NCBI GenBank assembly: GCA_944372795.1
Contig: CALWAF010000001.1
Location: 1 to 64,000, forward strand
Direction of reading: 5' to 3'
Length of the DNA stretch: 64,000 nt
Origin: an uncultured Clostridia bacterium
GTDB lineage: Bacteria > Bacillota > Clostridia > Christensenellales > CAG-917
Positions 1-64,000 of this stretch are shown here, piece after piece. Numbering within the stretch: position 1 is the first letter of the stretch; the number at the start of each line of letters is the position of its first letter. The notes beneath the pieces were generated by a model. The model saw only the letters and a program-made list of their open reading frames with translations. It was not told the origin of the DNA and did no database searches. Position numbers and translations under genes: made by a program.

Positions 1-458
1 GGGGACGTCACGCTCGGGTTTTTCGTGAAGTTGTCAAACGTGCACTTATTCAGGGCGTATTTGAGCACGATGAAACCTTTTTCGAAGACGGAATCACGCG
101 CCGCTCAGCCAAACTTGCACAGCGGGCATTTGCGCCCGCTCTTGCAAGTCGCGGCGCGCCCCGCGACCTCGCAAGCAAAACGAAACATTAAGTAGACACG
201 GGCGCAGTGCGCGCCGAGTCGCCTTCCTCTCCCCGCGAGCGATGTTCAGTGAGTACTGTTCGCCGCTTGATTATCTCTATGCGAGATTCAAACTCTATCA
301 AAAAGGACAAAAGTATATCCCGCATTTTAGGAGGACTGAACTCTTCCCGAGTGGGGGAGGAGTCCCGAAGGGGAGGAGGGGGAGCAACATTCCCCGCGAG
401 ACGGAAACTCTGTTCTCTCCTTTGAGCATGACGTTTCCTCGGCTCCTACTCCCCACCC
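1..458. other. Gene-poor left edge
   Basis: I see no convincing gene here. The + strand is open from base 1 to a TAG at 193-195, but the translation looks like no family I know and has no visible start, so it may be a chance frame or the tail of something outside the window. A GC-rich imperfect hairpin lies at 113-149 (ACTTGCA...AGCGGGC facing GCCCGCT...TGCAAGT). Bases 340-395 are purine-rich (GGGGAGGAG-type runs). A 45-codon minus-strand frame (189-325) has no ribosome site. Confidence 0.4.
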
Positions 459-582
459 TCTGACGCTGTCATTTAGATGAGATGCGCGAAAGAACCCCTG
501 CCGAGAGGCGGAGCGTACATTAGTACGTGAGCATCTACGACAGGGGTTCTGACAAAGCAGGTCGCTAAATGACAGCGTCAGA
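459..582. repeat. 124-bp nested palindrome
   Basis: The arms 459-476 and 565-582 are perfect 18-bp inverted repeats. Inside them, 491-500 pairs with 541-550 (AGAACCCCTG/CAGGGGTTCT), and 514-518 pairs with 523-527 around an ATTA loop. All three stems share one centre (520.5). They are separated by non-pairing segments of equal length on each side: 14 nt and 14 nt, then 13 nt and 13 nt. The right arm overlaps the stop codon of the isomerase gene that ends at 578. There is no T-tract, so it is not a simple terminator. It could be a MITE-like relic, a palindromic intergenic repeat or a structured 3' end. Confidence 0.8.
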
Positions 583-1378
583 AGTGGAATTTTTTCATAT
601 AATAGGCATAATGAGCAAACACTATCCCCGCATCTTCCAGCTCTTTGTTCCAGCGCTTGACCCACTCGAGGGTGTAGTAGCCGGGGTACTCGTTGTAGCG
701 GAGGGTCTCGATGGCTTCTTTGACGGGGACGTCGCCGTAGCCCATCATGCGATAGGACACTTTGCCCTTTTCGATGACGCTGTCTTTGAGGTGGACGTAT
801 TTTATCTTGCCGCCGAGGTTGCGAACGGTGGCTGCAATGCTCTCGTCGTTGAAGCGGTAGGGATGATGCACGTCCCAGAGCGCGCCGCCGCCCTCTCCCA
901 CCTCGTCCAAGAAGCGGGAAAGCAAAGCGGTGTCAACGAAGAGCCCGTTGGTCTCGATGAGGGGGGTGACGCCGCTGCCTGCGGCATAGCGCACCACTTC
1001 TTCGTACTGCGTCTTGCACAGCTCGATGTCGCCGCCGTCGAAATAGGGCTTGTCGGTGGACATAACGCGGACGAACTCCGCACCCACCTTTGCCGCGAGA
1101 TCGATGTAAGCCTTCGCCTCATCGACGCTCTTGCCTTTTGCGGAGTGGTCGGCAAGCGCCGCACCCGACGTCAGACAGGCGATCTTGATGCCCGTGCGAT
1201 CCAAGAGCTCTTTGGTGCGGGGGAAGTCCTCCGTGAGCTCTTTCATGGCAGGAGCGCTGATCTCACCGCCGATGCCTCTTATCTCGATCGCGGAATATCC
1301 CAGATCTTTTGCGGCGGACACAATGTCGCCGAAGCGCCAATCCGGGCAGCCTATCGTGGAAAAACAAAGTTTCATCAT
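578..1378 (-). CDS. TIM-barrel sugar phosphate isomerase/epimerase family protein
   Basis: This 266-residue protein belongs to the xylose-isomerase-like TIM-barrel superfamily (AP_endonuc_2 fold). It opens with KLCFSTIGCPDW, as expected for the first strand, and carries barrel-strand signatures such as FVRVMSTDKPYFDGG, the metal-site-like LIETNG, LWDVHHPYR and YVHLKDS. These match IolE/hydroxypyruvate-isomerase relatives that bind a divalent metal and isomerise or epimerise small sugars. The start at 1378 has AAGGAGG six bases upstream; a second ATG follows directly. It is the last gene of a minus-strand group 12 nt downstream of the CoA ligase, and its stop lies inside the 459-582 palindrome. 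The substrate cannot be read from sequence. Confidence 0.85.
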   Translation of the reverse strand: MMKLCFSTIGCPDWRFGDIVSAAKDLGYSAIEIRGIGGEISAPAMKELTEDFPRTKELLDRTGIKIACLTSGAALADHSAKGKSVDEAKAYIDLAAKVGAEFVRVMSTDKPYFDGGDIELCKTQYEEVVRYAAGSGVTPLIETNGLFVDTALLSRFLDEVGEGGGALWDVHHPYRFNDESIAATVRNLGGKIKYVHLKDSVIEKGKVSYRMMGYGDVPVKEAIETLRYNEYPGYYTLEWVKRWNKELEDAGIVFAHYAYYMKKFHF

Positions 1379-1389
1379 GTTCCGCCTCC

Positions 1390-3051
1390 TTATGCGGTCT
1401 CGATGTTCGCCGCATCCTGAAGTTTCAGGATCTCGATCGCCTCTTCGCGCAGCTTGAATTTCTGGATCTTTCCGCTCGCCGTGACGGGGAACGCGTCCAT
1501 AAAGCGCACGTAGCTGGGCACTTTGTGTCTTGCCATATGAGATTTGACGAGGTCTTTGACCTCCTGTTCGGTCATGGTCTCGCCCTTTTTCAGGATGATG
1601 CAAGCCATGATCTCTTCGCCGTACTGTTTGCTGGGCACGCCGATGACCTGCACGTCGCTGATCTTGTCGCAGGTGTAGAGGAACTCCTCCAGCTCCTTGG
1701 GATATATGTTCTCGCCGCCGCGGATGATCATATCCTTGATCCTGCCCACGACTTTGTAGTAGCCCTCTTCGTCCACCGTGCAGAGGTCGCCCGTATGCAG
1801 CCAACCGTCCTCGTCGATGGCTTGTTTGGTGGCTTCGGGCATCTTGTAGTAGCCCTTCATGATGTTGTAGCCGCGTGCGAGGAACTCACCGGGAGTGCCG
1901 ACGGGCACCTCGAGATTGGTCTCGGGGTCAACGATCTTGCACTCCACGCCCGGGAACGCCCTGCCCACCGTCGCGACGCGCTTCTCGAGAGAATCCGTCG
2001 TAGTGGTCATGGTGCAGCCGGGGGACGCCTCGGTCTGACCGAAGACGATGACGATGTCGCGCATATTCATCTTGTCCACCACCTTTTTCATCACTTCGAT
2101 GGGGCAAGGCGAACCCGCCATGATGCCCGTACGCAGCGACGAGAAGTCGAATTTGTCGAAGTCGTGGTGTTCGAGCATGGCGATGAACATCGTGGGTACG
2201 CCGTGCACCGCGGTGCATTTTGCCGTGCTTATGGCGTTCATGACGGGCACGGGGCTGTATGCCTCAACGGGCACCATCGTCGTGCCGTGCGTGACGCAAG
2301 CCATGGTGGCGAGCACCAGCCCGAAGCAATGGAAGAAAGGCACCACTATGCACAGCTTGTCCTCCTTGGTGAAAGCCATGCCGTCGCCTATGGTGTTGCC
2401 GTTGTTGACGATGTTGTAGTGCGTGAGCATGACGCCCTTGGGGAAACCCGTCGTGCCCGAGGTGTACTGCATATTGATCACGTCGTGGCAGTCGAGCTCA
2501 GCCTCGCGCGCTTTGAGCACGTCGTCGGAGACGCTCTCCCCCATCTTCATCAGCTTGTCGAAGCTCATCATGCCCTGCGGAGCTTGTCCGTCCGCGAAGA
2601 TGATGCGCTCAAGGTATGGCAGCGCGGGATGGGACACCTTGCCGTCCGTCGCCGTCTTTATCTCGGGGATGAGCTCGTTCACGATCTCGACGTAATTGCT
2701 GTCCTTGAAGCCGCCCATCATGACGAGCACCTTGGTGTCCGACTGGGTGAGCAGATATTCAAGCTCGAAAATCTTATAGTTGGTGTTGACCGTAACAAGT
2801 ATGGCGCCGCACTTTGCCGCTCCGAAGAGGGTGAGCAGCCACTCGGGGATGTTGGTCGCCCAGATGGCGACTTTGTCGCCCTTCTTGACGCCGAGGGAGA
2901 TGAGTCCCTTTGCCACCTTGTCGGTGTCCTCGTCAAATTCGCGCCATGTGCGGCGATAATCTCTGGTGGTGTATTCCACCGCCGTTCTTTCGGGTATGTC
3001 GCGGGCGAGACCGTTGATGATCTGCCCCAAAGTTTTTTCGATGATCTGCAT
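1390..3051 (-). CDS. AMP-forming acyl-CoA ligase (fatty acyl-CoA synthetase-like)
   Basis: This 553-residue member of the ANL superfamily activates a carboxylic acid with ATP to an acyl-adenylate and transfers it to CoA. The phosphate loop YTSGTTGFPKGV is at 196-207. GQTEASPG (motif with the adenine-side residues), GWLHTGDL (the Asp binds the ribose), GRIKDMIIRGGENIYP and the catalytic lysine motif TASGKIQKFKLRE near the C-terminus are all present, so the enzyme looks intact and of normal length. The overall pattern is closest to medium/long-chain fatty acyl-CoA synthetases; the exact acid is unknown. AAAGGAG lies just before the ATG. The RluA gene is 12 nt upstream, consistent with cotranscription. 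Confidence 0.93.
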   Translation of the reverse strand: MQIIEKTLGQIINGLARDIPERTAVEYTTRDYRRTWREFDEDTDKVAKGLISLGVKKGDKVAIWATNIPEWLLTLFGAAKCGAILVTVNTNYKIFELEYLLTQSDTKVLVMMGGFKDSNYVEIVNELIPEIKTATDGKVSHPALPYLERIIFADGQAPQGMMSFDKLMKMGESVSDDVLKAREAELDCHDVINMQYTSGTTGFPKGVMLTHYNIVNNGNTIGDGMAFTKEDKLCIVVPFFHCFGLVLATMACVTHGTTMVPVEAYSPVPVMNAISTAKCTAVHGVPTMFIAMLEHHDFDKFDFSSLRTGIMAGSPCPIEVMKKVVDKMNMRDIVIVFGQTEASPGCTMTTTTDSLEKRVATVGRAFPGVECKIVDPETNLEVPVGTPGEFLARGYNIMKGYYKMPEATKQAIDEDGWLHTGDLCTVDEEGYYKVVGRIKDMIIRGGENIYPKELEEFLYTCDKISDVQVIGVPSKQYGEEIMACIILKKGETMTEQEVKDLVKSHMARHKVPSYVRFMDAFPVTASGKIQKFKLREEAIEILKLQDAANIETA

Positions 3052-3063
3052 AAAACTCCTTTG

Positions 3064-3783
3064 TCATGCGTTCTTGATGTTGATCCCGAGATACTGATCG
3101 ATGTCGAAGAGCTTCCACGGGAGCGTTTCGGGCGGATAGACCCTGAAGTCCATTGTCTTGCCTCCTACGGGGTGGGCAAACCGAAGTTCGGCAGCCCACA
3201 GGCATAGCGGGAGTTTCATGCGTTCGCCGTGCCCGTAGCGTGCGTCCCCCAAGATGGGAGTGCCGTTTGCCGCAAGCTGCACCCTGATCTGATGTCCTCT
3301 GCCCGTCATGAGGTTGACGAGGAGCAGACTGACGTTGTTTGCCTTGTCGTAAGCGAGCTGTTTGTAATCAAGCTCCGCATACTTGGCGCCATCCGTAAGC
3401 TCGGGCACCATTTTTACCATGTTCTGTTCCGGGAACTTTTTCAGCCAGCAGCGGAGCTTGTCCGCCTTGAAGCGCGGCTGCCCTTCGACGACGGCGAGAT
3501 ACTTCTTTTCCACCTCGCCGTTGCGGATCGCCTCCGACAGTCTGGACGCCGCCTTGGACGTCTTGGCAAACACCATCACGCCTCCCGTCGGACGGTCCAG
3601 CCTGTGCACGAGCCCGAGATAGGCGTCGCCCGGCTTCCCGTACTTTTCCACGAGGTAACTTTTGAGCATGGTGAGCATATCGGGGTCCCCCGATTCGTCC
3701 GCCTGCACGGGCACTCCGTACGGCTTGACGACCACCAGCAAGTGATTGTCCTCGAAGAGAATTTTCAAATCTTTGTAATCCAT
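3064..3783 (-). CDS. RluA-family pseudouridine synthase
   Basis: A 239-residue RNA pseudouridine synthase that converts uridine to pseudouridine in rRNA or tRNA. The catalytic block HRLDRPTGGVMVFAKT (about residues 63-78) contains the invariant Asp. There is no N-terminal S4 domain, so it is a short form like RluA/RluC catalytic-only members. EDNHLLVVVKPYGVPVQ is the typical beginning of the fold. There is no Shine-Dalgarno. Instead TTGACA (3814-3819), a 17-nt spacer and TAAAAA (3791-3796) lie 7 nt before the ATG, so the mRNA may be leaderless. The target site is unknown. Confidence 0.93.
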   Translation of the reverse strand: MDYKDLKILFEDNHLLVVVKPYGVPVQADESGDPDMLTMLKSYLVEKYGKPGDAYLGLVHRLDRPTGGVMVFAKTSKAASRLSEAIRNGEVEKKYLAVVEGQPRFKADKLRCWLKKFPEQNMVKMVPELTDGAKYAELDYKQLAYDKANNVSLLLVNLMTGRGHQIRVQLAANGTPILGDARYGHGERMKLPLCLWAAELRFAHPVGGKTMDFRVYPPETLPWKLFDIDQYLGINIKNA

Positions 3784-3790
3784 AACTTCG

Positions 3791-3819
3791 TTTTTATCTT
3801 ACCGTTTTGTATGTGTCAA
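3791..3819 (-). promoter_or_regulatory. Promoter directly abutting the RluA start codon
   Basis: TTGACA at 3814-3819, 17-nt spacer, TAAAAA at 3791-3796. The ATG at 3783 begins 7 nt past the -10 element, so the transcript would have a leader of at most one base. No ribosome binding site is visible. Confidence 0.6.
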
Positions 3820-3845
3820 GTGTTTTTTCCGTCGTTTCGACACTT

Positions 3846-4706
3846 TCAGGCGTCAAACTCCGCAAACGCCGTGCACCCCTGCGGAAGGACGAGTCCCTCT
3901 TCGGTGGCGAGCCCTATCTCGTCGGAGTCTATGCGCGCGCGGCCAGAAAGAGCAAGGCGGAGTATGTTCGCCATGACGCCCGGCTGCAAGCCCGTGGTGT
4001 AGGAGTTCAGACAGACGAACAACGGGTCGTCCGTGAGCACCTTTGCCACCAGCTCCGCAAGGTCGCTTATGCCTTCCTCGATCTTCCACTTCTCGCCGTT
4101 CGGTCCCCTGCCGAAGCTGGGGGGATCGAGTATGACGGCATCGTATCTGCGTCCTCTGCGCAACTCACGCTGCGTGAACTTGAAGCAGTCGTCCACGATG
4201 TAGCGCATATGCGAGCCGTCCAATCCCGAGAGCCTGACGTTCTCTCCCGCACGTTCCACCATGGCTTTCGCGCCGTCGACGTGGCACACATCGGCGCCCG
4301 CCGCGATGCAGGCGACGGAGGCAGCGCCAGTATATCCGAAGAGGTTGAGCACGCTTATCCTGCGTCCGGCGCCCTTTATCAGAGCGCCCATCCTGTCCCA
4401 ATTCACCGCCTGTTCGGGGAAGAGACCGGTGTGCTTGAAGCCCATGAGTTTGAGTTTGAAGCGCAGCTCCCGCCAGCCTATTACGAAGTCTTCGGGGACG
4501 GGAGAGTTGAACACCCATCTGCCGCCGCCCGAGGACGAACGCTCGTATACGGCGTCTATCCCGTCAAAAGAGCGGAGAGGTTTCTTCGCGCGCCAAATGA
4601 CTTGCGGATCGGGGCGCAGGAGAACGAAGTTCCCCCACCTCTCCAGCTTTTCGCCGTCGCCGGTGGCGATGACGGCGTAGTCCTTCCAATCGGGCGCGAT
4701 CCTCAT
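3846..4706 (-). CDS. Class I SAM-dependent methyltransferase (RlmI-like)
   Basis: This 286-residue protein has the Rossmann methyltransferase signatures LNLFGYTGAASVACIAAGA (SAM-binding motif I), a VDGAKAMVERAGENV motif for the ribose, and ILDPPSFGRG (DPP-type motif IV). This pattern is shared with the RlmI/RlmK rRNA methyltransferases that act on 23S rRNA. It lacks an obvious N-terminal PUA domain, so the precise target is open. The start codon lies one base after the ileS stop, which suggests translational coupling within the operon ileS-methyltransferase. Confidence 0.85.
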   Translation of the reverse strand: MRIAPDWKDYAVIATGDGEKLERWGNFVLLRPDPQVIWRAKKPLRSFDGIDAVYERSSSGGGRWVFNSPVPEDFVIGWRELRFKLKLMGFKHTGLFPEQAVNWDRMGALIKGAGRRISVLNLFGYTGAASVACIAAGADVCHVDGAKAMVERAGENVRLSGLDGSHMRYIVDDCFKFTQRELRRGRRYDAVILDPPSFGRGPNGEKWKIEEGISDLAELVAKVLTDDPLFVCLNSYTTGLQPGVMANILRLALSGRARIDSDEIGLATEEGLVLPQGCTAFAEFDA

Positions 4707-4707
4707 C

Positions 4708-7700
4708 TCAACCCACTCTCTTCACGGACAGGGTGACCTTGTCGCCGTTGATGTCGAGTTCCTTGGCGTAGCCGTCGATGACCGCCGAGAGCTTGTCGCA
4801 CAGCACGTCTTTTGCGAAACCGCCCTTTTCCAGCACTTTGAGGGCGACGCCTTCCGCGCGGTAACCCACCTCGATGTGGTCGGTGACCTCGAATCCCGCC
4901 TCTTTGCGCATGGTCTGGATCTTGCTGACGATCTCCCTCTCCGCGCCTTCGAAGACGAGCTCGTCGTCAAGGGTGGTGTCCAGCGCGACGGTGGTCTCGC
5001 CGTCCGATTCGGAGGAGAAACCTTCCCTGCTCTTCACCGAGATGAGTAGGTCGTCCTCGGTGAGGTCTATCTTTCTGCCGTCGGCTTCCGTGGTGTAGGT
5101 GCCCGCACTCCTGACGGCTGCGACTATCTCATCGGCATGCTCTGCGAGGATCTGTCGTATCTTGCCGAGCAACGCGCCGAACTTGGGACCCAGCGTCTTG
5201 AGCTGGGGCTTCAGCTCATAGCTGATGAACTTGCCGCTGTCGGAAGAGATCTGCACGTCTTTGACGTTCAGCTCGTCCTCGACGAGGGCTTTCAGGGTGG
5301 CGGACAGCTCCTTCTTGCCGTTGTAGATGAGGCGGCGCAGAGGCTGACGATTCTTGATGCCCGCAAGGTTCCTTGCGGCTCTGCCCAACATGACGACGGC
5401 GAGCACGTCCTTCATTCCCTCTTCGAGCACGGGGTCGATGAGGCTCTCGTCCGCCACGGGGAAGTCGCACAGATGCACGCTTTCGGGCGCGTCCTTATAA
5501 AAGGGCGTCACGAGGTTGCGGTACATATTCTCCGCCATGAAGGGGACGTAGGGCGCGATGACCTTGGTGAGGGTGGAAAGCACGGTGTAAAGAGTGGTGT
5601 AAGCCGCCTCTTTGTCCGCATTCATGCCCTCTCCCCAGAAGCGGTCGCGGCAGCGACGGACGTACCAGTTGGAGAGGTCGTCCACGAACTGCCCTATCGC
5701 ACGGGCGGTCTCGGTGATCTTATATTCGGCGAGCCCTTCGTCCACATACTTGACCAGCGTGTTGAGCCCGCTCAATATCCACCTGTCCATGACGGTGAGC
5801 TTCTGATCCTCGAGCTTATGCAGAGAAGGATCGAATTTGTCTATCTCGGCGTACAGCACGAAGAAGGCGTAGGTGTTCCACAGCGTACCCATGAACTTGC
5901 GCTGGGATTCGCTGACGTTCTCCGCAGAAAAGCGGGAAGGCAGCCACGGCGCGGAGGAGGTGTAGAAATACCACCTCGTGGCGTCGGCGCCCTGCTTGTC
6001 AAGCACGCTGAAGGGATCGACGACGTTGCCCTTGTGTTTGCTCATCTTCACGCCGTCCTTGTCGTTGACGTGGCCGAGGACGATGCAGTTGCGGAAGGGA
6101 GAACATCCGAACAGCGTCGTGGACACGGCAAGCAGAGTGTAGAACCACCCTCTCGTCTGATCCACCGCCTCCGAGATGAAGTCCGCGGGGAAAGTTTCCT
6201 CGAATATCTCCTTGTTCTCGAAGGGATAATGCCACTGCGCAAAGGGCATGGATCCGCTGTCGAACCAGCAGTCCAGCACTTCGGGGGTGCGGATCATCTC
6301 GCCGCCGCACTCGCAGCTCCACTTCACCTCGTCGATGTATGGACGATGCAGCTCGATGTCCTCTTTGAGCCCGCCCATCTTTTTAAGCTCCTCACGAGAG
6401 CCGATGACGTGGATCTTGCCGCACTTGTTGCACACCCAGATGGGCAGCGGAGTGCCCCAATATCTTTCGCGGGAGATGCCCCAGTCGATGACGTTTTCGA
6501 GGAAGTTGCCCATCCTGCCCGTGCCGATGGTAGGAGGCATCCAATTGACGGAAGCGTTGGACGCGAGCAGCTGTTCCTTGACCGCCGTCACTTTGATGAA
6601 CCACGAGCTTCTGGCGTAATAGAGCAAGGGAGTGTCGCAGCGCCAGCAGAAGGGATAGCTGTGCGTGAACATCAGCTCCTTGAAGAGTTTGCCCTCCTCT
6701 TTCAGCCTTTCGATGATGAGCTTGTCTGCGTCTTTTGCGAACACGCCTTTTAGGTCGTAGGCGGCATCGACAAAACGGCCTCTGCCGTCCACCATCTGCA
6801 CGAAAGGCAGACCGTAGTGCTTGCCGACGTTGCTGTCGTCCTCGCCGAACGCGGGTGCGATGTGAACGACGCCCGTGCCGTCCGTGAGAGTGACATAGCC
6901 GTCGCAGGTGACGTAATACGCCTTCTCCTTCGCTCCCGTTTCGTAGTCGAACAGGGGCTCGTATTCGGTGTATTCGTAGTCCTTGCCCTTCTTCACGGAG
7001 AGCTTCTCGAACTCGTCCTCTTTAAACAGACTGCCGATGAGGGCGTCCGCCATGATATAGCGCTCGTCGCCCACCTTTATCTCGGCGTAATCCTCTGCGG
7101 GATTGACGCAGAGCGCCACGTTGCTGGGAAGCGTCCACGGCGTGGTCGTCCAAGCGAGGAAATAGGTGTCCGCGCTCCCCTTCACTCTGAATTTGACGAA
7201 GATCGACTTTTCTTCGACGTCCTTATAGCCCTGCGCCACCTCGTGGGAGGAAAGCGCCGTGCCGCAGCGGGGGCAGTAAGGCACGATCTTATAGCCCTTG
7301 TAAAGCAGACCTTTGTCCGCCATTTGTTTGAGCGCCCACCACACCGACTCGATGTACTTGTCGTCATAAGTGATATAGGGGTCCTTCATATCCGCCCAAT
7401 AGCCGATGCGGTCGGACATGACTTCCCACTCGTGCTTATACTTCCACACCGACTCCTTGCACTTCTTGATGAAGGGCTCGATGCCGTACTTTTCTATCTC
7501 CTGCTTGCCGTCGATGCCCAGCAGCTTCTCCACCTCGAGCTCCACGGGCAGACCGTGGGTGTCCCAGCCCGCCTTTCTGCGGACGTAAAAGCCCTTCATC
7601 GTCTTATAGCGCGGGATGATGTCCTTCATAACGCGCGTGAGGATGTGCCCGATGTGGGGTTTGCCGTTGGCGGTGGGAGGACCGTCATAGAAGTTGAAAC

Positions 7701-7818
7701 TCTTGCCGCCTTTGTTCTTTTCGACGCTCTTTTCGAAGATCTCGTTCTCTTTCCAGAATGCGAGCACCTCTTTTTCGCGCTCGACAAAATTCAGAGAAGT
7801 GTCAACGGGTTTGTACAT
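4708..7818 (-). CDS. ileS: Isoleucyl-tRNA synthetase
   Basis: A 1036-residue class I aminoacyl-tRNA synthetase that charges tRNA-Ile. It has the HIGH motif in GKPHIGHIL near residue 57, the KMSKHKGN loop in the middle, an editing insert between them and an anticodon-binding C-terminal half. The length and the opening MYKPVDTSLNFVEREKEVL match the longer eukaryote-like IleRS type (type 2) common in anaerobic clostridia, rather than the shorter Bacillus type of about 920 residues. Type 2 enzymes are often naturally insensitive to mupirocin; that is family knowledge, not shown here. The start has AGAGG upstream. Confidence 0.97.
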   Translation of the reverse strand: MYKPVDTSLNFVEREKEVLAFWKENEIFEKSVEKNKGGKSFNFYDGPPTANGKPHIGHILTRVMKDIIPRYKTMKGFYVRRKAGWDTHGLPVELEVEKLLGIDGKQEIEKYGIEPFIKKCKESVWKYKHEWEVMSDRIGYWADMKDPYITYDDKYIESVWWALKQMADKGLLYKGYKIVPYCPRCGTALSSHEVAQGYKDVEEKSIFVKFRVKGSADTYFLAWTTTPWTLPSNVALCVNPAEDYAEIKVGDERYIMADALIGSLFKEDEFEKLSVKKGKDYEYTEYEPLFDYETGAKEKAYYVTCDGYVTLTDGTGVVHIAPAFGEDDSNVGKHYGLPFVQMVDGRGRFVDAAYDLKGVFAKDADKLIIERLKEEGKLFKELMFTHSYPFCWRCDTPLLYYARSSWFIKVTAVKEQLLASNASVNWMPPTIGTGRMGNFLENVIDWGISRERYWGTPLPIWVCNKCGKIHVIGSREELKKMGGLKEDIELHRPYIDEVKWSCECGGEMIRTPEVLDCWFDSGSMPFAQWHYPFENKEIFEETFPADFISEAVDQTRGWFYTLLAVSTTLFGCSPFRNCIVLGHVNDKDGVKMSKHKGNVVDPFSVLDKQGADATRWYFYTSSAPWLPSRFSAENVSESQRKFMGTLWNTYAFFVLYAEIDKFDPSLHKLEDQKLTVMDRWILSGLNTLVKYVDEGLAEYKITETARAIGQFVDDLSNWYVRRCRDRFWGEGMNADKEAAYTTLYTVLSTLTKVIAPYVPFMAENMYRNLVTPFYKDAPESVHLCDFPVADESLIDPVLEEGMKDVLAVVMLGRAARNLAGIKNRQPLRRLIYNGKKELSATLKALVEDELNVKDVQISSDSGKFISYELKPQLKTLGPKFGALLGKIRQILAEHADEIVAAVRSAGTYTTEADGRKIDLTEDDLLISVKSREGFSSESDGETTVALDTTLDDELVFEGAEREIVSKIQTMRKEAGFEVTDHIEVGYRAEGVALKVLEKGGFAKDVLCDKLSAVIDGYAKELDINGDKVTLSVKRVG

Positions 7819-7921
7819 TAGCTGCCTCTTATTACAATAAAATTACGGAAATTATAACTTAATAAGCATAAAATTGCAACCGAATCGCACCTCATTTTCC
7901 CCGAAAAGTGCTCATCTACGG

Positions 7922-7949
7922 TTGACAATTCCCGTCGTTATGCTAAAAT
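7922..7949 (+). promoter_or_regulatory. Promoter of tRNA-Gly
   Basis: TTGACA at 7922-7927, 16-nt spacer, TAAAAT at 7944-7949, about 40 nt before the tRNA. Confidence 0.7.
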
Positions 7950-7990
7950 ACGTTTGTCGCTCTTCCTCGGGTGACGCCCGTGCGGTGCTT

Positions 7991-8064
7991 GCGAATGTAG
8001 TTTAATGGTAAAACAGCAGCTTCCCAAGCTGCGGTCGAGGGTTCGATTCCCTTCATTCGCTCCA
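7991..8064 (+). tRNA. tRNA-Gly (CCC)
   Basis: A cloverleaf with acceptor stem GCGAATG/CATTCGC, D-arm TTTAATGGTAAAA, anticodon stem GCAGC/GCTGC with loop TTCCCAA (anticodon CCC) and T-loop GGTTCGATTCC. CCA is encoded at 8062-8064. It reads GGG codons. Confidence 0.96.
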
Positions 8065-8074
8065 CGCTCATGAT

Positions 8075-8117
8075 AAACGCCGAGATCCCCACTGTTTAGT
8101 AGGATTTCGGCGTTTTT
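8075..8117 (+). terminator. Rho-independent terminator after tRNA-Gly
   Basis: A 14-bp stem 8075-8088/8102-8115 with a single G-T pair, followed by a run of T. Confidence 0.85.
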
Positions 8118-8233
8118 CGTTGCCTTTTCAGTCGCATCGCTTCCCGCATCTTTCCCGCCCTTTGTGACAATTCCCGTGACATAAACCGCCGTTATCCGCC
8201 CTCTTTCATCATGTGCTTCTCGCGGGCGCTTCG

Positions 8234-8262
8234 TTGACATCGGATAAGTTTGGCTTTATCCT
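8234..8262 (+). promoter_or_regulatory. Promoter abutting the ABC ATPase start
   Basis: TTGACA (8234-8239), 17 nt, TATCCT (8257-8262). The ATG begins after only 6 further bases, placing the predicted transcription start at the A of ATG. No Shine-Dalgarno is present. Confidence 0.7.
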
Positions 8263-8268
8263 AAAACC

Positions 8269-9174
8269 ATGTGCGAAAACGACATCGCCGTGGCGACTCA
8301 CGGCTTGACCAAAAAATACGGCGGAGTGAAACGCGTCGATGACGTGTCGCTCTCGGTGCGGCGGGGAGAGATCTTCGGGCTCATCGGCAAGAACGGCGCG
8401 GGCAAGACCACTCTCATCCGCATGATACTGGGCATCGCATCCCCTTCGTCGGGCAGCGTGGAGATAGGAGGCATGTCCTCCCCCGCCGCGCTTGCGGAAG
8501 AGCGCAGGAAAGTGGGCGCGCTCATCGAGCAGCCCGCGTTCTACCCTCGCATGACGGCGGCGGGCAACCTCAAAGCGTATTCCCTCGCCGTAGGCGCGCA
8601 CGGATGCGACATCCCCGCTCTCCTCTCCCTCGTAGGACTGGAGGACACGGGGAAAAAGACGGTGCGCAACTTCTCCCTCGGCATGAAACAGCGCCTCGCC
8701 ATCGCCATGGCGCTCATAGGCGACCCGGAGATACTCTTCCTCGATGAGCCCGTCAACGGACTCGACCCGACGGGCATACTGCAGGTGCGCGAACTGATCC
8801 GACGTCTTAACGAAGAGCGCGGCACCACGGTCGTCATCTCCTCACACCTGCTCGGAGAGCTGGGACGCGTCGCCACCGCGTACGGCGTCATGCGCGAGGG
8901 AAAGCTGGTGTGTCAGGTGCGCGGCAGCGAGCTTGAGGAACTCTCCCGCCCATTCATCAAAGTCGTGGTCGCAGAGCCCGAGCGCGCCGCAGTCGCACTG
9001 AAAGACGGTTTCGCCGAAGGGACTTATTCCCTTCGCGGCAGCACGGTGAAGATATACTCTCCCCCGTCCGACCTTCCGCGCATAGGCGTTTTCTTCGCCG
9101 AGCGCGGCATCGCGGTGGTGCAGCTCTCCGCCGAGCGCGGGGATCTGGAATCCGCATTCATCGACATGCTGTAG
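8269..9174 (+). CDS. ABC transporter ATP-binding protein
   Basis: A 301-residue ABC ATPase that powers a two-gene ABC-2 type exporter. Walker A GKNGAGKTT is at about 40-48, the signature NFSLGMKQR is near 130, and Walker B ILFLDEPVNGLDP and the switch-loop SSHLLGEL follow. The C-terminal ~80 residues are the accessory domain typical of the CcmA/bacitracin/lantibiotic-immunity group (DrrA-like). The membrane partner starts 8 nt downstream. The likely role is export or immunity against a peptide or lipid-like compound; the substrate is unknown. The gene appears to be translated from a leaderless mRNA. Confidence 0.93.
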   Translation: MCENDIAVATHGLTKKYGGVKRVDDVSLSVRRGEIFGLIGKNGAGKTTLIRMILGIASPSSGSVEIGGMSSPAALAEERRKVGALIEQPAFYPRMTAAGNLKAYSLAVGAHGCDIPALLSLVGLEDTGKKTVRNFSLGMKQRLAIAMALIGDPEILFLDEPVNGLDPTGILQVRELIRRLNEERGTTVVISSHLLGELGRVATAYGVMREGKLVCQVRGSELEELSRPFIKVVVAEPERAAVALKDGFAEGTYSLRGSTVKIYSPPSDLPRIGVFFAERGIAVVQLSAERGDLESAFIDML

Positions 9175-9182
9175 GAGGCGCT

Positions 9183-10031
9183 ATGCAAAAGGTAAAAAAC
9201 TTTTTCGGACTGCTCGCCTCCGACCTCATCAAACTCTCGCGGATGAAGAGCATCTACATCGGCGTCGCGGTCATGGTATTCCTTGCCGCCATCATCACGC
9301 TGGCGCAAAGTGCCCTTGCGGGGTTTTTGCAGGACTACCCTGCGGACGGCGTCACGGGAAGCGTCGGCGCGGAAGACATCGCCGCCACGTTCATGTTCTC
9401 TCTGCTAAACGCGGCGCCCTCTTCCACGGGTGTGTTTTTCCTAGTCCCGATCATCGCCGCGCTTTTTATCGGCAACGATTTTTCCTCCGGGATGATGCGC
9501 CTCTATATCGGACGCGGAGTGCGCAAAACGGAACTTTATGTGTCCAAATTCATCACCATAACCCTGCTTATGCTCATTTACACCTGCATCTCGTTCGCCG
9601 TCTGCGCGGTGTGCGCAAAGGCGTCGGGGATGAGCGCGGAGACTTCGGCGACAGTCTTTTCCTACACGGCGGACGCCTTCGGCGCATACGTGCTGCTCGC
9701 CCTCGTGATGAGCGCGATCTACACCTCGGTGTGCTTCCTCGTCCGCTCCAAAGCGGGGTCGATGGCGCTGCTCATCGTCATGCTCATCGTGCTGGGCGAC
9801 ATCCTCGTCACCGTCGTGCAGATAGCTCTCGCCACCGCGGTCACCGGGACGGACGTCACGGGTAGGTTCGTCTATATGCACTTCGACCCCTACTACTGCG
9901 CGGACGCCTTTGCGTACGCCCGCGACTTCACCTCACAGACCAAAGCCATAGCCTACGGCGGCTCTGTGATGTGGCTGGTGTTCTTCTTTGCGGGAGGATT
10001 GCTCTTAAACGCGAAGCGCGATGTTAAATAA
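9183..10031 (+). CDS. ABC-2 type transporter permease
   Basis: A 282-residue integral membrane protein with about six hydrophobic segments (for example 24-43 and the C-terminal VMWLVFFFAGGLLL). The layout is that of ABC-2 permeases: a cytoplasmic start (FFGLLASDLIKLSRMKS), a long first external loop and a C-terminal charged tail. GGAGG at 9173-9177 serves as ribosome site right at the end of the ATPase gene, so the two proteins are made together and should form the exporter. A strong terminator follows. Confidence 0.88.
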   Translation: MQKVKNFFGLLASDLIKLSRMKSIYIGVAVMVFLAAIITLAQSALAGFLQDYPADGVTGSVGAEDIAATFMFSLLNAAPSSTGVFFLVPIIAALFIGNDFSSGMMRLYIGRGVRKTELYVSKFITITLLMLIYTCISFAVCAVCAKASGMSAETSATVFSYTADAFGAYVLLALVMSAIYTSVCFLVRSKAGSMALLIVMLIVLGDILVTVVQIALATAVTGTDVTGRFVYMHFDPYYCADAFAYARDFTSQTKAIAYGGSVMWLVFFFAGGLLLNAKRDVK

Positions 10032-10064
10032 GAAGCCGCACAAGCCGCCACGACGCAATAAGAT

Positions 10065-10090
10065 AAAGCCCCGCAAATGCGGGGCTTTTC
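10065..10090 (+). terminator. Terminator of the ABC transporter operon
   Basis: A 10-bp stem AAAGCCCCGC/GCGGGGCTTT with AAAT loop, then T residues. It also reads as a second terminator for the SRP RNA from the opposite strand. Confidence 0.85.
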
Positions 10091-10092
10091 AA

Positions 10093-10125
10093 AATCGAAA
10101 CGCCGCACTCTGCGGCGTTTCGATT
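10093..10125 (-). terminator. Terminator of the SRP RNA
   Basis: A perfect 15-bp stem 10093-10107/10111-10125 with a 3-nt loop. On the minus strand it is followed by TTTTG. Confidence 0.85.
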
Positions 10126-10392
10126 GCTGCGCACCGACTCCGACAGTTCAAACCGAAGCGGAAACCGTATAGGTAGCTCCTTCAAAGTTTCCCCGTGGCA
10201 CACGGCAACGCCTGCTTAGTGCTGCTGCGGTCAAGCCCTGACACGGTTCACAGTATGCAGTTGCACGGGACCTTGCTATCGACACCCCTTGTACGGCGCG
10301 GCCTTCCATAAGAAAAGCCTCGGTCGGCGCTCGACACTGCTATGGCGGATTGCAGTTTACAGGGCACCGCCGGCTCCCCGTCTAGCGCAGCC
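10126..10392 (-). ncRNA. ffs: Bacterial large signal recognition particle RNA
   Basis: About 267 nt on the minus strand, matching the Bacillus/Clostridium-type 6S-like SRP RNA with an Alu domain. The 5' part contains the GGTGCCCTGTAA...GCAATCCGC... region and ...CGAGGCT of the Alu domain; the 3' half contains CCGTGTCAGG and AGCAGCACTAAG of the Ffh-binding helix 8. The apical loop reads GCTTGACCGC instead of the familiar CCGGAAGG, so the GGAA tetraloop is replaced. The RNA binds Ffh for cotranslational targeting. Ends are set by the promoter at 10398-10426 and the terminator at 10093-10125. Confidence 0.9.
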
Positions 10393-10397
10393 TTAAC

Positions 10398-10426
10398 AGT
10401 ATATCATCCCTCCGCCCTTTTTGCAA
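10398..10426 (-). promoter_or_regulatory. Promoter of the SRP RNA
   Basis: On the minus strand TTGCAA (10421-10426), 17-nt spacer, TATACT (10398-10403); start predicted near 10391. Confidence 0.85.
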
Positions 10427-10518
10427 CTCAAAAATTCCTCTCGTCCGCGGTTTAACGGAGAGCGGCAGATATCCGACAAAATTCGAAAAAAGGATGGTTT
10501 ACCTTTTTACTTTCGGTC

Positions 10519-10547
10519 TTGAAATGCGCCCGCACACGTGATAGACT
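10519..10547 (+). promoter_or_regulatory. Promoter abutting the pyridoxal kinase start
   Basis: TTGAAA (10519-10524), 17 nt, TAGACT (10542-10547), then 6 nt and the ATG at 10554. This is the same geometry as at 8257, and there is no ribosome site. Confidence 0.7.
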
Positions 10548-10553
10548 GAATGT

Positions 10554-11381
10554 ATGGATAAGAGAATTTTGACCATTCAGGATTATTCTTCCGTCGGCAG
10601 ATGCTCGCTCACAGCGGCGCTGCCCATCCTCTGCGCTTGCGGACACGACGCCGTGGGACTGCCCACCGCCCTTCTCTCCACGCAGACATACGGCATCGAG
10701 GGCTTCACTTACACCGACCTTTACCCCAACATGCTCCCCTCCTACGAGCATTGGAAGAAGCTCGGCATCGCCTTCGACTGCCTCTACACCGGCTTCCTCG
10801 GCTCCATGGACACGGCGAACGCCGCCATCGAGATCGCAAAGGACATGAAGGCGAAAGGCGCGCTGATCGCCGTGGATCCCGCCATGGCGGAGAACGGTTC
10901 CCTCTACAAGATCTTCGACGAGGCATACCGCGACAAGATCTTCGAGCTGTGCCGCATCGCCGACATCGTCATGCCCAACTTCACCGAGGGCAAGATGCTG
11001 GCGGGGCTGGACATGAGCCTTGAACCAAACGAAGCGAACGCCCGCATGATCCTGAAGATCCTCGACCACAACGGTTATAAGAAGGTGCTGCTCTCCGGCA
11101 TCATGAAGGAGGGCAAGCAAGGCACCGCCACCCTCGTGGACGGAAAGATCGCGCTGCAGATGAACGAAAGCTATCCCGAATATATCCACGGCGCGGGTGA
11201 CTGCCTCTCCTCCGCGTTCATCGGAAAACTCATGAGCGGCATGGCGTTCGAGAAATCGGCGCAGGCCGCTGTGGACTTCTGCAAGGAGTGCATCCGCATC
11301 TCGGTGGCGGAGAAGGTGGACCTCCGATTCGGGCTGCTTATCGAGCGCGTCATCCCGATGCTGACGGCAAAAACAAAATAA
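10554..11381 (+). CDS. Pyridoxamine/pyridoxal kinase-like protein
   Basis: A 275-residue ribokinase-fold kinase of the pyridoxal kinase group, which phosphorylates B6 vitamers in the salvage route to pyridoxal phosphate. The start ILTIQDYSSVGRCSLTAALPIL matches PdxY/PdxK, where the N-terminal Ser/Gly segment contacts the substrate. YTGFLGS is the typical second strand, and GAGDCLSSAFIGKL near residue 213 contains the catalytic Asp and anion hole. Length is normal. It is monocistronic with its own terminator and appears leaderless. Confidence 0.88.
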   Translation: MDKRILTIQDYSSVGRCSLTAALPILCACGHDAVGLPTALLSTQTYGIEGFTYTDLYPNMLPSYEHWKKLGIAFDCLYTGFLGSMDTANAAIEIAKDMKAKGALIAVDPAMAENGSLYKIFDEAYRDKIFELCRIADIVMPNFTEGKMLAGLDMSLEPNEANARMILKILDHNGYKKVLLSGIMKEGKQGTATLVDGKIALQMNESYPEYIHGAGDCLSSAFIGKLMSGMAFEKSAQAAVDFCKECIRISVAEKVDLRFGLLIERVIPMLTAKTK

Positions 11382-11415
11382 CCTTAAACGACCAAACAAC
11401 TGTTTCATCAACGGA

Positions 11416-11440
11416 AAAACGCGGTGTAAACCGCGTTTTT
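11416..11440 (+). terminator. Terminator of the pyridoxal kinase gene
   Basis: The stem AAAACGCGGT (11416-11425) pairs with ACCGCGTTTT (11430-11439) around GTAA, followed by T residues. Confidence 0.8.
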
Positions 11441-11476
11441 TAATATAAACTCCGAGATGCCCGGCACCTTCCGCCA

Positions 11477-11507
11477 CAAAAAAAGCGCCCTCCGAAGAGG
11501 GCGCTTC
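11477..11507 (-). terminator. Terminator of the EF-G-like gene
   Basis: On the minus strand GAAGCGCCCTC, TTCG loop, GAGGGCGC and TTTTTTT, right after the stop codon at 11523. Confidence 0.9.
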
Positions 11508-11522
11508 ATGCAACCGAACGTT

Positions 11523-13586
11523 TTACTTTTTGGCTTCTTCTTCGCGCTTCTTGGCGTCTTCGATGATCTTCGCGTTTGCGCTTGCGGGGACCTCGTCATA
11601 GCGCACGAGCTCCATGGAGAACTTGCCTCTGCCCTGCGTCATGCTCCTGAGGTCGGTGGCGTAACGGAACATTTCCGCCTGCGGCACTTCGACGGTGATA
11701 ACCTGCTTGCCGCCTTCCGCGCTGTCAGTGCCGAGGATGCGGCCGCGACGCTTGTTCATGTCGCCGAGGATGTCACCGAGATAGTCGCCGGGGACGACGA
11801 TCTTGGCTTCCATGATGGGCTCGAGGAAGCAGGGGGACGCCTTGACGCACGCTTCCTGATAAGAGAGCTTCGCAGCCGTGATGAACGCGATCTCCTTGCT
11901 GTCGACGGGGTGATATTTTCCGTCATAGAGCGTCGCCTTGATGTTGACCATGGGATAGCCCGCGAGGACGCCCTTCTTGATGGCTTCGCGCAGACCCTTT
12001 TCGACTGCGGGGATGAACTGTCTGGGCACCGCGCCGCCGACGATGGCGTCGACGAACTCGAACTCGCCGTCTTCCGCACCCGGCTCGAAGCGGATGAAGA
12101 CGTCGCCGTACTGACCCGCGCCGCCTGACTGCTTCTTATGCTTGCCTTCCGCTTCGGCGGTCTTTCTGATGGTCTCGCGGTATGCCACTCTGGGCTCCTG
12201 CCAAGTGATGTCGAGCCCGAGCTTGTTCTTGACACGCTTGCACATGATGTCCAGCTGCGCCTCGCCGAGTCCGCTGATGAGGACGTCGCCCGTCTCGGCG
12301 CTCTTCTCCACCTTGAAGGTGGCGTCTTCGTCCTGCATCTTGATGAGGCCCTGAATGACCTTTTCCTCGTCCTTCGCCGCGCGCACCGCATAGGAGATGA
12401 CGGGCTTCGGGAAGTCGATCTTTTCAAAGTCGAGTTTGAAGTCGGTGGCGGAGAGGGTGTCGTTGGTGTTGGTGCACACCAGCTTGGACAGCGCGCCGAT
12501 GTCGCCCGCTTCGAGGCAATCGACGGGCTCCTGCTTCTTGCCCTTGAGCACATAGATGGTGCCCACTTTCTCCGTCTTTTCGGCGGTGTTGTTGTAGACG
12601 GTGTCCCCTGCGTTGAGTTTGCCGGAGATGACCTTCAGGATGAGCATCTTGCCGACATACGGGTCGACGACGGACTTGAAGACCTGTGCCGCAAAAGGTG
12701 CGGACGCATCGCAGTCCACTTCCACCTCTTTGCCGTCCTTGACCGCCTTATGCTTGTGCGCCTTGGCGGGAGAAGGAAGCAGATCGACGATCTTGTCCAT
12801 GAGCCCGTCCACTCTGGTGCAGGTGGTGGCGTTGCCCGCCATGAGGGGGATGAAGCTGTCGCTTGCGATAGCCGCGTGCACGCCGCGCTGGATCTCGTCG
12901 GCGGTGAAAGCCTCGCCGTCGAAGAACTTCATCATCAGCTCTTCATCCGTTTCTGCGACCATCTCCATGAGCTTGTCCTTGAACTCGGCTGCCTTCGCTT
13001 CGAGGGCGGCGGGGACGGACGCGCTCTTGCCGTCGAGGGTGAAGCCCTCTCCGGTGAAGACGTCGACATACCCCGTCATCTTGCCGCCTTCCATGATGGG
13101 CAGCTCGATGGGAACGACCTTGTTGTATTTCGCGGTGATCGCATCGACGGTGGACATGAAGTCCGAATTTTCCTTGTTGACGGCGTTGACGAAAATGAAA
13201 GCGGGCACTCTCTTTTCAAGGCACATCTCGAGAGCTTTCTCGGTGCCGACGGTGAGAGAACCTGACGCGCTGGTGACGACGATGGCGCTGTCGGCGGCTG
13301 CAAGTGCCGCGACCATCTCGCCCTCGAAGTCGAAAAAGCCGGGGACGTCGAGGATGTTGATCTTGACGTTGTTCCTCACGGCGTACGCGAGCGCCATGCT
13401 GATGGATATTTTGCGCTTGATCTCTTCGTCGTCATAGTCCATCGTTGCGGTGCCGTCGTCCACTTTGCCCAGACGGTCGACCGTCTTGGTCATGTAGAGC
13501 ATCGCTTCGGCGAGAGAAGTCTTGCCCTCACCGGAGTGACCGATGAGCGCGACGTTGCGGATAAATTCGGTTGCAAAAGTCTTCAT
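11523..13586 (-). CDS. EF-G-like translational GTPase paralogue
   Basis: This 687-residue protein is collinear with elongation factor G (domains G, II, III, IV, V). The P-loop GHSGEGKTSLAEAML (16-30) and the overall pattern match the EF-G-like branch (EF-G2/FusA-like) rather than canonical EF-G. Two G-domain motifs are altered: G3 reads DVPGF (80-84) where EF-G has DTPGH, so the catalytic His is missing; G4 reads NAVN (134-137) where NKxD normally confers guanine specificity. Domain IV carries YRETIRKTAEAEGKHKKQSGGAGQYGDV, which is normal. The start at MKTFATEF has AGAGG upstream; the frame is open further upstream but without a ribosome site. Nucleotide preference and turnover are uncertain. 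Confidence 0.9.
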   Translation of the reverse strand: MKTFATEFIRNVALIGHSGEGKTSLAEAMLYMTKTVDRLGKVDDGTATMDYDDEEIKRKISISMALAYAVRNNVKINILDVPGFFDFEGEMVAALAAADSAIVVTSASGSLTVGTEKALEMCLEKRVPAFIFVNAVNKENSDFMSTVDAITAKYNKVVPIELPIMEGGKMTGYVDVFTGEGFTLDGKSASVPAALEAKAAEFKDKLMEMVAETDEELMMKFFDGEAFTADEIQRGVHAAIASDSFIPLMAGNATTCTRVDGLMDKIVDLLPSPAKAHKHKAVKDGKEVEVDCDASAPFAAQVFKSVVDPYVGKMLILKVISGKLNAGDTVYNNTAEKTEKVGTIYVLKGKKQEPVDCLEAGDIGALSKLVCTNTNDTLSATDFKLDFEKIDFPKPVISYAVRAAKDEEKVIQGLIKMQDEDATFKVEKSAETGDVLISGLGEAQLDIMCKRVKNKLGLDITWQEPRVAYRETIRKTAEAEGKHKKQSGGAGQYGDVFIRFEPGAEDGEFEFVDAIVGGAVPRQFIPAVEKGLREAIKKGVLAGYPMVNIKATLYDGKYHPVDSKEIAFITAAKLSYQEACVKASPCFLEPIMEAKIVVPGDYLGDILGDMNKRRGRILGTDSAEGGKQVITVEVPQAEMFRYATDLRSMTQGRGKFSMELVRYDEVPASANAKIIEDAKKREEEAKK

Positions 13587-13705
13587 GGAATACCTCTGAT
13601 AGATTTTTCTAAACAATGATACAATAAATCGCGCTTTTAAGCAAGCGAAAATTTCCCTTATTAACAAATAGTATCCGCGCGCGCATATCGTGGCGCCTGC
13701 GGGAA

Positions 13706-13711
13706 TAGATT
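13706..13711 (+). promoter_or_regulatory. -10 element abutting the racemase start
   Basis: TAGATT lies exactly 6 nt before the ATG at 13718. The -35 position 17 nt upstream (GCATAT) is poor. Confidence 0.45.
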
Positions 13712-13717
13712 TTGGGT

Positions 13718-14494
13718 ATGGCGCCGAGGATAGGAGTTTACGACAGCGGCACGGGCGGGCTCACCACCCTCGCCCTTCTTCGGGCGAAACTGCCGAAGTG
13801 CTCTTTCCTTTACTACGCCGACACTGCGCGTATGCCCTTCGGCAGCAAAAGCCGCGAGGAGATCTTCGAATGCGCGGGAGAAGCGTTGCGCGTGCTGCGC
13901 CGCGAGACGGACATCGCGGTCTTCGGGTGCAACACCGCCTCCGTCACCGTACGCCCGAAGAACGTATTCTGTCTGCATCCCGACCTCGACTCCTGCGACC
14001 CGCATCACACCCTCGTGCTCGCGACCCCCGCCACAGTTGCCGCGACGGACGCACGCGGGAAAGGCTTCCTCACGGCGGACACCTCGGAACTTGCGGTGCT
14101 CGTAGAGGTGCGCCTCGCCCTCCGTTTCAAATCCCGCACCCGCCTCGACTGCTCCGACCTGGAAGACTATCTTCAAAGACGTCTTGCTCCCTTCGCGGGA
14201 AGAGCGGACAGGGTGTTGATAGGCTGCTCGCACTATGTGTATGCCGAGCGGGAGATCGCGCGCATAACGGGCGTCTCGGACTGCCGCGACGGCAACGACG
14301 CCCTCACCGAAAGAGTCGCCCGCGCCGTGTACGGCAGCGAGTGTGTCGAGCCTATTTTCCTGCGCGAAAACACGCCCGACGCCTCGGACGTTTCCTTCAT
14401 CTTCACGGGCGGGAATGAGGGCGCGAAATACCGCTGGATACTCTCGCGGCTCGCCGCCGAGTATGTCCCCAAAATTCTCATAAAAAGGCTTTGA
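13718..14494 (+). CDS. murI: Glutamate racemase
   Basis: A 258-residue Asp/Glu racemase that makes D-glutamate for peptidoglycan. It shows the MurI signatures: YDSGTGGLTTL (catalytic Asp/Ser region, 8-18), YADTARMPFGSKS (33-45), FGCNTAS with catalytic Cys71, and GCSHYVY with Cys170 and His172. The middle of the protein is divergent, and the usual ACNTAS and GCTHYP are slightly altered, but both catalytic cysteines remain. I chose ATG 13718 over the in-frame TTG at 13712 because a -10 box sits 6 nt upstream, as in other leaderless genes here. It is somewhat shorter than typical MurI (about 265-280). Confidence 0.85.
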   Translation: MAPRIGVYDSGTGGLTTLALLRAKLPKCSFLYYADTARMPFGSKSREEIFECAGEALRVLRRETDIAVFGCNTASVTVRPKNVFCLHPDLDSCDPHHTLVLATPATVAATDARGKGFLTADTSELAVLVEVRLALRFKSRTRLDCSDLEDYLQRRLAPFAGRADRVLIGCSHYVYAEREIARITGVSDCRDGNDALTERVARAVYGSECVEPIFLRENTPDASDVSFIFTGGNEGAKYRWILSRLAAEYVPKILIKRL

Positions 14495-14524
14495 TGTGTT
14501 AAAATTCGTTGTTTAACCCACGTT

Positions 14525-15400
14525 TCAGGCGTTTTCACCGAAAGCAGCGTTTATCGCGGAAGCGATGACGGAGGCTGCTCTCGACACCGTCACGCCTATC
14601 TCTTTCGGAGCCACCACCAGACCGCCGAGCTTCCTCTTTTCGACTATCCCGCGCAGGGCGTATGCGTTGAGCGGACTGCCCGTTTCTTCGATATAGTCGC
14701 GCATGAATTCCGCAAACGCCGTACGTACGGACAGCACGAGGGGGACGCCCACGGCGACCACGGGCACACCCAGAAAAGCGCGGTCTATGCGGGGACGGTC
14801 GCGCCCCACTCCGCTGCCGGGAGCGATGCCCGCCGTGGTAAGCTGAAACGACGTGCCGAGTCGCTCCGGTGAAGACGTGGCAAGAGAGTCGATGACGATG
14901 ACGCAGGAGGGACGCAGCCTCTCACACACTCCCGCCACAACGTCCGCGCTCCTTATGCCCGTCCTGCCCTCCACTCCCGCATTTACGGCGCAGAGGCGCA
15001 CCTTCTGCCTTTTTCTTTCCGCCTCGCTCACGGGAGAGACATCCAGCAGTTCCGTGGTGGCGGCACCCAGCGAGTCCGCCGTCACCCCCGCGTTCCCGAG
15101 CCCTGCGGCAAGCACCACCGAGCGCCTGCCCATGACGCCCGCCATGTCCACGACGGCACGCGCTATGTGCCGGGAGAGGACGCCCGCGCCCCCGCCGCTT
15201 GCGAATGTCCCCTCCGTACAATCGAAAGTGAGATATATCCCCCTCTCTCTGCCCAGCCTTTTCGCCTGCGTCTCAGAGGTGAGATCCAGCCTTCTCGCGA
15301 CTATGCCACAAGACAGCCGTTTTGTTTCGGCGGGAAGGTCGGGCACCCGCTTTTCCAGCACATCCTGTGCCATATCCGTGACAAGATCGTCGGTGTTCAT
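14525..15400 (-). CDS. gpr: GPR endopeptidase (spore germination protease)
   Basis: A 291-residue aspartic-type protease of family A25 that starts breakdown of small acid-soluble proteins when a spore germinates. GLGNAGVTADSLG, VIVIDSLAT and LGTSFQLTTAGIAPGSGVG are diagnostic, as is GVPVVAVGVPLVLS. The gene normally lies beside rpsT in Bacillota; here it is divergent from it. The start at 15400 has no Shine-Dalgarno, but a -10-like CATAAT ends 6 nt upstream; an alternative start at 15436 is less likely. Its presence shows that the lineage has, or recently had, the sporulation programme. Confidence 0.95.
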   Translation of the reverse strand: MNTDDLVTDMAQDVLEKRVPDLPAETKRLSCGIVARRLDLTSETQAKRLGRERGIYLTFDCTEGTFASGGGAGVLSRHIARAVVDMAGVMGRRSVVLAAGLGNAGVTADSLGAATTELLDVSPVSEAERKRQKVRLCAVNAGVEGRTGIRSADVVAGVCERLRPSCVIVIDSLATSSPERLGTSFQLTTAGIAPGSGVGRDRPRIDRAFLGVPVVAVGVPLVLSVRTAFAEFMRDYIEETGSPLNAYALRGIVEKRKLGGLVVAPKEIGVTVSRAASVIASAINAAFGENA

Positions 15401-15406
15401 GCGCTT

Positions 15407-15436
15407 ATTATGCGCGATTTGAAAAAAAAGCGTCAA
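15407..15436 (-). promoter_or_regulatory. gpr promoter (leaderless; possible forespore sigma -10)
   Basis: On the minus strand TTGACG (15431-15436), 18-nt spacer, CATAATA (15406-15412); the ATG starts 6 nt after CATAAT. CATAATA fits the CATnnTA -10 consensus of sigma F/G, which control gpr in Bacillus; the -35 looks more like sigma A. Confidence 0.6.
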
Positions 15437-15440
15437 ACAG

Positions 15441-15469
15441 TTGCGTCATTTGAAATCATGTGCTAATAT
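15441..15469 (+). promoter_or_regulatory. rpsT promoter
   Basis: TTGCGT (15441-15446), 17 nt, TAATAT (15464-15469). Its -35 is only 4 bp from the -35 of gpr on the other strand, so the two promoters are back-to-back. Confidence 0.65.
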
Positions 15470-15511
15470 AGCAAAGAATTAAAAAAAGATATACCCCAAA
15501 GAGGAGAGCTT

Positions 15512-15781
15512 ATGCCCAACATCAAATCCGCAAAGAAAAGAGTCCTGATTTCCAAAAAGAGGAACGCGGAAAACGTCGCAAAGAAATCCCGCGTGAAGAA
15601 CGCGATCAAGAAGTACAACGCCGCCATCGAAGCAGGCGACGTCGCTCTTGCCGAACAGCTCCTGCCCGAGACCGTTTCCGTCATCGACAGAGCCGCTTCC
15701 GACGGAGTGTATCACGCCAACACCGCAGCCCGCAAAAAGGCTACTCTCTGCCGCGCGCTGGACAGACTCAAGAAGGCGTAA
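15512..15781 (+). CDS. rpsT: 30S ribosomal protein S20
   Basis: An 89-residue, very basic protein that binds 16S rRNA in the body of the 30S subunit. MPNIKSAKKRVLISKKRN and the alpha-helical composition with NTAARKKATLCRALDRL at the end are diagnostic, and length is standard. AGAGGAGAG precedes the ATG. It has its own promoter and terminator. Confidence 0.98.
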   Translation: MPNIKSAKKRVLISKKRNAENVAKKSRVKNAIKKYNAAIEAGDVALAEQLLPETVSVIDRAASDGVYHANTAARKKATLCRALDRLKKA

Positions 15782-15800
15782 TTTTCCTTACGAAAAATAG

Positions 15801-15828
15801 GACCGCCCTTTCGGGGGCGGTCTTTTTC
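15801..15828 (+). terminator. Terminator of rpsT (bidirectional)
   Basis: GACCGCCC (15801-15808) pairs with GGGCGGTC (15815-15822), followed by TTTTT. A T-rich stretch also follows on the minus strand, so it can serve the subtilase gene ending at 15853. Confidence 0.88.
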
Positions 15829-15852
15829 GTGCACTGAAACCGTGCGCCGCCG

Positions 15853-17667
15853 TCAGGCGGCTCTTTTCGTTTTCTTCGCGATGAGGACGCCCACGGCGAT
15901 GACGATGCCTGCGCCGGCAGCTCCCCCGCACACCGATCCCGCGATGAGAGCGATCTTGTCCCGACGCATCCGTATCCCCTCCGCATTGACTGTCACGGGG
16001 TCGCCTATGGCGATGCCGTTCACCGTCACTGTGAGCGTGTAGACCCCGTCCGATGACGGCGAGAACGTGAACGTCTGCTCGCGCGACGCCTCGCGTCCGT
16101 TCACGAACCACACCACTTCCGTGTCGGGAGAGGCGTACGTCAGCGTATTCACCCCCAGCACCAGCGTATCGCTGCCGATAAGGGAAACGGCGCCGTCTTC
16201 ACCCGGTCGCACGGACAGCGTGACGGCGGAGTTTTCCGCCGTAGGCACGAAATATTCCGCCTCGATGACGACGGTGCGCCGCGTGATGACCGTGACCTCG
16301 TCGGGAGCATACACCGTAAGTTCCACCGTGACACCGTCTATGTCGCGGGCGTCCAGACTCACCGTGACGCGCTCGCCGTAAGCCTTCATGTACAGTCCGC
16401 CGCTCGTGTAGCTCCACTCGAACACGGCTCCCGTGGACAGATAGCCGCATTCGGCGGAGAAGGTCACCGTAGTGTCTGCGCCCAGCGTGACTTTTTCGGG
16501 AGAAACGGACACATCCGCATCCTCCGCCGCTGCGAGATAGATGTCGCCTGCCGCGTCCCTCTCGAACTCTGCCTCAGCAATGCCTACAAGGCTCAACAGC
16601 GGATATTCCTTTCCGTTGTGTTCCAGCGTGTCGCGGAAGGTGAGCAGGAACATATCGGCAAGCTCCTCGGGATCCGCCTCAAAACCGTCGGCGCGGCATT
16701 TCAGCTCCAACAGCGCGACGGCGAACGCGACGACGGGAGACGCCATACTCGTGCCGGCCATCGCCTTATAGCCGCCCGTGGCTCCGTCCGCGCTTACGAT
16801 GTCGGTGCCGGGAGCGCACACGTCGTAAAGGGCTCCGTAGTTGGAGCCTTTCCCGTTCTCGACATAATGCAAAACGGCGCCGTCCGCGCTATTCTCGTAG
16901 TTCATCACCCCGATGACGCCCGAAGCCGCCGCAGGATAAAACGGGAAGACCGCAGATGAGCGTGCATAGTTGCCTGCGGCAGCCACGAACACCGCGCTCT
17001 CCTTGTCCTCGCGGGTGATAAACTCTTTCCACTCGGAATGCTTGTCCGTGCCTATGGAAAGATTCACCACATCCGCGCCTTTTTCAAGCGCGAAAGAAAC
17101 CGCTTCTTTCACGTCGGAAAGGGAGAAGGAGTTGCCGCTGTCCCCCGCCTTGCGCTGTCCCGCTTTCACGGGCATGATCTTGATGTAGTCGCTGAGCCCG
17201 AAGCGCGTGATGAGCTGTGCCACGATGCCAGCAACGTGGGTGCCGTGATGGTCTATGCCGCCGTCCGTGACGTCGTTATTGTTGGCTATGGTGTTGCGGC
17301 GCACGATGTTGCCGTCCCCGTCGCGCAACAGGACGTCGTCCTCGGTGCCCGCGCCGAAGAGCTCGTGCGAAGTGTTCACGCCAGTGTCAATGACCGCAAC
17401 CACGACGGGATCGTCCGCATAAGCGTCAAGCTCCGGGGAGCTCAACATATCTTCCACCGCTCCTTCCACGGCGGCAAAATCGAGATATTCTTCTCCGCCG
17501 AACCACACCTCGCCGGACACCTCATCGAGGAAACCCTGCGGGAGCGCGGCGGATGACGGCGCGGGGGCGGGAGAGAAAAGACAGCACAAAAAAATCATTG
17601 CCGCACTCAATGCGAGCGCGGCAATGCGGAACGCGCGTTTTTTGATCCCGCCGCGAGATCCGTTCAT
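15853..17667 (-). CDS. Membrane-anchored subtilisin-like (S8) serine protease
   Basis: This 604-residue secreted protease has an N-terminal signal/hydrophobic segment (about 12-40), a peptidase S8 domain with catalytic Asp94 (AVIDTG), His141 (HGTHVAG), oxyanion Asn233 (AAGN) and Ser307 (GTSMASP), then about 220 residues of beta-rich domains resembling PKD/Ig-like repeats (for example VSPEKVTLGADTTVTFSAEC), and a C-terminal hydrophobic anchor (IALIAGSVCGGAAGAGIVIAVGV) with a basic tail. All catalytic residues are present, so it should be active at the outer face of the membrane. Its ATG overlaps the TGA of the alpha-CTD/WG gene (ATGA), indicating translational coupling. The substrate is unknown. 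Confidence 0.92.
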   Translation of the reverse strand: MNGSRGGIKKRAFRIAALALSAAMIFLCCLFSPAPAPSSAALPQGFLDEVSGEVWFGGEEYLDFAAVEGAVEDMLSSPELDAYADDPVVVAVIDTGVNTSHELFGAGTEDDVLLRDGDGNIVRRNTIANNNDVTDGGIDHHGTHVAGIVAQLITRFGLSDYIKIMPVKAGQRKAGDSGNSFSLSDVKEAVSFALEKGADVVNLSIGTDKHSEWKEFITREDKESAVFVAAAGNYARSSAVFPFYPAAASGVIGVMNYENSADGAVLHYVENGKGSNYGALYDVCAPGTDIVSADGATGGYKAMAGTSMASPVVAFAVALLELKCRADGFEADPEELADMFLLTFRDTLEHNGKEYPLLSLVGIAEAEFERDAAGDIYLAAAEDADVSVSPEKVTLGADTTVTFSAECGYLSTGAVFEWSYTSGGLYMKAYGERVTVSLDARDIDGVTVELTVYAPDEVTVITRRTVVIEAEYFVPTAENSAVTLSVRPGEDGAVSLIGSDTLVLGVNTLTYASPDTEVVWFVNGREASREQTFTFSPSSDGVYTLTVTVNGIAIGDPVTVNAEGIRMRRDKIALIAGSVCGGAAGAGIVIAVGVLIAKKTKRAA

Positions 17668-18578
17668 ATCCACTTCACCGTGCCGTCGGGGAAGATAGTC
17701 CCCCAACGTCCGTCCTTTTTCACCTTTGCCTCACCGCCCTCGAAGGGAGTGGCGGCATCGTAAACGAAGGGGATGATCACCTCGTTGTTCTTGTCGATAT
17801 AGCCGCACTTGCCGCCCTTGACGACGCTGGCGAACCCTTCCGAAAAGCTCATCGCCGTTTCGTACTCAAATGGGATCACCACCTCGTTTTCGGGATTGAT
17901 GTAACCGCACTTTTCTTCAAGCTCCACGGCGGCAAGCCCGTCCTTGAAAAAGAACACTTCGTCGTACATTGCGGGGATGACGGTCTTAAAACCGTCATAA
18001 AAACCCCATTTTCCGCTCTTTTGGATCTTTCTCCACTCCGGAACGGGAAGGGGTTCGGTGAGCTTTTTCGGCCGCTCTTCCCTCTCCTTTTGAGGACGTT
18101 TGCGGTCGCGGTCGCGCTCTCCTCCGCGCCTATCCACTCTCTCCTTTTCGCGGGACTGCGGAGCCGCGTTCTGCGCGGGTGCGTCAGCATAGAACGCCAT
18201 CCCCTCTTTCTCGAGACCGCGCTTCAAGGCAAGAAGCATCTTTTTGTTGAAGCCCTGCACCTTGAACATATCTCTCTCGGTGCGACTGACCAGGTCGCCC
18301 GCCGTGCTTATGCCGTTGACGGAAAGGAACCCGACCAATTCCTCACTCACGCCCAGTGCGGACACGGGCATGGAAAGTTTGTCCGCGGGATACTTGTTGA
18401 AGACGGCTTCCATGATCTCCGAGCGGCGCGCCGCCTGCGGCTTGCCTCCCGAAGGGCGCTGCCCTTTTCCTCTGTTCCTGCGGGGTGCGCCTCCGCCGTT
18501 TGAGGACTGCCCGCCGCCCGAGGGGCGCTCGGCTCCGTCCGATCTTTTGTCGCTGAAATGGAATTTTTTGTTTGCCAT
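17664..18578 (-). CDS. Alpha-CTD-like helix-hairpin-helix plus WG-repeat protein
   Basis: This 304-residue protein has three parts. Residues 1-60 are a Gly/Arg/Ser-rich, probably disordered tail. Residues 70-129 align without gaps to the C-terminal domain of RNA polymerase alpha (VSALGV..., GISTAGDLVSRTERDMFKVQGFNKK...LKRGLEKEG). Residues 187-304 are WG beta-repeats (WGFYDGFKTVIPAMYDE, CGYINPENEVVIPFEYE, CGYIDKNNEVIIPFVYD). A charged Arg/Glu-rich linker joins them. The positions matching the DNA-contacting residues of E. coli alpha (R265, N268, G296, S299) read Ser, Leu, Asn and Met, so UP-element binding is unlikely. There is no signal peptide: cytoplasmic. It is coupled to the subtilase gene. 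Confidence 0.8.
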   Translation of the reverse strand: MANKKFHFSDKRSDGAERPSGGGQSSNGGGAPRRNRGKGQRPSGGKPQAARRSEIMEAVFNKYPADKLSMPVSALGVSEELVGFLSVNGISTAGDLVSRTERDMFKVQGFNKKMLLALKRGLEKEGMAFYADAPAQNAAPQSREKERVDRRGGERDRDRKRPQKEREERPKKLTEPLPVPEWRKIQKSGKWGFYDGFKTVIPAMYDEVFFFKDGLAAVELEEKCGYINPENEVVIPFEYETAMSFSEGFASVVKGGKCGYIDKNNEVIIPFVYDAATPFEGGEAKVKKDGRWGTIFPDGTVKWI

Positions 18579-18595
18579 AATTTACCTTCAAAGTG

Positions 18596-18624
18596 ATTCT
18601 ATCATAACTTACTTTATATTTCAA
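18596..18624 (-). promoter_or_regulatory. Promoter of the WG/subtilase operon
   Basis: On the minus strand TTGAAA (18619-18624), 17 nt, TAGAAT (18596-18601). GAAGG lies between it and the ATG at 18578. Confidence 0.7.
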
Positions 18625-18639
18625 GAAATACCAATAGTG

Positions 18640-18668
18640 TTGACGTAACTTTTCCTTTTGGCTATAAT
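18640..18668 (+). promoter_or_regulatory. Near-consensus promoter abutting a start codon
   Basis: TTGACG (18640-18645), 17 nt, TATAAT (18663-18668), then 6 nt and ATG 18675. This is the strongest example of the leaderless layout in the window. It overlaps no element of the divergent promoter at 18596-18624; the -35 boxes are 15 bp apart. Confidence 0.8.
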
Positions 18669-18674
18669 TACGTT

Positions 18675-21137
18675 ATGAAAACCCTGTCGAAAATTGCCGT
18701 TATCTTTCCTTTTATCTGCATCGTCGCGGCAGCGGCGATCGTGGCATCCGCGGCAATTCCGGTGACAGGCACCGCTTACGCCGAGGATGCGGCATTCGAC
18801 GTGCTTTATCCCGAAAGCGGCTATTTCCCCGTAGACAGTGCCGAACTCGTTGCGGCAGGCAGCGGTCATATCGCGATCTACGACTCCGTATCCCACTCCG
18901 TTTACGCTCTCGCTTCCGACCGCTCGCGCGCGTCTTCTCTCCCCCTCCCCGAGGGCGAAGAAGTCACGGGTATGTGGATCTCTTCTTCCACGCTTCTCGT
19001 GCGCATCGAGACGAGGGATGCCACACACTACTTCGCATCCGATCTTTCCTCCGCGTCTCCGGCGCTTACCGAGGTCGCGCTCGACACCCCCACAGACATC
19101 TCCTATATCGCCGCAGACGACGACTATTTCTATGCAAAATCCGACACATCCGTCGGGATCTACTCGGGCTCCGTGGCAGAGGGCGGCTTACAATTCGTCC
19201 GCCTCATCGACAACAGCTACGTGAGCGGAAAATATATCTTCACCGCGCACGAAAACAAATTGTATTTCTACGCGCAGGACTACGAAAAGAGCAAATATTT
19301 CGTCTATGACATCGACGAGGGCGTGACAAATATGCAGCCCGACACCGCATACATCCCCTCCGCCGTCTCCTTCTCGGACTTCGGCATCGTCGCCGCGCAG
19401 AAGGGAGGCACCGTTCGCATTATAAAGACGGACAGAGGCACGGACGTGCTGTGCGACACGGGCATCTCATACGAAGAAGGCGTCGATTTCGCAGCCTACG
19501 GCACAAAGCTCTATGTGACACGCGACGGAGAAGTGAACGTCTACACCCTCTCCCTGCAAGGCGGTGAATGCACCGCGACTCTCACCGAGACCCTTGCCAT
19601 GCGCGGTGACGGCGAAGGCTTCTTCGATGCGCCATCAGACGTGATCAAGACAGATGCGGGCACCTATGTCGCCGACGGCGGCAACTCCCGCGTAGCCGTC
19701 TACGAAGAAGGCGCGGTCGGCTATGTTCCCCTCTCGTCCTCTCCCGTGGCGCTCACAGCCGACTCCCTCGACATAGTCTACGCCGCGACTCGGGACGCCG
19801 TCTACGTCGTTTCGTCCAAAGACGGTGTTTATCTTGCCGATCTGCGCTACTCTGCCCCCGAAGGCAGCCGTATAGTCGACATCGCGCATTCGGGCAGCGA
19901 GCTCTTCATACTCACCGATTCCGCCCTCTATCGCGCAGGCATCCGCACGGGGTTCGAACTCGCGCACGTCATCGACGTCAAGGACGGCAAAGCCGTGGCG
20001 GCGGCAAGCGGCAGCGTCGTGTACGTCATGACCTCGACGGGCGTGCACACCCTCTCTGCGGCGGGAGCTTCTCCCACGGAGGTCATCCCCTTCCGCACCT
20101 ACGATCTCGCCTCTGCCACCGACATCGCGGCGGACGCCGCGGGCACCGTCTTCGTCTCCTACTCCGACGGACGTATAGTCGCTCTCGACAACGCCCCTGC
20201 GGCGCTTACGGAGCGCGCGACCTTCTCCCTCACACATCCCCTCTGCACCGCTTCACCCGTCGCTTTTACGCTCTCGGGCAGCAAAGCGCTGTTCGTTTCA
20301 TCCACCTGTTTCGTGGGCGAGGCAGAAGTGGGCGCGCTGGACGAAGACAGCTACACTCCCCCTCCCGCCCCCGACACCGACGCTGCGCGGGAATTCTCAT
20401 TTGCTGTCGTCAACGCGAGCACCTATCTCTTCGACGAGCCCTCCCGCTTTGACACGGTGACTCCCGTGGCTGCGGACACCGTCGCCCTTGTTTACGTCGG
20501 ACTGTCCGACCGCGACGGCTACACCTACGTCTATCTCGACGGGATGACGGGCTATATCGAGAGCTCCGCTCTCACTCCGAAAGAACCTACGACTGTCGGC
20601 ACTCGCTACACCGCGGGCGCGGACACCGCGCTTTACACCCATCCCGCGGGCGACGCCGCCGTTACACTCTCATCCGAGACTCTTGTCACAGTCACCGACG
20701 ATGCGGCGATGCTGGACGACGGTGCGTGGCGCAGAGTGCGATATGACGGCTCCGTCTACTTCGTGCGCACCTCCGACCTCACAGTCTACGTCGAGCCCGA
20801 GCCCGAGATCCCGGAGCCAGAACGCCACTTCGGACGCGCTTCTGCGGACCGCGCGGGCGGTCTCATCGGCATCTATGCCATGCCCCACACTTCCTCCGCC
20901 CTCGTCACCGAAGCCGTGGACGGCACGCGTATGGAGATCGTGGGCGAGGACGGCGACTTCTGGCTGGTGTCTTTCAACGATATGCTGGGCTATGCGCTGA
21001 AATCCGAAGTCGAGCTCGAGGGTCTCACCACCGTGCAGATCGTCTCCATAGTGCTCTGCTGCGCCGTCGCCGTCACGGGGCTGGTCGTCTTCGTCGTGAT
21101 ATGGCAGACGCGCAAAAAAGAAAAAGAAAAAGAATAG
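18675..21137 (+). CDS. Membrane-anchored surface protein with beta-propeller-like and SH3-like regions
   Basis: This 820-residue protein has a signal peptide (1-36, ending TAYA) and about 500 residues of short repeated beta segments (patterns like GSGHIAIYDSVSHSVYAL, GTYVADGGNSRVAVYEEG, GTVFVSYSDGRIVALDN) that suggest an NHL/YVTN-type beta-propeller. Next come two or three SH3b-like segments (DGYTYVYLDGMTGYIESSAL, GAWRRVRYDGSVYFVRTSDL, DFWLVSFNDMLGYALKSEV), a C-terminal membrane helix (about 786-809) and the tail RKKEKEKE. It should sit on the outside of the cell, perhaps bound to the wall through the SH3-like part. It is divergent from the WG/subtilase operon. I do not recognise a named family; the function is unknown. 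Confidence 0.8.
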   Translation: MKTLSKIAVIFPFICIVAAAAIVASAAIPVTGTAYAEDAAFDVLYPESGYFPVDSAELVAAGSGHIAIYDSVSHSVYALASDRSRASSLPLPEGEEVTGMWISSSTLLVRIETRDATHYFASDLSSASPALTEVALDTPTDISYIAADDDYFYAKSDTSVGIYSGSVAEGGLQFVRLIDNSYVSGKYIFTAHENKLYFYAQDYEKSKYFVYDIDEGVTNMQPDTAYIPSAVSFSDFGIVAAQKGGTVRIIKTDRGTDVLCDTGISYEEGVDFAAYGTKLYVTRDGEVNVYTLSLQGGECTATLTETLAMRGDGEGFFDAPSDVIKTDAGTYVADGGNSRVAVYEEGAVGYVPLSSSPVALTADSLDIVYAATRDAVYVVSSKDGVYLADLRYSAPEGSRIVDIAHSGSELFILTDSALYRAGIRTGFELAHVIDVKDGKAVAAASGSVVYVMTSTGVHTLSAAGASPTEVIPFRTYDLASATDIAADAAGTVFVSYSDGRIVALDNAPAALTERATFSLTHPLCTASPVAFTLSGSKALFVSSTCFVGEAEVGALDEDSYTPPPAPDTDAAREFSFAVVNASTYLFDEPSRFDTVTPVAADTVALVYVGLSDRDGYTYVYLDGMTGYIESSALTPKEPTTVGTRYTAGADTALYTHPAGDAAVTLSSETLVTVTDDAAMLDDGAWRRVRYDGSVYFVRTSDLTVYVEPEPEIPEPERHFGRASADRAGGLIGIYAMPHTSSALVTEAVDGTRMEIVGEDGDFWLVSFNDMLGYALKSEVELEGLTTVQIVSIVLCCAVAVTGLVVFVVIWQTRKKEKEKE

Positions 21138-21146
21138 CGCAATCTG

Positions 21147-21175
21147 TTGCAAAATCTAAACAAATGTTATATAAT
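21147..21175 (+). promoter_or_regulatory. Promoter of tRNA-Pro
   Basis: TTGCAA (21147-21152), 17-nt spacer, TATAAT (21170-21175), 25 nt before the tRNA. Confidence 0.8.
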
Positions 21176-21200
21176 AACACGGCGATCAAGAGAACAACAT

Positions 21201-21277
21201 CTGGGTGTGGCGCAGCTTGGTAGCGCGCTTGAATGGGGTTCAAGAGGCCGGAAGTTCAAATCTTCTCACCCAGACCA
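21201..21277 (+). tRNA. tRNA-Pro (GGG)
   Basis: Acceptor stem CTGGGTG/CACCCAG, D-arm GCGCAGCTTGGTAGCGC, anticodon stem CTTGA/TCAAG with loop ATGGGGT (anticodon GGG), T-arm with AGTTCAAATCT, and encoded CCA at 21275-21277. The last 21 bases recur exactly at 21487-21507. Confidence 0.95.
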
Positions 21278-21760
21278 CGCAGGAGCACAGCGTAAACCGC
21301 TGTGCTCCTTGCTTTGTCGGGGGTGAGAAGAGAATGACCATACGTGACGCTCACGTCCGCTCGTTAAACTTCTCCCCTGCCCGATCTGCAACAGATGCTT
21401 CGCTGCGCTCCGTTTGTCTTCCCGCCTTTCTTCTCACCCCGACACCATTCTCGCGTCCCTTCGCTATTCCGTCGCTCCGCTCCTTACAAATCTTCTCACC
21501 CAGACCAAAGCGTCGCGGACTTAACTCGTCCGCGACGCTTTCTTCAGAAAATTCTTTCGAAAACATCGCTCACTCGTTCCGTCGCTCCGCTTTATTCCGC
21601 TGCGCGGAAATGCGAGCCGTTCATTCGCTCCTCGTTTCTCCGCTCCACTCCGAAACTATCGCTCTTTCACTCATTTCCGCTCGCGGCGGAAACCGGTTAA
21701 ATTTCAAGTAACAAATGTGCGGTGCTCCTTGCTTTGTCGGGGGCAAGAAGAGGATGCCTT
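21257..21760 (+). repeat. Duplicated fragments next to tRNA-Pro
   Basis: Two exact direct repeats occur. The 3' end of the tRNA (21257-21277, 21 bp) is repeated at 21487-21507, 230 bp on, again followed by a strong hairpin (21507-21541, AAAGCGTCGCGGAC/GTCCGCGACGCTTT). The segment just after the tRNA terminator (21303-21323) is repeated at 21723-21743, 420 bp on, with similar flanks. The space between is low-complexity (TTCCGTCGCTCCGCT occurs twice) and holds no gene. Repeats of a tRNA 3' end are what integrases leave as att sites; a degenerate tandem copy of the tRNA locus is the other explanation. Confidence 0.7.
21281..21312 (+). terminator. Terminator after tRNA-Pro
   Basis: A 12-bp stem AGGAGCACAGCG/CGCTGTGCTCCT with loop TAAAC, then a T-rich stretch. 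Confidence 0.8.
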
Positions 21761-21765
21761 TATTA

Positions 21766-21808
21766 CATCAGATAAGGCTCGACGAATGTCGAGCCTTATC
21801 TTTCTGAT
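21766..21808. terminator. Long hairpin after the Doc gene
   Basis: The stem AGATAAGGCTCGAC/GTCGAGCCTTATCT with GAAT loop is extended by CATCAG/CTGATG outside. It is likely a bidirectional terminator between the tRNA region and the toxin gene. Confidence 0.6.
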
Positions 21809-21831
21809 GAAAATATTTGCCAGCAAAAATC

Positions 21832-22209
21832 TTAAACTTCGTGCGCTCCGATCCATTTTAGCAGATCGGCATGGCTGATATTCCCCGCGGCTATTCCAAG
21901 CCCGAGAGCGGCCACTTCGTCGTTGGTGGCTTCAAGGCGTATCCCGTTGACTTCGAGGAAAGTGAACATCACATATATTCCTATCCTTTTGTTGCCGTCA
22001 ACGAACGCGTGATTTGAAATCAGGCTGTACCCTATTCGCGCCGCTTTCTCTTCCTTTGTAGGATAAAGCTCCTTGCCGTCGAATGTTGCATATGCGCTCT
22101 CCAAGGCGGAATCAAGCAGCCCGAGATCCCGCACATCGGCGCTTCCGCCCGTCTCGGCGGTTATCAACTGATGTAGCAAAAGCACTTTTTCCCGCTCAAA
22201 TTTTATCAT
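21832..22209 (-). CDS. doc: Doc-type Fic toxin
   Basis: A 125-residue death-on-curing protein of the Fic fold. The core motif HAFVDGNKRIG (about 67-77) has the His, Asp, Asn-Lys-Arg order of Doc, whose phage P1 founder phosphorylates EF-Tu and stops translation. Length is standard and the motif intact, so it may be active. Its ATG overlaps the TGA of the antitoxin gene by 4 nt, the usual antitoxin-first arrangement. It is probably a stabilising or phage-defence module. Confidence 0.92.
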   Translation of the reverse strand: MIKFEREKVLLLHQLITAETGGSADVRDLGLLDSALESAYATFDGKELYPTKEEKAARIGYSLISNHAFVDGNKRIGIYVMFTFLEVNGIRLEATNDEVAALGLGIAAGNISHADLLKWIGAHEV

Positions 22210-22448
22210 TTTGCAAGCTCCTCGAATGCGGGACGGTAGCGATTGAGTATCCTGCGCGCCACGACATCTATCTTTTCGTCGTCGGTGAGGTCAAGATATG
22301 CGCCGGAATTGATGTCAAGTATGACATACTTTGGGCGGTTATTCTTGAAGATAACGGCAGCTCCCGCAGAGTCGGCAACGCGCGCCACTCTCGAAAAGTT
22401 TTGATTGGCGTCCGTCATCGAAACGATCTGTTCGGTTTTTATCGTCAT
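22206..22448 (-). CDS. phd: Phd/YefM-family antitoxin
   Basis: An 80-residue antitoxin. TEQIVSMTDANQNFSRVARVAD is the N-terminal DNA-binding Phd/YefM motif, followed by the strand AVIFKNNRPKYVILD; the C-terminal helix should wrap the Fic toxin and inhibit it. GGAGGT precedes the ATG. It has its own promoter at 22466-22494 and probably represses it, as is known for Phd. Confidence 0.9.
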   Translation of the reverse strand: MTIKTEQIVSMTDANQNFSRVARVADSAGAAVIFKNNRPKYVILDINSGAYLDLTDDEKIDVVARRILNRYRPAFEELAK

Positions 22449-22465
22449 ATAACACCTCCGATATC

Positions 22466-22494
22466 ATTTTATACCATAATTAGGATAAAATCAA
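22466..22494 (-). promoter_or_regulatory. Promoter of the phd-doc operon
   Basis: On the minus strand TTGATT (22489-22494), 17 nt, TAAAAT (22466-22471); the leader is about 11 nt with GGAGGT. Confidence 0.6.
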
Positions 22495-22591
22495 CCTATT
22501 ATTTATGCAATGATTTGTGAAATGTTGGGCTCAATATGTATGTCGTGACTTTTAACAGAGCCGACATTGCTCTGTCAGATAAACCCGACAG

Positions 22592-22622
22592 ACAAAAAAC
22601 AACCGCGGCATCCGCCGCGGCT
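22592..22622 (-). terminator. Terminator of the nrdAB operon
   Basis: On the minus strand AGCCGCGG, a short loop, CCGCGGTT and then GTTTTTTGTC. Confidence 0.75.
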
Positions 22623-22707
22623 GAACGTGTACGTTACGGGCTCAATGCCCAATGAGTGTCTTCATTGTCATCGAGTCCGCATTACGTCAAACGCAATACA
22701 AAACATC

Positions 22708-23760
22708 TTACAGGTCGTCCTCGATGGCGCCGGCTTTTGCATAGGCGGTGGATTTTGCCTCGAAGAAGTCCGTCTTGATGAGGTTTGCGTTGGAGTATTG
22801 GCTCACCCATGCCATTGAGGCGGGTTCGTGCTCATAGCCCTCGTACAGGGGGCCGAAGCCGATGCCGGTGGAACGGAGATTGCCGAGGTATTTGATGTAG
22901 TCCTCCACCATCTGTTCATTGAGCCCGGGGATGTCGTTGCCGATGATGTACTTGCCCCACTTGATCTCCTGTCTGACGCCCTCACGCATCATTTCTTTGA
23001 GTTCCTCGACGGCGGCGTCGGTGAAGAGCTCGGGCTCCTCCTTCTTGAGCTCGAGGATGATGGAGCGGAAGAGCCAGAGGTGCGTGTTCTCGTCGCGGTT
23101 GATATAGCGGATCTCCTGCACGGAGCCGGGCATCTTGCCGTTTCTTCCGAGGTTGTAGAAGAACATGAAGCCGGAATAGAAGTAGATGCCCTCGAGGATG
23201 TAGTTGGCGATCATGACTTTGAGCAGAGTCTCGGCGGACCTGTCCTCGCGGAAGAGGTTGTAGATGTCGCCGATGAATTTGTTGCGCGCAAGCAGGTGCT
23301 CGTCGAACTTCCACTGATAGAGGATCTCGGTGCGCTCGTCGGGAGAACAGATGGTGTCCAGCATATAGCCGTAGCTTTGCGAGTGTATCGCCTCTTGGAA
23401 GGTCTGGATGTTGAGGCAGAGGTTGACCTCGTTTGCGGTGACGTACTCGCCGATGGAGGGAAGGTTCGCGGTCTGGATGGAGTCGAGGAAGACGAGGAAA
23501 CTCAACACCTTGTCGTACGCTCTGCGCTCTGCCGGAGTGAGCGCCTTGCGGTAGTCCTTGATGTCCTGATTCATGTTGATCTCTTCCGGGATCCAGAAAT
23601 TGTTCATCGCCTGACGATACCAGCTGCTCGTCCAATTGTATTTAAGGTTATTGAAGTCGTTGAGGTTGGTGGTGTTGCCGCCGATCATGCGACGCTTGGG
23701 CACCTCGATGTCCCCGTTCTCGTTGAAGAGAGGTTTCATTTTCAGATAATGTTTTTCCAT
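22708..23760 (-). CDS. nrdB: Ribonucleotide reductase class I small subunit
   Basis: The 350-residue R2 protein houses the metal cofactor and tyrosyl radical for reduction of ribonucleotides. FLVFLDSIQTANLP holds the first acidic ligand, TFQEAIHSQSYGYML holds the Glu-x-x-His ligands with the conserved radical Tyr four residues after the His, and DENTHLWLF holds the second Glu/His pair. Length is normal for class Ia. GGAGGAATT precedes the ATG; nrdA ends 88 nt upstream. An oxygen-dependent class I enzyme in what looks like an anaerobe suggests some oxygen exposure. Confidence 0.95.
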   Translation of the reverse strand: MEKHYLKMKPLFNENGDIEVPKRRMIGGNTTNLNDFNNLKYNWTSSWYRQAMNNFWIPEEINMNQDIKDYRKALTPAERRAYDKVLSFLVFLDSIQTANLPSIGEYVTANEVNLCLNIQTFQEAIHSQSYGYMLDTICSPDERTEILYQWKFDEHLLARNKFIGDIYNLFREDRSAETLLKVMIANYILEGIYFYSGFMFFYNLGRNGKMPGSVQEIRYINRDENTHLWLFRSIILELKKEEPELFTDAAVEELKEMMREGVRQEIKWGKYIIGNDIPGLNEQMVEDYIKYLGNLRSTGIGFGPLYEGYEHEPASMAWVSQYSNANLIKTDFFEAKSTAYAKAGAIEDDL

Positions 23761-23848
23761 AATTCCTCCGAATGCTGTGTTTATGTGATAAATTTGTGCT
23801 TTTAACTCCGTTTTTTGTACAGAAACTCTTCCCTACTGTCGGACACGG

Positions 23849-26359
23849 TCAGGACGAGCAGGACTCGCATTCCTCCACCTCGAGGGACTTGGAGCGGATG
23901 TAATAGACCGTCTTCACACCTTCCTCCCACGCCGAGATGTAGAGCCCCAGCACCTGCCGCATCGTGAAGTCGTTGGTGATGTAGAGGTTGAGTGACTGCG
24001 CCTGATCGACGTGACGCTGTCTGACTCCCGCCGCTCGCACGGTGTAGGACTGGTCGATGAGGTGCGCGTTTTTGTAGAGCCAATAGGTCGCGGGCGAAAG
24101 CTCGGGAGCCACCCTCGGGATCATCGCGCCCTTCTTTTCCTCGAAGAAGAACTTCTTCATGACGGGGTCAAGCCCCGCCGTGGTGCCCGCGATGATGGAA
24201 GTGGACGAGGTGGGCGCTACGGCGATGAGATAGGAGTTGCGCATGCCCCTCTCGCGCACCTTCTCGCGAAGTTTCGTCCAGCGCTCCGAGGTGTAGCCGC
24301 GCTTTTCGAAGTAGTCCCCGTTCTGCCAATCGGAGCCCTCAAAGTAAAGATAGCTCCCCTTTTCGGCGGCAAGGTCGCAGGAGGCTTCCACGGCGGCGTA
24401 GTTGATGTCCTCGAACACTCTGTCCGCAAACGCGATGTGTTCCTCGCTCTCCCACTTGATGCCGTTCTTCGCCAGCATATGATGATAGCCCGAAACGCCG
24501 AGCCCTATGGGGCGATACTTCTTGTTGTTGATCTTCGCGTACTCGACGGGATAGAAGTTGAGGTCTATGACGTTGTCGAGGGCGCGCACTGCGGTGCGCA
24601 CTATCCCGCGCAGTTCCTCGCCGTCGTTGACGTCGATGTTGCCCAGCACCAGCGACGCAAGGTTGCACACCACAAACTCCCCGGGTCGCGTCACCTGCAC
24701 CACCACTTCCTCGCCGTTCTCCACCCTGACGGTGCGAGAGATGAGGTCGATGGCGGACATGTTCTGCGCGATCTCGGTGCAGAGATTGGAGCAATATATC
24801 ATGCCCTTGTGGGGGTTGGGGTTCATACGGTTGACGTGGTCGCGGTTGAAGCAGAAGGGCGTGCCCGTCTCCACCGCGGATTTCAGGATGAGACGCACCA
24901 CCTCTTTCACGGGGATGACGCGCTTCGCGATCCTGTCGTCGTTTACACAGTCGTAATATTTGTTCTCCCAATCCGCACCGAAGCTGTCCTCAAGACGATA
25001 GCCTTTGACGGTGTATATCTCGTGAGGACACATCATATACCACGGCGCGTTGATGTTGTCGCGCGCGAGCCGCCAGAAAAGGTCGGGATAGCACACCGCG
25101 GGGAAGACGTCGTGCGCCTTCATCCTGTCGTCGCCGTTGTTGGTGCGCAGTTGCAAAAACTCCGGCAGATCCTTGTGCCAGACGTCGAGATAGACGGCGA
25201 CGGCGCCTTGGCGCATCCCCAGCTGATCGACGGCGACGGCGGTGTCGTTGACGAGTTTGATCCAGCGTATCACGCCGCCCGCAGCGCCTTGGAAGCCGCG
25301 TATTGGCGCACCCGTAGCGCGCACTTTGCCGAAATAGAGCCCCATGCCGCCTCCGAACTTGCTCACTTTGGCGAAGTTGTCGATGCTGCGGTAGATGCCG
25401 TCCAAAGAATCGGGCACGGTGTCGATGAAACAGCTGGACAGCTGGTGATAGGGCTTGCGCGAGTTGGACAGCGTAGGAGTCGCCACGGTGACTTTCAGAA
25501 GAGAAAGCATGTCGTAGAACGCCTTCACCCAACGCATCCTGTCCTTTTCGTTCATCGCGAGGTGCATCGCGATGCCGAGGAACATCTCCTGCGGGGTCTC
25601 GAGCAACGTGCCGTCGAAATCGTGGATGACGTAACGCTTGAGCACGAGCTGCAATGAGGAATAGGTGAAAAGTTTGTCGCGGTCGCAGTCGATGAGTTTT
25701 GCGCAGGCGGCGACTTCCTCTTCCGTATAGCTCTCGAGGATATACTTGCCGTAAAGTCCGCGGTCGGTGAGATAGCGCAGTTTCGAGAAAAAGCCTTCGA
25801 TGCCCCTCTCGCACTCGCGTTCGCGCAGGCGGTGATACATGTCAGCCATGACCAGACGCGCCGAGATGAACTCCCACTTCGGCGCTTCCTGTGTGGTCAG
25901 CTCGACGGCGGCGCGCACCAAGGAGGCGTACTGCGCGCTCTCGTCGGCGCCTTCGCGCGCGAAGGACGCGAATTTGCCCGCAAGATACATCAAGTCGTAC
26001 TCGGGCTCGGTGAAATCGGCTTGGATGCGCTTTAGTACGGCGCCGAGCTCCCTCCCCGGGAACCTCTCCGCGATCTCGTTGCGGTATGCCCTCGCCTTGG
26101 CACGGGCGTCGCGGTAAAGGATGAAACTCTTGACCGCGTCAAAGTAACCCTTTTCCATAAGGGTCTTTTCGGCAAGGTCCTGCACCGACTCGACCGTGGC
26201 GGGATACACCTCTATCTTGCCGACGACGGCGCGGGTCAGATCTTCAAGCGCATCCTCGCTTACGGACTGCCCGACGCTTGCGAATGCCGCGGCAAGCGCA
26301 TTCCTGATCTTTGCGGGATCGAACTGCTGCTCGCTCCCGTCTCGCTTTACGATGAACAT
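23849..26359 (-). CDS. nrdA: Ribonucleotide reductase class I large subunit
   Basis: The 836-residue R1 protein has an N-terminal ATP-cone (1-90, IVKRDGSEQQFDPAKIRNAL), which gives dATP feedback control, a catalytic barrel with LSSCFIDTVPDSLDG and NLCTEIAQNMS, and a C-terminal ECESCSS whose cysteine pair passes reducing power from thioredoxin. All are intact. GGAGGG precedes the ATG. The upstream region carries a likely NrdR operator and a structured RNA. Confidence 0.96.
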   Translation of the reverse strand: MFIVKRDGSEQQFDPAKIRNALAAAFASVGQSVSEDALEDLTRAVVGKIEVYPATVESVQDLAEKTLMEKGYFDAVKSFILYRDARAKARAYRNEIAERFPGRELGAVLKRIQADFTEPEYDLMYLAGKFASFAREGADESAQYASLVRAAVELTTQEAPKWEFISARLVMADMYHRLRERECERGIEGFFSKLRYLTDRGLYGKYILESYTEEEVAACAKLIDCDRDKLFTYSSLQLVLKRYVIHDFDGTLLETPQEMFLGIAMHLAMNEKDRMRWVKAFYDMLSLLKVTVATPTLSNSRKPYHQLSSCFIDTVPDSLDGIYRSIDNFAKVSKFGGGMGLYFGKVRATGAPIRGFQGAAGGVIRWIKLVNDTAVAVDQLGMRQGAVAVYLDVWHKDLPEFLQLRTNNGDDRMKAHDVFPAVCYPDLFWRLARDNINAPWYMMCPHEIYTVKGYRLEDSFGADWENKYYDCVNDDRIAKRVIPVKEVVRLILKSAVETGTPFCFNRDHVNRMNPNPHKGMIYCSNLCTEIAQNMSAIDLISRTVRVENGEEVVVQVTRPGEFVVCNLASLVLGNIDVNDGEELRGIVRTAVRALDNVIDLNFYPVEYAKINNKKYRPIGLGVSGYHHMLAKNGIKWESEEHIAFADRVFEDINYAAVEASCDLAAEKGSYLYFEGSDWQNGDYFEKRGYTSERWTKLREKVRERGMRNSYLIAVAPTSSTSIIAGTTAGLDPVMKKFFFEEKKGAMIPRVAPELSPATYWLYKNAHLIDQSYTVRAAGVRQRHVDQAQSLNLYITNDFTMRQVLGLYISAWEEGVKTVYYIRSKSLEVEECESCSS

Positions 26360-26367
26360 ATGCCCTC

Positions 26368-26415
26368 CGACTAAATATGGGAATGAATGTGGCGTGGCAC
26401 CACAATATATAGCTG
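26368..26415 (-). promoter_or_regulatory. Candidate NrdR operator (two boxes 32 bp apart)
   Basis: The NrdR box consensus, from family knowledge, is acaCwAtATaTwGtGt. Bases 26400-26415 match 12 of 16 positions (core CACAATATATAG exact). Bases 26368-26383 match 9 of 16, and the two sit exactly 32 bp apart, the three-turn spacing known for NrdR pairs. The proximal box lies next to the nrdA ribosome site. Confidence 0.6.
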
Positions 26416-26529
26416 TTCCATTGTATCAAACACCACCCGCGTTGGCAAGCGGAACGGTGAGGAAAATCTTTGCAAAACGATAAAAATAATTAACTGTCCG
26501 CCTCCCCTTCCGATGATGTGAGGAATGAT

Positions 26530-26557
26530 AGGGGCGTGCTCTTTCCCCTATATAAAA
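26530..26557. other. Hairpin in the nrd leader
   Basis: GATAGGGG (26528-26535 region) and CCCCTAT (26548-26554) can form a 7-bp stem with a 10-nt loop between the structured RNA and nrdA. It has no T-tract; its role is unknown. Confidence 0.4.
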
Positions 26558-26595
26558 TCGCAGCAAAAAAACCGAACAAAAGCCGCAAAAACGAC

Positions 26596-26685
26596 AAAAA
26601 GAAAAAGAGCGATAACAACTAGCCGTAAGCCTTGGTTGTTCATTACCGGTCGTCGAAACTTAATTCGCTCTTCACCGAACGCTCT
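26596..26685 (-). ncRNA. Structured RNA upstream of nrdAB (sRNA or leader attenuator)
   Basis: A strong minus-strand promoter (26692-26719) fires into about 90 nt that fold well. A closing stem AAGAGCGA/TCGCTCTT (26665-26672 with 26605-26612) is followed by a T-rich run, as in an intrinsic terminator. Inside are an AACAAC/GTTGTT hairpin (26635-26640 with 26614-26619) and an ACCGG that can pair with TCGGT lying 5' of the closing stem, giving a pseudoknot. The 5' end has a second AGAGCG (26680-26685) able to compete for the same 3' strand. No protein-coding frame fits. nrdA starts 237 nt further on the same strand, so it may be a leader switch or a free sRNA. It may match a known orphan class such as Clostridiales-1. 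Confidence 0.6.
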
Positions 26686-26691
26686 AACTAT

Positions 26692-26719
26692 ATTCTAAAT
26701 CTTTTTCGCGTTTTGTCAA
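26692..26719 (-). promoter_or_regulatory. Promoter of the structured RNA
   Basis: TTGACA (26714-26719), 16 nt, TAGAAT (26692-26697); predicted start near 26685. Confidence 0.8.
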
Positions 26720-26818
26720 CACGCGAAATCACGACTGCACTCGGCTGTGCAAAAGAAACATAAACGATTTTGTGTCAGAAAAGGAAAAACTGTCGTTGAC
26801 GATCGCATATTGCAAAAA

Positions 26819-27158
26819 TTTACATATTGGCAAGGGATCTGCGCGAAAAAAGCACCGAAAATAACCAACGACAAAATGACGGATGATCCGGAATAAGTGA
26901 TGAAAGCGCGCCTCCGAGCAAGATATTTTCGAGGGATGTTTTGCGCAAATTTCGCCACTAATAGTTTACATATTAGCAAGGAGTCTGCGCGAAAAAGCAC
27001 CGAAAAGAATTGAACGAAAATGACGGATGATCCGGAATAAGTGATGAAAACGCGCCTCCGGGCAAGAGATTTTCGAGGGATGTTTTGCGCAAATCTCGCC
27101 GCTAATAGTTTACATATTAGCAAGGGATTTGCGCGAAAAAGCACCGAAAAGAATTGCC
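26819..27158. repeat. 2.3 tandem copies of a ~145-bp unit
   Basis: Units begin with TTTACATATT at 26819, 26965 and 27109 (periods 146 and 144 bp); the third is cut after about 50 bp. Copies are about 90% identical and include TGCGCGAAAAA, ATGACGGATGATCCGGAA and TTTTCGAGGGATGTTTTGCG. A CTAATA...TATTAG hairpin recurs at the unit joins. The third copy runs into the end of atpC, where the reverse complement of an internal part of the unit (GAGGCGCGC...ATCACTTAT) appears at 27160-27181. The open frame of 142 codons on the minus strand is a product of the repetition and not a convincing gene. Confidence 0.85.
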
Positions 27159-27174
27159 CCGAGGCGCGCTCGAA

Positions 27175-29872
<2,698 letters not shown>

Positions 29873-31597
29873 TTACCTTTTTCCGGCGATCTTGTTCGCC
29901 GCCGCGAGTATGCGCTCTTTGAGGTCGGGAGAAAGGTCGCGCGTGCGCTCGATCTCTCCCGCAAACTCGGGATGTTCCTCGGCAAGGGCTGAAAGCATAT
30001 CCGACGCCGCGGCGTTTATCTCGGATGCGGGAACGTCCTCGAACACGTGCCCCAGCGCGCAGGTGAGCAGGATGACCTCGTCCGCCTGCGAATAAGGCTT
30101 GCACTGCGGCTGACGCAAGAGACGCATGAGCCCCTGTCCGTAGGCGAGCTGTCTGCGCGTGAGCTCGTCGAGGTCGCCCGCAAACTGCATGAAGACCTCC
30201 ATCTCCCTGAACTGCGCAAGATCCAGACGCAGCGAACCGACGGCCTTTTTGACGGCTTTGGTCTGCGCGTTGCCGCCCACTCGGGAGACGGAAAGTCCTA
30301 CGTTGACGGCGGGACGCTGTCCTTCGAAGAAGAGCTCGCTCTCGAGGAATATCTGCCCATCCGTGATGGAGATGACGTTGGTGGGGATATAGGCGGAAAC
30401 GTCGCCCGCCTGAGTCTCGACGACGGGAAGCGCGGTTATGCTGCCTCCGCCGAGCTCGTCGGAGAGGTGTGCCGCACGCTCGAGAAGTCTGGAATGCAGA
30501 TAGAACACGTCGCCGGGATACGCCTCTCTGCCGGGAGCGCGCTCGAGCAGCAGACTCAACGTGCGGTATGCCACGGCGTGCTTGGAAAGGTCGTCATAAA
30601 CGATGAGCACGTCTCTGCCGGAATACATGAAGTACTCCGCCACGGCACAGCCCGCATAAGGCGCGATATACTGCATGGGGGCGGACTCACCCGCTCCCGC
30701 CGAAACGATAACGGTGTAATCCGCAGCTCCGTAGCGTTTGAGAGTCTCGGCAAACTGCACGACGGAAGACGCCTTCTGCCCTATCGCAACGTAAACGCAG
30801 ACTACGTTCTTGCCCTTTTGATTGAGTATGGTGTCCAGCGCGATGGCGGTCTTGCCCGTCTGTCTGTCGCCGATGATGAGTTCGCGCTGTCCTCTGCCTA
30901 TCGGGAAGAGGGCATCGACAACCAGCAACCCCGTTTCCATGGGGGTGTCCACGGGTTTTCGGTCGATGATGCCGGGAGCGGGACACTCGATGGGACGGTA
31001 TCCTTCCGCCTCGATCTCACCCTGTCCGTCCACGGGCTCGCCCAGCGCATTGACCACTCTGCCGAGGAACCCTTCGCCGACGGGAACGCCCGCCGTTTTG
31101 CCCGTGCGGTAGACCGCGCTGCCCGCGCTTATATCCCTGCAATCGCCGAAGACGATTATGCCGCACGCCTCAGGACGCAGATCCTGCACCATACCCTTGA
31201 CGCCGCACTCGAAAACCACGATCTCGCCGTAAGAGGCGTGATCTAGCCCGTCTGCGGCGACTATGCCGTCGCCCACCGAAAGCACGCTGCCTCTCTCGAG
31301 GGATGTGACCTCGGGCTTCCACTCGTCGAGGGCGCGGCGGATGAGAGGGATGACCCCGTCACCCGAAAGCGCAAGCCCGTCCAACTTTCTCTTCAACTGA
31401 CCGAGCCTGCCCTCTACGCTCCAATCGTAGACGTCGGAGCCGACCTCGAGACGGAACCCTCCGGGGTAAAGCTCGCTCTTCACCCACTCGAGCTCGACTT
31501 TCCTGCCGTACTTTTTCTCAAGGAAACGCTCGAAGCGCTCAAACTGCGCCCCGGACGGTCTCGATTCAGCGTAAAGGAAAGCCTTATTTTCCATCAT
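29873..31597 (-). CDS. atpA: ATP synthase alpha subunit with N-terminal delta C-domain fusion
   Basis: This 574-residue chain is about 70 longer than a normal alpha subunit. Residues 1-72 (FERFLEKKYGRKVELEW..., SELYPGGFRLEVGSDVYDWS, VEGRLGQLKRKL) match the C-terminal domain of the delta subunit. Residue 78 onward is a complete alpha: GVIPLIRRALDEW, SVLSVGDGI, Walker A GDRQTGKT (243-250), ALPVVETQAGDVSAYIPTNVISITDGQ and the SVSRVGGNAQ arginine-finger loop. There is no separate delta gene: atpF overlaps this start by 14 nt, so the six-helix N-terminal domain of delta is absent from the operon. This implies an altered stator joint. Two adjacent ATGs are possible starts (31597, 31594). Confidence 0.92.
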   Translation of the reverse strand: MMENKAFLYAESRPSGAQFERFERFLEKKYGRKVELEWVKSELYPGGFRLEVGSDVYDWSVEGRLGQLKRKLDGLALSGDGVIPLIRRALDEWKPEVTSLERGSVLSVGDGIVAADGLDHASYGEIVVFECGVKGMVQDLRPEACGIIVFGDCRDISAGSAVYRTGKTAGVPVGEGFLGRVVNALGEPVDGQGEIEAEGYRPIECPAPGIIDRKPVDTPMETGLLVVDALFPIGRGQRELIIGDRQTGKTAIALDTILNQKGKNVVCVYVAIGQKASSVVQFAETLKRYGAADYTVIVSAGAGESAPMQYIAPYAGCAVAEYFMYSGRDVLIVYDDLSKHAVAYRTLSLLLERAPGREAYPGDVFYLHSRLLERAAHLSDELGGGSITALPVVETQAGDVSAYIPTNVISITDGQIFLESELFFEGQRPAVNVGLSVSRVGGNAQTKAVKKAVGSLRLDLAQFREMEVFMQFAGDLDELTRRQLAYGQGLMRLLRQPQCKPYSQADEVILLTCALGHVFEDVPASEINAAASDMLSALAEEHPEFAGEIERTRDLSPDLKERILAAANKIAGKR

Positions 31598-32093
31598 TCA
31601 CGTCCTTTTCTGCCGCGGAAAGGAATTCCTCATAGGCGTCGTTCAGCCCCGAAGAGAGCTTGACTTTGTCGGAGGCGACCACCTTTTCCGCCATGCTGCC
31701 GACGATGTCCCTGATCTCGGTGCCGACGCCCTCGATTATCTTGCGCTTTTCCTCCTGCGCCTTGCCGCGGGCGGCGGCAACGATGCCCTCCGCTTCCGTC
31801 TCGGCGTCGCGCAGCCTTTCGGCGCGCACGGCTTCGGTCTCGGCAGCGGCGCTCTTTTTGAGGGAAGCGATCTCCTCTTCCGCGCGTGCGAGTTTTTCCT
31901 CGTACTCCGCGCGACTGCTTTCGGCGTCTTTGAGCGCCTCCGCCGTCTTCTCTTCCCTTGCCGCGTAGTCGTCCTCTCTCTTCTTCATAAACTTTTTGAC
32001 AGGCTTATAAAGGATGAAGTAGAGCCCCACCGCAAGGATAAGAAAATTGAGCAGATGCAGCAATATCTGCTGCCAATCGATGTTAAGAGGCAT
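31584..32093 (-). CDS. atpF: ATP synthase b subunit
   Basis: The 169-residue peripheral-stalk subunit has one N-terminal membrane helix (ILLHLLNFLILAVGLYFILYKPVKKFM) and a long charged coiled coil (AARE..., EEKLARAEEEIASLKK, ...KRKIIEGVGTEIRDIVGSMAEKVV). Length is ordinary. Its 3' end overlaps atpA, where atpH would normally lie. With the delta N-domain missing, b must contact the fused delta C-domain on alpha. Confidence 0.93.
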   Translation of the reverse strand: MPLNIDWQQILLHLLNFLILAVGLYFILYKPVKKFMKKREDDYAAREEKTAEALKDAESSRAEYEEKLARAEEEIASLKKSAAAETEAVRAERLRDAETEAEGIVAAARGKAQEEKRKIIEGVGTEIRDIVGSMAEKVVASDKVKLSSGLNDAYEEFLSAAEKDVNDGK

Positions 32094-32103
32094 AGCGGCT
32101 CCT

Positions 32104-32535
32104 TTACAGCACGAATATGATGAGGATGGCGACGATGAGCGCGTAGATGATCGCCGTCTCGATGAAGACCAAGCCCAGCATCATGCCGGAGCGGATGTCG
32201 TTCTTCGCCTCGGGCTGACGGGCTATGCTCTCGTTGGACTTTGCGATGGTGATGCCCATGCCGATGGCGCCCGCCGCAGCCGCAAGACCGATGGCGATGC
32301 CCGCCGCGATTGCGATGAGCCCTTTGTTGTCGTCGGCGGCGGGTTGCGCGGGAGTTTCCTCCGCCTCGCCGTCCGTGCCCTCGTCTGCCACGACTTCCGT
32401 CTGCGCGCCGTCCGCGCCTTCCGCTTCCGCAACACCGCCGGACACGACGATGCCGATGACGAGCCCGAGCGCCGCAAGTGCGATGACGAGCATGAGTGCG
32501 AGAGCCACTATCTTGATGTTGAGAGTTCTTTTCAT
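32104..32535 (-). CDS. atpE: ATP synthase c subunit with N-terminal extension
   Basis: The 143-residue rotor-ring subunit is nearly double the normal 70-90. Residues 1-33 are an extra hydrophobic helix (signal-like), residues 35-70 an acidic Ala/Glu/Asp-rich linker, and residues 71-143 the usual hairpin with the polar loop ARQPEA (105-110) and the ion-binding Glu126 (VFIET). The position equal to the Na-binding Gln32 of Ilyobacter is Met, which argues for proton coupling, though Thr follows the Glu. The extension would either be cleaved or add a helix and an external acidic arm to each ring subunit. Confidence 0.9.
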   Translation of the reverse strand: MKRTLNIKIVALALMLVIALAALGLVIGIVVSGGVAEAEGADGAQTEVVADEGTDGEAEETPAQPAADDNKGLIAIAAGIAIGLAAAAGAIGMGITIAKSNESIARQPEAKNDIRSGMMLGLVFIETAIIYALIVAILIIFVL

Positions 32536-32536
32536 T

Positions 32537-33430
32537 TCAAACCTCTTGTGAAACGGTTATATTCTTATGCGCCGCGCCGCGCTTTGCGGCGGACTTATGT
32601 TTTTTCTCTTTTTTGATCGGGGGTTCGGACACCTCGCCGTAGAACATCGTGGTGAGCATGACGAGGACGTAGGTCTGGATGAGCGCGTGCATGAGGGTGA
32701 AGAGCACGGCGACCAGCACGGGCAGCACGAAGCTGGATGCGAGATAATAATAGACGAGTTCCGTCACCAGCAGCCCTGAAAGCAGCGCGCCGAAGAGACG
32801 GAAGCTCATGGACACGGGCAGGGAGAAATCTTTGAGAGTGCGCCCCACTCCGCGAAGACCTGCTCCCGCGATGCCGCCCGAGAGGATGACGAAGTAGGAA
32901 AGGAAGCCGAGTGCGAGCGCCGCGTTGATGTCCGAAAGCGGCGCGGGCAGCGACACCGACGTCCCCGCCGTGGTCTCCACCGGGATGCCGATGAGCTCGA
33001 AAGTGGTGCCTACGGCGATGTATACTCCCGCTGCAAAGACGTATGCGCCGAGGAAGCCGTTGCGATGGGGGCTGTTCTTCTTGGCGAGCCCGTCGAAGAG
33101 CCCGACCACCGTCTCGATGAAGAGCTGGAATTTCCCGGGAACGTGCTTGAACCGCGGCAGAGCGAATATGCGCACGATGAGCGCGAAAAGCAAAAGCCCG
33201 ATCGTCACCGCGATGGCGGAGATGAGCGCGGGGTTGACGTCCAGCCCGAAGAGGCTGACTTTGTTGTGTTCGTGCAGCACCGCATCCTGCATCACGTCGG
33301 AGATCTCCTCCGTGCTCGTATACAGGGGGTCGGTGAGCACGATGCCCACGATGAGCGCCGCGGCGATGCACGCGATGATGACAGCGGCGGCGATCTTCTT
33401 CTTTTTCGTGTTTTTTACGTCTTTCGACAT
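32537..33430 (-). CDS. atpB: ATP synthase a subunit
   Basis: The 297-residue membrane stator subunit forms the ion half-channels. The essential Arg is Arg211 in SMSFRLFGALLSG, and the last helices contain LFTLMHALIQTYVLVMLTTMFYGE with the conserved Gln. The N-terminal 1-35 is a basic head plus an extra hydrophobic helix, and the C-terminus is Lys/His-rich. GGAGGG precedes the ATG; the operon promoter is 24 nt upstream. No atpI gene precedes it. Confidence 0.95.
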   Translation of the reverse strand: MSKDVKNTKKKKIAAAVIIACIAAALIVGIVLTDPLYTSTEEISDVMQDAVLHEHNKVSLFGLDVNPALISAIAVTIGLLLFALIVRIFALPRFKHVPGKFQLFIETVVGLFDGLAKKNSPHRNGFLGAYVFAAGVYIAVGTTFELIGIPVETTAGTSVSLPAPLSDINAALALGFLSYFVILSGGIAGAGLRGVGRTLKDFSLPVSMSFRLFGALLSGLLVTELVYYYLASSFVLPVLVAVLFTLMHALIQTYVLVMLTTMFYGEVSEPPIKKEKKHKSAAKRGAAHKNITVSQEV

Positions 33431-33453
33431 AAACCCTCCGACTTTCGAAGACG

Positions 33454-33482
33454 ATTATATTCCCAAATGCACGGTTTTGCAA
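33454..33482 (-). promoter_or_regulatory. Promoter of the atp operon
   Basis: On the minus strand TTGCAA (33477-33482), 17 nt, TATAAT (33454-33459). Confidence 0.85.
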
Positions 33483-33718
33483 TCGCTTGACCCATATTCT
33501 CTCAACTTATTCTTTCTCTTGACATATAATAAATTACAAAATAACGCGCGACGCGCACGCCTAAAAACCTCTGTATCCGCGCGTTTTCGGCGTTTTTGCA
33601 AAGAAATATCCACCGGCATTGCCGGTGGTTTTTGTAATAGAAAGCCCACGGATAGTCCTAGGGTTTTCTACTACAAGAAAAACCCGCCTCGAAAGGCGGG
33701 GTTTTCAAACGGTTGAGG
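33483..33718. other. Intergenic region with three hairpins
   Basis: Between atpB and the GPH transporter. CCACCGGC/GCCGGTGG plus TTTTT on the + strand (33610-33633) looks like an intrinsic terminator, although no + strand gene precedes it. TTGACA at 33519-33524 could start a short + strand RNA, but its -10 (TAACGC) is weak. Bases 33632-33675 form a 14-position stem with two mismatches (GTAATAGAAAGCCC/GGGTTTTCTACTAC). The third hairpin is the GPH gene terminator at 33677-33706. Confidence 0.5.
33677..33706 (-). terminator. Terminator of the GPH transporter gene
   Basis: On the minus strand AAAACCCCGCCT, TTCG, AGGCGGGTTTTTC; also T-rich on the + strand. Confidence 0.8.
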
Positions 33719-35746
33719 TTATTCTTCTTTATCCTCGCCATCGGGAGGAGTCTCGGTGACCGTGACGGTGACCTCCTCTTCCTCGGTGCCGTCGGAGGTG
33801 ACGGTGGTGTCCACGGTCTCGTCCACCGTGACGGTGCTGCCGTCCGCGCCCTCTGCCACGAGTTTAGCCTCGTTGCGGCGCTTGATCTCGGCGACTGCCT
33901 CCTGCTGCTCCTTCTCGTTGAACTTGTAGAAGAAGATGGGGACGGCGGAGAGGATGAAGCTCAGAGCCGCGACCAGCATGAGCATGATCCACATGACGTC
34001 CTTGCCGCTTGCGTCCAGCGCGCCGGGGTTGTTGGCGGTGACGCCCGCGATGTAGTAACCCATGACGCCGATGAACGCGCCGATCGCCATACCGATCTTG
34101 TTGATGAAGGTCTGCATCGCGAAGCAGATGCCTTCCGCTCTCTCGCCCGTCTTGAGCTCGAGATACTCGATGGTGTCGCCGATCATGGCGTAGGAAACGA
34201 TGTTGGTAAGACCGGACGGGATGCCGGAGACGACGATGGCAAGCAGCGCGATGACGAGAGTCGCCGTCGAGGTATAGTTGCCTTTGTCGATCGCCATACC
34301 GACGATGAACGCGATGAGGAGAGCCACGCCGCCCGCGATATTCGTCCAGATGTAGGACTGTTTCTTGCCTATCTTCTTGGTGAGATAAGGCACCATGAGG
34401 GATGCGATGAGTCCGCCGGGGACGATGGCGATGGTGACCAGCGTGTAGAGACCTTCGCCGTGCATTCCTATGAAGTTGACGCTGTCAAGGACATATTTGC
34501 AGAAGTAGAGTCCGCCCGTGTAGGTGAAGACCATTCTCGCCGCGCCCAGGATGCCCGAGATGACGATGAGCATGAGGGGCTTGTTCTTGAACAACAGGGA
34601 GAGGTTGTGCTTGAGAGACGGGGGTTTGACGTTGTCCAGTTCGCTCGTCCTCTCCTTCGTGAATTTGAAGCCGACGAAGAAGAGAGGCATGCCGACGGCA
34701 ACGCAGATGATCGCCGCCACGAAGTAGATGTAGCTGAGGTCATTCTGCTTTTCGCTGAGAGTGCCGTCCAGGATCTTCTGAAGATCGTTCGCCGTCCATT
34801 CGCTCATGGGCTTGTTGTTTATCAACTCGCCGCCTTCGCTGTCCTTGCCTTCGTAAACGGCTTTCGCCTCGAGATACGCATTGTAGACTGCGGAATCCTT
34901 GCCGAACTCTTTCAGGATGAAGTTTTCGAGAGTGCCGTAGTTTGCGGTGATGTTCGCAAACGTGCCGTCACGGTTGGCGTCAAAGTTGAGAGAGAAATCT
35001 TCGGTTTTGTCTCCGTCCTTGTCCACATCCGCAAGGTCATCGACGATGATCTCGCCGCCCTCGCTGTCCACCGCAAACTGGATCTGGGAAACGATGCCCT
35101 GATAGGCGTTGATGTTGGTCTGCAAAGTGCCGGTCATACCGCTGGTGACCTGAGGCACCACGATGGTGACGATGCCCGCGCCGGCAGTGCACAGCAGACG
35201 CGCTATGGTCAGCAGGTTGCCGCGGCGGAAAGTGTCGTTGGACATGCGGGAGTTCAGTCCCCAGTAAGGCACGTCGCAGACGGTGTACACCATGCCCCAG
35301 ATTATGTACATGATGGACATTGCCGCAAAACCGCCGGGACTTTGAGGATACCACGGCAGGAAGCACAGGATGGTCACCACCGCGACGGGGATCGCCATCC
35401 ATTTAAGATAAGGACGGCACTTGCCCCACGGGGTGCGCGTTCTGTCGACGATGGAGCCCATGATCGGGTCGTTCAATGCGTCGTAAATTCGCGCAAACAG
35501 CATGAGCAGCGCGACCGCCAACGCACCGTAACCGATCGCATCCGTCATAAAGACGGTCAGATAAGAACCGATGATGGTGCAGATCAGGTTCTGACCGAAG
35601 CCGCACAGAGAGTACGCAATGCCCTCTTTCGGCTGCATTTCGCCGTCGCCGGGATAAGTGCCGAAAAGCTTGTGCCAAATGCTGCGCTTTTCGGTGCCCG
35701 CCTCCGCGACGCCGTTAGTCATGGATTCGACTTTGACATCTTCCAT
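33719..35746 (-). CDS. GPH-family sugar:cation symporter with large acidic insert
   Basis: This 675-residue MFS transporter of the glycoside-pentoside-hexuronide family (MelB/XynB-like) imports oligosaccharides or glycosides with a cation. The family motif LFARIYDALNDPIMGSIVDRTRTPWGKCRPYL is at 83-114. Twelve membrane segments are recognisable, but a roughly 130-residue soluble insert (about 205-337) interrupts the middle. The insert contains two Asp-rich loops, D240-V-D-K-D-G245 and D256-A-N-R-D-G261, resembling EF-hand or dockerin calcium loops. The C-terminus is acidic. It has its own promoter and terminator, next to the GH31 cassette it probably serves. Confidence 0.9.
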   Translation of the reverse strand: MEDVKVESMTNGVAEAGTEKRSIWHKLFGTYPGDGEMQPKEGIAYSLCGFGQNLICTIIGSYLTVFMTDAIGYGALAVALLMLFARIYDALNDPIMGSIVDRTRTPWGKCRPYLKWMAIPVAVVTILCFLPWYPQSPGGFAAMSIMYIIWGMVYTVCDVPYWGLNSRMSNDTFRRGNLLTIARLLCTAGAGIVTIVVPQVTSGMTGTLQTNINAYQGIVSQIQFAVDSEGGEIIVDDLADVDKDGDKTEDFSLNFDANRDGTFANITANYGTLENFILKEFGKDSAVYNAYLEAKAVYEGKDSEGGELINNKPMSEWTANDLQKILDGTLSEKQNDLSYIYFVAAIICVAVGMPLFFVGFKFTKERTSELDNVKPPSLKHNLSLLFKNKPLMLIVISGILGAARMVFTYTGGLYFCKYVLDSVNFIGMHGEGLYTLVTIAIVPGGLIASLMVPYLTKKIGKKQSYIWTNIAGGVALLIAFIVGMAIDKGNYTSTATLVIALLAIVVSGIPSGLTNIVSYAMIGDTIEYLELKTGERAEGICFAMQTFINKIGMAIGAFIGVMGYYIAGVTANNPGALDASGKDVMWIMLMLVAALSFILSAVPIFFYKFNEKEQQEAVAEIKRRNEAKLVAEGADGSTVTVDETVDTTVTSDGTEEEEVTVTVTETPPDGEDKEE

Positions 35747-35820
35747 AAAATACCCGCCTTACAAAATTTTTTAACGTTTTAACAATACGGATGAGCAGTT
35801 AAAACTCACCCCGCATAAGA

Positions 35821-35849
35821 ATAAAAACACATTTCCCGACATTTGTCAA
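35821..35849 (-). promoter_or_regulatory. Promoter of the GPH symporter
   Basis: On the minus strand TTGACA (35844-35849), 17 nt, TTTTAT (35821-35826). Downstream, between promoter and gene, GTTTTAAC-type repeats (35772-35806) could bind a repressor. Confidence 0.6.
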
Positions 35850-35979
35850 ACAACGTCCCGAAAATTGTTTTTGTCCCCGCTTTTTTAATGTTAATTTTAT
35901 TTTGGGTAATATATTTTTACCCTTTTCGCGTCACGCGTTCGCATCCCGCGCGTGTGCCGTACGGCGGGATAAAGTGGTG

Positions 35980-36017
35980 AAAAAAGCATGCGAAGGGCGC
36001 CCCGCGGGGACGCCCTC
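35980..36017 (-). terminator. Terminator of the GH31 cassette
   Basis: On the minus strand AGGGCGTCCCC, a short loop and GGGGCGCCCT, followed after 8 nt by TTTTTT. Confidence 0.65.
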
Positions 36018-36040
36018 AAACTCCGTTTACGGTCTGCGCG

Positions 36041-38029
36041 TCAGGCGCGCCCGTGTCGAAGCGTTATGCCGGCAAAGAGCGGTGCAAACGCGCTCCCCTT
36101 GCGGTAAAACGCGACGGGTTTGCCGAGAGGCGCCGCAAAGCGTTCCTTTGTCCCGCCCTTATGCTCCGTACCGTCGAAGAACTTCACCCAATCCCCCGCA
36201 GGGAGGGTGACTTCGCGCGTCTCGGCACCCTTTTCGATGACGGGAGCCACAAAGACGTCCCCGCCGAGGAAGTAGGCATATTCCTCTCTGCTTGCGGAAT
36301 AGTCGCCACATTCGTAGAAATCGGGACGCATGACGGGGATGCCCTCCTCCGCCTCCTTCATGCAGGCTGCAAGGTAGGGTTTGAGCGCGGCGTGCACTTC
36401 GGACAGCGATGCGGTGACGTCGACGATGTCGTCGTTGTACGGCTGGACGTTGACATCGGGGCGTATGGTCTCGTGCGAGCGCATGAGCGGGGAGAAAGCG
36501 TCCATCTCCGTCCAGCGGATGAGCAGCTCGCGGCTGCGGGAGAGGGATGCGAAACTGATGAATCCGCCCACATCGCTGTGCACCGCCGCCATCCCCGAAA
36601 AGCCGAGGTTGAACGTCGCGGGCATGACACAGGGCATGCCGTAGTCTTTGGTGAGATCAACGTGCTGATCCCCGTTCCACATCATCGTGGTGTAGGTCTG
36701 CGCGCCGTTGTAGCCCGAGCGGGTGAAGAAGAATATCTCTTTCGCACGGGGGTGCGAATCGACGGCCTCGCGGTTGATCTTCGCCCAAAGGGTGGGCCAC
36801 TCGTTGTGCATCGCTGCGGGATCACCGGCGTGCAGAACGCAGTCGACGGGGAGATATTCCCCGAAATCCGCCATATATCCGTCCACTCCCCTGTCCAGCA
36901 TATTGCGTTTGATGAGCACCTCTTTGATGAACTCGACGGCGGCTGGATAAGTGAGGTCCAGCATACCCGCGTCGAAGGTGGTGGACTTGACGTGATATAT
37001 CTCGCCCTTGCGGTCGCGGATGAGCATACCTTTCTTCGCGCACTCGTTGTAGAGCCTGCCGTCTTTTACGAGGTAGGGGTTGATGTAGGCGAGGAAGTGC
37101 ACCCCCTTCTCTTTCAACGCCGCGACGTTTTTGTCGAAGTCAGGATAATAGTTCTCGTCCGCCTCCCAATTCCAATACACCTGCTTGCCGACGGCGGTCA
37201 CTTTCCTGCCGCTCCAGTCCTGACTCCACACACCCGCGAGTTTAACACCCTTTTTCTGCATTTCAAGTGCCTTTTCGAGCACTCTGTCCATGCCGCCCTG
37301 CACCGCGACGATCATCCCGTCGTGCGCCCAATCGGGGAGATATGCGCGGCAGGGCGTGTGCGCGTTCAAAGCCTTTGCCACGTCTTTGAAACTCTCGCCC
37401 GAGGTGTAGAACACGCTTCTCGGGCACTTCTCGAAACGGAAGACGGAGACGTCGCCTCGGGTGAAGTCGGCTATGCCGTAGGAGGACACGTCGAAGCGGA
37501 GCGCATATCTCGCGCTGCTCGTATAGGTGCTCATCGGGCTGTACGTCTCGATGTAGGAATGAGGCTTCTCCTTGTACGGCAAAAAGCCGAGCACCGTCTT
37601 TTGCACGATGGGGGGCACGACGATGTGTTCCGAGACGAAGTTGACGATCTTCTCCCCTTTCATATCGAGCTTGCGATATTGCTCTCCTCCGCCGAAGATG
37701 CCCTCGTCGGGCTCGGCGAGAAAGGCGAGCTCGGTGATGAAATCACCGCTCGCGGAAAAGTCCATCACGATGCCGCCGAAGCGGGCGGCAAACTTCACAT
37801 CCACCCTTTTGTCGCCCGCGGCAAAGACGAGGGATCCCTCATCGCCTCCGACGAGAGAGAGCGGGATGCGTTTTGCGATCTTCTCCTTCACCTTGAAGTT
37901 GCCGTGGGAACTGCGGTAGGCATAGCTCCCTTCCGCCGCCGTAAGGAAGGGCGTCTTCGGGGTATGCTCCATCACCTTTCTCCCGCCGCACCAAAGCTCG
38001 GCGGAATCAGCGTTGCGGATAAGTCTCAT
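36041..38029 (-). CDS. GH31 glycosidase, sulfoquinovosidase-like
   Basis: This 662-residue cytoplasmic (no signal) family 31 retaining glycosidase resembles YihQ over its length: VWSQDWSG, WNWEADENYYPDFD, FLAYINPYL, the nucleophile in GYMADFGEYLP (Asp389 counted from the upstream ATG), MHNEWPTLWAKINREA, the acid/base in WNGDQ (Asp455) and HSDVGG. In YihQ the sulfonate is held by Arg301, Trp304 and Tyr508 (with Gln288). Counting from shared motifs, these are Gln284, Trp287, Phe491 and Gln271 here, so the Arg and Tyr are lost. It is thus an alpha-glycosidase of this clade with probably changed substrate. Start at 38029 has AGGAGGA; the 5' end overlaps the DMT gene by 23 nt. Confidence 0.88.
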   Translation of the reverse strand: MRLIRNADSAELWCGGRKVMEHTPKTPFLTAAEGSYAYRSSHGNFKVKEKIAKRIPLSLVGGDEGSLVFAAGDKRVDVKFAARFGGIVMDFSASGDFITELAFLAEPDEGIFGGGEQYRKLDMKGEKIVNFVSEHIVVPPIVQKTVLGFLPYKEKPHSYIETYSPMSTYTSSARYALRFDVSSYGIADFTRGDVSVFRFEKCPRSVFYTSGESFKDVAKALNAHTPCRAYLPDWAHDGMIVAVQGGMDRVLEKALEMQKKGVKLAGVWSQDWSGRKVTAVGKQVYWNWEADENYYPDFDKNVAALKEKGVHFLAYINPYLVKDGRLYNECAKKGMLIRDRKGEIYHVKSTTFDAGMLDLTYPAAVEFIKEVLIKRNMLDRGVDGYMADFGEYLPVDCVLHAGDPAAMHNEWPTLWAKINREAVDSHPRAKEIFFFTRSGYNGAQTYTTMMWNGDQHVDLTKDYGMPCVMPATFNLGFSGMAAVHSDVGGFISFASLSRSRELLIRWTEMDAFSPLMRSHETIRPDVNVQPYNDDIVDVTASLSEVHAALKPYLAACMKEAEEGIPVMRPDFYECGDYSASREEYAYFLGGDVFVAPVIEKGAETREVTLPAGDWVKFFDGTEHKGGTKERFAAPLGKPVAFYRKGSAFAPLFAGITLRHGRA

Positions 38030-39002
38030 CATTTCCTCCTTTTGACGTGCTTTCGCGTTGATAGACGACGGAGGGCAATTTCCCGCTCTCCATCCTGCGT
38101 CTGTTGATCTTGCCGCGCAGGGCGATCGCCGCCGCGCCTCCCAGCACCAGCACCATGCCGACCGCTTTCATCCACCCGAACTCCTCGTCAAAGAGGAAGA
38201 CTCCCGCGATGCACGTGAGCACCGGCACAAAGAGCAGATAAAGTTTGACGACCCACACGGGGTGCTTTTTCAGATTGCGGTAATAGAACACATAGATAAG
38301 CGTCTGCGCCAGCCCTCCGCCGAGGAAGGCGAAGACGTGCCACACCTCGAGCTCGACGGCGCCGAGAGCCTCGAAGTCCCCCGCGATGAGAGAGCTCAAG
38401 GTGAACAGCACGAGCACGACGAAGTTGTTGTAGTAGCCTATGACGTCGGAGTCCGCAGAAAGCCTGTCCTGCGCCGTCTTGATGACGAAGGCGTTTGCCG
38501 TGACGGACGCCGCGCTTGCGATGAAGAAGAGGTCGTACCAGTTGAACCCTGCGGAGCCGAAGTCGATGTCGAGGACGAGTATCACCCCGCCCAGCATAAC
38601 CAGCGTAGACACCCAATCCGAGAGGTACAGCCTCTCTTTGAGGAACACCGCGGTGACGATGTTCGCCATCAGGATGTCCGTCTTTAAGAGCACCGTCCCC
38701 GTCCCCACCGAGCCGTAGGCGAACCCGAGATTGGCGAAAGTGTCCAGCATATAGCCTAGCACGCCTATGAGCAGGAGCACGAGCGCGGTCTTCCCCTGCC
38801 TGAACACGGCGCCGAGCTTTTTGCGCGCGGCGAGATAGACGGTGAGGAAGACGAGGGCCCCTGCCCGCAGCAGCATCCCGGCGGCGAAGGCGGAACCAGT
38901 GAAGGCGACCGCCCAATCGGACGCGAGATAATAGCCCGTCCATGCGACGATCATGCCTGCGATGCAACACACGTCTGCGACGATGTCCTTATTTGTCCTC
39001 AT
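38007..39002 (-). CDS. DMT-superfamily (EamA-like) transporter
   Basis: A 331-residue membrane protein with ten hydrophobic segments in two repeats (first half ends VFLKERLYLSDWVSTLVMLGGVILVL, second ends VFLFDEEFGWMKAVGMVLVLGGAAAIAL), the EamA layout. It ends in a basic tail. Such proteins export or import small polar metabolites; in this operon, export of an end product or uptake of the sugar are both possible. It overlaps the genes on either side by 14 and 23 nt, so it belongs to the same transcript. Confidence 0.87.
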   Translation of the reverse strand: MRTNKDIVADVCCIAGMIVAWTGYYLASDWAVAFTGSAFAAGMLLRAGALVFLTVYLAARKKLGAVFRQGKTALVLLLIGVLGYMLDTFANLGFAYGSVGTGTVLLKTDILMANIVTAVFLKERLYLSDWVSTLVMLGGVILVLDIDFGSAGFNWYDLFFIASAASVTANAFVIKTAQDRLSADSDVIGYYNNFVVLVLFTLSSLIAGDFEALGAVELEVWHVFAFLGGGLAQTLIYVFYYRNLKKHPVWVVKLYLLFVPVLTCIAGVFLFDEEFGWMKAVGMVLVLGGAAAIALRGKINRRRMESGKLPSVVYQRESTSKGGNDETYPQR

Positions 39003-39630
39003 TGCAGGAAAGCACCGCGATGTTGGCGCCCGTCACGCCGACCTTGCCGCCTGCGGCAATGCCCGCGGCGTTATCCTCGTGCACGAGAAGCCACTTGTTT
39101 ACGGCGCGCAGCGTGCCGTTTATCCCTCCCGCAAGAGGCGCGTTCGTCCCCTTCGGAAGGATGATCGACACGGCAAACCGCTCCCCGACCGCAAGCGGCG
39201 CGAGGTGCAGCGTGCCGGAAAACAGCTCCGCCGCCTCTCCCTTTTCGAGCGCGAGCGCGACGGATCGGGAACTGTCATAAGTGTCCTCCTCGATGTCGCG
39301 TACGTCACCTAGGATGAGCACGCAGTCCGTCGCGGCGACGACCACCTCGGAGGACTTGTGCCATTCGACACCGTTCATCTTCCTCCCGCATCCGTAACAC
39401 CAGCCCGCCTGCACGGGAAGCTCCGCAAACACTCTGCGCTCTATATCCCCGACTGCGGGAAGCGCTTCGAGCGCGGGATCGCCCGCGACATAAACGTTGC
39501 TCTCGGAGAGCGGCAGCGCGTCCGCAAGAGCGACGATACTCTCCGTATCCGCCTCGACCTTCTTAAAGAGAGGGGATCTGTCCGCAAGGGTGAGCACGGG
39601 TATGTTGACGTCCAACGCGAATTTTTTCAT
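38989..39630 (-). CDS. DUF4867-like protein
   Basis: This 213-residue protein resembles the uncharacterised DUF4867 family: ...PAVGDIERRVFAELPVQAGWCYGCGRKMNGVEWHKSSEVVVAATDCVLILGDVRDIEEDTYDSS, then a beta-rich cupin-like end with HLAPLAV and ILPKGTNAPL. The pattern His...Glu and the beta strands suggest a metal-binding cupin, possibly a sugar isomerase or mutarotase. A CYGCG segment might bind metal. Its genes commonly sit with sugar isomerases, as here. No function is established. Confidence 0.72.
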   Translation of the reverse strand: MKKFALDVNIPVLTLADRSPLFKKVEADTESIVALADALPLSESNVYVAGDPALEALPAVGDIERRVFAELPVQAGWCYGCGRKMNGVEWHKSSEVVVAATDCVLILGDVRDIEEDTYDSSRSVALALEKGEAAELFSGTLHLAPLAVGERFAVSIILPKGTNAPLAGGINGTLRAVNKWLLVHEDNAAGIAAGGKVGVTGANIAVLSCNEDK

Positions 39631-39631
39631 T

Positions 39632-40948
39632 TTACAACACCTCGGTGTTCGTCAGCTTGGCGAAGATCGTGAATGCCGCCGAAAGCGAGCCGTAGATCAT
39701 GGAGACATGGTGGGCAAGCCCGTTGACGATCACCCTGTCCGTCACCTCGGATGCGGGACGGTCGAACTTCACCTTCGCATAGGTGCCGGTGAGCAATTTC
39801 TCCATGGGCACCGCCTCACCCTTTTCGAGGTAAAGACGATAGTTGCCGTTCACGCTGTCCAGCCTTGCCAGCTCCACTCTGCCCGTCTTCATAACAAAGC
39901 CCGCGGTGACGCCCTTTCCTCCCGCGAAATAGGTGTCGAGAGTGGGGGTGCAATCCGCGGCACAGAGCGAGCGCGGCGCCACGCCGCAATGCCACATAAG
40001 CGCGGTGTTCTCCTCCTCGTTCACCTGCGAAAGATCCGCCATGAACGGGGTGGGAGCGCCCGCCGCCGCGTGACATAGCATGGTGAGGGCGCAGTCCACG
40101 TCCCCCTCGCAAGCGAAGATCATCCCGTCGTTTTGCAGCAGCGACATGGAAGCGCAGGGTGCAATGCCGAATCCTGCGGCAAACTCCGGCCAGCAGCGCA
40201 CCGCCACCGCCGAGAAACGCTTGGCTGCAAAGAAGGCTTTTAATGAGGCGCAAAGAGATGCGACCTTGTCCTTTTGCGTGTCCGTGACCGCACTGCAATC
40301 ATAGAGACTGTCCACGCGCTCGCGATAGAGTGCGACGTCCTTTTCGTCCGCGGGGAAATTGTAGGCATCGGCGAGTTCGCAATATTCCACGGTGACGCCG
40401 TATTTGCCGTAAAGGGCGAGTTCATCCACACCGACGTTATAAAACCCGTGCGCGCGGGAACCGATCACACCGACCCTGCAATTTTTGAGCGCCGCGATCA
40501 TCCTGACCGCGTCCAGCCAGTCCTCGTCGATCGCGGATGACACCTTGTAGGTGAAATCCCTGTGTCCGCTCTTGTAGAGGTTGGAGGCGTCAAGGTTCAC
40601 CCCGCACACCGAATTGAGTCGGATCTTTCCGCCGTTGTACGGCAGCTCGGGCAATCCCCAAAGGAGCAGCGGACGATCGCAGCGCTTCTTGATCTCCGGC
40701 ACCAGCCCTCCGAGATGGAATGTGCCCGAAAGGACTGCGACCGCATCTACGTTTTCTTTGAGGAGAAAATCTCCCGCTTCCTCGGCTTTGTCCGCCTCCA
40801 TGACGGGATCGGGATATGCCGAAAGTTCGAGATCCTCCCTTGCGGAAAGGGTCGCTACTATGCCGCGATAGATGTCTTCCGCCGCTTTGAAATCAAAGGT
40901 GTTGCGAGTGAGGCAGACGATGCCGAGTTTTATTTTTCTTTTTGCCAT
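39632..40948 (-). CDS. L-fucose/L-arabinose isomerase-like protein
   Basis: A 438-residue protein of the FucIase-like superfamily: KLGIVCLTRNTFDFKAAEDI at the start, LLLWGLPELPYN, CRVGVIGSRAHGFYNVGVDE, then AVRCWPEF and a beta-rich C-terminal domain. Family members are Mn-dependent aldose-ketose isomerases, including isomerases of 6-deoxy-6-sulfoglucose. It is the obvious isomerase for the sugar released by the GH31 enzyme. The start at 40948 is chosen for GGGAGGAT; the frame is open further upstream without a ribosome site. Confidence 0.85.
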   Translation of the reverse strand: MAKRKIKLGIVCLTRNTFDFKAAEDIYRGIVATLSAREDLELSAYPDPVMEADKAEEAGDFLLKENVDAVAVLSGTFHLGGLVPEIKKRCDRPLLLWGLPELPYNGGKIRLNSVCGVNLDASNLYKSGHRDFTYKVSSAIDEDWLDAVRMIAALKNCRVGVIGSRAHGFYNVGVDELALYGKYGVTVEYCELADAYNFPADEKDVALYRERVDSLYDCSAVTDTQKDKVASLCASLKAFFAAKRFSAVAVRCWPEFAAGFGIAPCASMSLLQNDGMIFACEGDVDCALTMLCHAAAGAPTPFMADLSQVNEEENTALMWHCGVAPRSLCAADCTPTLDTYFAGGKGVTAGFVMKTGRVELARLDSVNGNYRLYLEKGEAVPMEKLLTGTYAKVKFDRPASEVTDRVIVNGLAHHVSMIYGSLSAAFTIFAKLTNTEVL

Positions 40949-40967
40949 ATATCCTCCCTCGGGCGCG

Positions 40968-42092
40968 TCACACGCCGAAAACGCGTTCCAGCATGATGTG
41001 TCGGGCACCCGAAAATGCTTTCGGTTTTTTGTCGTCGCCGACCTGCGAGATGGCGAACGTTCCGCCGAATCCCGCCCTGTCGATCGCCTCGCAGAGTGCA
41101 TCGAAAAGGGGTTTGCGCGAGAATATGCCGCCTGTCACGAGCACCCGCGCGGGGTTGAGCAGCATGGCGGCGTTGCCTATGGAAAGGGCGATGAGACCTA
41201 TGCTCTCGTCCAGCACTCCCGTGGCGGCGGAGTCCCCTCCGAATGCATCGTAAATCGCCGAAACGGGCAGTTCAACACCCGTTTTCGACCGATAAAGTTC
41301 CGTCAAGTGTTTTTCGGACACATACGCTTCCAAGCACCCGCGCTTGCCGCAACGGCAGGGTTCACCCCCTTCCTTCACGACTATGTGTCCGATCTCGCCC
41401 GCTCGTCCCGTAGCGCCCGAGACGGTGACTCTGTCGGAGATGACTGCGCAGCCTATGCCGGGACCGTGCTTGACCAGCATGAAGTCGTCCTCGCATCCCG
41501 TAATGAGCGCGCGAGCTTGTGCACGGACGTTGTTGATGAGAGACACTTCGCACCCCGTGCCCTCCCGCACTTTCGCGGCAAGTGGCAGCCCGTCCGGGAG
41601 GATGCCGTAGCTCGTGACCGAAACGCCGCTTCTCTCATCCGCGATGCCCGATGCGGCGATGCCGACTCCGACGAATTTTCTCCCTCCGCACGCGGAGGCG
41701 AGCTCTGCGACCCTTTCGTTGAGCTTGTCGATCCCACGCTCGAAGAGCATCTGCGTCGGGTATATCTCCTCTGCCAGCACCTCATTCCACGTGCACAGGG
41801 AAACATGTGTGTTGTCGCTCTCGATGTTGACGCCGACGGCGGCGATGCGCTCGCCCGCGAAACGCAGCAGCGTCTCCCGTCTCCCCGCGACGCTTTTTGT
41901 CACCTCGCCGCTCTCTTCCACAAGCCCTTCGGAGATGAGTTCCTTGCATAGCTGCGTCACAGAAGCGCCCGTAAGACCCGTCTTGGCGGCGATCCTGACG
42001 CGGGAAAGCTCCCCTTCCCGCATGAGCAGGAAGAGCACTGCCGCCTTGTTGCCGCGGCGCAGACCTTTGAGACTGCGGGTGCCGCTTGTCAA
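40968..42092 (-). CDS. ROK-family transcriptional regulator
   Basis: This 374-residue protein has an N-terminal winged helix (NKAAVLFLLMREGELSRVRIAAKTGLTGASVTQLCKELISEGLV) and a ROK sugar-binding domain with GRAGEIGHIVV and the zinc motif CRCGKRGCLEAYV. The start is a TTG at 42090-42092 with GGAGGA five bases upstream; it overlaps the TGA of the dehydrogenase gene (TTGA). It is probably the repressor of its own operon, released by a sugar, acting at the palindrome at 43729-43749. Confidence 0.9.
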   Translation of the reverse strand: MTSGTRSLKGLRRGNKAAVLFLLMREGELSRVRIAAKTGLTGASVTQLCKELISEGLVEESGEVTKSVAGRRETLLRFAGERIAAVGVNIESDNTHVSLCTWNEVLAEEIYPTQMLFERGIDKLNERVAELASACGGRKFVGVGIAASGIADERSGVSVTSYGILPDGLPLAAKVREGTGCEVSLINNVRAQARALITGCEDDFMLVKHGPGIGCAVISDRVTVSGATGRAGEIGHIVVKEGGEPCRCGKRGCLEAYVSEKHLTELYRSKTGVELPVSAIYDAFGGDSAATGVLDESIGLIALSIGNAAMLLNPARVLVTGGIFSRKPLFDALCEAIDRAGFGGTFAISQVGDDKKPKAFSGARHIMLERVFGV

Positions 42093-43192
42093 TCCAGTCC
42101 TCCGAAAGCCTCGGCAAGTTCCTCTGCCGAATACGCTCTTATATTGTTTTGCATGAGGGGATGGACGGCGCACTCTCTTGCAAGCGAAGCGATGTCCGCG
42201 CACCCGATGGCTTTAAGCGTCGAGCGCATCCCCGTCTTTTTCTTGATGCGGACGATCTCGTCCGCCATGGCGTCCGCAGAGGCAAAACCCTGTGTCTTTG
42301 CGAGTGCGGTCAACCTCTCGGCGTCAAAGCGCGAGTTCATGCGCAGGAAAAGATCGAGCGTGAATGCGCACGCCTCGCCGTGCGGCAGCCCGAAGCCCTC
42401 CGAGAGAGGATAACTGCACGCGTGCACCGCAGCGGTGCGCGTGGGCGCAAACGCAAGTCCCGCAAGCAGCGCGCCCATGCTCATATCCGTGCGCGCCGAA
42501 ATGTCGCTTCCGTCGTCGTAAGCGCGGTCGATGGCACCGAAAAGGAGTTTGAGCGCTTTTTCCGCAAAGGCGTCCGAGACGGGATTGTGCCGCCTGCACC
42601 AATAGGCTTCGACCGCGTGCGCAATGGCGTCCAACCCGCATGTCGCGGTGACGAAGGGCGGCACCGTGAGGGTGAGCTTCGGGTCCACAACTGCCGCTTC
42701 CGCGAAAAACGCGGGCGAGGAAAGGGGCTTCTTCACTCCCCTCTTCCCGTCACTCATGACCGAAACGCCCGTCACTTCGCTGCCCGTGCCCGCAGTGGTC
42801 GGGAGGGCGATGACGGGAAGCCCGTCCTCGGGGATGTCGCCGTAAAAGAGTTCTTCCGCGCTCTTGCCCGTCTTTGCGGCGACGGCAACGAATTTTCCGA
42901 GGTCGATGGCGGAGCCGCCGCCGACTGCGACTATGTGATCGGCCGCGATATCACGTGCGATCTTTGCCGCGTCATCGGCAGCGGAGATGTCGGGATCGGC
43001 TCCAAAGGCGGAAAACACCGCGTCCGTACCCGCGCACTTCGCGATCTCTCCCGCGACGCCGTTCGCCGCAAGAAAGCCGTCGGCGATGACGAGAGCTCTC
43101 TTGTGCCCGAAGGAGGCAGCGATCTCGCCGATTCGTCCCCTCTCCCCCGCGCCGAAGAATATCTTTACCGGTTGCGAATAGGAAAAACCCAT
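42089..43192 (-). CDS. Iron-containing alcohol dehydrogenase
   Basis: A 367-residue group III alcohol dehydrogenase (NAD(P)-dependent, Fe2+). HIVAVGGGSAIDLGKFVA is the dinucleotide motif, ALPTTAGTGSEVTGVSV is typical, and the metal ligands lie in CGLDAIAHAVEAY and FGLPHGEACA. Relatives reduce short aldehydes including sulfoacetaldehyde, phosphonoacetaldehyde and lactaldehyde. In this operon it probably disposes of an aldehyde fragment from sugar cleavage. It lies 2 nt after the RpiB-like gene. Confidence 0.92.
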   Translation of the reverse strand: MGFSYSQPVKIFFGAGERGRIGEIAASFGHKRALVIADGFLAANGVAGEIAKCAGTDAVFSAFGADPDISAADDAAKIARDIAADHIVAVGGGSAIDLGKFVAVAAKTGKSAEELFYGDIPEDGLPVIALPTTAGTGSEVTGVSVMSDGKRGVKKPLSSPAFFAEAAVVDPKLTLTVPPFVTATCGLDAIAHAVEAYWCRRHNPVSDAFAEKALKLLFGAIDRAYDDGSDISARTDMSMGALLAGLAFAPTRTAAVHACSYPLSEGFGLPHGEACAFTLDLFLRMNSRFDAERLTALAKTQGFASADAMADEIVRIKKKTGMRSTLKAIGCADIASLARECAVHPLMQNNIRAYSAEELAEAFGGLD

Positions 43193-43194
43193 AG

Positions 43195-43698
43195 TCAGTC
43201 CCTGAAATTCTCCTTCTCGGTCTCGGCGACCTTTTCCGCAGCGGCGGAAAGCCATTCTTTGCGCCACTCTTCGATGCCGACGTAGGTCTCGGCGGAAAGA
43301 TAAGCCTTCGCCATCTCTACGCCCATTTCGGGGGCTACGATCCAGCCGCCCATGCACATCACCTGCGCGCCGTTGATGACCCTTGCCATGCGTGCGGAAT
43401 ATACACCCTCGCACGCGACGGCGGAAAGACCTTTGAACTTGTTGGCGACGACGTTCATGCCCGCGCCCGTCCCGCAGATGAGGATGGCGCGGTCGTATTC
43501 GCCCGAAAGCACTCTCGGCGCGACATCGCACGCCACGCGGTAATAGGGGTGCACGTCATTGAGATCGGTGGTGCCGAGGTCGTCACGGACGGGGTCGAAC
43601 TCCACTCCGAGCGCCTTCGCATCCTCGGACGCGAGAAAACTTTTGACCGCTTCTTTAAGCAGATAACCCGATTTGTCTGAACCTATCGCTACTCTCAT
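43195..43698 (-). CDS. RpiB/LacA/LacB-family sugar isomerase
   Basis: A 167-residue aldose-ketose isomerase. IGSDKSGYLLKEAV is the N-terminal motif, and ICGTGAGMNVVANKFKGLSAVACEGVYSARMARVINGAQVMCMGG carries the catalytic Cys and anion hole. RpiB members act on ribose-5-phosphate, allose-6-phosphate, galactose-6-phosphate or, in one branch, 4-deoxy-4-sulfoerythrose. The GSD...K opening differs from the usual GCDHAG, so the phosphate/substrate pocket may be altered. It is the first gene of the cassette, behind a consensus promoter and palindrome. Confidence 0.9.
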   Translation of the reverse strand: MRVAIGSDKSGYLLKEAVKSFLASEDAKALGVEFDPVRDDLGTTDLNDVHPYYRVACDVAPRVLSGEYDRAILICGTGAGMNVVANKFKGLSAVACEGVYSARMARVINGAQVMCMGGWIVAPEMGVEMAKAYLSAETYVGIEEWRKEWLSAAAEKVAETEKENFRD

Positions 43699-43728
43699 TT
43701 TACCTCCCGACGGGTGTATGCCCGCGTG

Positions 43729-43749
43729 TTAATTAAAACTTTTAATCAA
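43729..43749. promoter_or_regulatory. 21-bp palindromic operator
   Basis: On the + strand TTAATTAAAACTTTTAATCAA: arms of ten bases around a central C with a single mismatch pair. It begins directly at the -10 box of the cassette promoter and covers the predicted start site, so a bound protein would block transcription. The ROK regulator encoded in the operon is the natural candidate. Confidence 0.75.
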
Positions 43750-43777
43750 TTATACCCCTCTTCTCCCGCGATGTCAA
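43749..43777 (-). promoter_or_regulatory. Promoter of the RpiB-to-GH31 cassette
   Basis: On the minus strand TTGACA (43772-43777), 17 nt, TATAAT (43749-43754): full consensus. Confidence 0.9.
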
Positions 43778-43815
43778 CACGAAAGCGGGATGAGAAAAGA
43801 TCGGGACAAAACAGT

Positions 43816-43835
43816 GGGACGGGAAAGCCCGCCCC
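43816..43835 (-). terminator. Weak terminator of the glucuronate operon
   Basis: On the minus strand GGGGCGGG, CTTT, CCCGTCCC, followed by ACTGTTTTG. Confidence 0.45.
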
Positions 43836-43841
43836 GAAAGA

Positions 43842-45059
43842 TCACTCGAAGACTATGATGTCGGCGGGAGAGGAATAGACCTTCCAGTCTCTCGCCCGCG
43901 CGGTGTTGGGGTCGCGCCCCGCCGCAAACGCGGCAAAGCGGTCCACCATCTCATCCGACAGCGCGAAGTCCTCCTTGGTGAAAGGTCTTGATGACCTTCC
44001 TAAAGAGCCGAGCGCATACCACAGGTCGCAGGAGTGGAAGGACGCTCCGTCGGGAGGGAGCGGACGCCTGAATGAAAAGACGTAGCACGGCACTCCGCGC
44101 TTTTTCTGCCGCCGAGCAAATGCCCGCGCCATATGGTTGAGCAAGGGAGGGAGCAGATCCTTCGTGACGGTGCCGAATACTGTGGGGACGTCGGTGTCAT
44201 AGCAGGCGCTCGTGACCAGCTCGCCGTCGATGACGGGCTTTGTGTAAAGCGCCTTCCCCGCGACGTGCTTGGTCTTCCACGCAGTCCACACCTTTTCTGC
44301 GGGCATGGCGGCAAATTCCTCGAACGAGGATGCTCCCGCCGCTTTGATAAGGCTTTTCCAATAGCGAGTCGCGGGCTTCGCAAGCGGGAGCAAGACGCCG
44401 CGCTTGCCTCCGCCCGAGAGCATCACGGCGCCGTTGACCTTGCCCTTCATCTTGTCGGAACAGATGAGCGTCTGCACGCTCATCGCGCCCGCGCTCTGCC
44501 CCATGAGCGTGATGTTCTCGGGATCGCCGCCGAACGCCGCGATGTTGTGGCGCACCCACTCTATCGCGGTATACTGATCCCACAGCCCGAGGTTGCCCTC
44601 GGAGTGCTCGCCGTCCGCGAAGAAACCGAAGACGTTGAGGCGGTAATTGATGGCGACATAGATGACTCCCCTCTTGGTGTATGCCGAGCCGTCGAAGTGC
44701 ATCTCGTTGATGCTGCCTCCCGTGAAGCTGCCGCCGTGGATGAAGATGAGCACGGGACACCCCGCGGCGTCGCGCGGACAGTGGATGTCGAGGATAAGGC
44801 AGTCTTCGCTGTAATCGAATTTCATCCCTTTGCGGAACTCTTGATAATAAAACCTGTGCTCCTCATTCCAAAAGGCGCGCATCTGCGGACAGCACACGCC
44901 CTGTTTCGTCGCGTCGAACGCGCCCGCATACGCCGTCACTTCTACGGGCTTGCGGAACCTCTCCGCCGTGGCGTACTTCACGCCGCGGAATACGGCGCCG
45001 TAGTCGGTGGCTCTTCCCGCTATCTCCCCGCAGGGAGCCATTACTCTAACGGTCTCCAT
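43842..45059 (-). CDS. Type B carboxylesterase
   Basis: A 405-residue alpha/beta hydrolase of the carboxylesterase B family: EDCLILDIHCP, the oxyanion motif FIHGGSFTGG, and the nucleophile elbow GQSAGA. The family length is about 480-500, so this one is compact, lacking part of the C-terminal half; a late HSCDLWYALG supplies a plausible catalytic His. There is no signal peptide, hence cytoplasmic. It could remove acyl or methyl groups from imported glucuronides. The start at 45059 overlaps the preceding gene by 14 nt; 45041 is an alternative. It is the last gene of the operon. Confidence 0.85.
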   Translation of the reverse strand: METVRVMAPCGEIAGRATDYGAVFRGVKYATAERFRKPVEVTAYAGAFDATKQGVCCPQMRAFWNEEHRFYYQEFRKGMKFDYSEDCLILDIHCPRDAAGCPVLIFIHGGSFTGGSINEMHFDGSAYTKRGVIYVAINYRLNVFGFFADGEHSEGNLGLWDQYTAIEWVRHNIAAFGGDPENITLMGQSAGAMSVQTLICSDKMKGKVNGAVMLSGGGKRGVLLPLAKPATRYWKSLIKAAGASSFEEFAAMPAEKVWTAWKTKHVAGKALYTKPVIDGELVTSACYDTDVPTVFGTVTKDLLPPLLNHMARAFARRQKKRGVPCYVFSFRRPLPPDGASFHSCDLWYALGSLGRSSRPFTKEDFALSDEMVDRFAAFAAGRDPNTARARDWKVYSSPADIIVFE

Positions 45060-45795
45060 CCCTAAACCCCGCCATGGTGCGCATGGAATATTCCATGGAA
45101 GCGAAAGGACGCGGGGAAAGATCGAGCTCCGCCACCGCATACTTCACGCCGTGTGCCTCCGCGCATTTCAGGACGGAGGGGAAATCGATCTCCCCCTTCC
45201 CGACCGCGCGGAATATCTTATGTTTGTAATCCTTGAGGTGTATCGTTTCCACCCTGCCGTCCAGCTTTTTGAGATACGCCTCGATGTCCTGCCCCGCGAA
45301 ACGGATCCAATAAGTGTCGGGGATGAAGCGCACGCGAGGATCGGTGTTGGCGATGAGATAGTCGTACATCACCTCGCCCTCCACCTTGTCGAACTCGAAC
45401 CAATGGTTGTGATAGGCGATGGTCATGTTCTTCGCCGCGAGTTTTTCCGCGGTGTCGTTGAGAAAGTCCGCGAACCTGTTGAGGTCGGAGAGCTTCCCGG
45501 TGCGGAACTTCTGCGGCATCATGCCTATGCCCATCGCGTTGCAGTCGTAGATGCGGTGCTCTTCGACGAGCCCGTCGAGGTCGTTCTCCAGCCTCGCAAA
45601 ACTGTCGTGAGTGAGGCATATCGGCAGCGAATATTTCTCCGTGAGCCCTTTCAGAAACCCTGCGGGCACGGGTTTACCTCCGGAGAGTTGCACCACTTCC
45701 GCGCCCGCCTTTTTCACTCTGTCAAAGACGTTTTCGTAGCCGCGCTCATCCTTGAGATATTTCCGGAGCGAAAAGAGTTGTACGCCGTATCTCAT
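45046..45795 (-). CDS. TIM-barrel sugar isomerase/epimerase (IolE-like), short form
   Basis: A 249-residue xylose-isomerase-like barrel. YGVQLFSLRKYL at the start, AYHNHWFEF (the metal-site HNH), PDTYWIRFAG and IHLKDYK are the hallmark strands of IolE/IolI-like and 3-keto-glycoside-processing enzymes. It lies 3 nt after the GPH symporter in the glucuronate operon. It may catalyse an elimination or epimerisation on the oxidised sugar made by the Gfo/Idh protein. Confidence 0.87.
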   Translation of the reverse strand: MRYGVQLFSLRKYLKDERGYENVFDRVKKAGAEVVQLSGGKPVPAGFLKGLTEKYSLPICLTHDSFARLENDLDGLVEEHRIYDCNAMGIGMMPQKFRTGKLSDLNRFADFLNDTAEKLAAKNMTIAYHNHWFEFDKVEGEVMYDYLIANTDPRVRFIPDTYWIRFAGQDIEAYLKKLDGRVETIHLKDYKHKIFRAVGKGEIDFPSVLKCAEAHGVKYAVAELDLSPRPFASMEYSMRTMAGFRDGDR

Positions 45796-45798
45796 GTT

Positions 45799-47475
45799 TT
45801 ATTCCTCTGTTTTGTCGGTCTCAACAGCCGTTTCGGTCGGTTCGTCCGCCGAGTCGGGATCTTCCGCACCTGTAGGAGCCGCCTCCGCGAGCGCATCCTC
45901 TTCGCGCGCTTCGAGCTCGGAAACGGAGGCGAACACATCCGCCTCGCCGCTGCCCGCAAGATGCTCGATGCCCTCGGCATTGTCGATGGAAATGGCATTG
46001 CTGGCATACGCCTCTTTGAGGTGCTCTTCTTTGAGGACTTGCAGCTGCGCGACTTTCTTCTTGGAGAGCGGATACCACACCAGCAGCACCACCGCCATGA
46101 GTCCGAAGAGGACTGCGGGGATGATGGTGGCAAGGTCATACATGACGGCAAGGTTCTCCGACGTCTGGATGGCGCCCTTCGTGTTGTCGTAGTTCATCGC
46201 GAGCAGCGCGCCGTTGACGGCGACGGCTGCGATGACCTGACCGAGCTTTCTGAAGAACATGAAGAAGGAATATGCCGTCCCGTCGTCGCGGCGGTTGGTC
46301 TTGATCTCGATCTCGTCGATGGCGTCTGTCGCCATGGACCACACCTGCAGGATGATGAAGGCGAGCCCCATGCCGCTCACGAAGCACAGCACCATGAACA
46401 GATAGGCAAGGATGCCGGGATCGACGCCGCGCAGGGCGAACATGCCGAGATTTGCGACGGCTGCGAGGATCATGCCCACTCCGCATATCTCCTTCTTGCC
46501 GAACTTCCGCACCATCTTGGGAGTGAAGAACATGAATATCGCCATGGGCGCGTAGGTGCACACCGTGGACACGAGGTTCATCCAAGATTTGCCGAAATAG
46601 TCGTCAAAGAGATAGAGATAGAAGCTCTGGGTGAACATCTGACCCGCGAGCAGCAGCATGCTCGCGACGCTGACGGAGAGGAAGGCTCTGTTTTTGAAGA
46701 GGTCCTTGATGATGGACATCGTCTCCCCTTTCTCGCACTTGGTGGGCTTTGCGATGACGCGCTCCTTGTTGGAGAAGAAAGCGAGGATGAGCATCCCGAG
46801 CGCGATGGCGGCGACCACTGCGACACCGATGATGATGGGGGTGTACTGCATCACTTCGATATCGCGGCCCGTCTCGGGATTTTTGCCCACCGTCTCATAG
46901 CAGAAGGACGCGATGAGCACTGCGGGCACGGAACCGACGCCCGCGCCGATGGAACGGAACACCGAGAGTTTGGTGCGCTCCTTTTCGTCCGTCGTGACGA
47001 CGGAGGCGAGGCTGCCGTAGGGGATCTGGAGCATGGTATAGCTCATGCCAAACATGACGTAGGTCACGGTGGCGTAGATGCAGGTGCCTACATAGTCCAC
47101 ATCGCCCGTCAGCCCCGGCCAGCGTATGAACATCAGCACCGTGGAGAGGATGAGGGGACCTGCCGCCCACAGAAACCACGGGCGGTATCTGCCCCATTTG
47201 GAGATCTTGATGGTGTCCGCGATCCTGCCCATGATGGGGTCGTTGATGGCGTCCCACACTCTTGCGCCGATGAACATCAGCATGATGAACAGCGGATCGA
47301 GGAAAAAGATGTCGGTGTAAAACTTCTGCAAAAAGGACGTGACCAGCCCGAACACGAGGCAGCATGCGGTGTCGCCCATCGCGTAGCCGATGTAGTCCTT
47401 GGTGGCGAGCCCGCTGGTGCGGGCGATGTAACTGGACTGTTCGGAACGAACAGCCGCCGTGTCGTTATTGCTCAT
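45799..47475 (-). CDS. GPH-family glycoside/hexuronide:cation symporter
   Basis: A 558-residue MFS transporter with the GPH hallmark GARVWDAINDPIMGRIADTIKISKWGRYRPW and twelve membrane segments. Its C-terminus carries a long acidic tail (residues about 490-558, Glu/Ala-rich) with no similarity I recognise. In the glucuronate operon it is the likely uptake system for glucuronides. AAGGGAG precedes the ATG. Unlike the symporter at 33719, it has no large central insert. Confidence 0.92.
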   Translation of the reverse strand: MSNNDTAAVRSEQSSYIARTSGLATKDYIGYAMGDTACCLVFGLVTSFLQKFYTDIFFLDPLFIMLMFIGARVWDAINDPIMGRIADTIKISKWGRYRPWFLWAAGPLILSTVLMFIRWPGLTGDVDYVGTCIYATVTYVMFGMSYTMLQIPYGSLASVVTTDEKERTKLSVFRSIGAGVGSVPAVLIASFCYETVGKNPETGRDIEVMQYTPIIIGVAVVAAIALGMLILAFFSNKERVIAKPTKCEKGETMSIIKDLFKNRAFLSVSVASMLLLAGQMFTQSFYLYLFDDYFGKSWMNLVSTVCTYAPMAIFMFFTPKMVRKFGKKEICGVGMILAAVANLGMFALRGVDPGILAYLFMVLCFVSGMGLAFIILQVWSMATDAIDEIEIKTNRRDDGTAYSFFMFFRKLGQVIAAVAVNGALLAMNYDNTKGAIQTSENLAVMYDLATIIPAVLFGLMAVVLLVWYPLSKKKVAQLQVLKEEHLKEAYASNAISIDNAEGIEHLAGSGEADVFASVSELEAREEDALAEAAPTGAEDPDSADEPTETAVETDKTEE

Positions 47476-47504
47476 ATTTTCTCCCTTTGGAGCGCGTGTG
47501 CGCT

Positions 47505-48665
47505 CTATTGTTTTTTCGTTTTTGCTGCTTCTTCCGCCTTGCGTTTTTCAAGCTCGGCGACAAACTCGTCTTCGTCGAAGGGGATGGCGACTTCCCTGCC
47601 CGTCCACGCCGAGAGGTGGATGGCGTTGGAGAAGGTCAGCCCCGTGATGCCCTGCTCGCCGGGCGCGGTGAACTTGTCCGTCTTTTTGAGAAGGTAATCG
47701 GTGTAATTCTTGATGATGCCGATGTGCTGCGGCGGATATTTCCCGAATTTGAGATAGTGCCCGATACCGCGATAGGTGTGCGTCGCGGTCTTGGGCTTGC
47801 CCATGAACACCGTGTTGTGCTCGGAGAACGCAGGCTCGAGCTCGGCATTTTCGGTGAAGACCAGCTTGCCCTTTTCGATGACGATCTTGCCGCCCTCTCC
47901 CGTTATCTCGAGGCGGTTGGTGCCGGGAGCGTCGTGCGTGGACGTGATGAAGACGCCCGTCGCACCGTTCTTGAACTTGCAATACGCGGTCACGTCGTTC
48001 TCGACGCTGATGTCGCGCCCCACCGTGGACGCCGTCGCCGTCACGCTGACGGGCAGCCCCGCAAGCCACGTGAAAAGGTCGAGCTGGTGAGGACACTGGT
48101 TGAGCAGCACGCCGCCGCCCTCTCCCCACCAAGTGCCGCGCCAGCCGCCCTGCGCGTAGTATGCGCGCGGACGATACCAATTGGTGATGATCCACACGAT
48201 GCGGGTGAGCTTGCCCAGCCTGCCGCTTTCGATGATCTCCTTCGCCTTGATGTAGAGGGGGTTGGTGCGCTGGTTGAACATCATGCCGAAGAGAAGGTCG
48301 GGATGCTTCTTCGCCTCTTCGTTCATCTCGCGCACCTGTTTGGTGTAGACGCCCGCGGGCTTGTCGCAAAGGACGTTCAGTCCCGCACGCATGGCGTCGA
48401 TCGCGATGACGGGGTGGAAATAGTGGGGAGTCTCCACCATCACGACGTCGATGAGCCCGGACGCGAACATATCCTTGTAGTTTTCAAAGATCTTGACGCC
48501 TTTGAGGTTTTCCTCCGCCCACTTTCTGCGCTCCGGGGAAATGTCGCAAACGGCGGTGAGTTTCGCGCCTTTGACGAGACTCTTGAGTTTGGTGAATATC
48601 TTGGTGTAGAACGTGCCCTGCTTGCCTATGCCGACAATGCCGTATCTGACTTCGTTTTCCATCAT
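47505..48665 (-). CDS. Gfo/Idh/MocA-family oxidoreductase
   Basis: A 386-residue NAD(P)-dependent sugar dehydrogenase. YGIVGIGKQGTFYTK is the Rossmann motif, LCDKPAGVY is the conserved E/DKP motif with the catalytic Lys, and GGVLLNQCPHQLDLFTWLAG carries the active-site Asp and His. Family members oxidise a ring hydroxyl of sugars, inositols or intact glycosides. Flanked by TIM-barrel proteins, it fits a 3-oxidation step. The start overlaps the TGA of the upstream gene (ATGATG; 48665 or 48662). Confidence 0.92.
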   Translation of the reverse strand: MMENEVRYGIVGIGKQGTFYTKIFTKLKSLVKGAKLTAVCDISPERRKWAEENLKGVKIFENYKDMFASGLIDVVMVETPHYFHPVIAIDAMRAGLNVLCDKPAGVYTKQVREMNEEAKKHPDLLFGMMFNQRTNPLYIKAKEIIESGRLGKLTRIVWIITNWYRPRAYYAQGGWRGTWWGEGGGVLLNQCPHQLDLFTWLAGLPVSVTATASTVGRDISVENDVTAYCKFKNGATGVFITSTHDAPGTNRLEITGEGGKIVIEKGKLVFTENAELEPAFSEHNTVFMGKPKTATHTYRGIGHYLKFGKYPPQHIGIIKNYTDYLLKKTDKFTAPGEQGITGLTFSNAIHLSAWTGREVAIPFDEDEFVAELEKRKAEEAAKTKKQ

Positions 48666-49582
48666 TTGACCTCCGCGAGAAGTTTTGTGAGGTTCGCGTG
48701 CTGCCACAGGAAGACCTCTTTTCGGGATGCACAGGCGAAATAGCTCCTGTTCATCTTTTTGTCGATTAGGCGGAACGCCTTGAAATAATTCTTCATGGCG
48801 AGTCCCGCAAAGGGGATGAAGTTGACGACGGGTTTCAAGAGCGCATATTTGAATGTGTGCGGCTCGAGAGTCATGAACCCTTCGTATCCCCTCTTTTTAA
48901 GCTCGCCGACGATGTAGTCGTAGTGCCCTTCACCGAGCCCTACGGGCACCTCCACCTTGTACGGCGAGCAATCCTTGACGTGATAATAGACGACGTAGTC
49001 TTTCAGGGCGTCGAACGCCGCTTTCGGATCCACGTCGCATTGGATATAGTTGCTGGCGTCGAAGCAGAGCACGAAATCCTCGTCGGCGATCTCGCGATAG
49101 AGCGCGAGCACCCTCTCGGGCACGTCGCCGTATATCTTCTTCTCGTTTTCGTGCAGGAGCTTGACGCCGCTCCCCTTGACCACGGCAAGCAGTTCCCTTA
49201 TCCTGGCCACCACCTTATCGTGGCAGGAGGCGGGATCGCGGTCGCCGTAGAAGAAGGAAAACATGCGTATATACTCGCACCCCATGAGCCGCGCGATCTT
49301 CACAAGTTCCGCAAGCTGCTTCTTCTGTTTCAGGAAGCCCTCCTCGTCGTCGATGCCCACCTTTCCTATGGGGGAACCTATGGACGAAAAGCGCACCCCT
49401 TCGCTCTTCAAGACGGGATATATCTTTTTCTCGAACTCCTCGAAGGTGTAGTCCGCGATGTTCTTCCCGTCGATGTTGCGCGGGCAGAGATAGCTCTCCC
49501 CGAGAGAGTGCATGACGGCGATTTGCGTACTTAATCTGCTGCTTATCTCGTCATAAAACCCCGATATTGTGATCTGACCCAT
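48662..49582 (-). CDS. TIM-barrel sugar isomerase/epimerase, long form
   Basis: A 306-residue xylose-isomerase-like barrel: ISGFYDEISSRLSTQI at the start, MGCEYIRMFSFFYGDRDP, LLHENEKKIYGD (metal Glu), LCFDASNYIQC, YYHVKDC and FMTLEPH. It differs from the 45046 protein by a ~50-residue C-terminal extension. AAAGGAG lies before the ATG at 49582. It is paired with the Gfo/Idh gene by a 4-nt overlap and probably acts on its product. Confidence 0.87.
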   Translation of the reverse strand: MGQITISGFYDEISSRLSTQIAVMHSLGESYLCPRNIDGKNIADYTFEEFEKKIYPVLKSEGVRFSSIGSPIGKVGIDDEEGFLKQKKQLAELVKIARLMGCEYIRMFSFFYGDRDPASCHDKVVARIRELLAVVKGSGVKLLHENEKKIYGDVPERVLALYREIADEDFVLCFDASNYIQCDVDPKAAFDALKDYVVYYHVKDCSPYKVEVPVGLGEGHYDYIVGELKKRGYEGFMTLEPHTFKYALLKPVVNFIPFAGLAMKNYFKAFRLIDKKMNRSYFACASRKEVFLWQHANLTKLLAEVK

Positions 49583-49621
49583 TTTTTCTCCTTTTATCCT
49601 CCTCCCCCGCAGGGGCACGAT

Positions 49622-50641
49622 TCAGCGCTGCACTCTTCCGCTGCCGCTGCCTGCGGCAAGGGCTTTGACCTCGTCCGCCGAGACCATGTTGAAATCCCCT
49701 TCCACGGAGTGTTTCAGACAGCTTGCCGCCACGGCGAATTCCACCGCGTCCTGCGGCGCATATCCGCTGCACATCGCCCAGATGAGCCCCGCGCCGAAGG
49801 AGTCGCCGCCGCCCACTCTGTCCACGATGTGCACGGCGTACTTCCTTGCAAAGTGCGCCTTGCCCTCCGTATACAACATGCCCGACCAGTTGTTGTCGCT
49901 GGCGCTCAAGCTCTCGCGCAGGGTGATCGCCACAGCCTCGAAGCCGAATTTCTCCGCAAGCTGTCTCGCGACGGAAACATAACCTTCCGCGTTGAGCTTG
50001 CCCGACTCGATGTCGCTGCCCTCGGCAGAAATGCCGAAGACGTCCGCCGCATCCTCTTCGTTGGCGATGCAGACGTCCACGTTTTTGCATATGCGGCTCA
50101 TCGCCTCGCGCGCTTGCTCTCTGCTCCACAGCTTCTTGCGGAAGTTGAGGTCGCAAGACACCTTCACTCCCCTCTTCTTCGCCTCTATTGCCGCCGTCTC
50201 GACGATGGCAGCAAGCTCCGGCGAGAGCGCGGGCGTTATGCCCGTGAAGTGGAACCAGTCCGCTCCCGCGAAGATGCGCCCCCAATCGAAGTCGGACGTC
50301 GCTGCTTTCTGAAACGCGGAGCCCGCTCTGTCGTAGATGACCTTGCTGGGACGCTGGCTCGCGCCCTTTTCACAGAAATAGATGCCCACGCGCTCGCCGC
50401 CGCGGACGATCAAAGAGGTGTCCACGCCGAATTTGCGCAGCGCGTTCACTGCGCTTTGACCTATCTCGTGCGCGGGCAGTTTGCTGACGAACGCCGCATC
50501 CGCGCCGAAGTTGGCAAGGGACACCGCAACATTGGCTTCCGCGCCGCCGAAGGTGGCTTCCAGCCGCTCGCTCTGCACGAAACGGAGGTGGTCTTCGGGC
50601 TGAAGACGGAGCATGATCTCACCGAAAGTTACGACTCGCAT
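49622..50641 (-). CDS. kdgK: 2-keto-3-deoxygluconate kinase
   Basis: A 339-residue PfkB-family sugar kinase that phosphorylates KDG to KDPG. TFGEIMLRLQPED, FGGAEANVAVSLANFGADAAFVSKLP and the C-terminal VDRVGGGDSFGAGLIWAM (anion hole and catalytic Asp) are diagnostic; KVSCDLNFRKKLW is typical of KdgK. It overlaps the aldolase gene by 13 nt. Confidence 0.93.
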   Translation of the reverse strand: MRVVTFGEIMLRLQPEDHLRFVQSERLEATFGGAEANVAVSLANFGADAAFVSKLPAHEIGQSAVNALRKFGVDTSLIVRGGERVGIYFCEKGASQRPSKVIYDRAGSAFQKAATSDFDWGRIFAGADWFHFTGITPALSPELAAIVETAAIEAKKRGVKVSCDLNFRKKLWSREQAREAMSRICKNVDVCIANEEDAADVFGISAEGSDIESGKLNAEGYVSVARQLAEKFGFEAVAITLRESLSASDNNWSGMLYTEGKAHFARKYAVHIVDRVGGGDSFGAGLIWAMCSGYAPQDAVEFAVAASCLKHSVEGDFNMVSADEVKALAAGSGSGRVQR

Positions 50642-51204
50642 ATTTTCACTATCTCCTTGCAATTCGCGACTATGTCGCCCTTCATCATGAAGGATCCTCC
50701 GACAGCGTAAGTTTTGTCGAAGTCGAGATATTCCTTGAGGTTGCCGAGGTCCACTCCGCCCGTGGGGATGAACTTCACCTGCGGGAAGGGCGCGGCAAGG
50801 GCTTTCATCGCCTTGATGCCGCCGTAGACGCCCGCGGGGAAAAACTTCAGCACCGTGAGCCCGAACGAGAGCGCGCGCATGATCTCGGTGGGAGTGACGC
50901 AGCCGGGATAGTACGCGATCCCGTTTTCGGCGCAGAACGCCGCGACGTCCTCGCCGAACCCCGGCGACACGATGAAACGCGCTCCCGCCTTCACCGCCCT
51001 TTCCGCCTGCTCCGCGTTGATGACGGTGCCGGCGCCGATGTTCATGTCCGGGAAGGCTTTGCATCCCCTCTTTATCGCCTCTTCGGCACACGCGGTGCGG
51101 AAAGTGATCTCCGCGCAGTTGATGCCGCCCTCACGCAGCGCCGCAAGCGTGCGCTCGGTGTCTTCTGCGTCCTTGATGACGACGACCGGTATGACCTGTT
51201 TCAT
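50629..51204 (-). CDS. eda: KDPG/KHG aldolase
   Basis: A 191-residue class I aldolase that splits KDPG into pyruvate and glyceraldehyde-3-phosphate. CAEITFRT holds the catalytic Glu, IGAGTVINAEQAERAVKAGARFIVSPG the phosphate-side residues, and LKFFPAGVYGG the Schiff-base Lys. It is slightly short but complete. It lies between the SDR and kdgK genes of the glucuronate operon. Confidence 0.95.
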   Translation of the reverse strand: MKQVIPVVVIKDAEDTERTLAALREGGINCAEITFRTACAEEAIKRGCKAFPDMNIGAGTVINAEQAERAVKAGARFIVSPGFGEDVAAFCAENGIAYYPGCVTPTEIMRALSFGLTVLKFFPAGVYGGIKAMKALAAPFPQVKFIPTGGVDLGNLKEYLDFDKTYAVGGSFMMKGDIVANCKEIVKICES

Positions 51205-51205
51205 C

Positions 51206-52036
51206 CTACACCCCGCTGTATGCGGAAAAACCGCCGTCCACGGGGATGACCGTCCCCGTCACGAAGCCGCTGGCACCGTCGTCGGCGAGCCACAGCAGAC
51301 ATCCGATGAGGTCGTCTATCTCGCCGAACTTGCGCATGGGAGTCGCGGCAAGGATCTTGCCCGTACGCGCCGTCGGAGTGCCGTCGGCGTTGAAAAGCAG
51401 CCCTTTGTTCTGTTTGGTGACGAAAAACCCGGGCGCGATGGCGTTGCAGCGTATGCCGCAGGGCGCGAAGTGCACCGCGAGCCACTGCGTGAAGTTGGAG
51501 ATGCCCGCCTTCGCCGCGCTGTACGCCGGGATCTTGGTGAGCGGAGTGAACGCGTTCATGGACGAGATGTTGACGATGCCGCCGCCCGTCTTCACCATAT
51601 CTTTCGCGAACACCTGCGTCACCAGAAACGCCGAGGTGATGTTGAGGTCGAACACAAAGCGGATCCCGCTCTCTTCGAGGGCGAAGAAATCCTTGACTCC
51701 CGAAAGGTCGGGGGTCATATACTCGTTGTCCGTGGTGGCGCGGGGGTTGTTGCCGCCCGCACCGTTGACGAGGAAATTCACCTCGCCGAATGCGGCGTGC
51801 ACCTCGTCGCGCGCGCGTTCGATGTCCGCCTTGTTCAGGCAGTCGCATCCTATCGCGATCGCGCCATCGCCTATACTGTCCGCGACCGCCTTCGCGCTAG
51901 CCGCGTCGATGTCCAGCAAGGCGACCTTCGCTCCGCACTCCGCAAGCGCCCGTGCGAACTCGGAGCATATCACTCCGCCCGCACCCGTGATGACCGCGAC
52001 CTTTTCGGAAAGGTCGACTTTGAACGGCAGTTTCAT
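51206..52036 (-). CDS. SDR oxidoreductase, D-mannonate oxidoreductase-like
   Basis: A 276-residue short-chain dehydrogenase: VAVITGAGGVICSEFARALAECGA (cofactor loop), NGAGGNNPRAT, the Ser in ISSMNAF, YSAAKAG (catalytic Tyr/Lys) and C-terminal FVTGTVIPVDGGFSAYSGV. The NNPRAT insertion and the end are typical of the SDR-type fructuronate reductase that stands in for UxuB in many Bacillota. It sits directly after uxuA (4-nt overlap), which fits reduction of fructuronate to mannonate. AAAAGGAGG precedes the ATG. Confidence 0.9.
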   Translation of the reverse strand: MKLPFKVDLSEKVAVITGAGGVICSEFARALAECGAKVALLDIDAASAKAVADSIGDGAIAIGCDCLNKADIERARDEVHAAFGEVNFLVNGAGGNNPRATTDNEYMTPDLSGVKDFFALEESGIRFVFDLNITSAFLVTQVFAKDMVKTGGGIVNISSMNAFTPLTKIPAYSAAKAGISNFTQWLAVHFAPCGIRCNAIAPGFFVTKQNKGLLFNADGTPTARTGKILAATPMRKFGEIDDLIGCLLWLADDGASGFVTGTVIPVDGGFSAYSGV

Positions 52037-53067
52037 TTTTCCTCCTTTTCCACCGCCTCGAAGAGACCGGTGAGATAGCAAGCGCCCATCGCTCTGTCAT
52101 ACAGCCCGTAGCCGGGCTTTGCGTCCTCCCCCCACACGTTCCTGCCGTGATCGGGACGGACATAGCCTTCAAAACCGTTCCTCACCAGCGCGCGCACTAT
52201 GCCGAAGACGTCCACGTCTCCCGCCGCGGTCTGGTGCCCGTTTTCGTAAAAGTTCACATCCCCGTCATATTTGAGCTGACGCAGATGCGCGAAGTGTATG
52301 CGTTTTGCATACTTTCCCGCAAGCGCCACGAGGTCGTTCTCTCGCGACGCGCCGAGGCTCCCCGTGCAGAAAGTGATGCCGTTGTGCGGGTCGGGCACGG
52401 CGGCAAAAAGACGCTCGTAGTCCGCCTCGCCGCACACGATGCGCGGCAGTCCGAAGACGTCCCACGGCGGATCGTCGGGGTGTATTGCCATGTTCACGCC
52501 CGTTTCGTCGCACACGGGCATGATCTCGCGGAGGAACCACACGAGGTTTTCAAAGAGCTGCTCATGCGTCATCCCCTTGTATTCGGCAAGCAGCGCGCCC
52601 AGCTCGTCCTTGGAATAGCTCTCGTCCCAGCCGGGAAGATGCAAGTCGTCGGGGTCGAGCGCGGCAAGCGCCGCTCCGTCGTATGCCAGCGAGTTAGATC
52701 CGTCCGGATGCACGAATTTGAGGTCGGTGCGCAGCCAGTCGAAGACGGGCATGAAATTGTAGCATATGCACTTCACCCCCACCTTCGCGCAGTTGCGGAT
52801 GTTCTGCTTATACGCCTCGGTGTATCTCACGCGCGAGGGCTTGCCCAGCTTTATATCCTCGTGCACGGGGACGGACTCGATGACCTCCATCTCCAGCCCG
52901 GCGGCGTTTGCGAGGGACTTCAGCCTCTCAAGTGCGGAGAGCTCCCACACCTCCCCCACGGGGGTGTCGTAGACGGCGGTCACCACGCCGCTCATGCCTT
53001 GGATCTGCTTGATGTACGCTAGAGGGATGCAGTCCTTCTCGCCGTACCAACGGAATGTCATTTTCAC
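52033..53067 (-). CDS. uxuA: Mannonate dehydratase
   Basis: A 344-residue TIM-barrel enzyme that dehydrates D-mannonate to 2-keto-3-deoxygluconate. FRWYGEKDCIPLAYIKQIQGMSGVVTA, ICYNFMPVFDWLRTDL, NMAIHPDDPPWDVFGLPRI, ITFCTGSLG, FAHLRQ and GYVRPDHGR are all diagnostic. The start is a GTG (53065-53067) overlapping the uxaC TGA, with AGGAGG ten bases upstream; an ATG two codons on is an alternative. Confidence 0.97.
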   Translation of the reverse strand: MKMTFRWYGEKDCIPLAYIKQIQGMSGVVTAVYDTPVGEVWELSALERLKSLANAAGLEMEVIESVPVHEDIKLGKPSRVRYTEAYKQNIRNCAKVGVKCICYNFMPVFDWLRTDLKFVHPDGSNSLAYDGAALAALDPDDLHLPGWDESYSKDELGALLAEYKGMTHEQLFENLVWFLREIMPVCDETGVNMAIHPDDPPWDVFGLPRIVCGEADYERLFAAVPDPHNGITFCTGSLGASRENDLVALAGKYAKRIHFAHLRQLKYDGDVNFYENGHQTAAGDVDVFGIVRALVRNGFEGYVRPDHGRNVWGEDAKPGYGLYDRAMGACYLTGLFEAVEKEEK

Positions 53068-54257
53068 AAGCCCAGCACCTCCTTGATGTTGCCGTAAGCT
53101 ATGCCGCGCGCCAGCTCCGACGCCGCCGCAGGGTCATACTCCCCTCTCTCCGCCATGCCGCCGATGTAGTCCGCGAGGATGCGGCGATAGAAGTCGAAAC
53201 GCACATAGGACGAGAAAGACCTGCTGTCCGTCAGCATACCGAGAGATGTGCCGAGCGCCGCGTATTCCGCCACCGTATCCAGCTGTCTTTTTATGCCGCT
53301 CACCGTGTCGTTGAACCACCACGCCGCCCCGACGCGCACGTTCGGGAATGCACCGGAGATCGCACAAACCGACCTTAAATAAACGTCATTGAGCGGATAA
53401 AGCACGATTTGCGGCAGTCCGCCCAGACGCGAGTGCATCTTGTCGAGCAGGTGCGCCAGCGCGTCGGTGGAGATGTGATCCCTGAAAACGTCGAACCCCG
53501 CGTCCCTGCCGATGGCGGCGAAAGCGCGGGAATTTATGTTGCGGAAGGTGCCGAAATGCAGTTGCAGCACCATGCCGCGCGCGAAGCACTTTTCGATGAG
53601 CCACTCGAGATCCGCCGTGTCCGCGAAGGAGTCGAAACCGTGGTCTGCCAGCTTGCACCCGCGCGAGAGGAAGAAGTCCATCCTCTCTTCAAGAAGCTTC
53701 TTCTCCACCCCTTCCGCAAAACACCTGTCCGGACGGAAGGTGGGACGCACTTTCACGCCCGCGATGTCCCCGTGCCTTTCGAGGGAGGAGAACGGATCGT
53801 CCGTCGTGGCGATGTATTCGACGCCGAACTGCTTCAAAAGATCCACCACTCCGATGTCCGCAAGACGGGCATTTGCGCGCGTCCATATCTCTTCCGCACT
53901 GTCCGCGTTGAGCGGAGTGTGTATGCCGAAGATGAGCGCCAGCTCCATATGCGTCCAATAATAAAGCGGGTTGCCGATGAGTTTGGGCATGATCGAGGCG
54001 TATGCCAGAAATTTATCCTTGCTGCTCCGCCCTCCCGTCACCAGCTCCTCGGGCACTCCGCACATCCTCATGGCACGCCACTTATAGTGGTCGCCGCCGA
54101 GCCAAAGCTCACCGATGTCCGCAAAGTGCTTGTCGCACGCTATCTCCGCCTCGTTCAGATGGCAGTGATAATCAATGATGGGCAGGCATTTGATGTCGTT
54201 GTAGACCGCGCGGGCGGCATCGCCCGAAAGCAGAAGGTCTTCACCAAAAAAAGCCAT
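53064..54257 (-). CDS. uxaC: Glucuronate isomerase, compact form
   Basis: A 397-residue uronate isomerase that converts glucuronate to fructuronate (or galacturonate to tagaturonate). IIDYHCHLN (metal His), HYKWRAMRMCGVPEELVTG, ATTDDPFSSLERH, VRPTFRPDRCF, LQLHFGTFRNIN and GMLTDSRSFSSYVRFDFYRRIL are intact. Known UxaC proteins are about 465-475 residues; the ~70 missing here fall after GCKLADHGFDSFAD, where a helical insertion normally precedes the QLHxG strand. GGGGGTG is the ribosome site. First gene of the operon. Confidence 0.95.
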   Translation of the reverse strand: MAFFGEDLLLSGDAARAVYNDIKCLPIIDYHCHLNEAEIACDKHFADIGELWLGGDHYKWRAMRMCGVPEELVTGGRSSKDKFLAYASIMPKLIGNPLYYWTHMELALIFGIHTPLNADSAEEIWTRANARLADIGVVDLLKQFGVEYIATTDDPFSSLERHGDIAGVKVRPTFRPDRCFAEGVEKKLLEERMDFFLSRGCKLADHGFDSFADTADLEWLIEKCFARGMVLQLHFGTFRNINSRAFAAIGRDAGFDVFRDHISTDALAHLLDKMHSRLGGLPQIVLYPLNDVYLRSVCAISGAFPNVRVGAAWWFNDTVSGIKRQLDTVAEYAALGTSLGMLTDSRSFSSYVRFDFYRRILADYIGGMAERGEYDPAAASELARGIAYGNIKEVLGL

Positions 54258-54282
54258 AATATCACCCCCTATTACTCTTTAT

Positions 54283-54310
54283 ATTGTATCACTTAAATTT
54301 TGCACGGCAA
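54283..54310 (-). promoter_or_regulatory. Promoter of the glucuronate operon
   Basis: On the minus strand TTGCCG (54305-54310), 16 nt, TACAAT (54283-54288), 25 nt before the uxaC start. Confidence 0.6.
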
Positions 54311-55019
54311 ATCCCGAATTTTGCGGCTTTCATTGCAAATCTTGCTGTTTTAGCCCAACGCGGTTTATGAAAGGCTCCCGTGCGTGAAGAAGCCGCCCTT
54401 AACGACTCTCATCAGCCACGGGTAAGGATACCTCCGACTCATGCTATTGCGGAGGGATGTTCGCTAAAATCGGGGTTCCCGCAAAGTACCGCAACGCGGA
54501 GTCACCGCCGCAAGAAATTCCGTGGAACTAAAGTAGTGAGGACACTTTGTGGGGAATAAGGGCGAAAGCGTCGCGCTGTGCGCGCCGCCGAACCTCGCCG
54601 CATTTTCGGGATTCGCAAGGAGCGCGGAGCGCGACGGAATAGCGAGGATGTAAGGTGAAACGGAAGATGTGCGGGATTTTCGCCGCCTTGCCGTTGATCA
54701 ACGAGTGTTGTGCGGGGAGGAAAGCCGCCGCCGAACAACTCGCGTCAGCCACGGGTAAGAATCCCTCCGACTCATGCTATGGCGGAGGGATGTTCGCCAT
54801 AAGGATGAGGCGCCGAATAGGCATAACATTTTAGCAAACTTTGTGCCTTTTATAAGCCGTAGGAAAAGGCGAAAGCGTCTTGCTTCGCAAGCCGCCGAAC
54901 CCTGCGGCAACATGTCGTTTGTACACACCTTTATGCTAGCATATGACGGGAATCCGTCTTTGCTCGAAATGAATTTATGACGCAAGGGTTCGTCCCTTTT
55001 CTCCGCCTCTGCTGCAACA
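54311..55019. other. Gene-free region with repeats
   Basis: No gene is supported. The region is a string of GC-rich degenerate repeats (see the direct repeat entry), with GGCGAAAGCGTC...GCCGCCGAACC at 54569-54596 and again, altered, at 54869-54896. The short frames on the minus strand are products of these repeats. Confidence 0.6.
54401..54798 (+). repeat. 65-bp direct repeat, two copies
   Basis: Copies at 54401-54465 and 54734-54798 (333 bp apart), about 85% identical. Each contains CAGCCACGGGTAAG, CCTCCGACTCATGCTAT and CGGAGGGATGTTCGC; CCTCCG and CGGAGG form a conserved stem. Both are preceded by AAGCCGCC-like bases and followed after about 105-110 bp by the GGCGAAAGCG module, so the larger unit of about 330 bp is duplicated in degenerate form. 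Confidence 0.8.
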
Positions 55020-55057
55020 AAAAAATGCGCACCACCTTTCGGGGTTCGCATTTTTTT
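55020..55057 (-). terminator. Terminator of tRNA-Ser
   Basis: On the minus strand AAAAAAATGCGAACCCC, GAAA, a partly paired GGTGGTGCGCATTTTTTT. Confidence 0.75.
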
Positions 55058-55061
55058 GCTG

Positions 55062-55150
55062 TGGCGGAGGCGGAGGGATTCGAACCCCCGTGGGCTTGCA
55101 CCCAAACGGTTTTCAAGACCGCCTCGTTATGACCGCTTCGATACGCCTCC
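55062..55150 (-). tRNA. tRNA-Ser (TGA)
   Basis: A class II tRNA of 89 nt: acceptor stem GGAGGCG/CGCCTCC with discriminator G, anticodon loop CTTGAAA (anticodon TGA), long variable arm (TTTGGGTGCAAGCCCAC region), T-loop GGTTCGAATCC and encoded CCA (55062-55064). Confidence 0.96.
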
Positions 55151-55160
55151 GTATGCGGCG

Positions 55161-55189
55161 ATTATAGCCGAACGGACGGAAAATGTCAA
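55161..55189 (-). promoter_or_regulatory. Promoter of tRNA-Ser
   Basis: On the minus strand TTGACA (55184-55189), 17 nt, TATAAT (55161-55166): full consensus. Confidence 0.9.
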
Positions 55190-55203
55190 CGGCGGAAAAG
55201 GAT

Positions 55204-55235
55204 CGGCGCCGCAAAAACCGTCAAGTGCGGCGCCG
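55204..55235 (-). terminator. Terminator of the purine operon
   Basis: A 10-bp stem CGGCGCCGCA/TGCGGCGCCG with a 12-nt loop; on the minus strand ATCCTTTTCC follows. Confidence 0.5.
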
Positions 55236-55252
55236 CGCTTTTGCATTGAGCG

Positions 55253-56107
55253 TCAGTCGATGCCGTGCTGCAGTCTGTACGCCTTGACGGTGTTCTGCAA
55301 AAGCATGGTGACCGTCATGGGCCCGACGCCGCCCGGGACGGGCGTGATGTAGGAGCACTTGGGCGCGACCTCGGCGTAGTCCACGTCGCCGCAGAGTTTG
55401 CCGTTTTCGTCGCGGTCCATGCCGACGTCGATGACGACGGCGCCTTCCTTGACCATGTCGGCTTTCAGGAACTTGGCTTTGCCTATCGCCACGCACACGA
55501 TGTCTGCGCGGGAAGTCACTTCCCCGAGATCGCGGGTGCGGCTGTGGCATATGGTGACGGTGGCGTTGCGGTCGAGCAGGAGCTGCGCGAGGGGTTTGCC
55601 CACGAGATTGGATCTGCCGACGACTACTGCGCTCTTCCCTTCTATGGGGATGTTGTAGTGATCCAGCAGCTTGATGACGCCGTAAGGGGTGCAGGGTATG
55701 AGCTCGGGCTCACCCGTCCACAGCTTGCCCTTCTGGACGAAATGGCAGCCGTCCACGTCCTTTGCGGGATCGATGAGATGCAGGAGCGACGCCTCGTCGA
55801 GGTGACGGGGCACGGGAAGCTGCAAGAGGATGCCGTTGACTGCGGGATCGGCGTTGAGGGACGCGATCTTTTCCGCCACTTCCTCCTGCGTGGAGTCCGC
55901 GGGCATCTTCACGAGAGTGGACGCTATGCCCACCTCCGCGCAGCCGTTTATCTTGTTGCGCACATACACCTGACTTGCGGGGTCGTCTCCTACGAGGATG
56001 ACGGCAAGCCCGATCTTGCCGAGAGTGTCCTGCGGCAGCGCCGCGACCTGTCTCGCGATATCTTCACGCGTGAGTTTTGCAACGAGTTTTCCGTCGATGA
56101 CCTGCAT
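55253..56107 (-). CDS. folD: Methylene-THF dehydrogenase/methenyl-THF cyclohydrolase
   Basis: A 284-residue bifunctional enzyme that interconverts methylene- and formyl-tetrahydrofolate, supplying the formyl groups used by AICAR transformylase. VGDDPASQVYVRNKINGCAEVGI (with YxxxK catalytic Lys), LLQLPVPRHL, PCTPYGVIKLLD, VVGRSNLVGKPLAQLLL and PVPGGVGPMTVTMLLQNT are diagnostic. It ends the purine operon. Confidence 0.97.
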   Translation of the reverse strand: MQVIDGKLVAKLTREDIARQVAALPQDTLGKIGLAVILVGDDPASQVYVRNKINGCAEVGIASTLVKMPADSTQEEVAEKIASLNADPAVNGILLQLPVPRHLDEASLLHLIDPAKDVDGCHFVQKGKLWTGEPELIPCTPYGVIKLLDHYNIPIEGKSAVVVGRSNLVGKPLAQLLLDRNATVTICHSRTRDLGEVTSRADIVCVAIGKAKFLKADMVKEGAVVIDVGMDRDENGKLCGDVDYAEVAPKCSYITPVPGGVGPMTVTMLLQNTVKAYRLQHGID

Positions 56108-56116
56108 ATGCTCTCC

Positions 56117-57625
56117 TTATCTGTTGCCGGTGTAGCCGGTGTTCTTCTGGATGACGTCGTGCGCGCCGCCCTCCGTGATGCTGGTGGCGGAGACGACGGT
56201 CATTTTCGCGGTCTGCTGGAGTTGCTTTATGGTGATGGCTCCGCAGTTGCACATGGTGGAGCGCACCTTATAAAGGCTCTTTTCCACGTTGTCTTTGAGG
56301 CTGCCGGCGTAGGGGACGTAGCTGTCAACACCCTCCTCGAAGGAGAGCCCGGACTTGCCGCCGAGGTCGTAACGCTGCCAATTGCGGGCGCGGTTGCTGC
56401 CCTCCCCCCAATACTCTTTGACGTAGTTGCCGTTGATGTTGAGTTTGTCCGTGGGGCTCTCGTCGAAGCGGGCGAAATATCTGCCCAGCATGAGGAAGTC
56501 CGCACCCATGGCAAGCGCGAGGGTCATGTGATAGTCGTGCACTATGCCGCCGTCCGAGCAGATGGGGATGTAGATGCCCGTCTTTTCGTAGTACTCGTTC
56601 CTTGCCTCTGCGACCTCGATGAGCGCGCTCGCCTGCCCTCTGCCTATGCCCTTTTGCTCGCGGGTGATGCAGATGGAACCGCCGCCGATGCCCACCTTGA
56701 TGAAGTCCGCTCCGCACTCGGCGAGGAAGAGGAATCCGTCACGATCGACGACGTTGCCCGCGCCCACTTTGACGGAATCGCCGTAATTGCGGCGGATATA
56801 CTCGAGGGTGCGCTTCTGCCAGATGCTGTAACCCTCGGAAGAGTCGATGCACAGGACGTCCACGCCCGCGTCGATGAGTGCGGGGACACGCTTCTCGTAG
56901 TCCAGCGTATTGATGCCCGCGCCCACCATATACCTCTTGTGGTCGTCGAGCAGCTCCAAGGGATTCTCCTTATGCTGGGCGTAGTCCTTGCGGAAGACGA
57001 TGTACATCAGATTCCCCTCATCCGACACGATGGGGATGGAATTGAGCTTGTGCTCCCAGATGATGTCGTTCGCCTCCGCAAGACCCGTAGACGCGGGAGC
57101 GGTGACCAGCTTCTCGAGCGGGGTCATGAATTCCTTGACGGGGGTCTCGAGGGGCATACGGCTGACGCGGTAGTCGCGGCTGGTCACGATGCCGAGCAGT
57201 TTGCCGAAGCTGGAACCGTCGTGCGTGACCGCTATGGTGTTGTGACCCTTCCTGCGCACCAGCTCCAAAACGTCGGCAAGGGTGCTGTCGGGAGTGACGT
57301 TGGAGTCGGACACCACAAAGCCCGCCTTATAATTTTTGACGCGCTTCACCATCGCCGCCTCGTCCTCCACCGACTGCGAGCCGTAAATGAAGGATATGCC
57401 GCCTTCACGCGCGAGCGCTATGGCGAGGGTGTCGTTGCTCACCGATTGCATGATCGCCGACACCAGCGGGATGTTGAGAGAGATCGCGGGTTCCTCACCC
57501 CTTGCGAACTTGACCAAAGGAGTGCGCAGACTCACGTTGGCGGGGATGCAGTTCTCGTCCGTGTAGCCGGGGATGAGAAGATATTCGCTGAAAGTTCTTG
57601 ACGGTTCCTCGAAATACTTTGCCAT
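56117..57625 (-). CDS. guaB: IMP dehydrogenase
   Basis: A 502-residue enzyme that oxidises IMP to XMP in GTP synthesis. [25 protein letters not shown] opens the barrel; two CBS domains (about 95-215) are inserted; the active-site loop is [20 protein letters not shown] with the catalytic Cys. [29 protein letters not shown] and the flap region [15 protein letters not shown] follow. The loop reads ICITRE and the flap has an unusual insertion and NRARNWQR rather than the common MGSxxAM, a divergent but complete IMPDH type. Confidence 0.93.
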
Positions 57626-57658
57626 GATTTTGTCTCCGTGATTTTGGTTATGCCTCGC

Positions 57659-60600
57659 TTACGCGAAATAGTTCACCGCAGACTCAAAGAGTCTGATGTC
57701 GTAGTTGCCCGGGACGTTGCGGTAGAGCCCGTCGTCCACGCGCTCGCTGTGTCCCATCTTGCCCAGCACCCTGCCGTCGGGTGAGGTGATGCCCTCCACC
57801 GCAAGGTCGCTGCCGTTGGGATTGAAACGGATGTCGAAGGTGGGTCCTCCCGCAAGATCGACATACTGTGTCGCGATCTGCCCGTTTTTCGCAAGCCGCT
57901 CCAGCCACTCGGGAGACGCCATGAACCTGCCCTCGCCGTGCGAGATCGGCACGTTGACCACATCCCCCACGTTCGTGAGAGAGAGCCACGGGGAGAGATC
58001 GGAACACACTCTCGTGCGCACGATACGCGACTGGTGGCGCGCGATGGTGTTGTAGGTGAGCGTCGGATAGCTCTCGTCCGCATCCACGATGTCGCCGTGG
58101 GTGACGAGGCCCAGCTTGATGAGCGCTTGGAAGCCGTTGCAGATGCCCGCCATGAGCCCGTCGCGGTGTTTGAGCAGATCCCTCACCGCCTCCGCCACCT
58201 TGGTGCCGCGGAAGAAGGAAGTGATGAACTTGCCGCTGCCGTCGGGCTCGTCGCCGCCGGAGAAGCCGCCCGGGATGAAGATCATCTGTGCGTTGCGGAT
58301 GCGCCTTGCGAATTCCTCCGCCGACTCCGCGACCGCAGAGGGCGTGAGATTGTTGATGACGAAGATCTCGGGCACCGCTCCCGCTCTCTTTGCCGCCTTT
58401 GCGGTGTCGTACTCGCAATTGGTGCCCGGGAAGACGGGGATGAGGATGCGCGGCGCGGCGAAATGCATCCCGCACTTCTGCGCTTTCCCGGAGGTGTAGC
58501 TCACCGCGGGCACGGAGCCGCTGCCCTGACTGATGTTGCAGGTGTACACGCTCTCCAACTTGTCCTCATATGCTGCAAGAAGTTCGCGCGCGTCTACGGA
58601 CTCGCCGCCCATGCGGAAGACTTCCTCCGCCGTCACTCTGCCCAGCTCCCTGCCGAAGGTCACGTCCTCCGCACACTCGATGAGGAATGCGCCGTACTTA
58701 TAGCCGAAGACGTCCTCTTCGGTCACGCCGTCCGCGAACGCGAATCCGAACCCGTTGCCGAGAGCGCACTTGAACACCGCCTCCGCGATGCCGCCGTAGC
58801 CGGGGGTGTAGGCGGAGAACACTTTTCCGCCGCGCATGAGGGCGTTCACTTCTTTCGCGTTTGCAAGGAAGCTCGCGGCGATCGGAAGCCCGTCCTCGCC
58901 GTATTCGCACTCCACAAGGCGGACGACGCTGCCCGCGCGCTTGAAGTCGGCGGAGACGGTATCGCCGCACTTTGCCGTCGTCACGGCAAAGGAAACGAGC
59001 GTGGGAGGCACGTCGATGTGCTCGAAGGTGCCGCTCATGCTGTCCTTCCCGCCTATGGCTCCCATGCCGAGGTCGCGCTGCGCGCGGTAGGCGCCGAGCA
59101 GCGCCGCGAGGGGTTTGCCCCAACGCTCGGGCTTGCCCATGGGCTTCTCGAAATACTCTTGGAAGGTGAGATAAACTTCCTCCGCAGACGCACCCGTTGC
59201 CACGAGTTTCGCAACGCTCTCTATGACCGCGAGATAGGCGCCGTGGAATGGGCTCTTTTCGCTGATATAAGGGTTAAACCCCCAAGACATGAGCGAACAA
59301 GTGTTTGTTTCGCCGTTTTCCACCGAGACCTTGTTGACCATGCACTGTATGGGAGTGAGCTGATTTTTGCCGCCGAAAGGCATCATCACGGTGCCCGCTC
59401 CGATGGTGCTGTCGAACCTCTCCGAAAGCCCGCGTTTGGAGCAGACGTTGAGATCGACGACCAACGCTCTCATGCCCTCGGAAAAGTCGCTCGGGATGTC
59501 CTTTTTCAGGCTGCCCGCCTTGACCTGCCTCGCCTCGGCGTGCTTCTCCGCGCCGTTGGAATTCAAAAACTCGCGGGAGACGTCCACGATGATCTTCCCG
59601 TTCCAACTCATCTTGAGACGCGCTTCCTCGGTCACGGTCGCGACGACGGTGGCTTCGAGGTTCTCCGCATTCGCAAGAGCGCGGAATTTCTCCGCGTTTT
59701 CGGGCGCCACGACGACAGCCATCCTCTCCTGCGACTCGCTGATGGCGAGCTCGGTGCCGTCAAGCCCTTCGTACTTCTTGGGCACGGCGTTGAGATCGAT
59801 GAAGAGCCCGTCCGCGAGCTCCCCTATCGCCACGGACACGCCGCCCGCGCCGAAATCGTTGCACCGTTTGATGAGAAGGGACGCCTCGGGGTTGCGGAAG
59901 AGACGCTGCAACTTGCGCTCCTCGGGAGCGTTGCCCTTTTGCACTTCCGCGCCGCAGGTGGTGAGGGACTCCGCGCTGTGCGCCTTTGACGAACCCGTCG
60001 CGCCGCCGCAGCCGTCACGCCCCGTTCTGCCGCCCAAGAGGATGACCACGTCGCCGGGAGCGGGGGTCTCGCGCACCACGTTGCGCGCGGGCACCGCACC
60101 CGTCACCGCGCCTATCTCAAGACGCTTTGCGACATAGCCCGAATGGTATATCTCGTCCACTATGCCCGTGGCGAGACCTATCTGATTGCCGTAAGAGCTG
60201 TAACCCGCCGCAGCCGTAGTCACGATCTTCTTTTGCGGCAGTTTGCCGGGAAGGGTGTCCTCGATGGGAGTGAGAGGATCGCCCGCGCCCGTGACGCGCA
60301 TGGCGGAATAGACATACGCCCTCCCGGAAAGCGGGTCGCGGATGGCGCCGCCTATGCAGGTCGCCGCGCCGCCGAACGGCTCTATCTCGGTGGGATGGTT
60401 GTGCGTCTCGTTCTTGAAGAGCAGCAGCCAATCCTCGTCCTTGCCGTCCACGTCCACCTTGATCTTCACCGTGCAGGCGTTGATCTCGTCGGAGACGTCT
60501 AGGTTCTCAAGCCTGCCCTCCTTCCTCAACATCTTCGCCGCTATTGTGGCGATGTCCATGAGGTTGACGGGCTTTGCTCCCCTGCCCAGCTTCTCGCGCA

Positions 60601-61354
60601 CTGCGAGATAATCCTCCCATGCCGCCTGCACTTCCTTGTCTTCGAACTCCGCTTTGTCTATGGTGGTGAGGAAGGTGGTGTGACGGCAGTGATCGGACCA
60701 ATAGGTGTCGATCATCCTGACTTCGGTGAGGGTGGGATCGCGCCTTTCGGAGGCGAAGTAGTCGCGGCAGAACCTGACGTCGTCGGCATCCATCGCAAGC
60801 CCGTACTTCTTCACGAAAGCGGCAAGCTCTTCCTCGCCCATATCTATAAACCCGTCCAGCACCTCGACGTCGTGGGGTGCGGGATACTCCGTCTTCAGGG
60901 TGTCGGGAAGCTCCCGTGACGCCTCTCTGCTCTCGACGGGGTTGATGACGAATTTCTTTATCTTCTCGACGTCGCCCGCAGTAAGGTCGCCGTAGAGGAC
61001 GTAGAATTTTGCCGTGCGCACGACGGGTTTCTCTCCCTGCGACACGAGCTGGATGCACTGCGCCGCGGAATCCGCACGCTGGTCGAACTGACCGGGCAGC
61101 GGCTCCACACCGAACACGGCGGCGGCGCCTTCCGTCTCCATCGCGAGGCTCACGTCGTCAAGCTGCGGCTCCGAGAAAATGTTGCGCTCGGCATACTCCA
61201 ACAGCGCGCCGTCCACCCCCTCGACGTCATAGCGGTTGATCACTCTGACGCGGGTGAGCCCGACTATGCCCAACATGCCGACAGCCTCCGAGAAAAGCGC
61301 GCGCGCTTCGGCTGCGAGCTTCTCTTTCTTTTCAACGAACAATCTGTTTACCAT
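57659..61354 (-). CDS. purL: Phosphoribosylformylglycinamidine synthase, single-chain
   Basis: A 1231-residue enzyme that combines the synthetase (PurS-like N-domain, AIR-synthase halves) with a C-terminal class I glutaminase. DTYWSDHCRHTTF, FKNETHNHPTEIEPFGGAATCIGGAIRD, CNDFGAGGVSVAIGEL and GGKDSMSGTF mark the synthetase; VFPGTNCEYDTAKAA and the nucleophile motif GICNGFQALIKLG mark the amidotransferase. This is the fused form found in proteobacteria and many Clostridia, not the PurS/Q/L set of Bacillus. GGAGGAG precedes the ATG; the frame upstream of it has no ribosome site. Confidence 0.96.
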   Translation of the reverse strand: MVNRLFVEKKEKLAAEARALFSEAVGMLGIVGLTRVRVINRYDVEGVDGALLEYAERNIFSEPQLDDVSLAMETEGAAAVFGVEPLPGQFDQRADSAAQCIQLVSQGEKPVVRTAKFYVLYGDLTAGDVEKIKKFVINPVESREASRELPDTLKTEYPAPHDVEVLDGFIDMGEEELAAFVKKYGLAMDADDVRFCRDYFASERRDPTLTEVRMIDTYWSDHCRHTTFLTTIDKAEFEDKEVQAAWEDYLAVREKLGRGAKPVNLMDIATIAAKMLRKEGRLENLDVSDEINACTVKIKVDVDGKDEDWLLLFKNETHNHPTEIEPFGGAATCIGGAIRDPLSGRAYVYSAMRVTGAGDPLTPIEDTLPGKLPQKKIVTTAAAGYSSYGNQIGLATGIVDEIYHSGYVAKRLEIGAVTGAVPARNVVRETPAPGDVVILLGGRTGRDGCGGATGSSKAHSAESLTTCGAEVQKGNAPEERKLQRLFRNPEASLLIKRCNDFGAGGVSVAIGELADGLFIDLNAVPKKYEGLDGTELAISESQERMAVVVAPENAEKFRALANAENLEATVVATVTEEARLKMSWNGKIIVDVSREFLNSNGAEKHAEARQVKAGSLKKDIPSDFSEGMRALVVDLNVCSKRGLSERFDSTIGAGTVMMPFGGKNQLTPIQCMVNKVSVENGETNTCSLMSWGFNPYISEKSPFHGAYLAVIESVAKLVATGASAEEVYLTFQEYFEKPMGKPERWGKPLAALLGAYRAQRDLGMGAIGGKDSMSGTFEHIDVPPTLVSFAVTTAKCGDTVSADFKRAGSVVRLVECEYGEDGLPIAASFLANAKEVNALMRGGKVFSAYTPGYGGIAEAVFKCALGNGFGFAFADGVTEEDVFGYKYGAFLIECAEDVTFGRELGRVTAEEVFRMGGESVDARELLAAYEDKLESVYTCNISQGSGSVPAVSYTSGKAQKCGMHFAAPRILIPVFPGTNCEYDTAKAAKRAGAVPEIFVINNLTPSAVAESAEEFARRIRNAQMIFIPGGFSGGDEPDGSGKFITSFFRGTKVAEAVRDLLKHRDGLMAGICNGFQALIKLGLVTHGDIVDADESYPTLTYNTIARHQSRIVRTRVCSDLSPWLSLTNVGDVVNVPISHGEGRFMASPEWLERLAKNGQIATQYVDLAGGPTFDIRFNPNGSDLAVEGITSPDGRVLGKMGHSERVDDGLYRNVPGNYDIRLFESAVNYFA

Positions 61355-61412
61355 ATCTCCTCCGTCCGCCGATCTCGGCGCAAGCAGGTGTTTATCTGTT
61401 GTTTTCGTGCAT

Positions 61413-62684
61413 TCAACCGCGTTTTGCGGCAAGTGCGCGCGCTCCGATGTCCTTGCGGAAGAACTCGCCGTCGAAGTGCACTTTGTCCGCTTCGCGGTAG
61501 GCTTTTGCGACCGCCTCTTCAAGCGTATCCGCCACGGCGGTCACTCCCAGCACTCTGCCTCCAGAAGTCACGAGCCTGCCCTCTTCGAGTTTCGCGCCCG
61601 CAATGTAGAGCTCGGCGTCGAGCTCGCCCTCCACCTTGATCTCCGAACCCGTGGCATACTTCTCGGGATAGCCTGCGGAGGCTTTGACCAGACAGCAGGA
61701 ACATTTCTTTGCGAATTTCACCTCGACGTCCGCAAGCCTGCCCTCCGTGCACGCCCTCATCACCGTGAGAAGGTCGCTCTCGAGAAGGGGGAGCACCGCC
61801 TGCGTCTCGGGGTCGCCGAAACGGCAGTTGTACTCGATGACCTTGGGACCGTCGGGGGTCATCATCAATCCGAAGTAAAGGCAGCCCTTGAACGTCCTGC
61901 CCTCCTTCTTCATCGCGCGCACGGTGGGGAGGAATATCTTCTCCATGCACTCCGCCGCGACCTCGTCCGTATAGTAGGGATTGGGCGCCACGACGCCCAT
62001 GCCGCCCGTGTTGAGACCTGTGTCGCCGTCATGGGCACGCTTGTGATCCATGCTCGACACCATGGGCACCACGGTCTCGCCGTCCGTGAACGAGAGCACG
62101 GAGACCTCGGGACCGGTCAGGAATTCCTCGATGACCACCCGTCTTCCGCTCGCGCCGAACTTCCCGTCCAGCATCATCTCGCGCACGGCGCTCTTCGCCT
62201 CCGCCCTGCTCCCTGCTATGATGACGCCTTTGCCGAGCGCCAACCCGTCCGCCTTGACGACGACGTTGCCTTCGGGAAGGGTGTCGATATAGCTCTCCGC
62301 TTCCCCCGCGTCCTCAAACGTCGCGTACTTCGCGGTGGGGATGCCGTACCTTTGCATGAGGTCCTTGGCAAAGGCTTTGCTCCCTTCTATGATGGCGGCG
62401 TTCGCGCGGGGACCGAAGCAGGGCACGCCCGCTTCTTCCAGCGCGTCCACGGCGCCCAGCACCAGCGGATCGTCGGGTGCGACGACGGCATAGTCGATGC
62501 CCTGCTCCTTCGCAAACGCTGCGATGCCCGCGATGTCCTTTGCTCCCACGGGCACGCATTTTGCCTCTGCGGCGATGCCGCCGTTGCCGGGCAGGACGAA
62601 GATCTCGTCCGCCTCGGCGCTGCGCCCGAGCGCTCTCACTATGGCGTGCTCTCTGCCGCCCGAACCCACTACGAGCAGTTTCAT
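61413..62684 (-). CDS. purD: Phosphoribosylamine-glycine ligase
   Basis: A 423-residue ATP-grasp enzyme making GAR in step two of purine synthesis. LLVVGSGGREHAI is the N-terminal signature, with VVKADGLALGKGV, NTGGMGVVAPNP and IEYNCRFGDPETQAVLPLL in the ATP-grasp core. Start 62684 has GAGGTG five to six bases upstream; an in-frame GTG two codons earlier is less likely. Confidence 0.97.
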   Translation of the reverse strand: MKLLVVGSGGREHAIVRALGRSAEADEIFVLPGNGGIAAEAKCVPVGAKDIAGIAAFAKEQGIDYAVVAPDDPLVLGAVDALEEAGVPCFGPRANAAIIEGSKAFAKDLMQRYGIPTAKYATFEDAGEAESYIDTLPEGNVVVKADGLALGKGVIIAGSRAEAKSAVREMMLDGKFGASGRRVVIEEFLTGPEVSVLSFTDGETVVPMVSSMDHKRAHDGDTGLNTGGMGVVAPNPYYTDEVAAECMEKIFLPTVRAMKKEGRTFKGCLYFGLMMTPDGPKVIEYNCRFGDPETQAVLPLLESDLLTVMRACTEGRLADVEVKFAKKCSCCLVKASAGYPEKYATGSEIKVEGELDAELYIAGAKLEEGRLVTSGGRVLGVTAVADTLEEAVAKAYREADKVHFDGEFFRKDIGARALAAKRG

Positions 62685-62691
62685 GTTCACC

Positions 62692-63873
62692 TCAATGATG
62701 GAAAAGACGCATCCCGGTGAATGCCATCGCGATGCCGAGACGGTCGCAGGTGTCGATGACTATATCGTCGCGCACGGAGCCGCCGGGCTCTGCGACATAG
62801 GACACGCCGCTCTTTGCCGCGCGCACGATGTTGTCGTCAAAGGGGAAGAAGGCATCGGAGCCGAGAGAGACGCCGGTGAGGGTGTCGAGATACGCTCTCT
62901 TTTCCTCCCGCGTGAACTCTTCGGGACGGACGGCAAAATACTTCCTCCACACGTCCTCGCCGATGACGTCCTCGCACTCGTCGGAGAGATAGATGTCGAT
63001 GATGTTGTTCTTTTCGGGTCTGCCCACGCCCTCGGCAAATTGCAGAGAAAGCACTTTATCGTGCTGACGCAGATGCCACAAGTCCGCTTTCTGCGCGGCA
63101 AGGCGTGTGCAGTGTATTCTGGACTGCTGTCCCGCGCCGACGCCGATCGCCTGTCCGTCCTCGGCAAACGCCACTGAATTGGACTGGGTGTATTTCAGCG
63201 TGATGAGCGCGACGATGAGGTCGGTCTCGGCGGCGTGGGGGATCTTCTTTTCCGTCACGACGTTTGCGAGCAGCTCGCGGTTTATCTCGAAGTTGTTCCT
63301 GCCCTGCTCGAAGGTCACGCCGAACACCTGCTTGTGTTCAACGGGTGCGGGGACGTAAAGAGGATCGACCTTGACTATGTTGTAAGCGCCCTTGCGCTTG
63401 GCTTTTAGGATCTCCAGCGCCTCGGGGGTGTAGCCGGGGGCGATGATGCCGTCCGAGACCTCACGGGCGATGATCTTCGCGCACGTGGCGTCGCACTCGT
63501 CGGAGAGCGCGATCCAGTCGCCGAAAGAAGACATCCTGTCCGTGCCGCGCGCACGTGCATAGGCGCACGCCACGGGGCTGTCGTCCAAGCCCTCGACGTC
63601 ATCCACGAAACACGCCTTTTTCAGCTTCTCGCCGAGGGGTCTGCCCAACGCCGCGGAAGTGGGACTGACGTGTTTGAAAGAGGTGGCGCAGCACTCGCCC
63701 GTCGCCTCTTTGAGTTCCTTCACCAGCTGCCAGCTGTTGAACGCATCGAGGAAATTGATATATCCGGGTCTGCCGTTCACTATCTCGACGGGGAGGTCTC
63801 TGCCGTCCTCCATGAAGATGCGCGCGGGCTTCTGATTGGGATTGCATCCGTATTTGAGTTCGAATTCTTTCAT
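62692..63873 (-). CDS. AICAR transformylase (stand-alone PurH domain)
   Basis: A 393-residue protein that is only the formyltransferase half of PurH, transferring formyl from 10-formyl-THF to AICAR. ELKYGCNPNQKPAR, ATSFKHVSPTSAAL (Lys/His of the active site), TQSNSVAFAEDGQAIGVGAGQQSRIHCTRLA and SDAFFPFDDNIVRAA are diagnostic. The usual N-terminal IMP cyclohydrolase domain is missing; the adjacent truncated gene appears to supply it. PurD follows 7 nt downstream. Confidence 0.95.
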   Translation of the reverse strand: MKEFELKYGCNPNQKPARIFMEDGRDLPVEIVNGRPGYINFLDAFNSWQLVKELKEATGECCATSFKHVSPTSAALGRPLGEKLKKACFVDDVEGLDDSPVACAYARARGTDRMSSFGDWIALSDECDATCAKIIAREVSDGIIAPGYTPEALEILKAKRKGAYNIVKVDPLYVPAPVEHKQVFGVTFEQGRNNFEINRELLANVVTEKKIPHAAETDLIVALITLKYTQSNSVAFAEDGQAIGVGAGQQSRIHCTRLAAQKADLWHLRQHDKVLSLQFAEGVGRPEKNNIIDIYLSDECEDVIGEDVWRKYFAVRPEEFTREEKRAYLDTLTGVSLGSDAFFPFDDNIVRAAKSGVSYVAEPGGSVRDDIVIDTCDRLGIAMAFTGMRLFHH

Positions 63874-63882
63874 ATCCTCTCC

Positions 63883-64000
63883 TTATCCGACGTGCTTGTT
63901 GAAAAGCCTGGTCTTGACCCTGTAAGTTTTAAGGTCGATGAACCCGACGTAGAGCGCGATCTTGTTCGCGGCGTCGAGGCTCTCCCACACCCCCTCCGCA
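63883..64000 (-). CDS. Probable IMP cyclohydrolase, C-terminal end (cut by window)
   Basis: Only the last 39 codons are visible: AEGVWESLDAANKIALY..., ...IDLKTYRVKTRLFNKHVG and TAA at 63883-63885. The pattern looks like the end of the separate IMP cyclohydrolase family (PurO/IMP_cyclohyd), and its place directly before a cyclohydrolase-less AICAR transformylase supports that. The assignment rests on context as much as on sequence. Confidence 0.6.
   Translation of the reverse strand, partial: AEGVWESLDAANKIALYVGFIDLKTYRVKTRLFNKHVG

Follow-up and report, generated by a model that had tools for sequence, protein, structure and literature searches.

A sulfo-transketolase-like operon without a linked transketolase in an uncultured Clostridia bacterium

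How can a gene cluster that resembles a sulfoglycolysis pathway work when it encodes no enzyme to cleave a carbon–carbon bond? The question is raised by an operon in a 64-kb stretch of DNA from an uncultured Clostridia bacterium (the whole stretch is called the window here), whose enzyme classes had been likened in a preliminary description to those of the sulfo-transketolase (sulfo-TK) pathway. Our analysis indicates that this operon is probably a sulfo-TK variant for the plant sulfosugar sulfoquinovose (SQ), with the transketolase (TK) supplied in trans.

The operon runs from 43698 to 36041 on the minus strand and is made of seven co-directional genes, which lie a few bases apart or overlap slightly and form a single operon. 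Gene classes were assigned with Pfam and NCBIfam profiles, and all seven were found where they had been described. The first gene (43195–43698; PF02502, 3e-32) encodes an RpiB-family isomerase of the SqwI type, a proposed 4-deoxy-4-sulfoerythrose isomerase. It is followed by an iron-containing alcohol dehydrogenase (ADH) of the SqwF type, a proposed sulfoacetaldehyde reductase (42089–43192; PF00465 and PF25137), and a ROK-family repressor with a helix-turn-helix domain (40968–42107, start uncertain; PF00480 and MarR/HTH models). The fourth gene (39632–40948) encodes a FucI-like isomerase of the sulfo-TK-linked SQ isomerase type, assigned by Fucose_iso_C, identities and a tree. The last three encode a DUF4867 protein of the SftX/SqvB family (38989–39630; PF16161, 1e-49), an EamA/DMT transporter that is a proposed sulfonate exporter (38007–39002; PF00892), and a glycoside hydrolase of the YihQ family of GH31 with R301Q and Y508F, a proposed sulfoquinovosidase variant (36041–38032). 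A tblastn search of the 64-kb window with both TKs of the genome, a cluster-linked SqwGH-type pair and a transaldolase as queries gave no match, in line with the preliminary description, which had reported neither TK nor transaldolase in the operon.

Upstream of the RpiB gene, also on the minus strand, lies a promoter (43749–43777) with TTGACA at 43772–43777, a 17-bp spacer and TATAAT at 43749–43754. Its −10 box is overlapped by a 21-bp palindrome, TTGATTAAAAGTTTTAATTAA, at 43729–43749. Of 11 cassettes, 10 have this palindrome ahead of RpiB with ≤3 mismatches to TTAATTAAAAGTTTTAATTAA; in the remaining one a variant of it occurs three times. It is kept across families, and a TTGACA-like box occurs at equal distance in most relatives. 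The ROK gene and the palindrome are conserved together, and we propose that the ROK protein is a repressor, which would act on the operon at the 43729 palindrome.

To place the enzymes, we used full sulfoglycolysis clusters from the same class for comparison, namely locus L127 (genome G591), L132/L133 (G593 and G632) and the loci of the sulfo-TAL pathway. The L127 cluster contains GH31, DUF4867, isomerase, RpiB, ADH, a TauE-like protein and a TK pair. L132/L133 contain isomerase, transaldolases, RpiB, a TK pair, ADH and a DMT protein, plus dihydroxyacetone kinase-like and glycerol dehydrogenase-like genes. The comparison is anchored by the published Faecalicatena cluster, whose gene content is that of L132/L133, and by the cluster-linked TK C-halves, all of which carry R, A, D and R at the positions of the RAFDR motif (PMC11659671). 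Cluster-linked proteins of relatives served as the sulfo-TK reference for identities and trees, and Clostridium sp. MSTE9 was compared by gene content. Genome G591 also holds a second TK N-half (L150/L203, G591:C211:8642-11513), which is 74% identical to the cluster copy and adjoins a second cluster-type ADH.

The window RpiB groups with the RpiBs of TK-containing clusters (support 100/100), apart from 18 other RpiBs. Like the cluster-linked SqwI proteins, it has GSDKSG and LE(E/D)WR (EEWR in the window) in place of the GxDHGG and GGRHxxR of most housekeeping copies, which we take to be the phosphate-site motifs of RpiB. The window RpiB has lost these motifs in the same way as the cluster-linked SqwI proteins. 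A separate housekeeping RpiB (G000:C22), 39% identical to the operon copy, is present in the genome. The isomerase shares 52% identity with that of the complete TK cluster at L127, 52–60% with TK-linked isomerases and 26–30% with sulfo-TAL isomerases, and the tree splits the two types. Against the SQ isomerase model NF048012 it scored 209 bits, below the cut-off of 700, but this model does not discriminate here, as sulfo-TK-linked and sulfo-TAL-linked isomerases all fall below the cut-off. A phmmer search for a solved structure of the isomerase gave no match. The ADH groups with cluster-linked ADHs (100/99), apart from the other iron ADHs of the genome, and falls below the cut-off of the SarD model, as the cluster-linked ADHs do. 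The assignment to sulfo-TK enzyme classes was thus borne out for RpiB, isomerase and ADH, each of which groups with proteins of TK-containing sulfoglycolysis clusters. A grouping of the isomerases with ordinary ribose or fucose enzymes, named beforehand as a possible refutation, was not seen. The DUF4867 protein matches the solved structure 9gyy, with the E-x-H-x3-E and H pattern of metal ligands (taken from PMC11968277) aligned, and we propose a ring-opening or mutarotase role for it. The DMT protein has a 37% identical homologue within the TK/transaldolase clusters L132/L133.

The gene set is not a chance assembly, because it recurs across other species, genera and families. Four further species of the genus carry the same cassette, and so does a second genus of the family. 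Its isomerases form a distinct set (58–84% identity, against about ≤30% for all others) that extends to three further families of the order. In the neighbourhoods of these relatives, RpiB, ADH, ROK, isomerase and GH31 repeatedly occur together, usually with DUF4867 and DMT too. TK and transaldolase are absent from all seven complete copies read with both flanks (the window, L033, L034, L035, L037, L107 and L111), and partial copies agree; the genomes of the relatives are drafts. Since the same gap is seen in relatives, the cell most likely borrows an everyday transketolase. At L134, which belongs to another family (G365), the genes for TK-N, TK-C, RpiB, isomerase and DUF4867 are consecutive. 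In the trees, the RpiB and isomerase of L134 are nested within the TK-less copies; this enzyme set thus also occurs with TK attached.

A route that bypasses TK could be imagined from the neighbourhood of the operon. In the window, L037 and L038, a cluster that includes KDG kinase-like and Gfo/Idh genes lies next to the cassette, and the sugar might be handled by this KDG kinase-type cluster. We give this idea hardly any credence, since the cassettes at L034, L035, L107 and L111 are intact and no KDG kinase homologue was found in the 20 kb read there, and since the SqwI-type isomerase and the aldehyde reductase would be left unexplained. The sulfo-TAL route can be ruled out by the absence of a transaldolase gene: PF00923 transaldolase was found in none of the 15 cassette-bearing genomes (the window genome and 14 others) and in both sulfo-TAL controls.

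Which transketolase, then, would be used? The window genome encodes two split TKs, both unlinked to the operon. TK1 (G000:C8) shares 55% identity with the TK N-half of L127, a SqwG-type subunit (38% for TK2), and belongs to one large clade with all cluster-linked TK N-halves. It carries D at the position of the phosphate-type H, and C at the position equivalent to S383, where all cluster-linked copies (SqwH) have A. The same two TKs occur in all 10 genomes of the genus, five with and five without the cassette, and 11 of 13 genomes of a sister genus have a TK1-type enzyme as their sole TK. TK1 belongs to the SqwGH subfamily and yet is a housekeeping enzyme, because relatives that lack the cassette have it too and because it is often the sole TK in that sister genus. 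Its presence in cassette-free relatives rules out TK1 as a cassette-specific enzyme. The earlier suggestion that a housekeeping TK is used is favoured by the lack of a linked TK or transaldolase and by the subfamily of TK1, but TK1 is equally frequent without the cassette and thus has no tie to the operon. The further idea of a TK co-regulated through the 43729 palindrome did not hold up. No second copy of the site was found in the window genome at ≤3 mismatches, so no TK shares the operator, and a palindrome-sharing TK is ruled out. Our analysis suggests that SqwGH derived from an ordinary split-transketolase class, members of which may already accept sulfofructose.

A dedicated SqwGH-type TK gene might instead have escaped assembly or lie at another place in the genome, which is a draft in 52 contigs and about 95.5% complete; that L134 has TK attached to the same enzyme set would fit this. 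We nevertheless regard such a gene as very improbable. In the genus, the five genomes with the cassette have only two TKs apiece, and these are the ones also present in the five cassette-free genomes; the seven complete copies with flanks have none, and the loss of one gene from the assemblies of many species is unlikely.

The sugar itself is a separate question. The GH31 had been described as altered, and the alteration is real. The protein scores 633 bits with the YihQ-type model NF007746 (PRK10426; cut-off 553) and matches solved sulfoquinovosidases over its length (YihQ 5aed, 3e-128). Compared with YihQ, it keeps W304 and the catalytic pair D405/D472 and has Q at R301 and F at Y508. Two of the three residues R301, W304 and Y508, which we take to be the sulfonate pocket of YihQ, are therefore changed. 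Q301 is found in all 12 GH31 sequences from cassettes and F508 in 11 of them, and the cassette GH31s sit on a long branch within the YihQ family. In the GH31s of complete sulfo-TAL clusters, Q301 occurs in seven of eight, with Y508. Every sequence with Q301 shows R or K at position 438, together with TT at 368–369; those with R301 mostly have Y at 438 and G followed by E at 368–369. These changes at 438 and 368–369 indicate a rearrangement coordinated with Q301, in which R/K438 is possibly a replacement cation, and they argue against R301Q as a simple loss of sulfonate binding. The published sulfonate-pocket signature misses some GH31s of sulfoglycolysis clusters, as the Q301-type group shows. 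Two further GH31 genes of the Q301/F508 type flank ABC sugar-transporter-like genes at L126 (6211–8160 and 12596–14545); no other sulfoglycolysis genes were recognised near this pair.

These residues bear on the earlier proposal of a different 6-substituted or deoxy sugar. The same chemistry could act on another 6-substituted or 6-deoxy glucose (for example quinovose, giving acetaldehyde and ethanol) with a housekeeping TK. Y508F and the long branch leave room for a changed substrate, and TK1 has C where the cluster-linked SqwH has A. R301Q, however, is no sign of a new substrate on its own and is ruled out as proof of one, because it is common in complete sulfo-TAL clusters, where a sulfonate is implied by the transaldolase and the reductase. 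The gain of R/K at 438 and the grouping of all downstream enzymes with sulfo-TK ones also speak against a different sugar. The proposal is therefore weak, and we consider it unlikely that this conserved sulfo-TK-like operon, found in several families of one Clostridia-type order, serves a sugar with a C6 substituent other than that of sulfoquinovose.

Under the preferred sulfo-TK reading, we infer the substrate, the reactions and the part played by TK1 as follows. The GH31 would free sulfoquinovose from its glycosides, and the FucI-like isomerase, perhaps aided by the DUF4867 protein, would convert it to 6-deoxy-6-sulfofructose. A split TK encoded elsewhere, most likely TK1, would transfer a C2 unit from sulfofructose to a phosphosugar acceptor, leaving sulfoerythrose. 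This would be isomerised to sulfoerythrulose by the RpiB-type enzyme and cut by the same TK to sulfoacetaldehyde, which the ADH would reduce to isethionate for export by the DMT protein. The sulfo-TK reading is supported by the clades of RpiB, isomerase and ADH, the motif loss in RpiB, L134, the absence of transaldolase, the clade of TK1, and a sulfo-TAL cassette beside the same uronate-type cluster in a sister genus. It is weakened by a TK that is neither linked nor shares the operator, by the lack of a tie to TK1 and its C at the S383 equivalent, and by a GH31 without two of the three YihQ pocket residues.

Several genes next to the operon may concern transport. A GPH-family symporter in the neighbouring operon (45799–47475, minus strand), a candidate importer, is 49–68% identical to the GPH beside GH31 in L034, L035, L107 and L111. 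The GPH adjacent to GH31 in these relatives is a homologue of this protein and not of the gene next to GH31 in the window (33719–35746). In the latter, MFS_2 matches twice, on either side of an insertion of about 120 residues, and the cassette loci of relatives contain no close homologue of this protein. A carboxylesterase (COesterase, 43842–45140) lies directly upstream of the operon, and 42% identical carboxylesterases follow the GH31–GPH pair in L034 (13995–15134) and L035 (15201–16358). One guess is that GPH and carboxylesterase may serve sulfolipid uptake or deacylation.

Surveys that demand linked sqwG/sqwH would overlook such bacteria as isethionate producers, and isethionate leads to sulfide formation in gut systems. 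These two genes have been treated as core sulfo-TK genes (PMC13219744, PMC9594981). In the part of the literature covered here, neither paper mentions sulfo-TK clusters without TK. The window cluster has the SQ isomerase, the SqwI-type and the SqwF-type enzymes; with SqwGH missing, it counts as a sulfo-TK variant and not as a member by literal definition.

Among known systems, the sulfo-TAL/SFT pathway shares DUF4867, ROK and a GH31 often with Q301, but it has a transaldolase and an SLA-reductase-like gene, lacks RpiB and the iron ADH, and uses a distant isomerase. A complete sulfo-TAL cassette occurs in a sister genus (L040–L045), in some species adjoining the same uronate-type cluster as the window cassette; sulfosugar routes have apparently been swapped at one site. 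The bifurcated TK/transaldolase cluster of Faecalicatena (PMC11659671) shares the isomerase type, RpiB, ADH and DMT protein, and has both TK subunits and transaldolases where the window cluster has neither. The isethionate-forming sulfo-TK pathway of Clostridium sp. MSTE9 (PMC9594981, PMC13219744) shares the YihQ-type GH31, the SQ isomerase class, the SqwI-type RpiB and the SqwF-type iron ADH, with DUF4867 and a repressor in one cluster. The window cluster differs from it in lacking SqwGH, in having a DMT protein in place of the TauE-like exporter, and in the R301Q and Y508F changes of its GH31. As far as sequence can say, the window operon acts like the sulfo-TK pathway.
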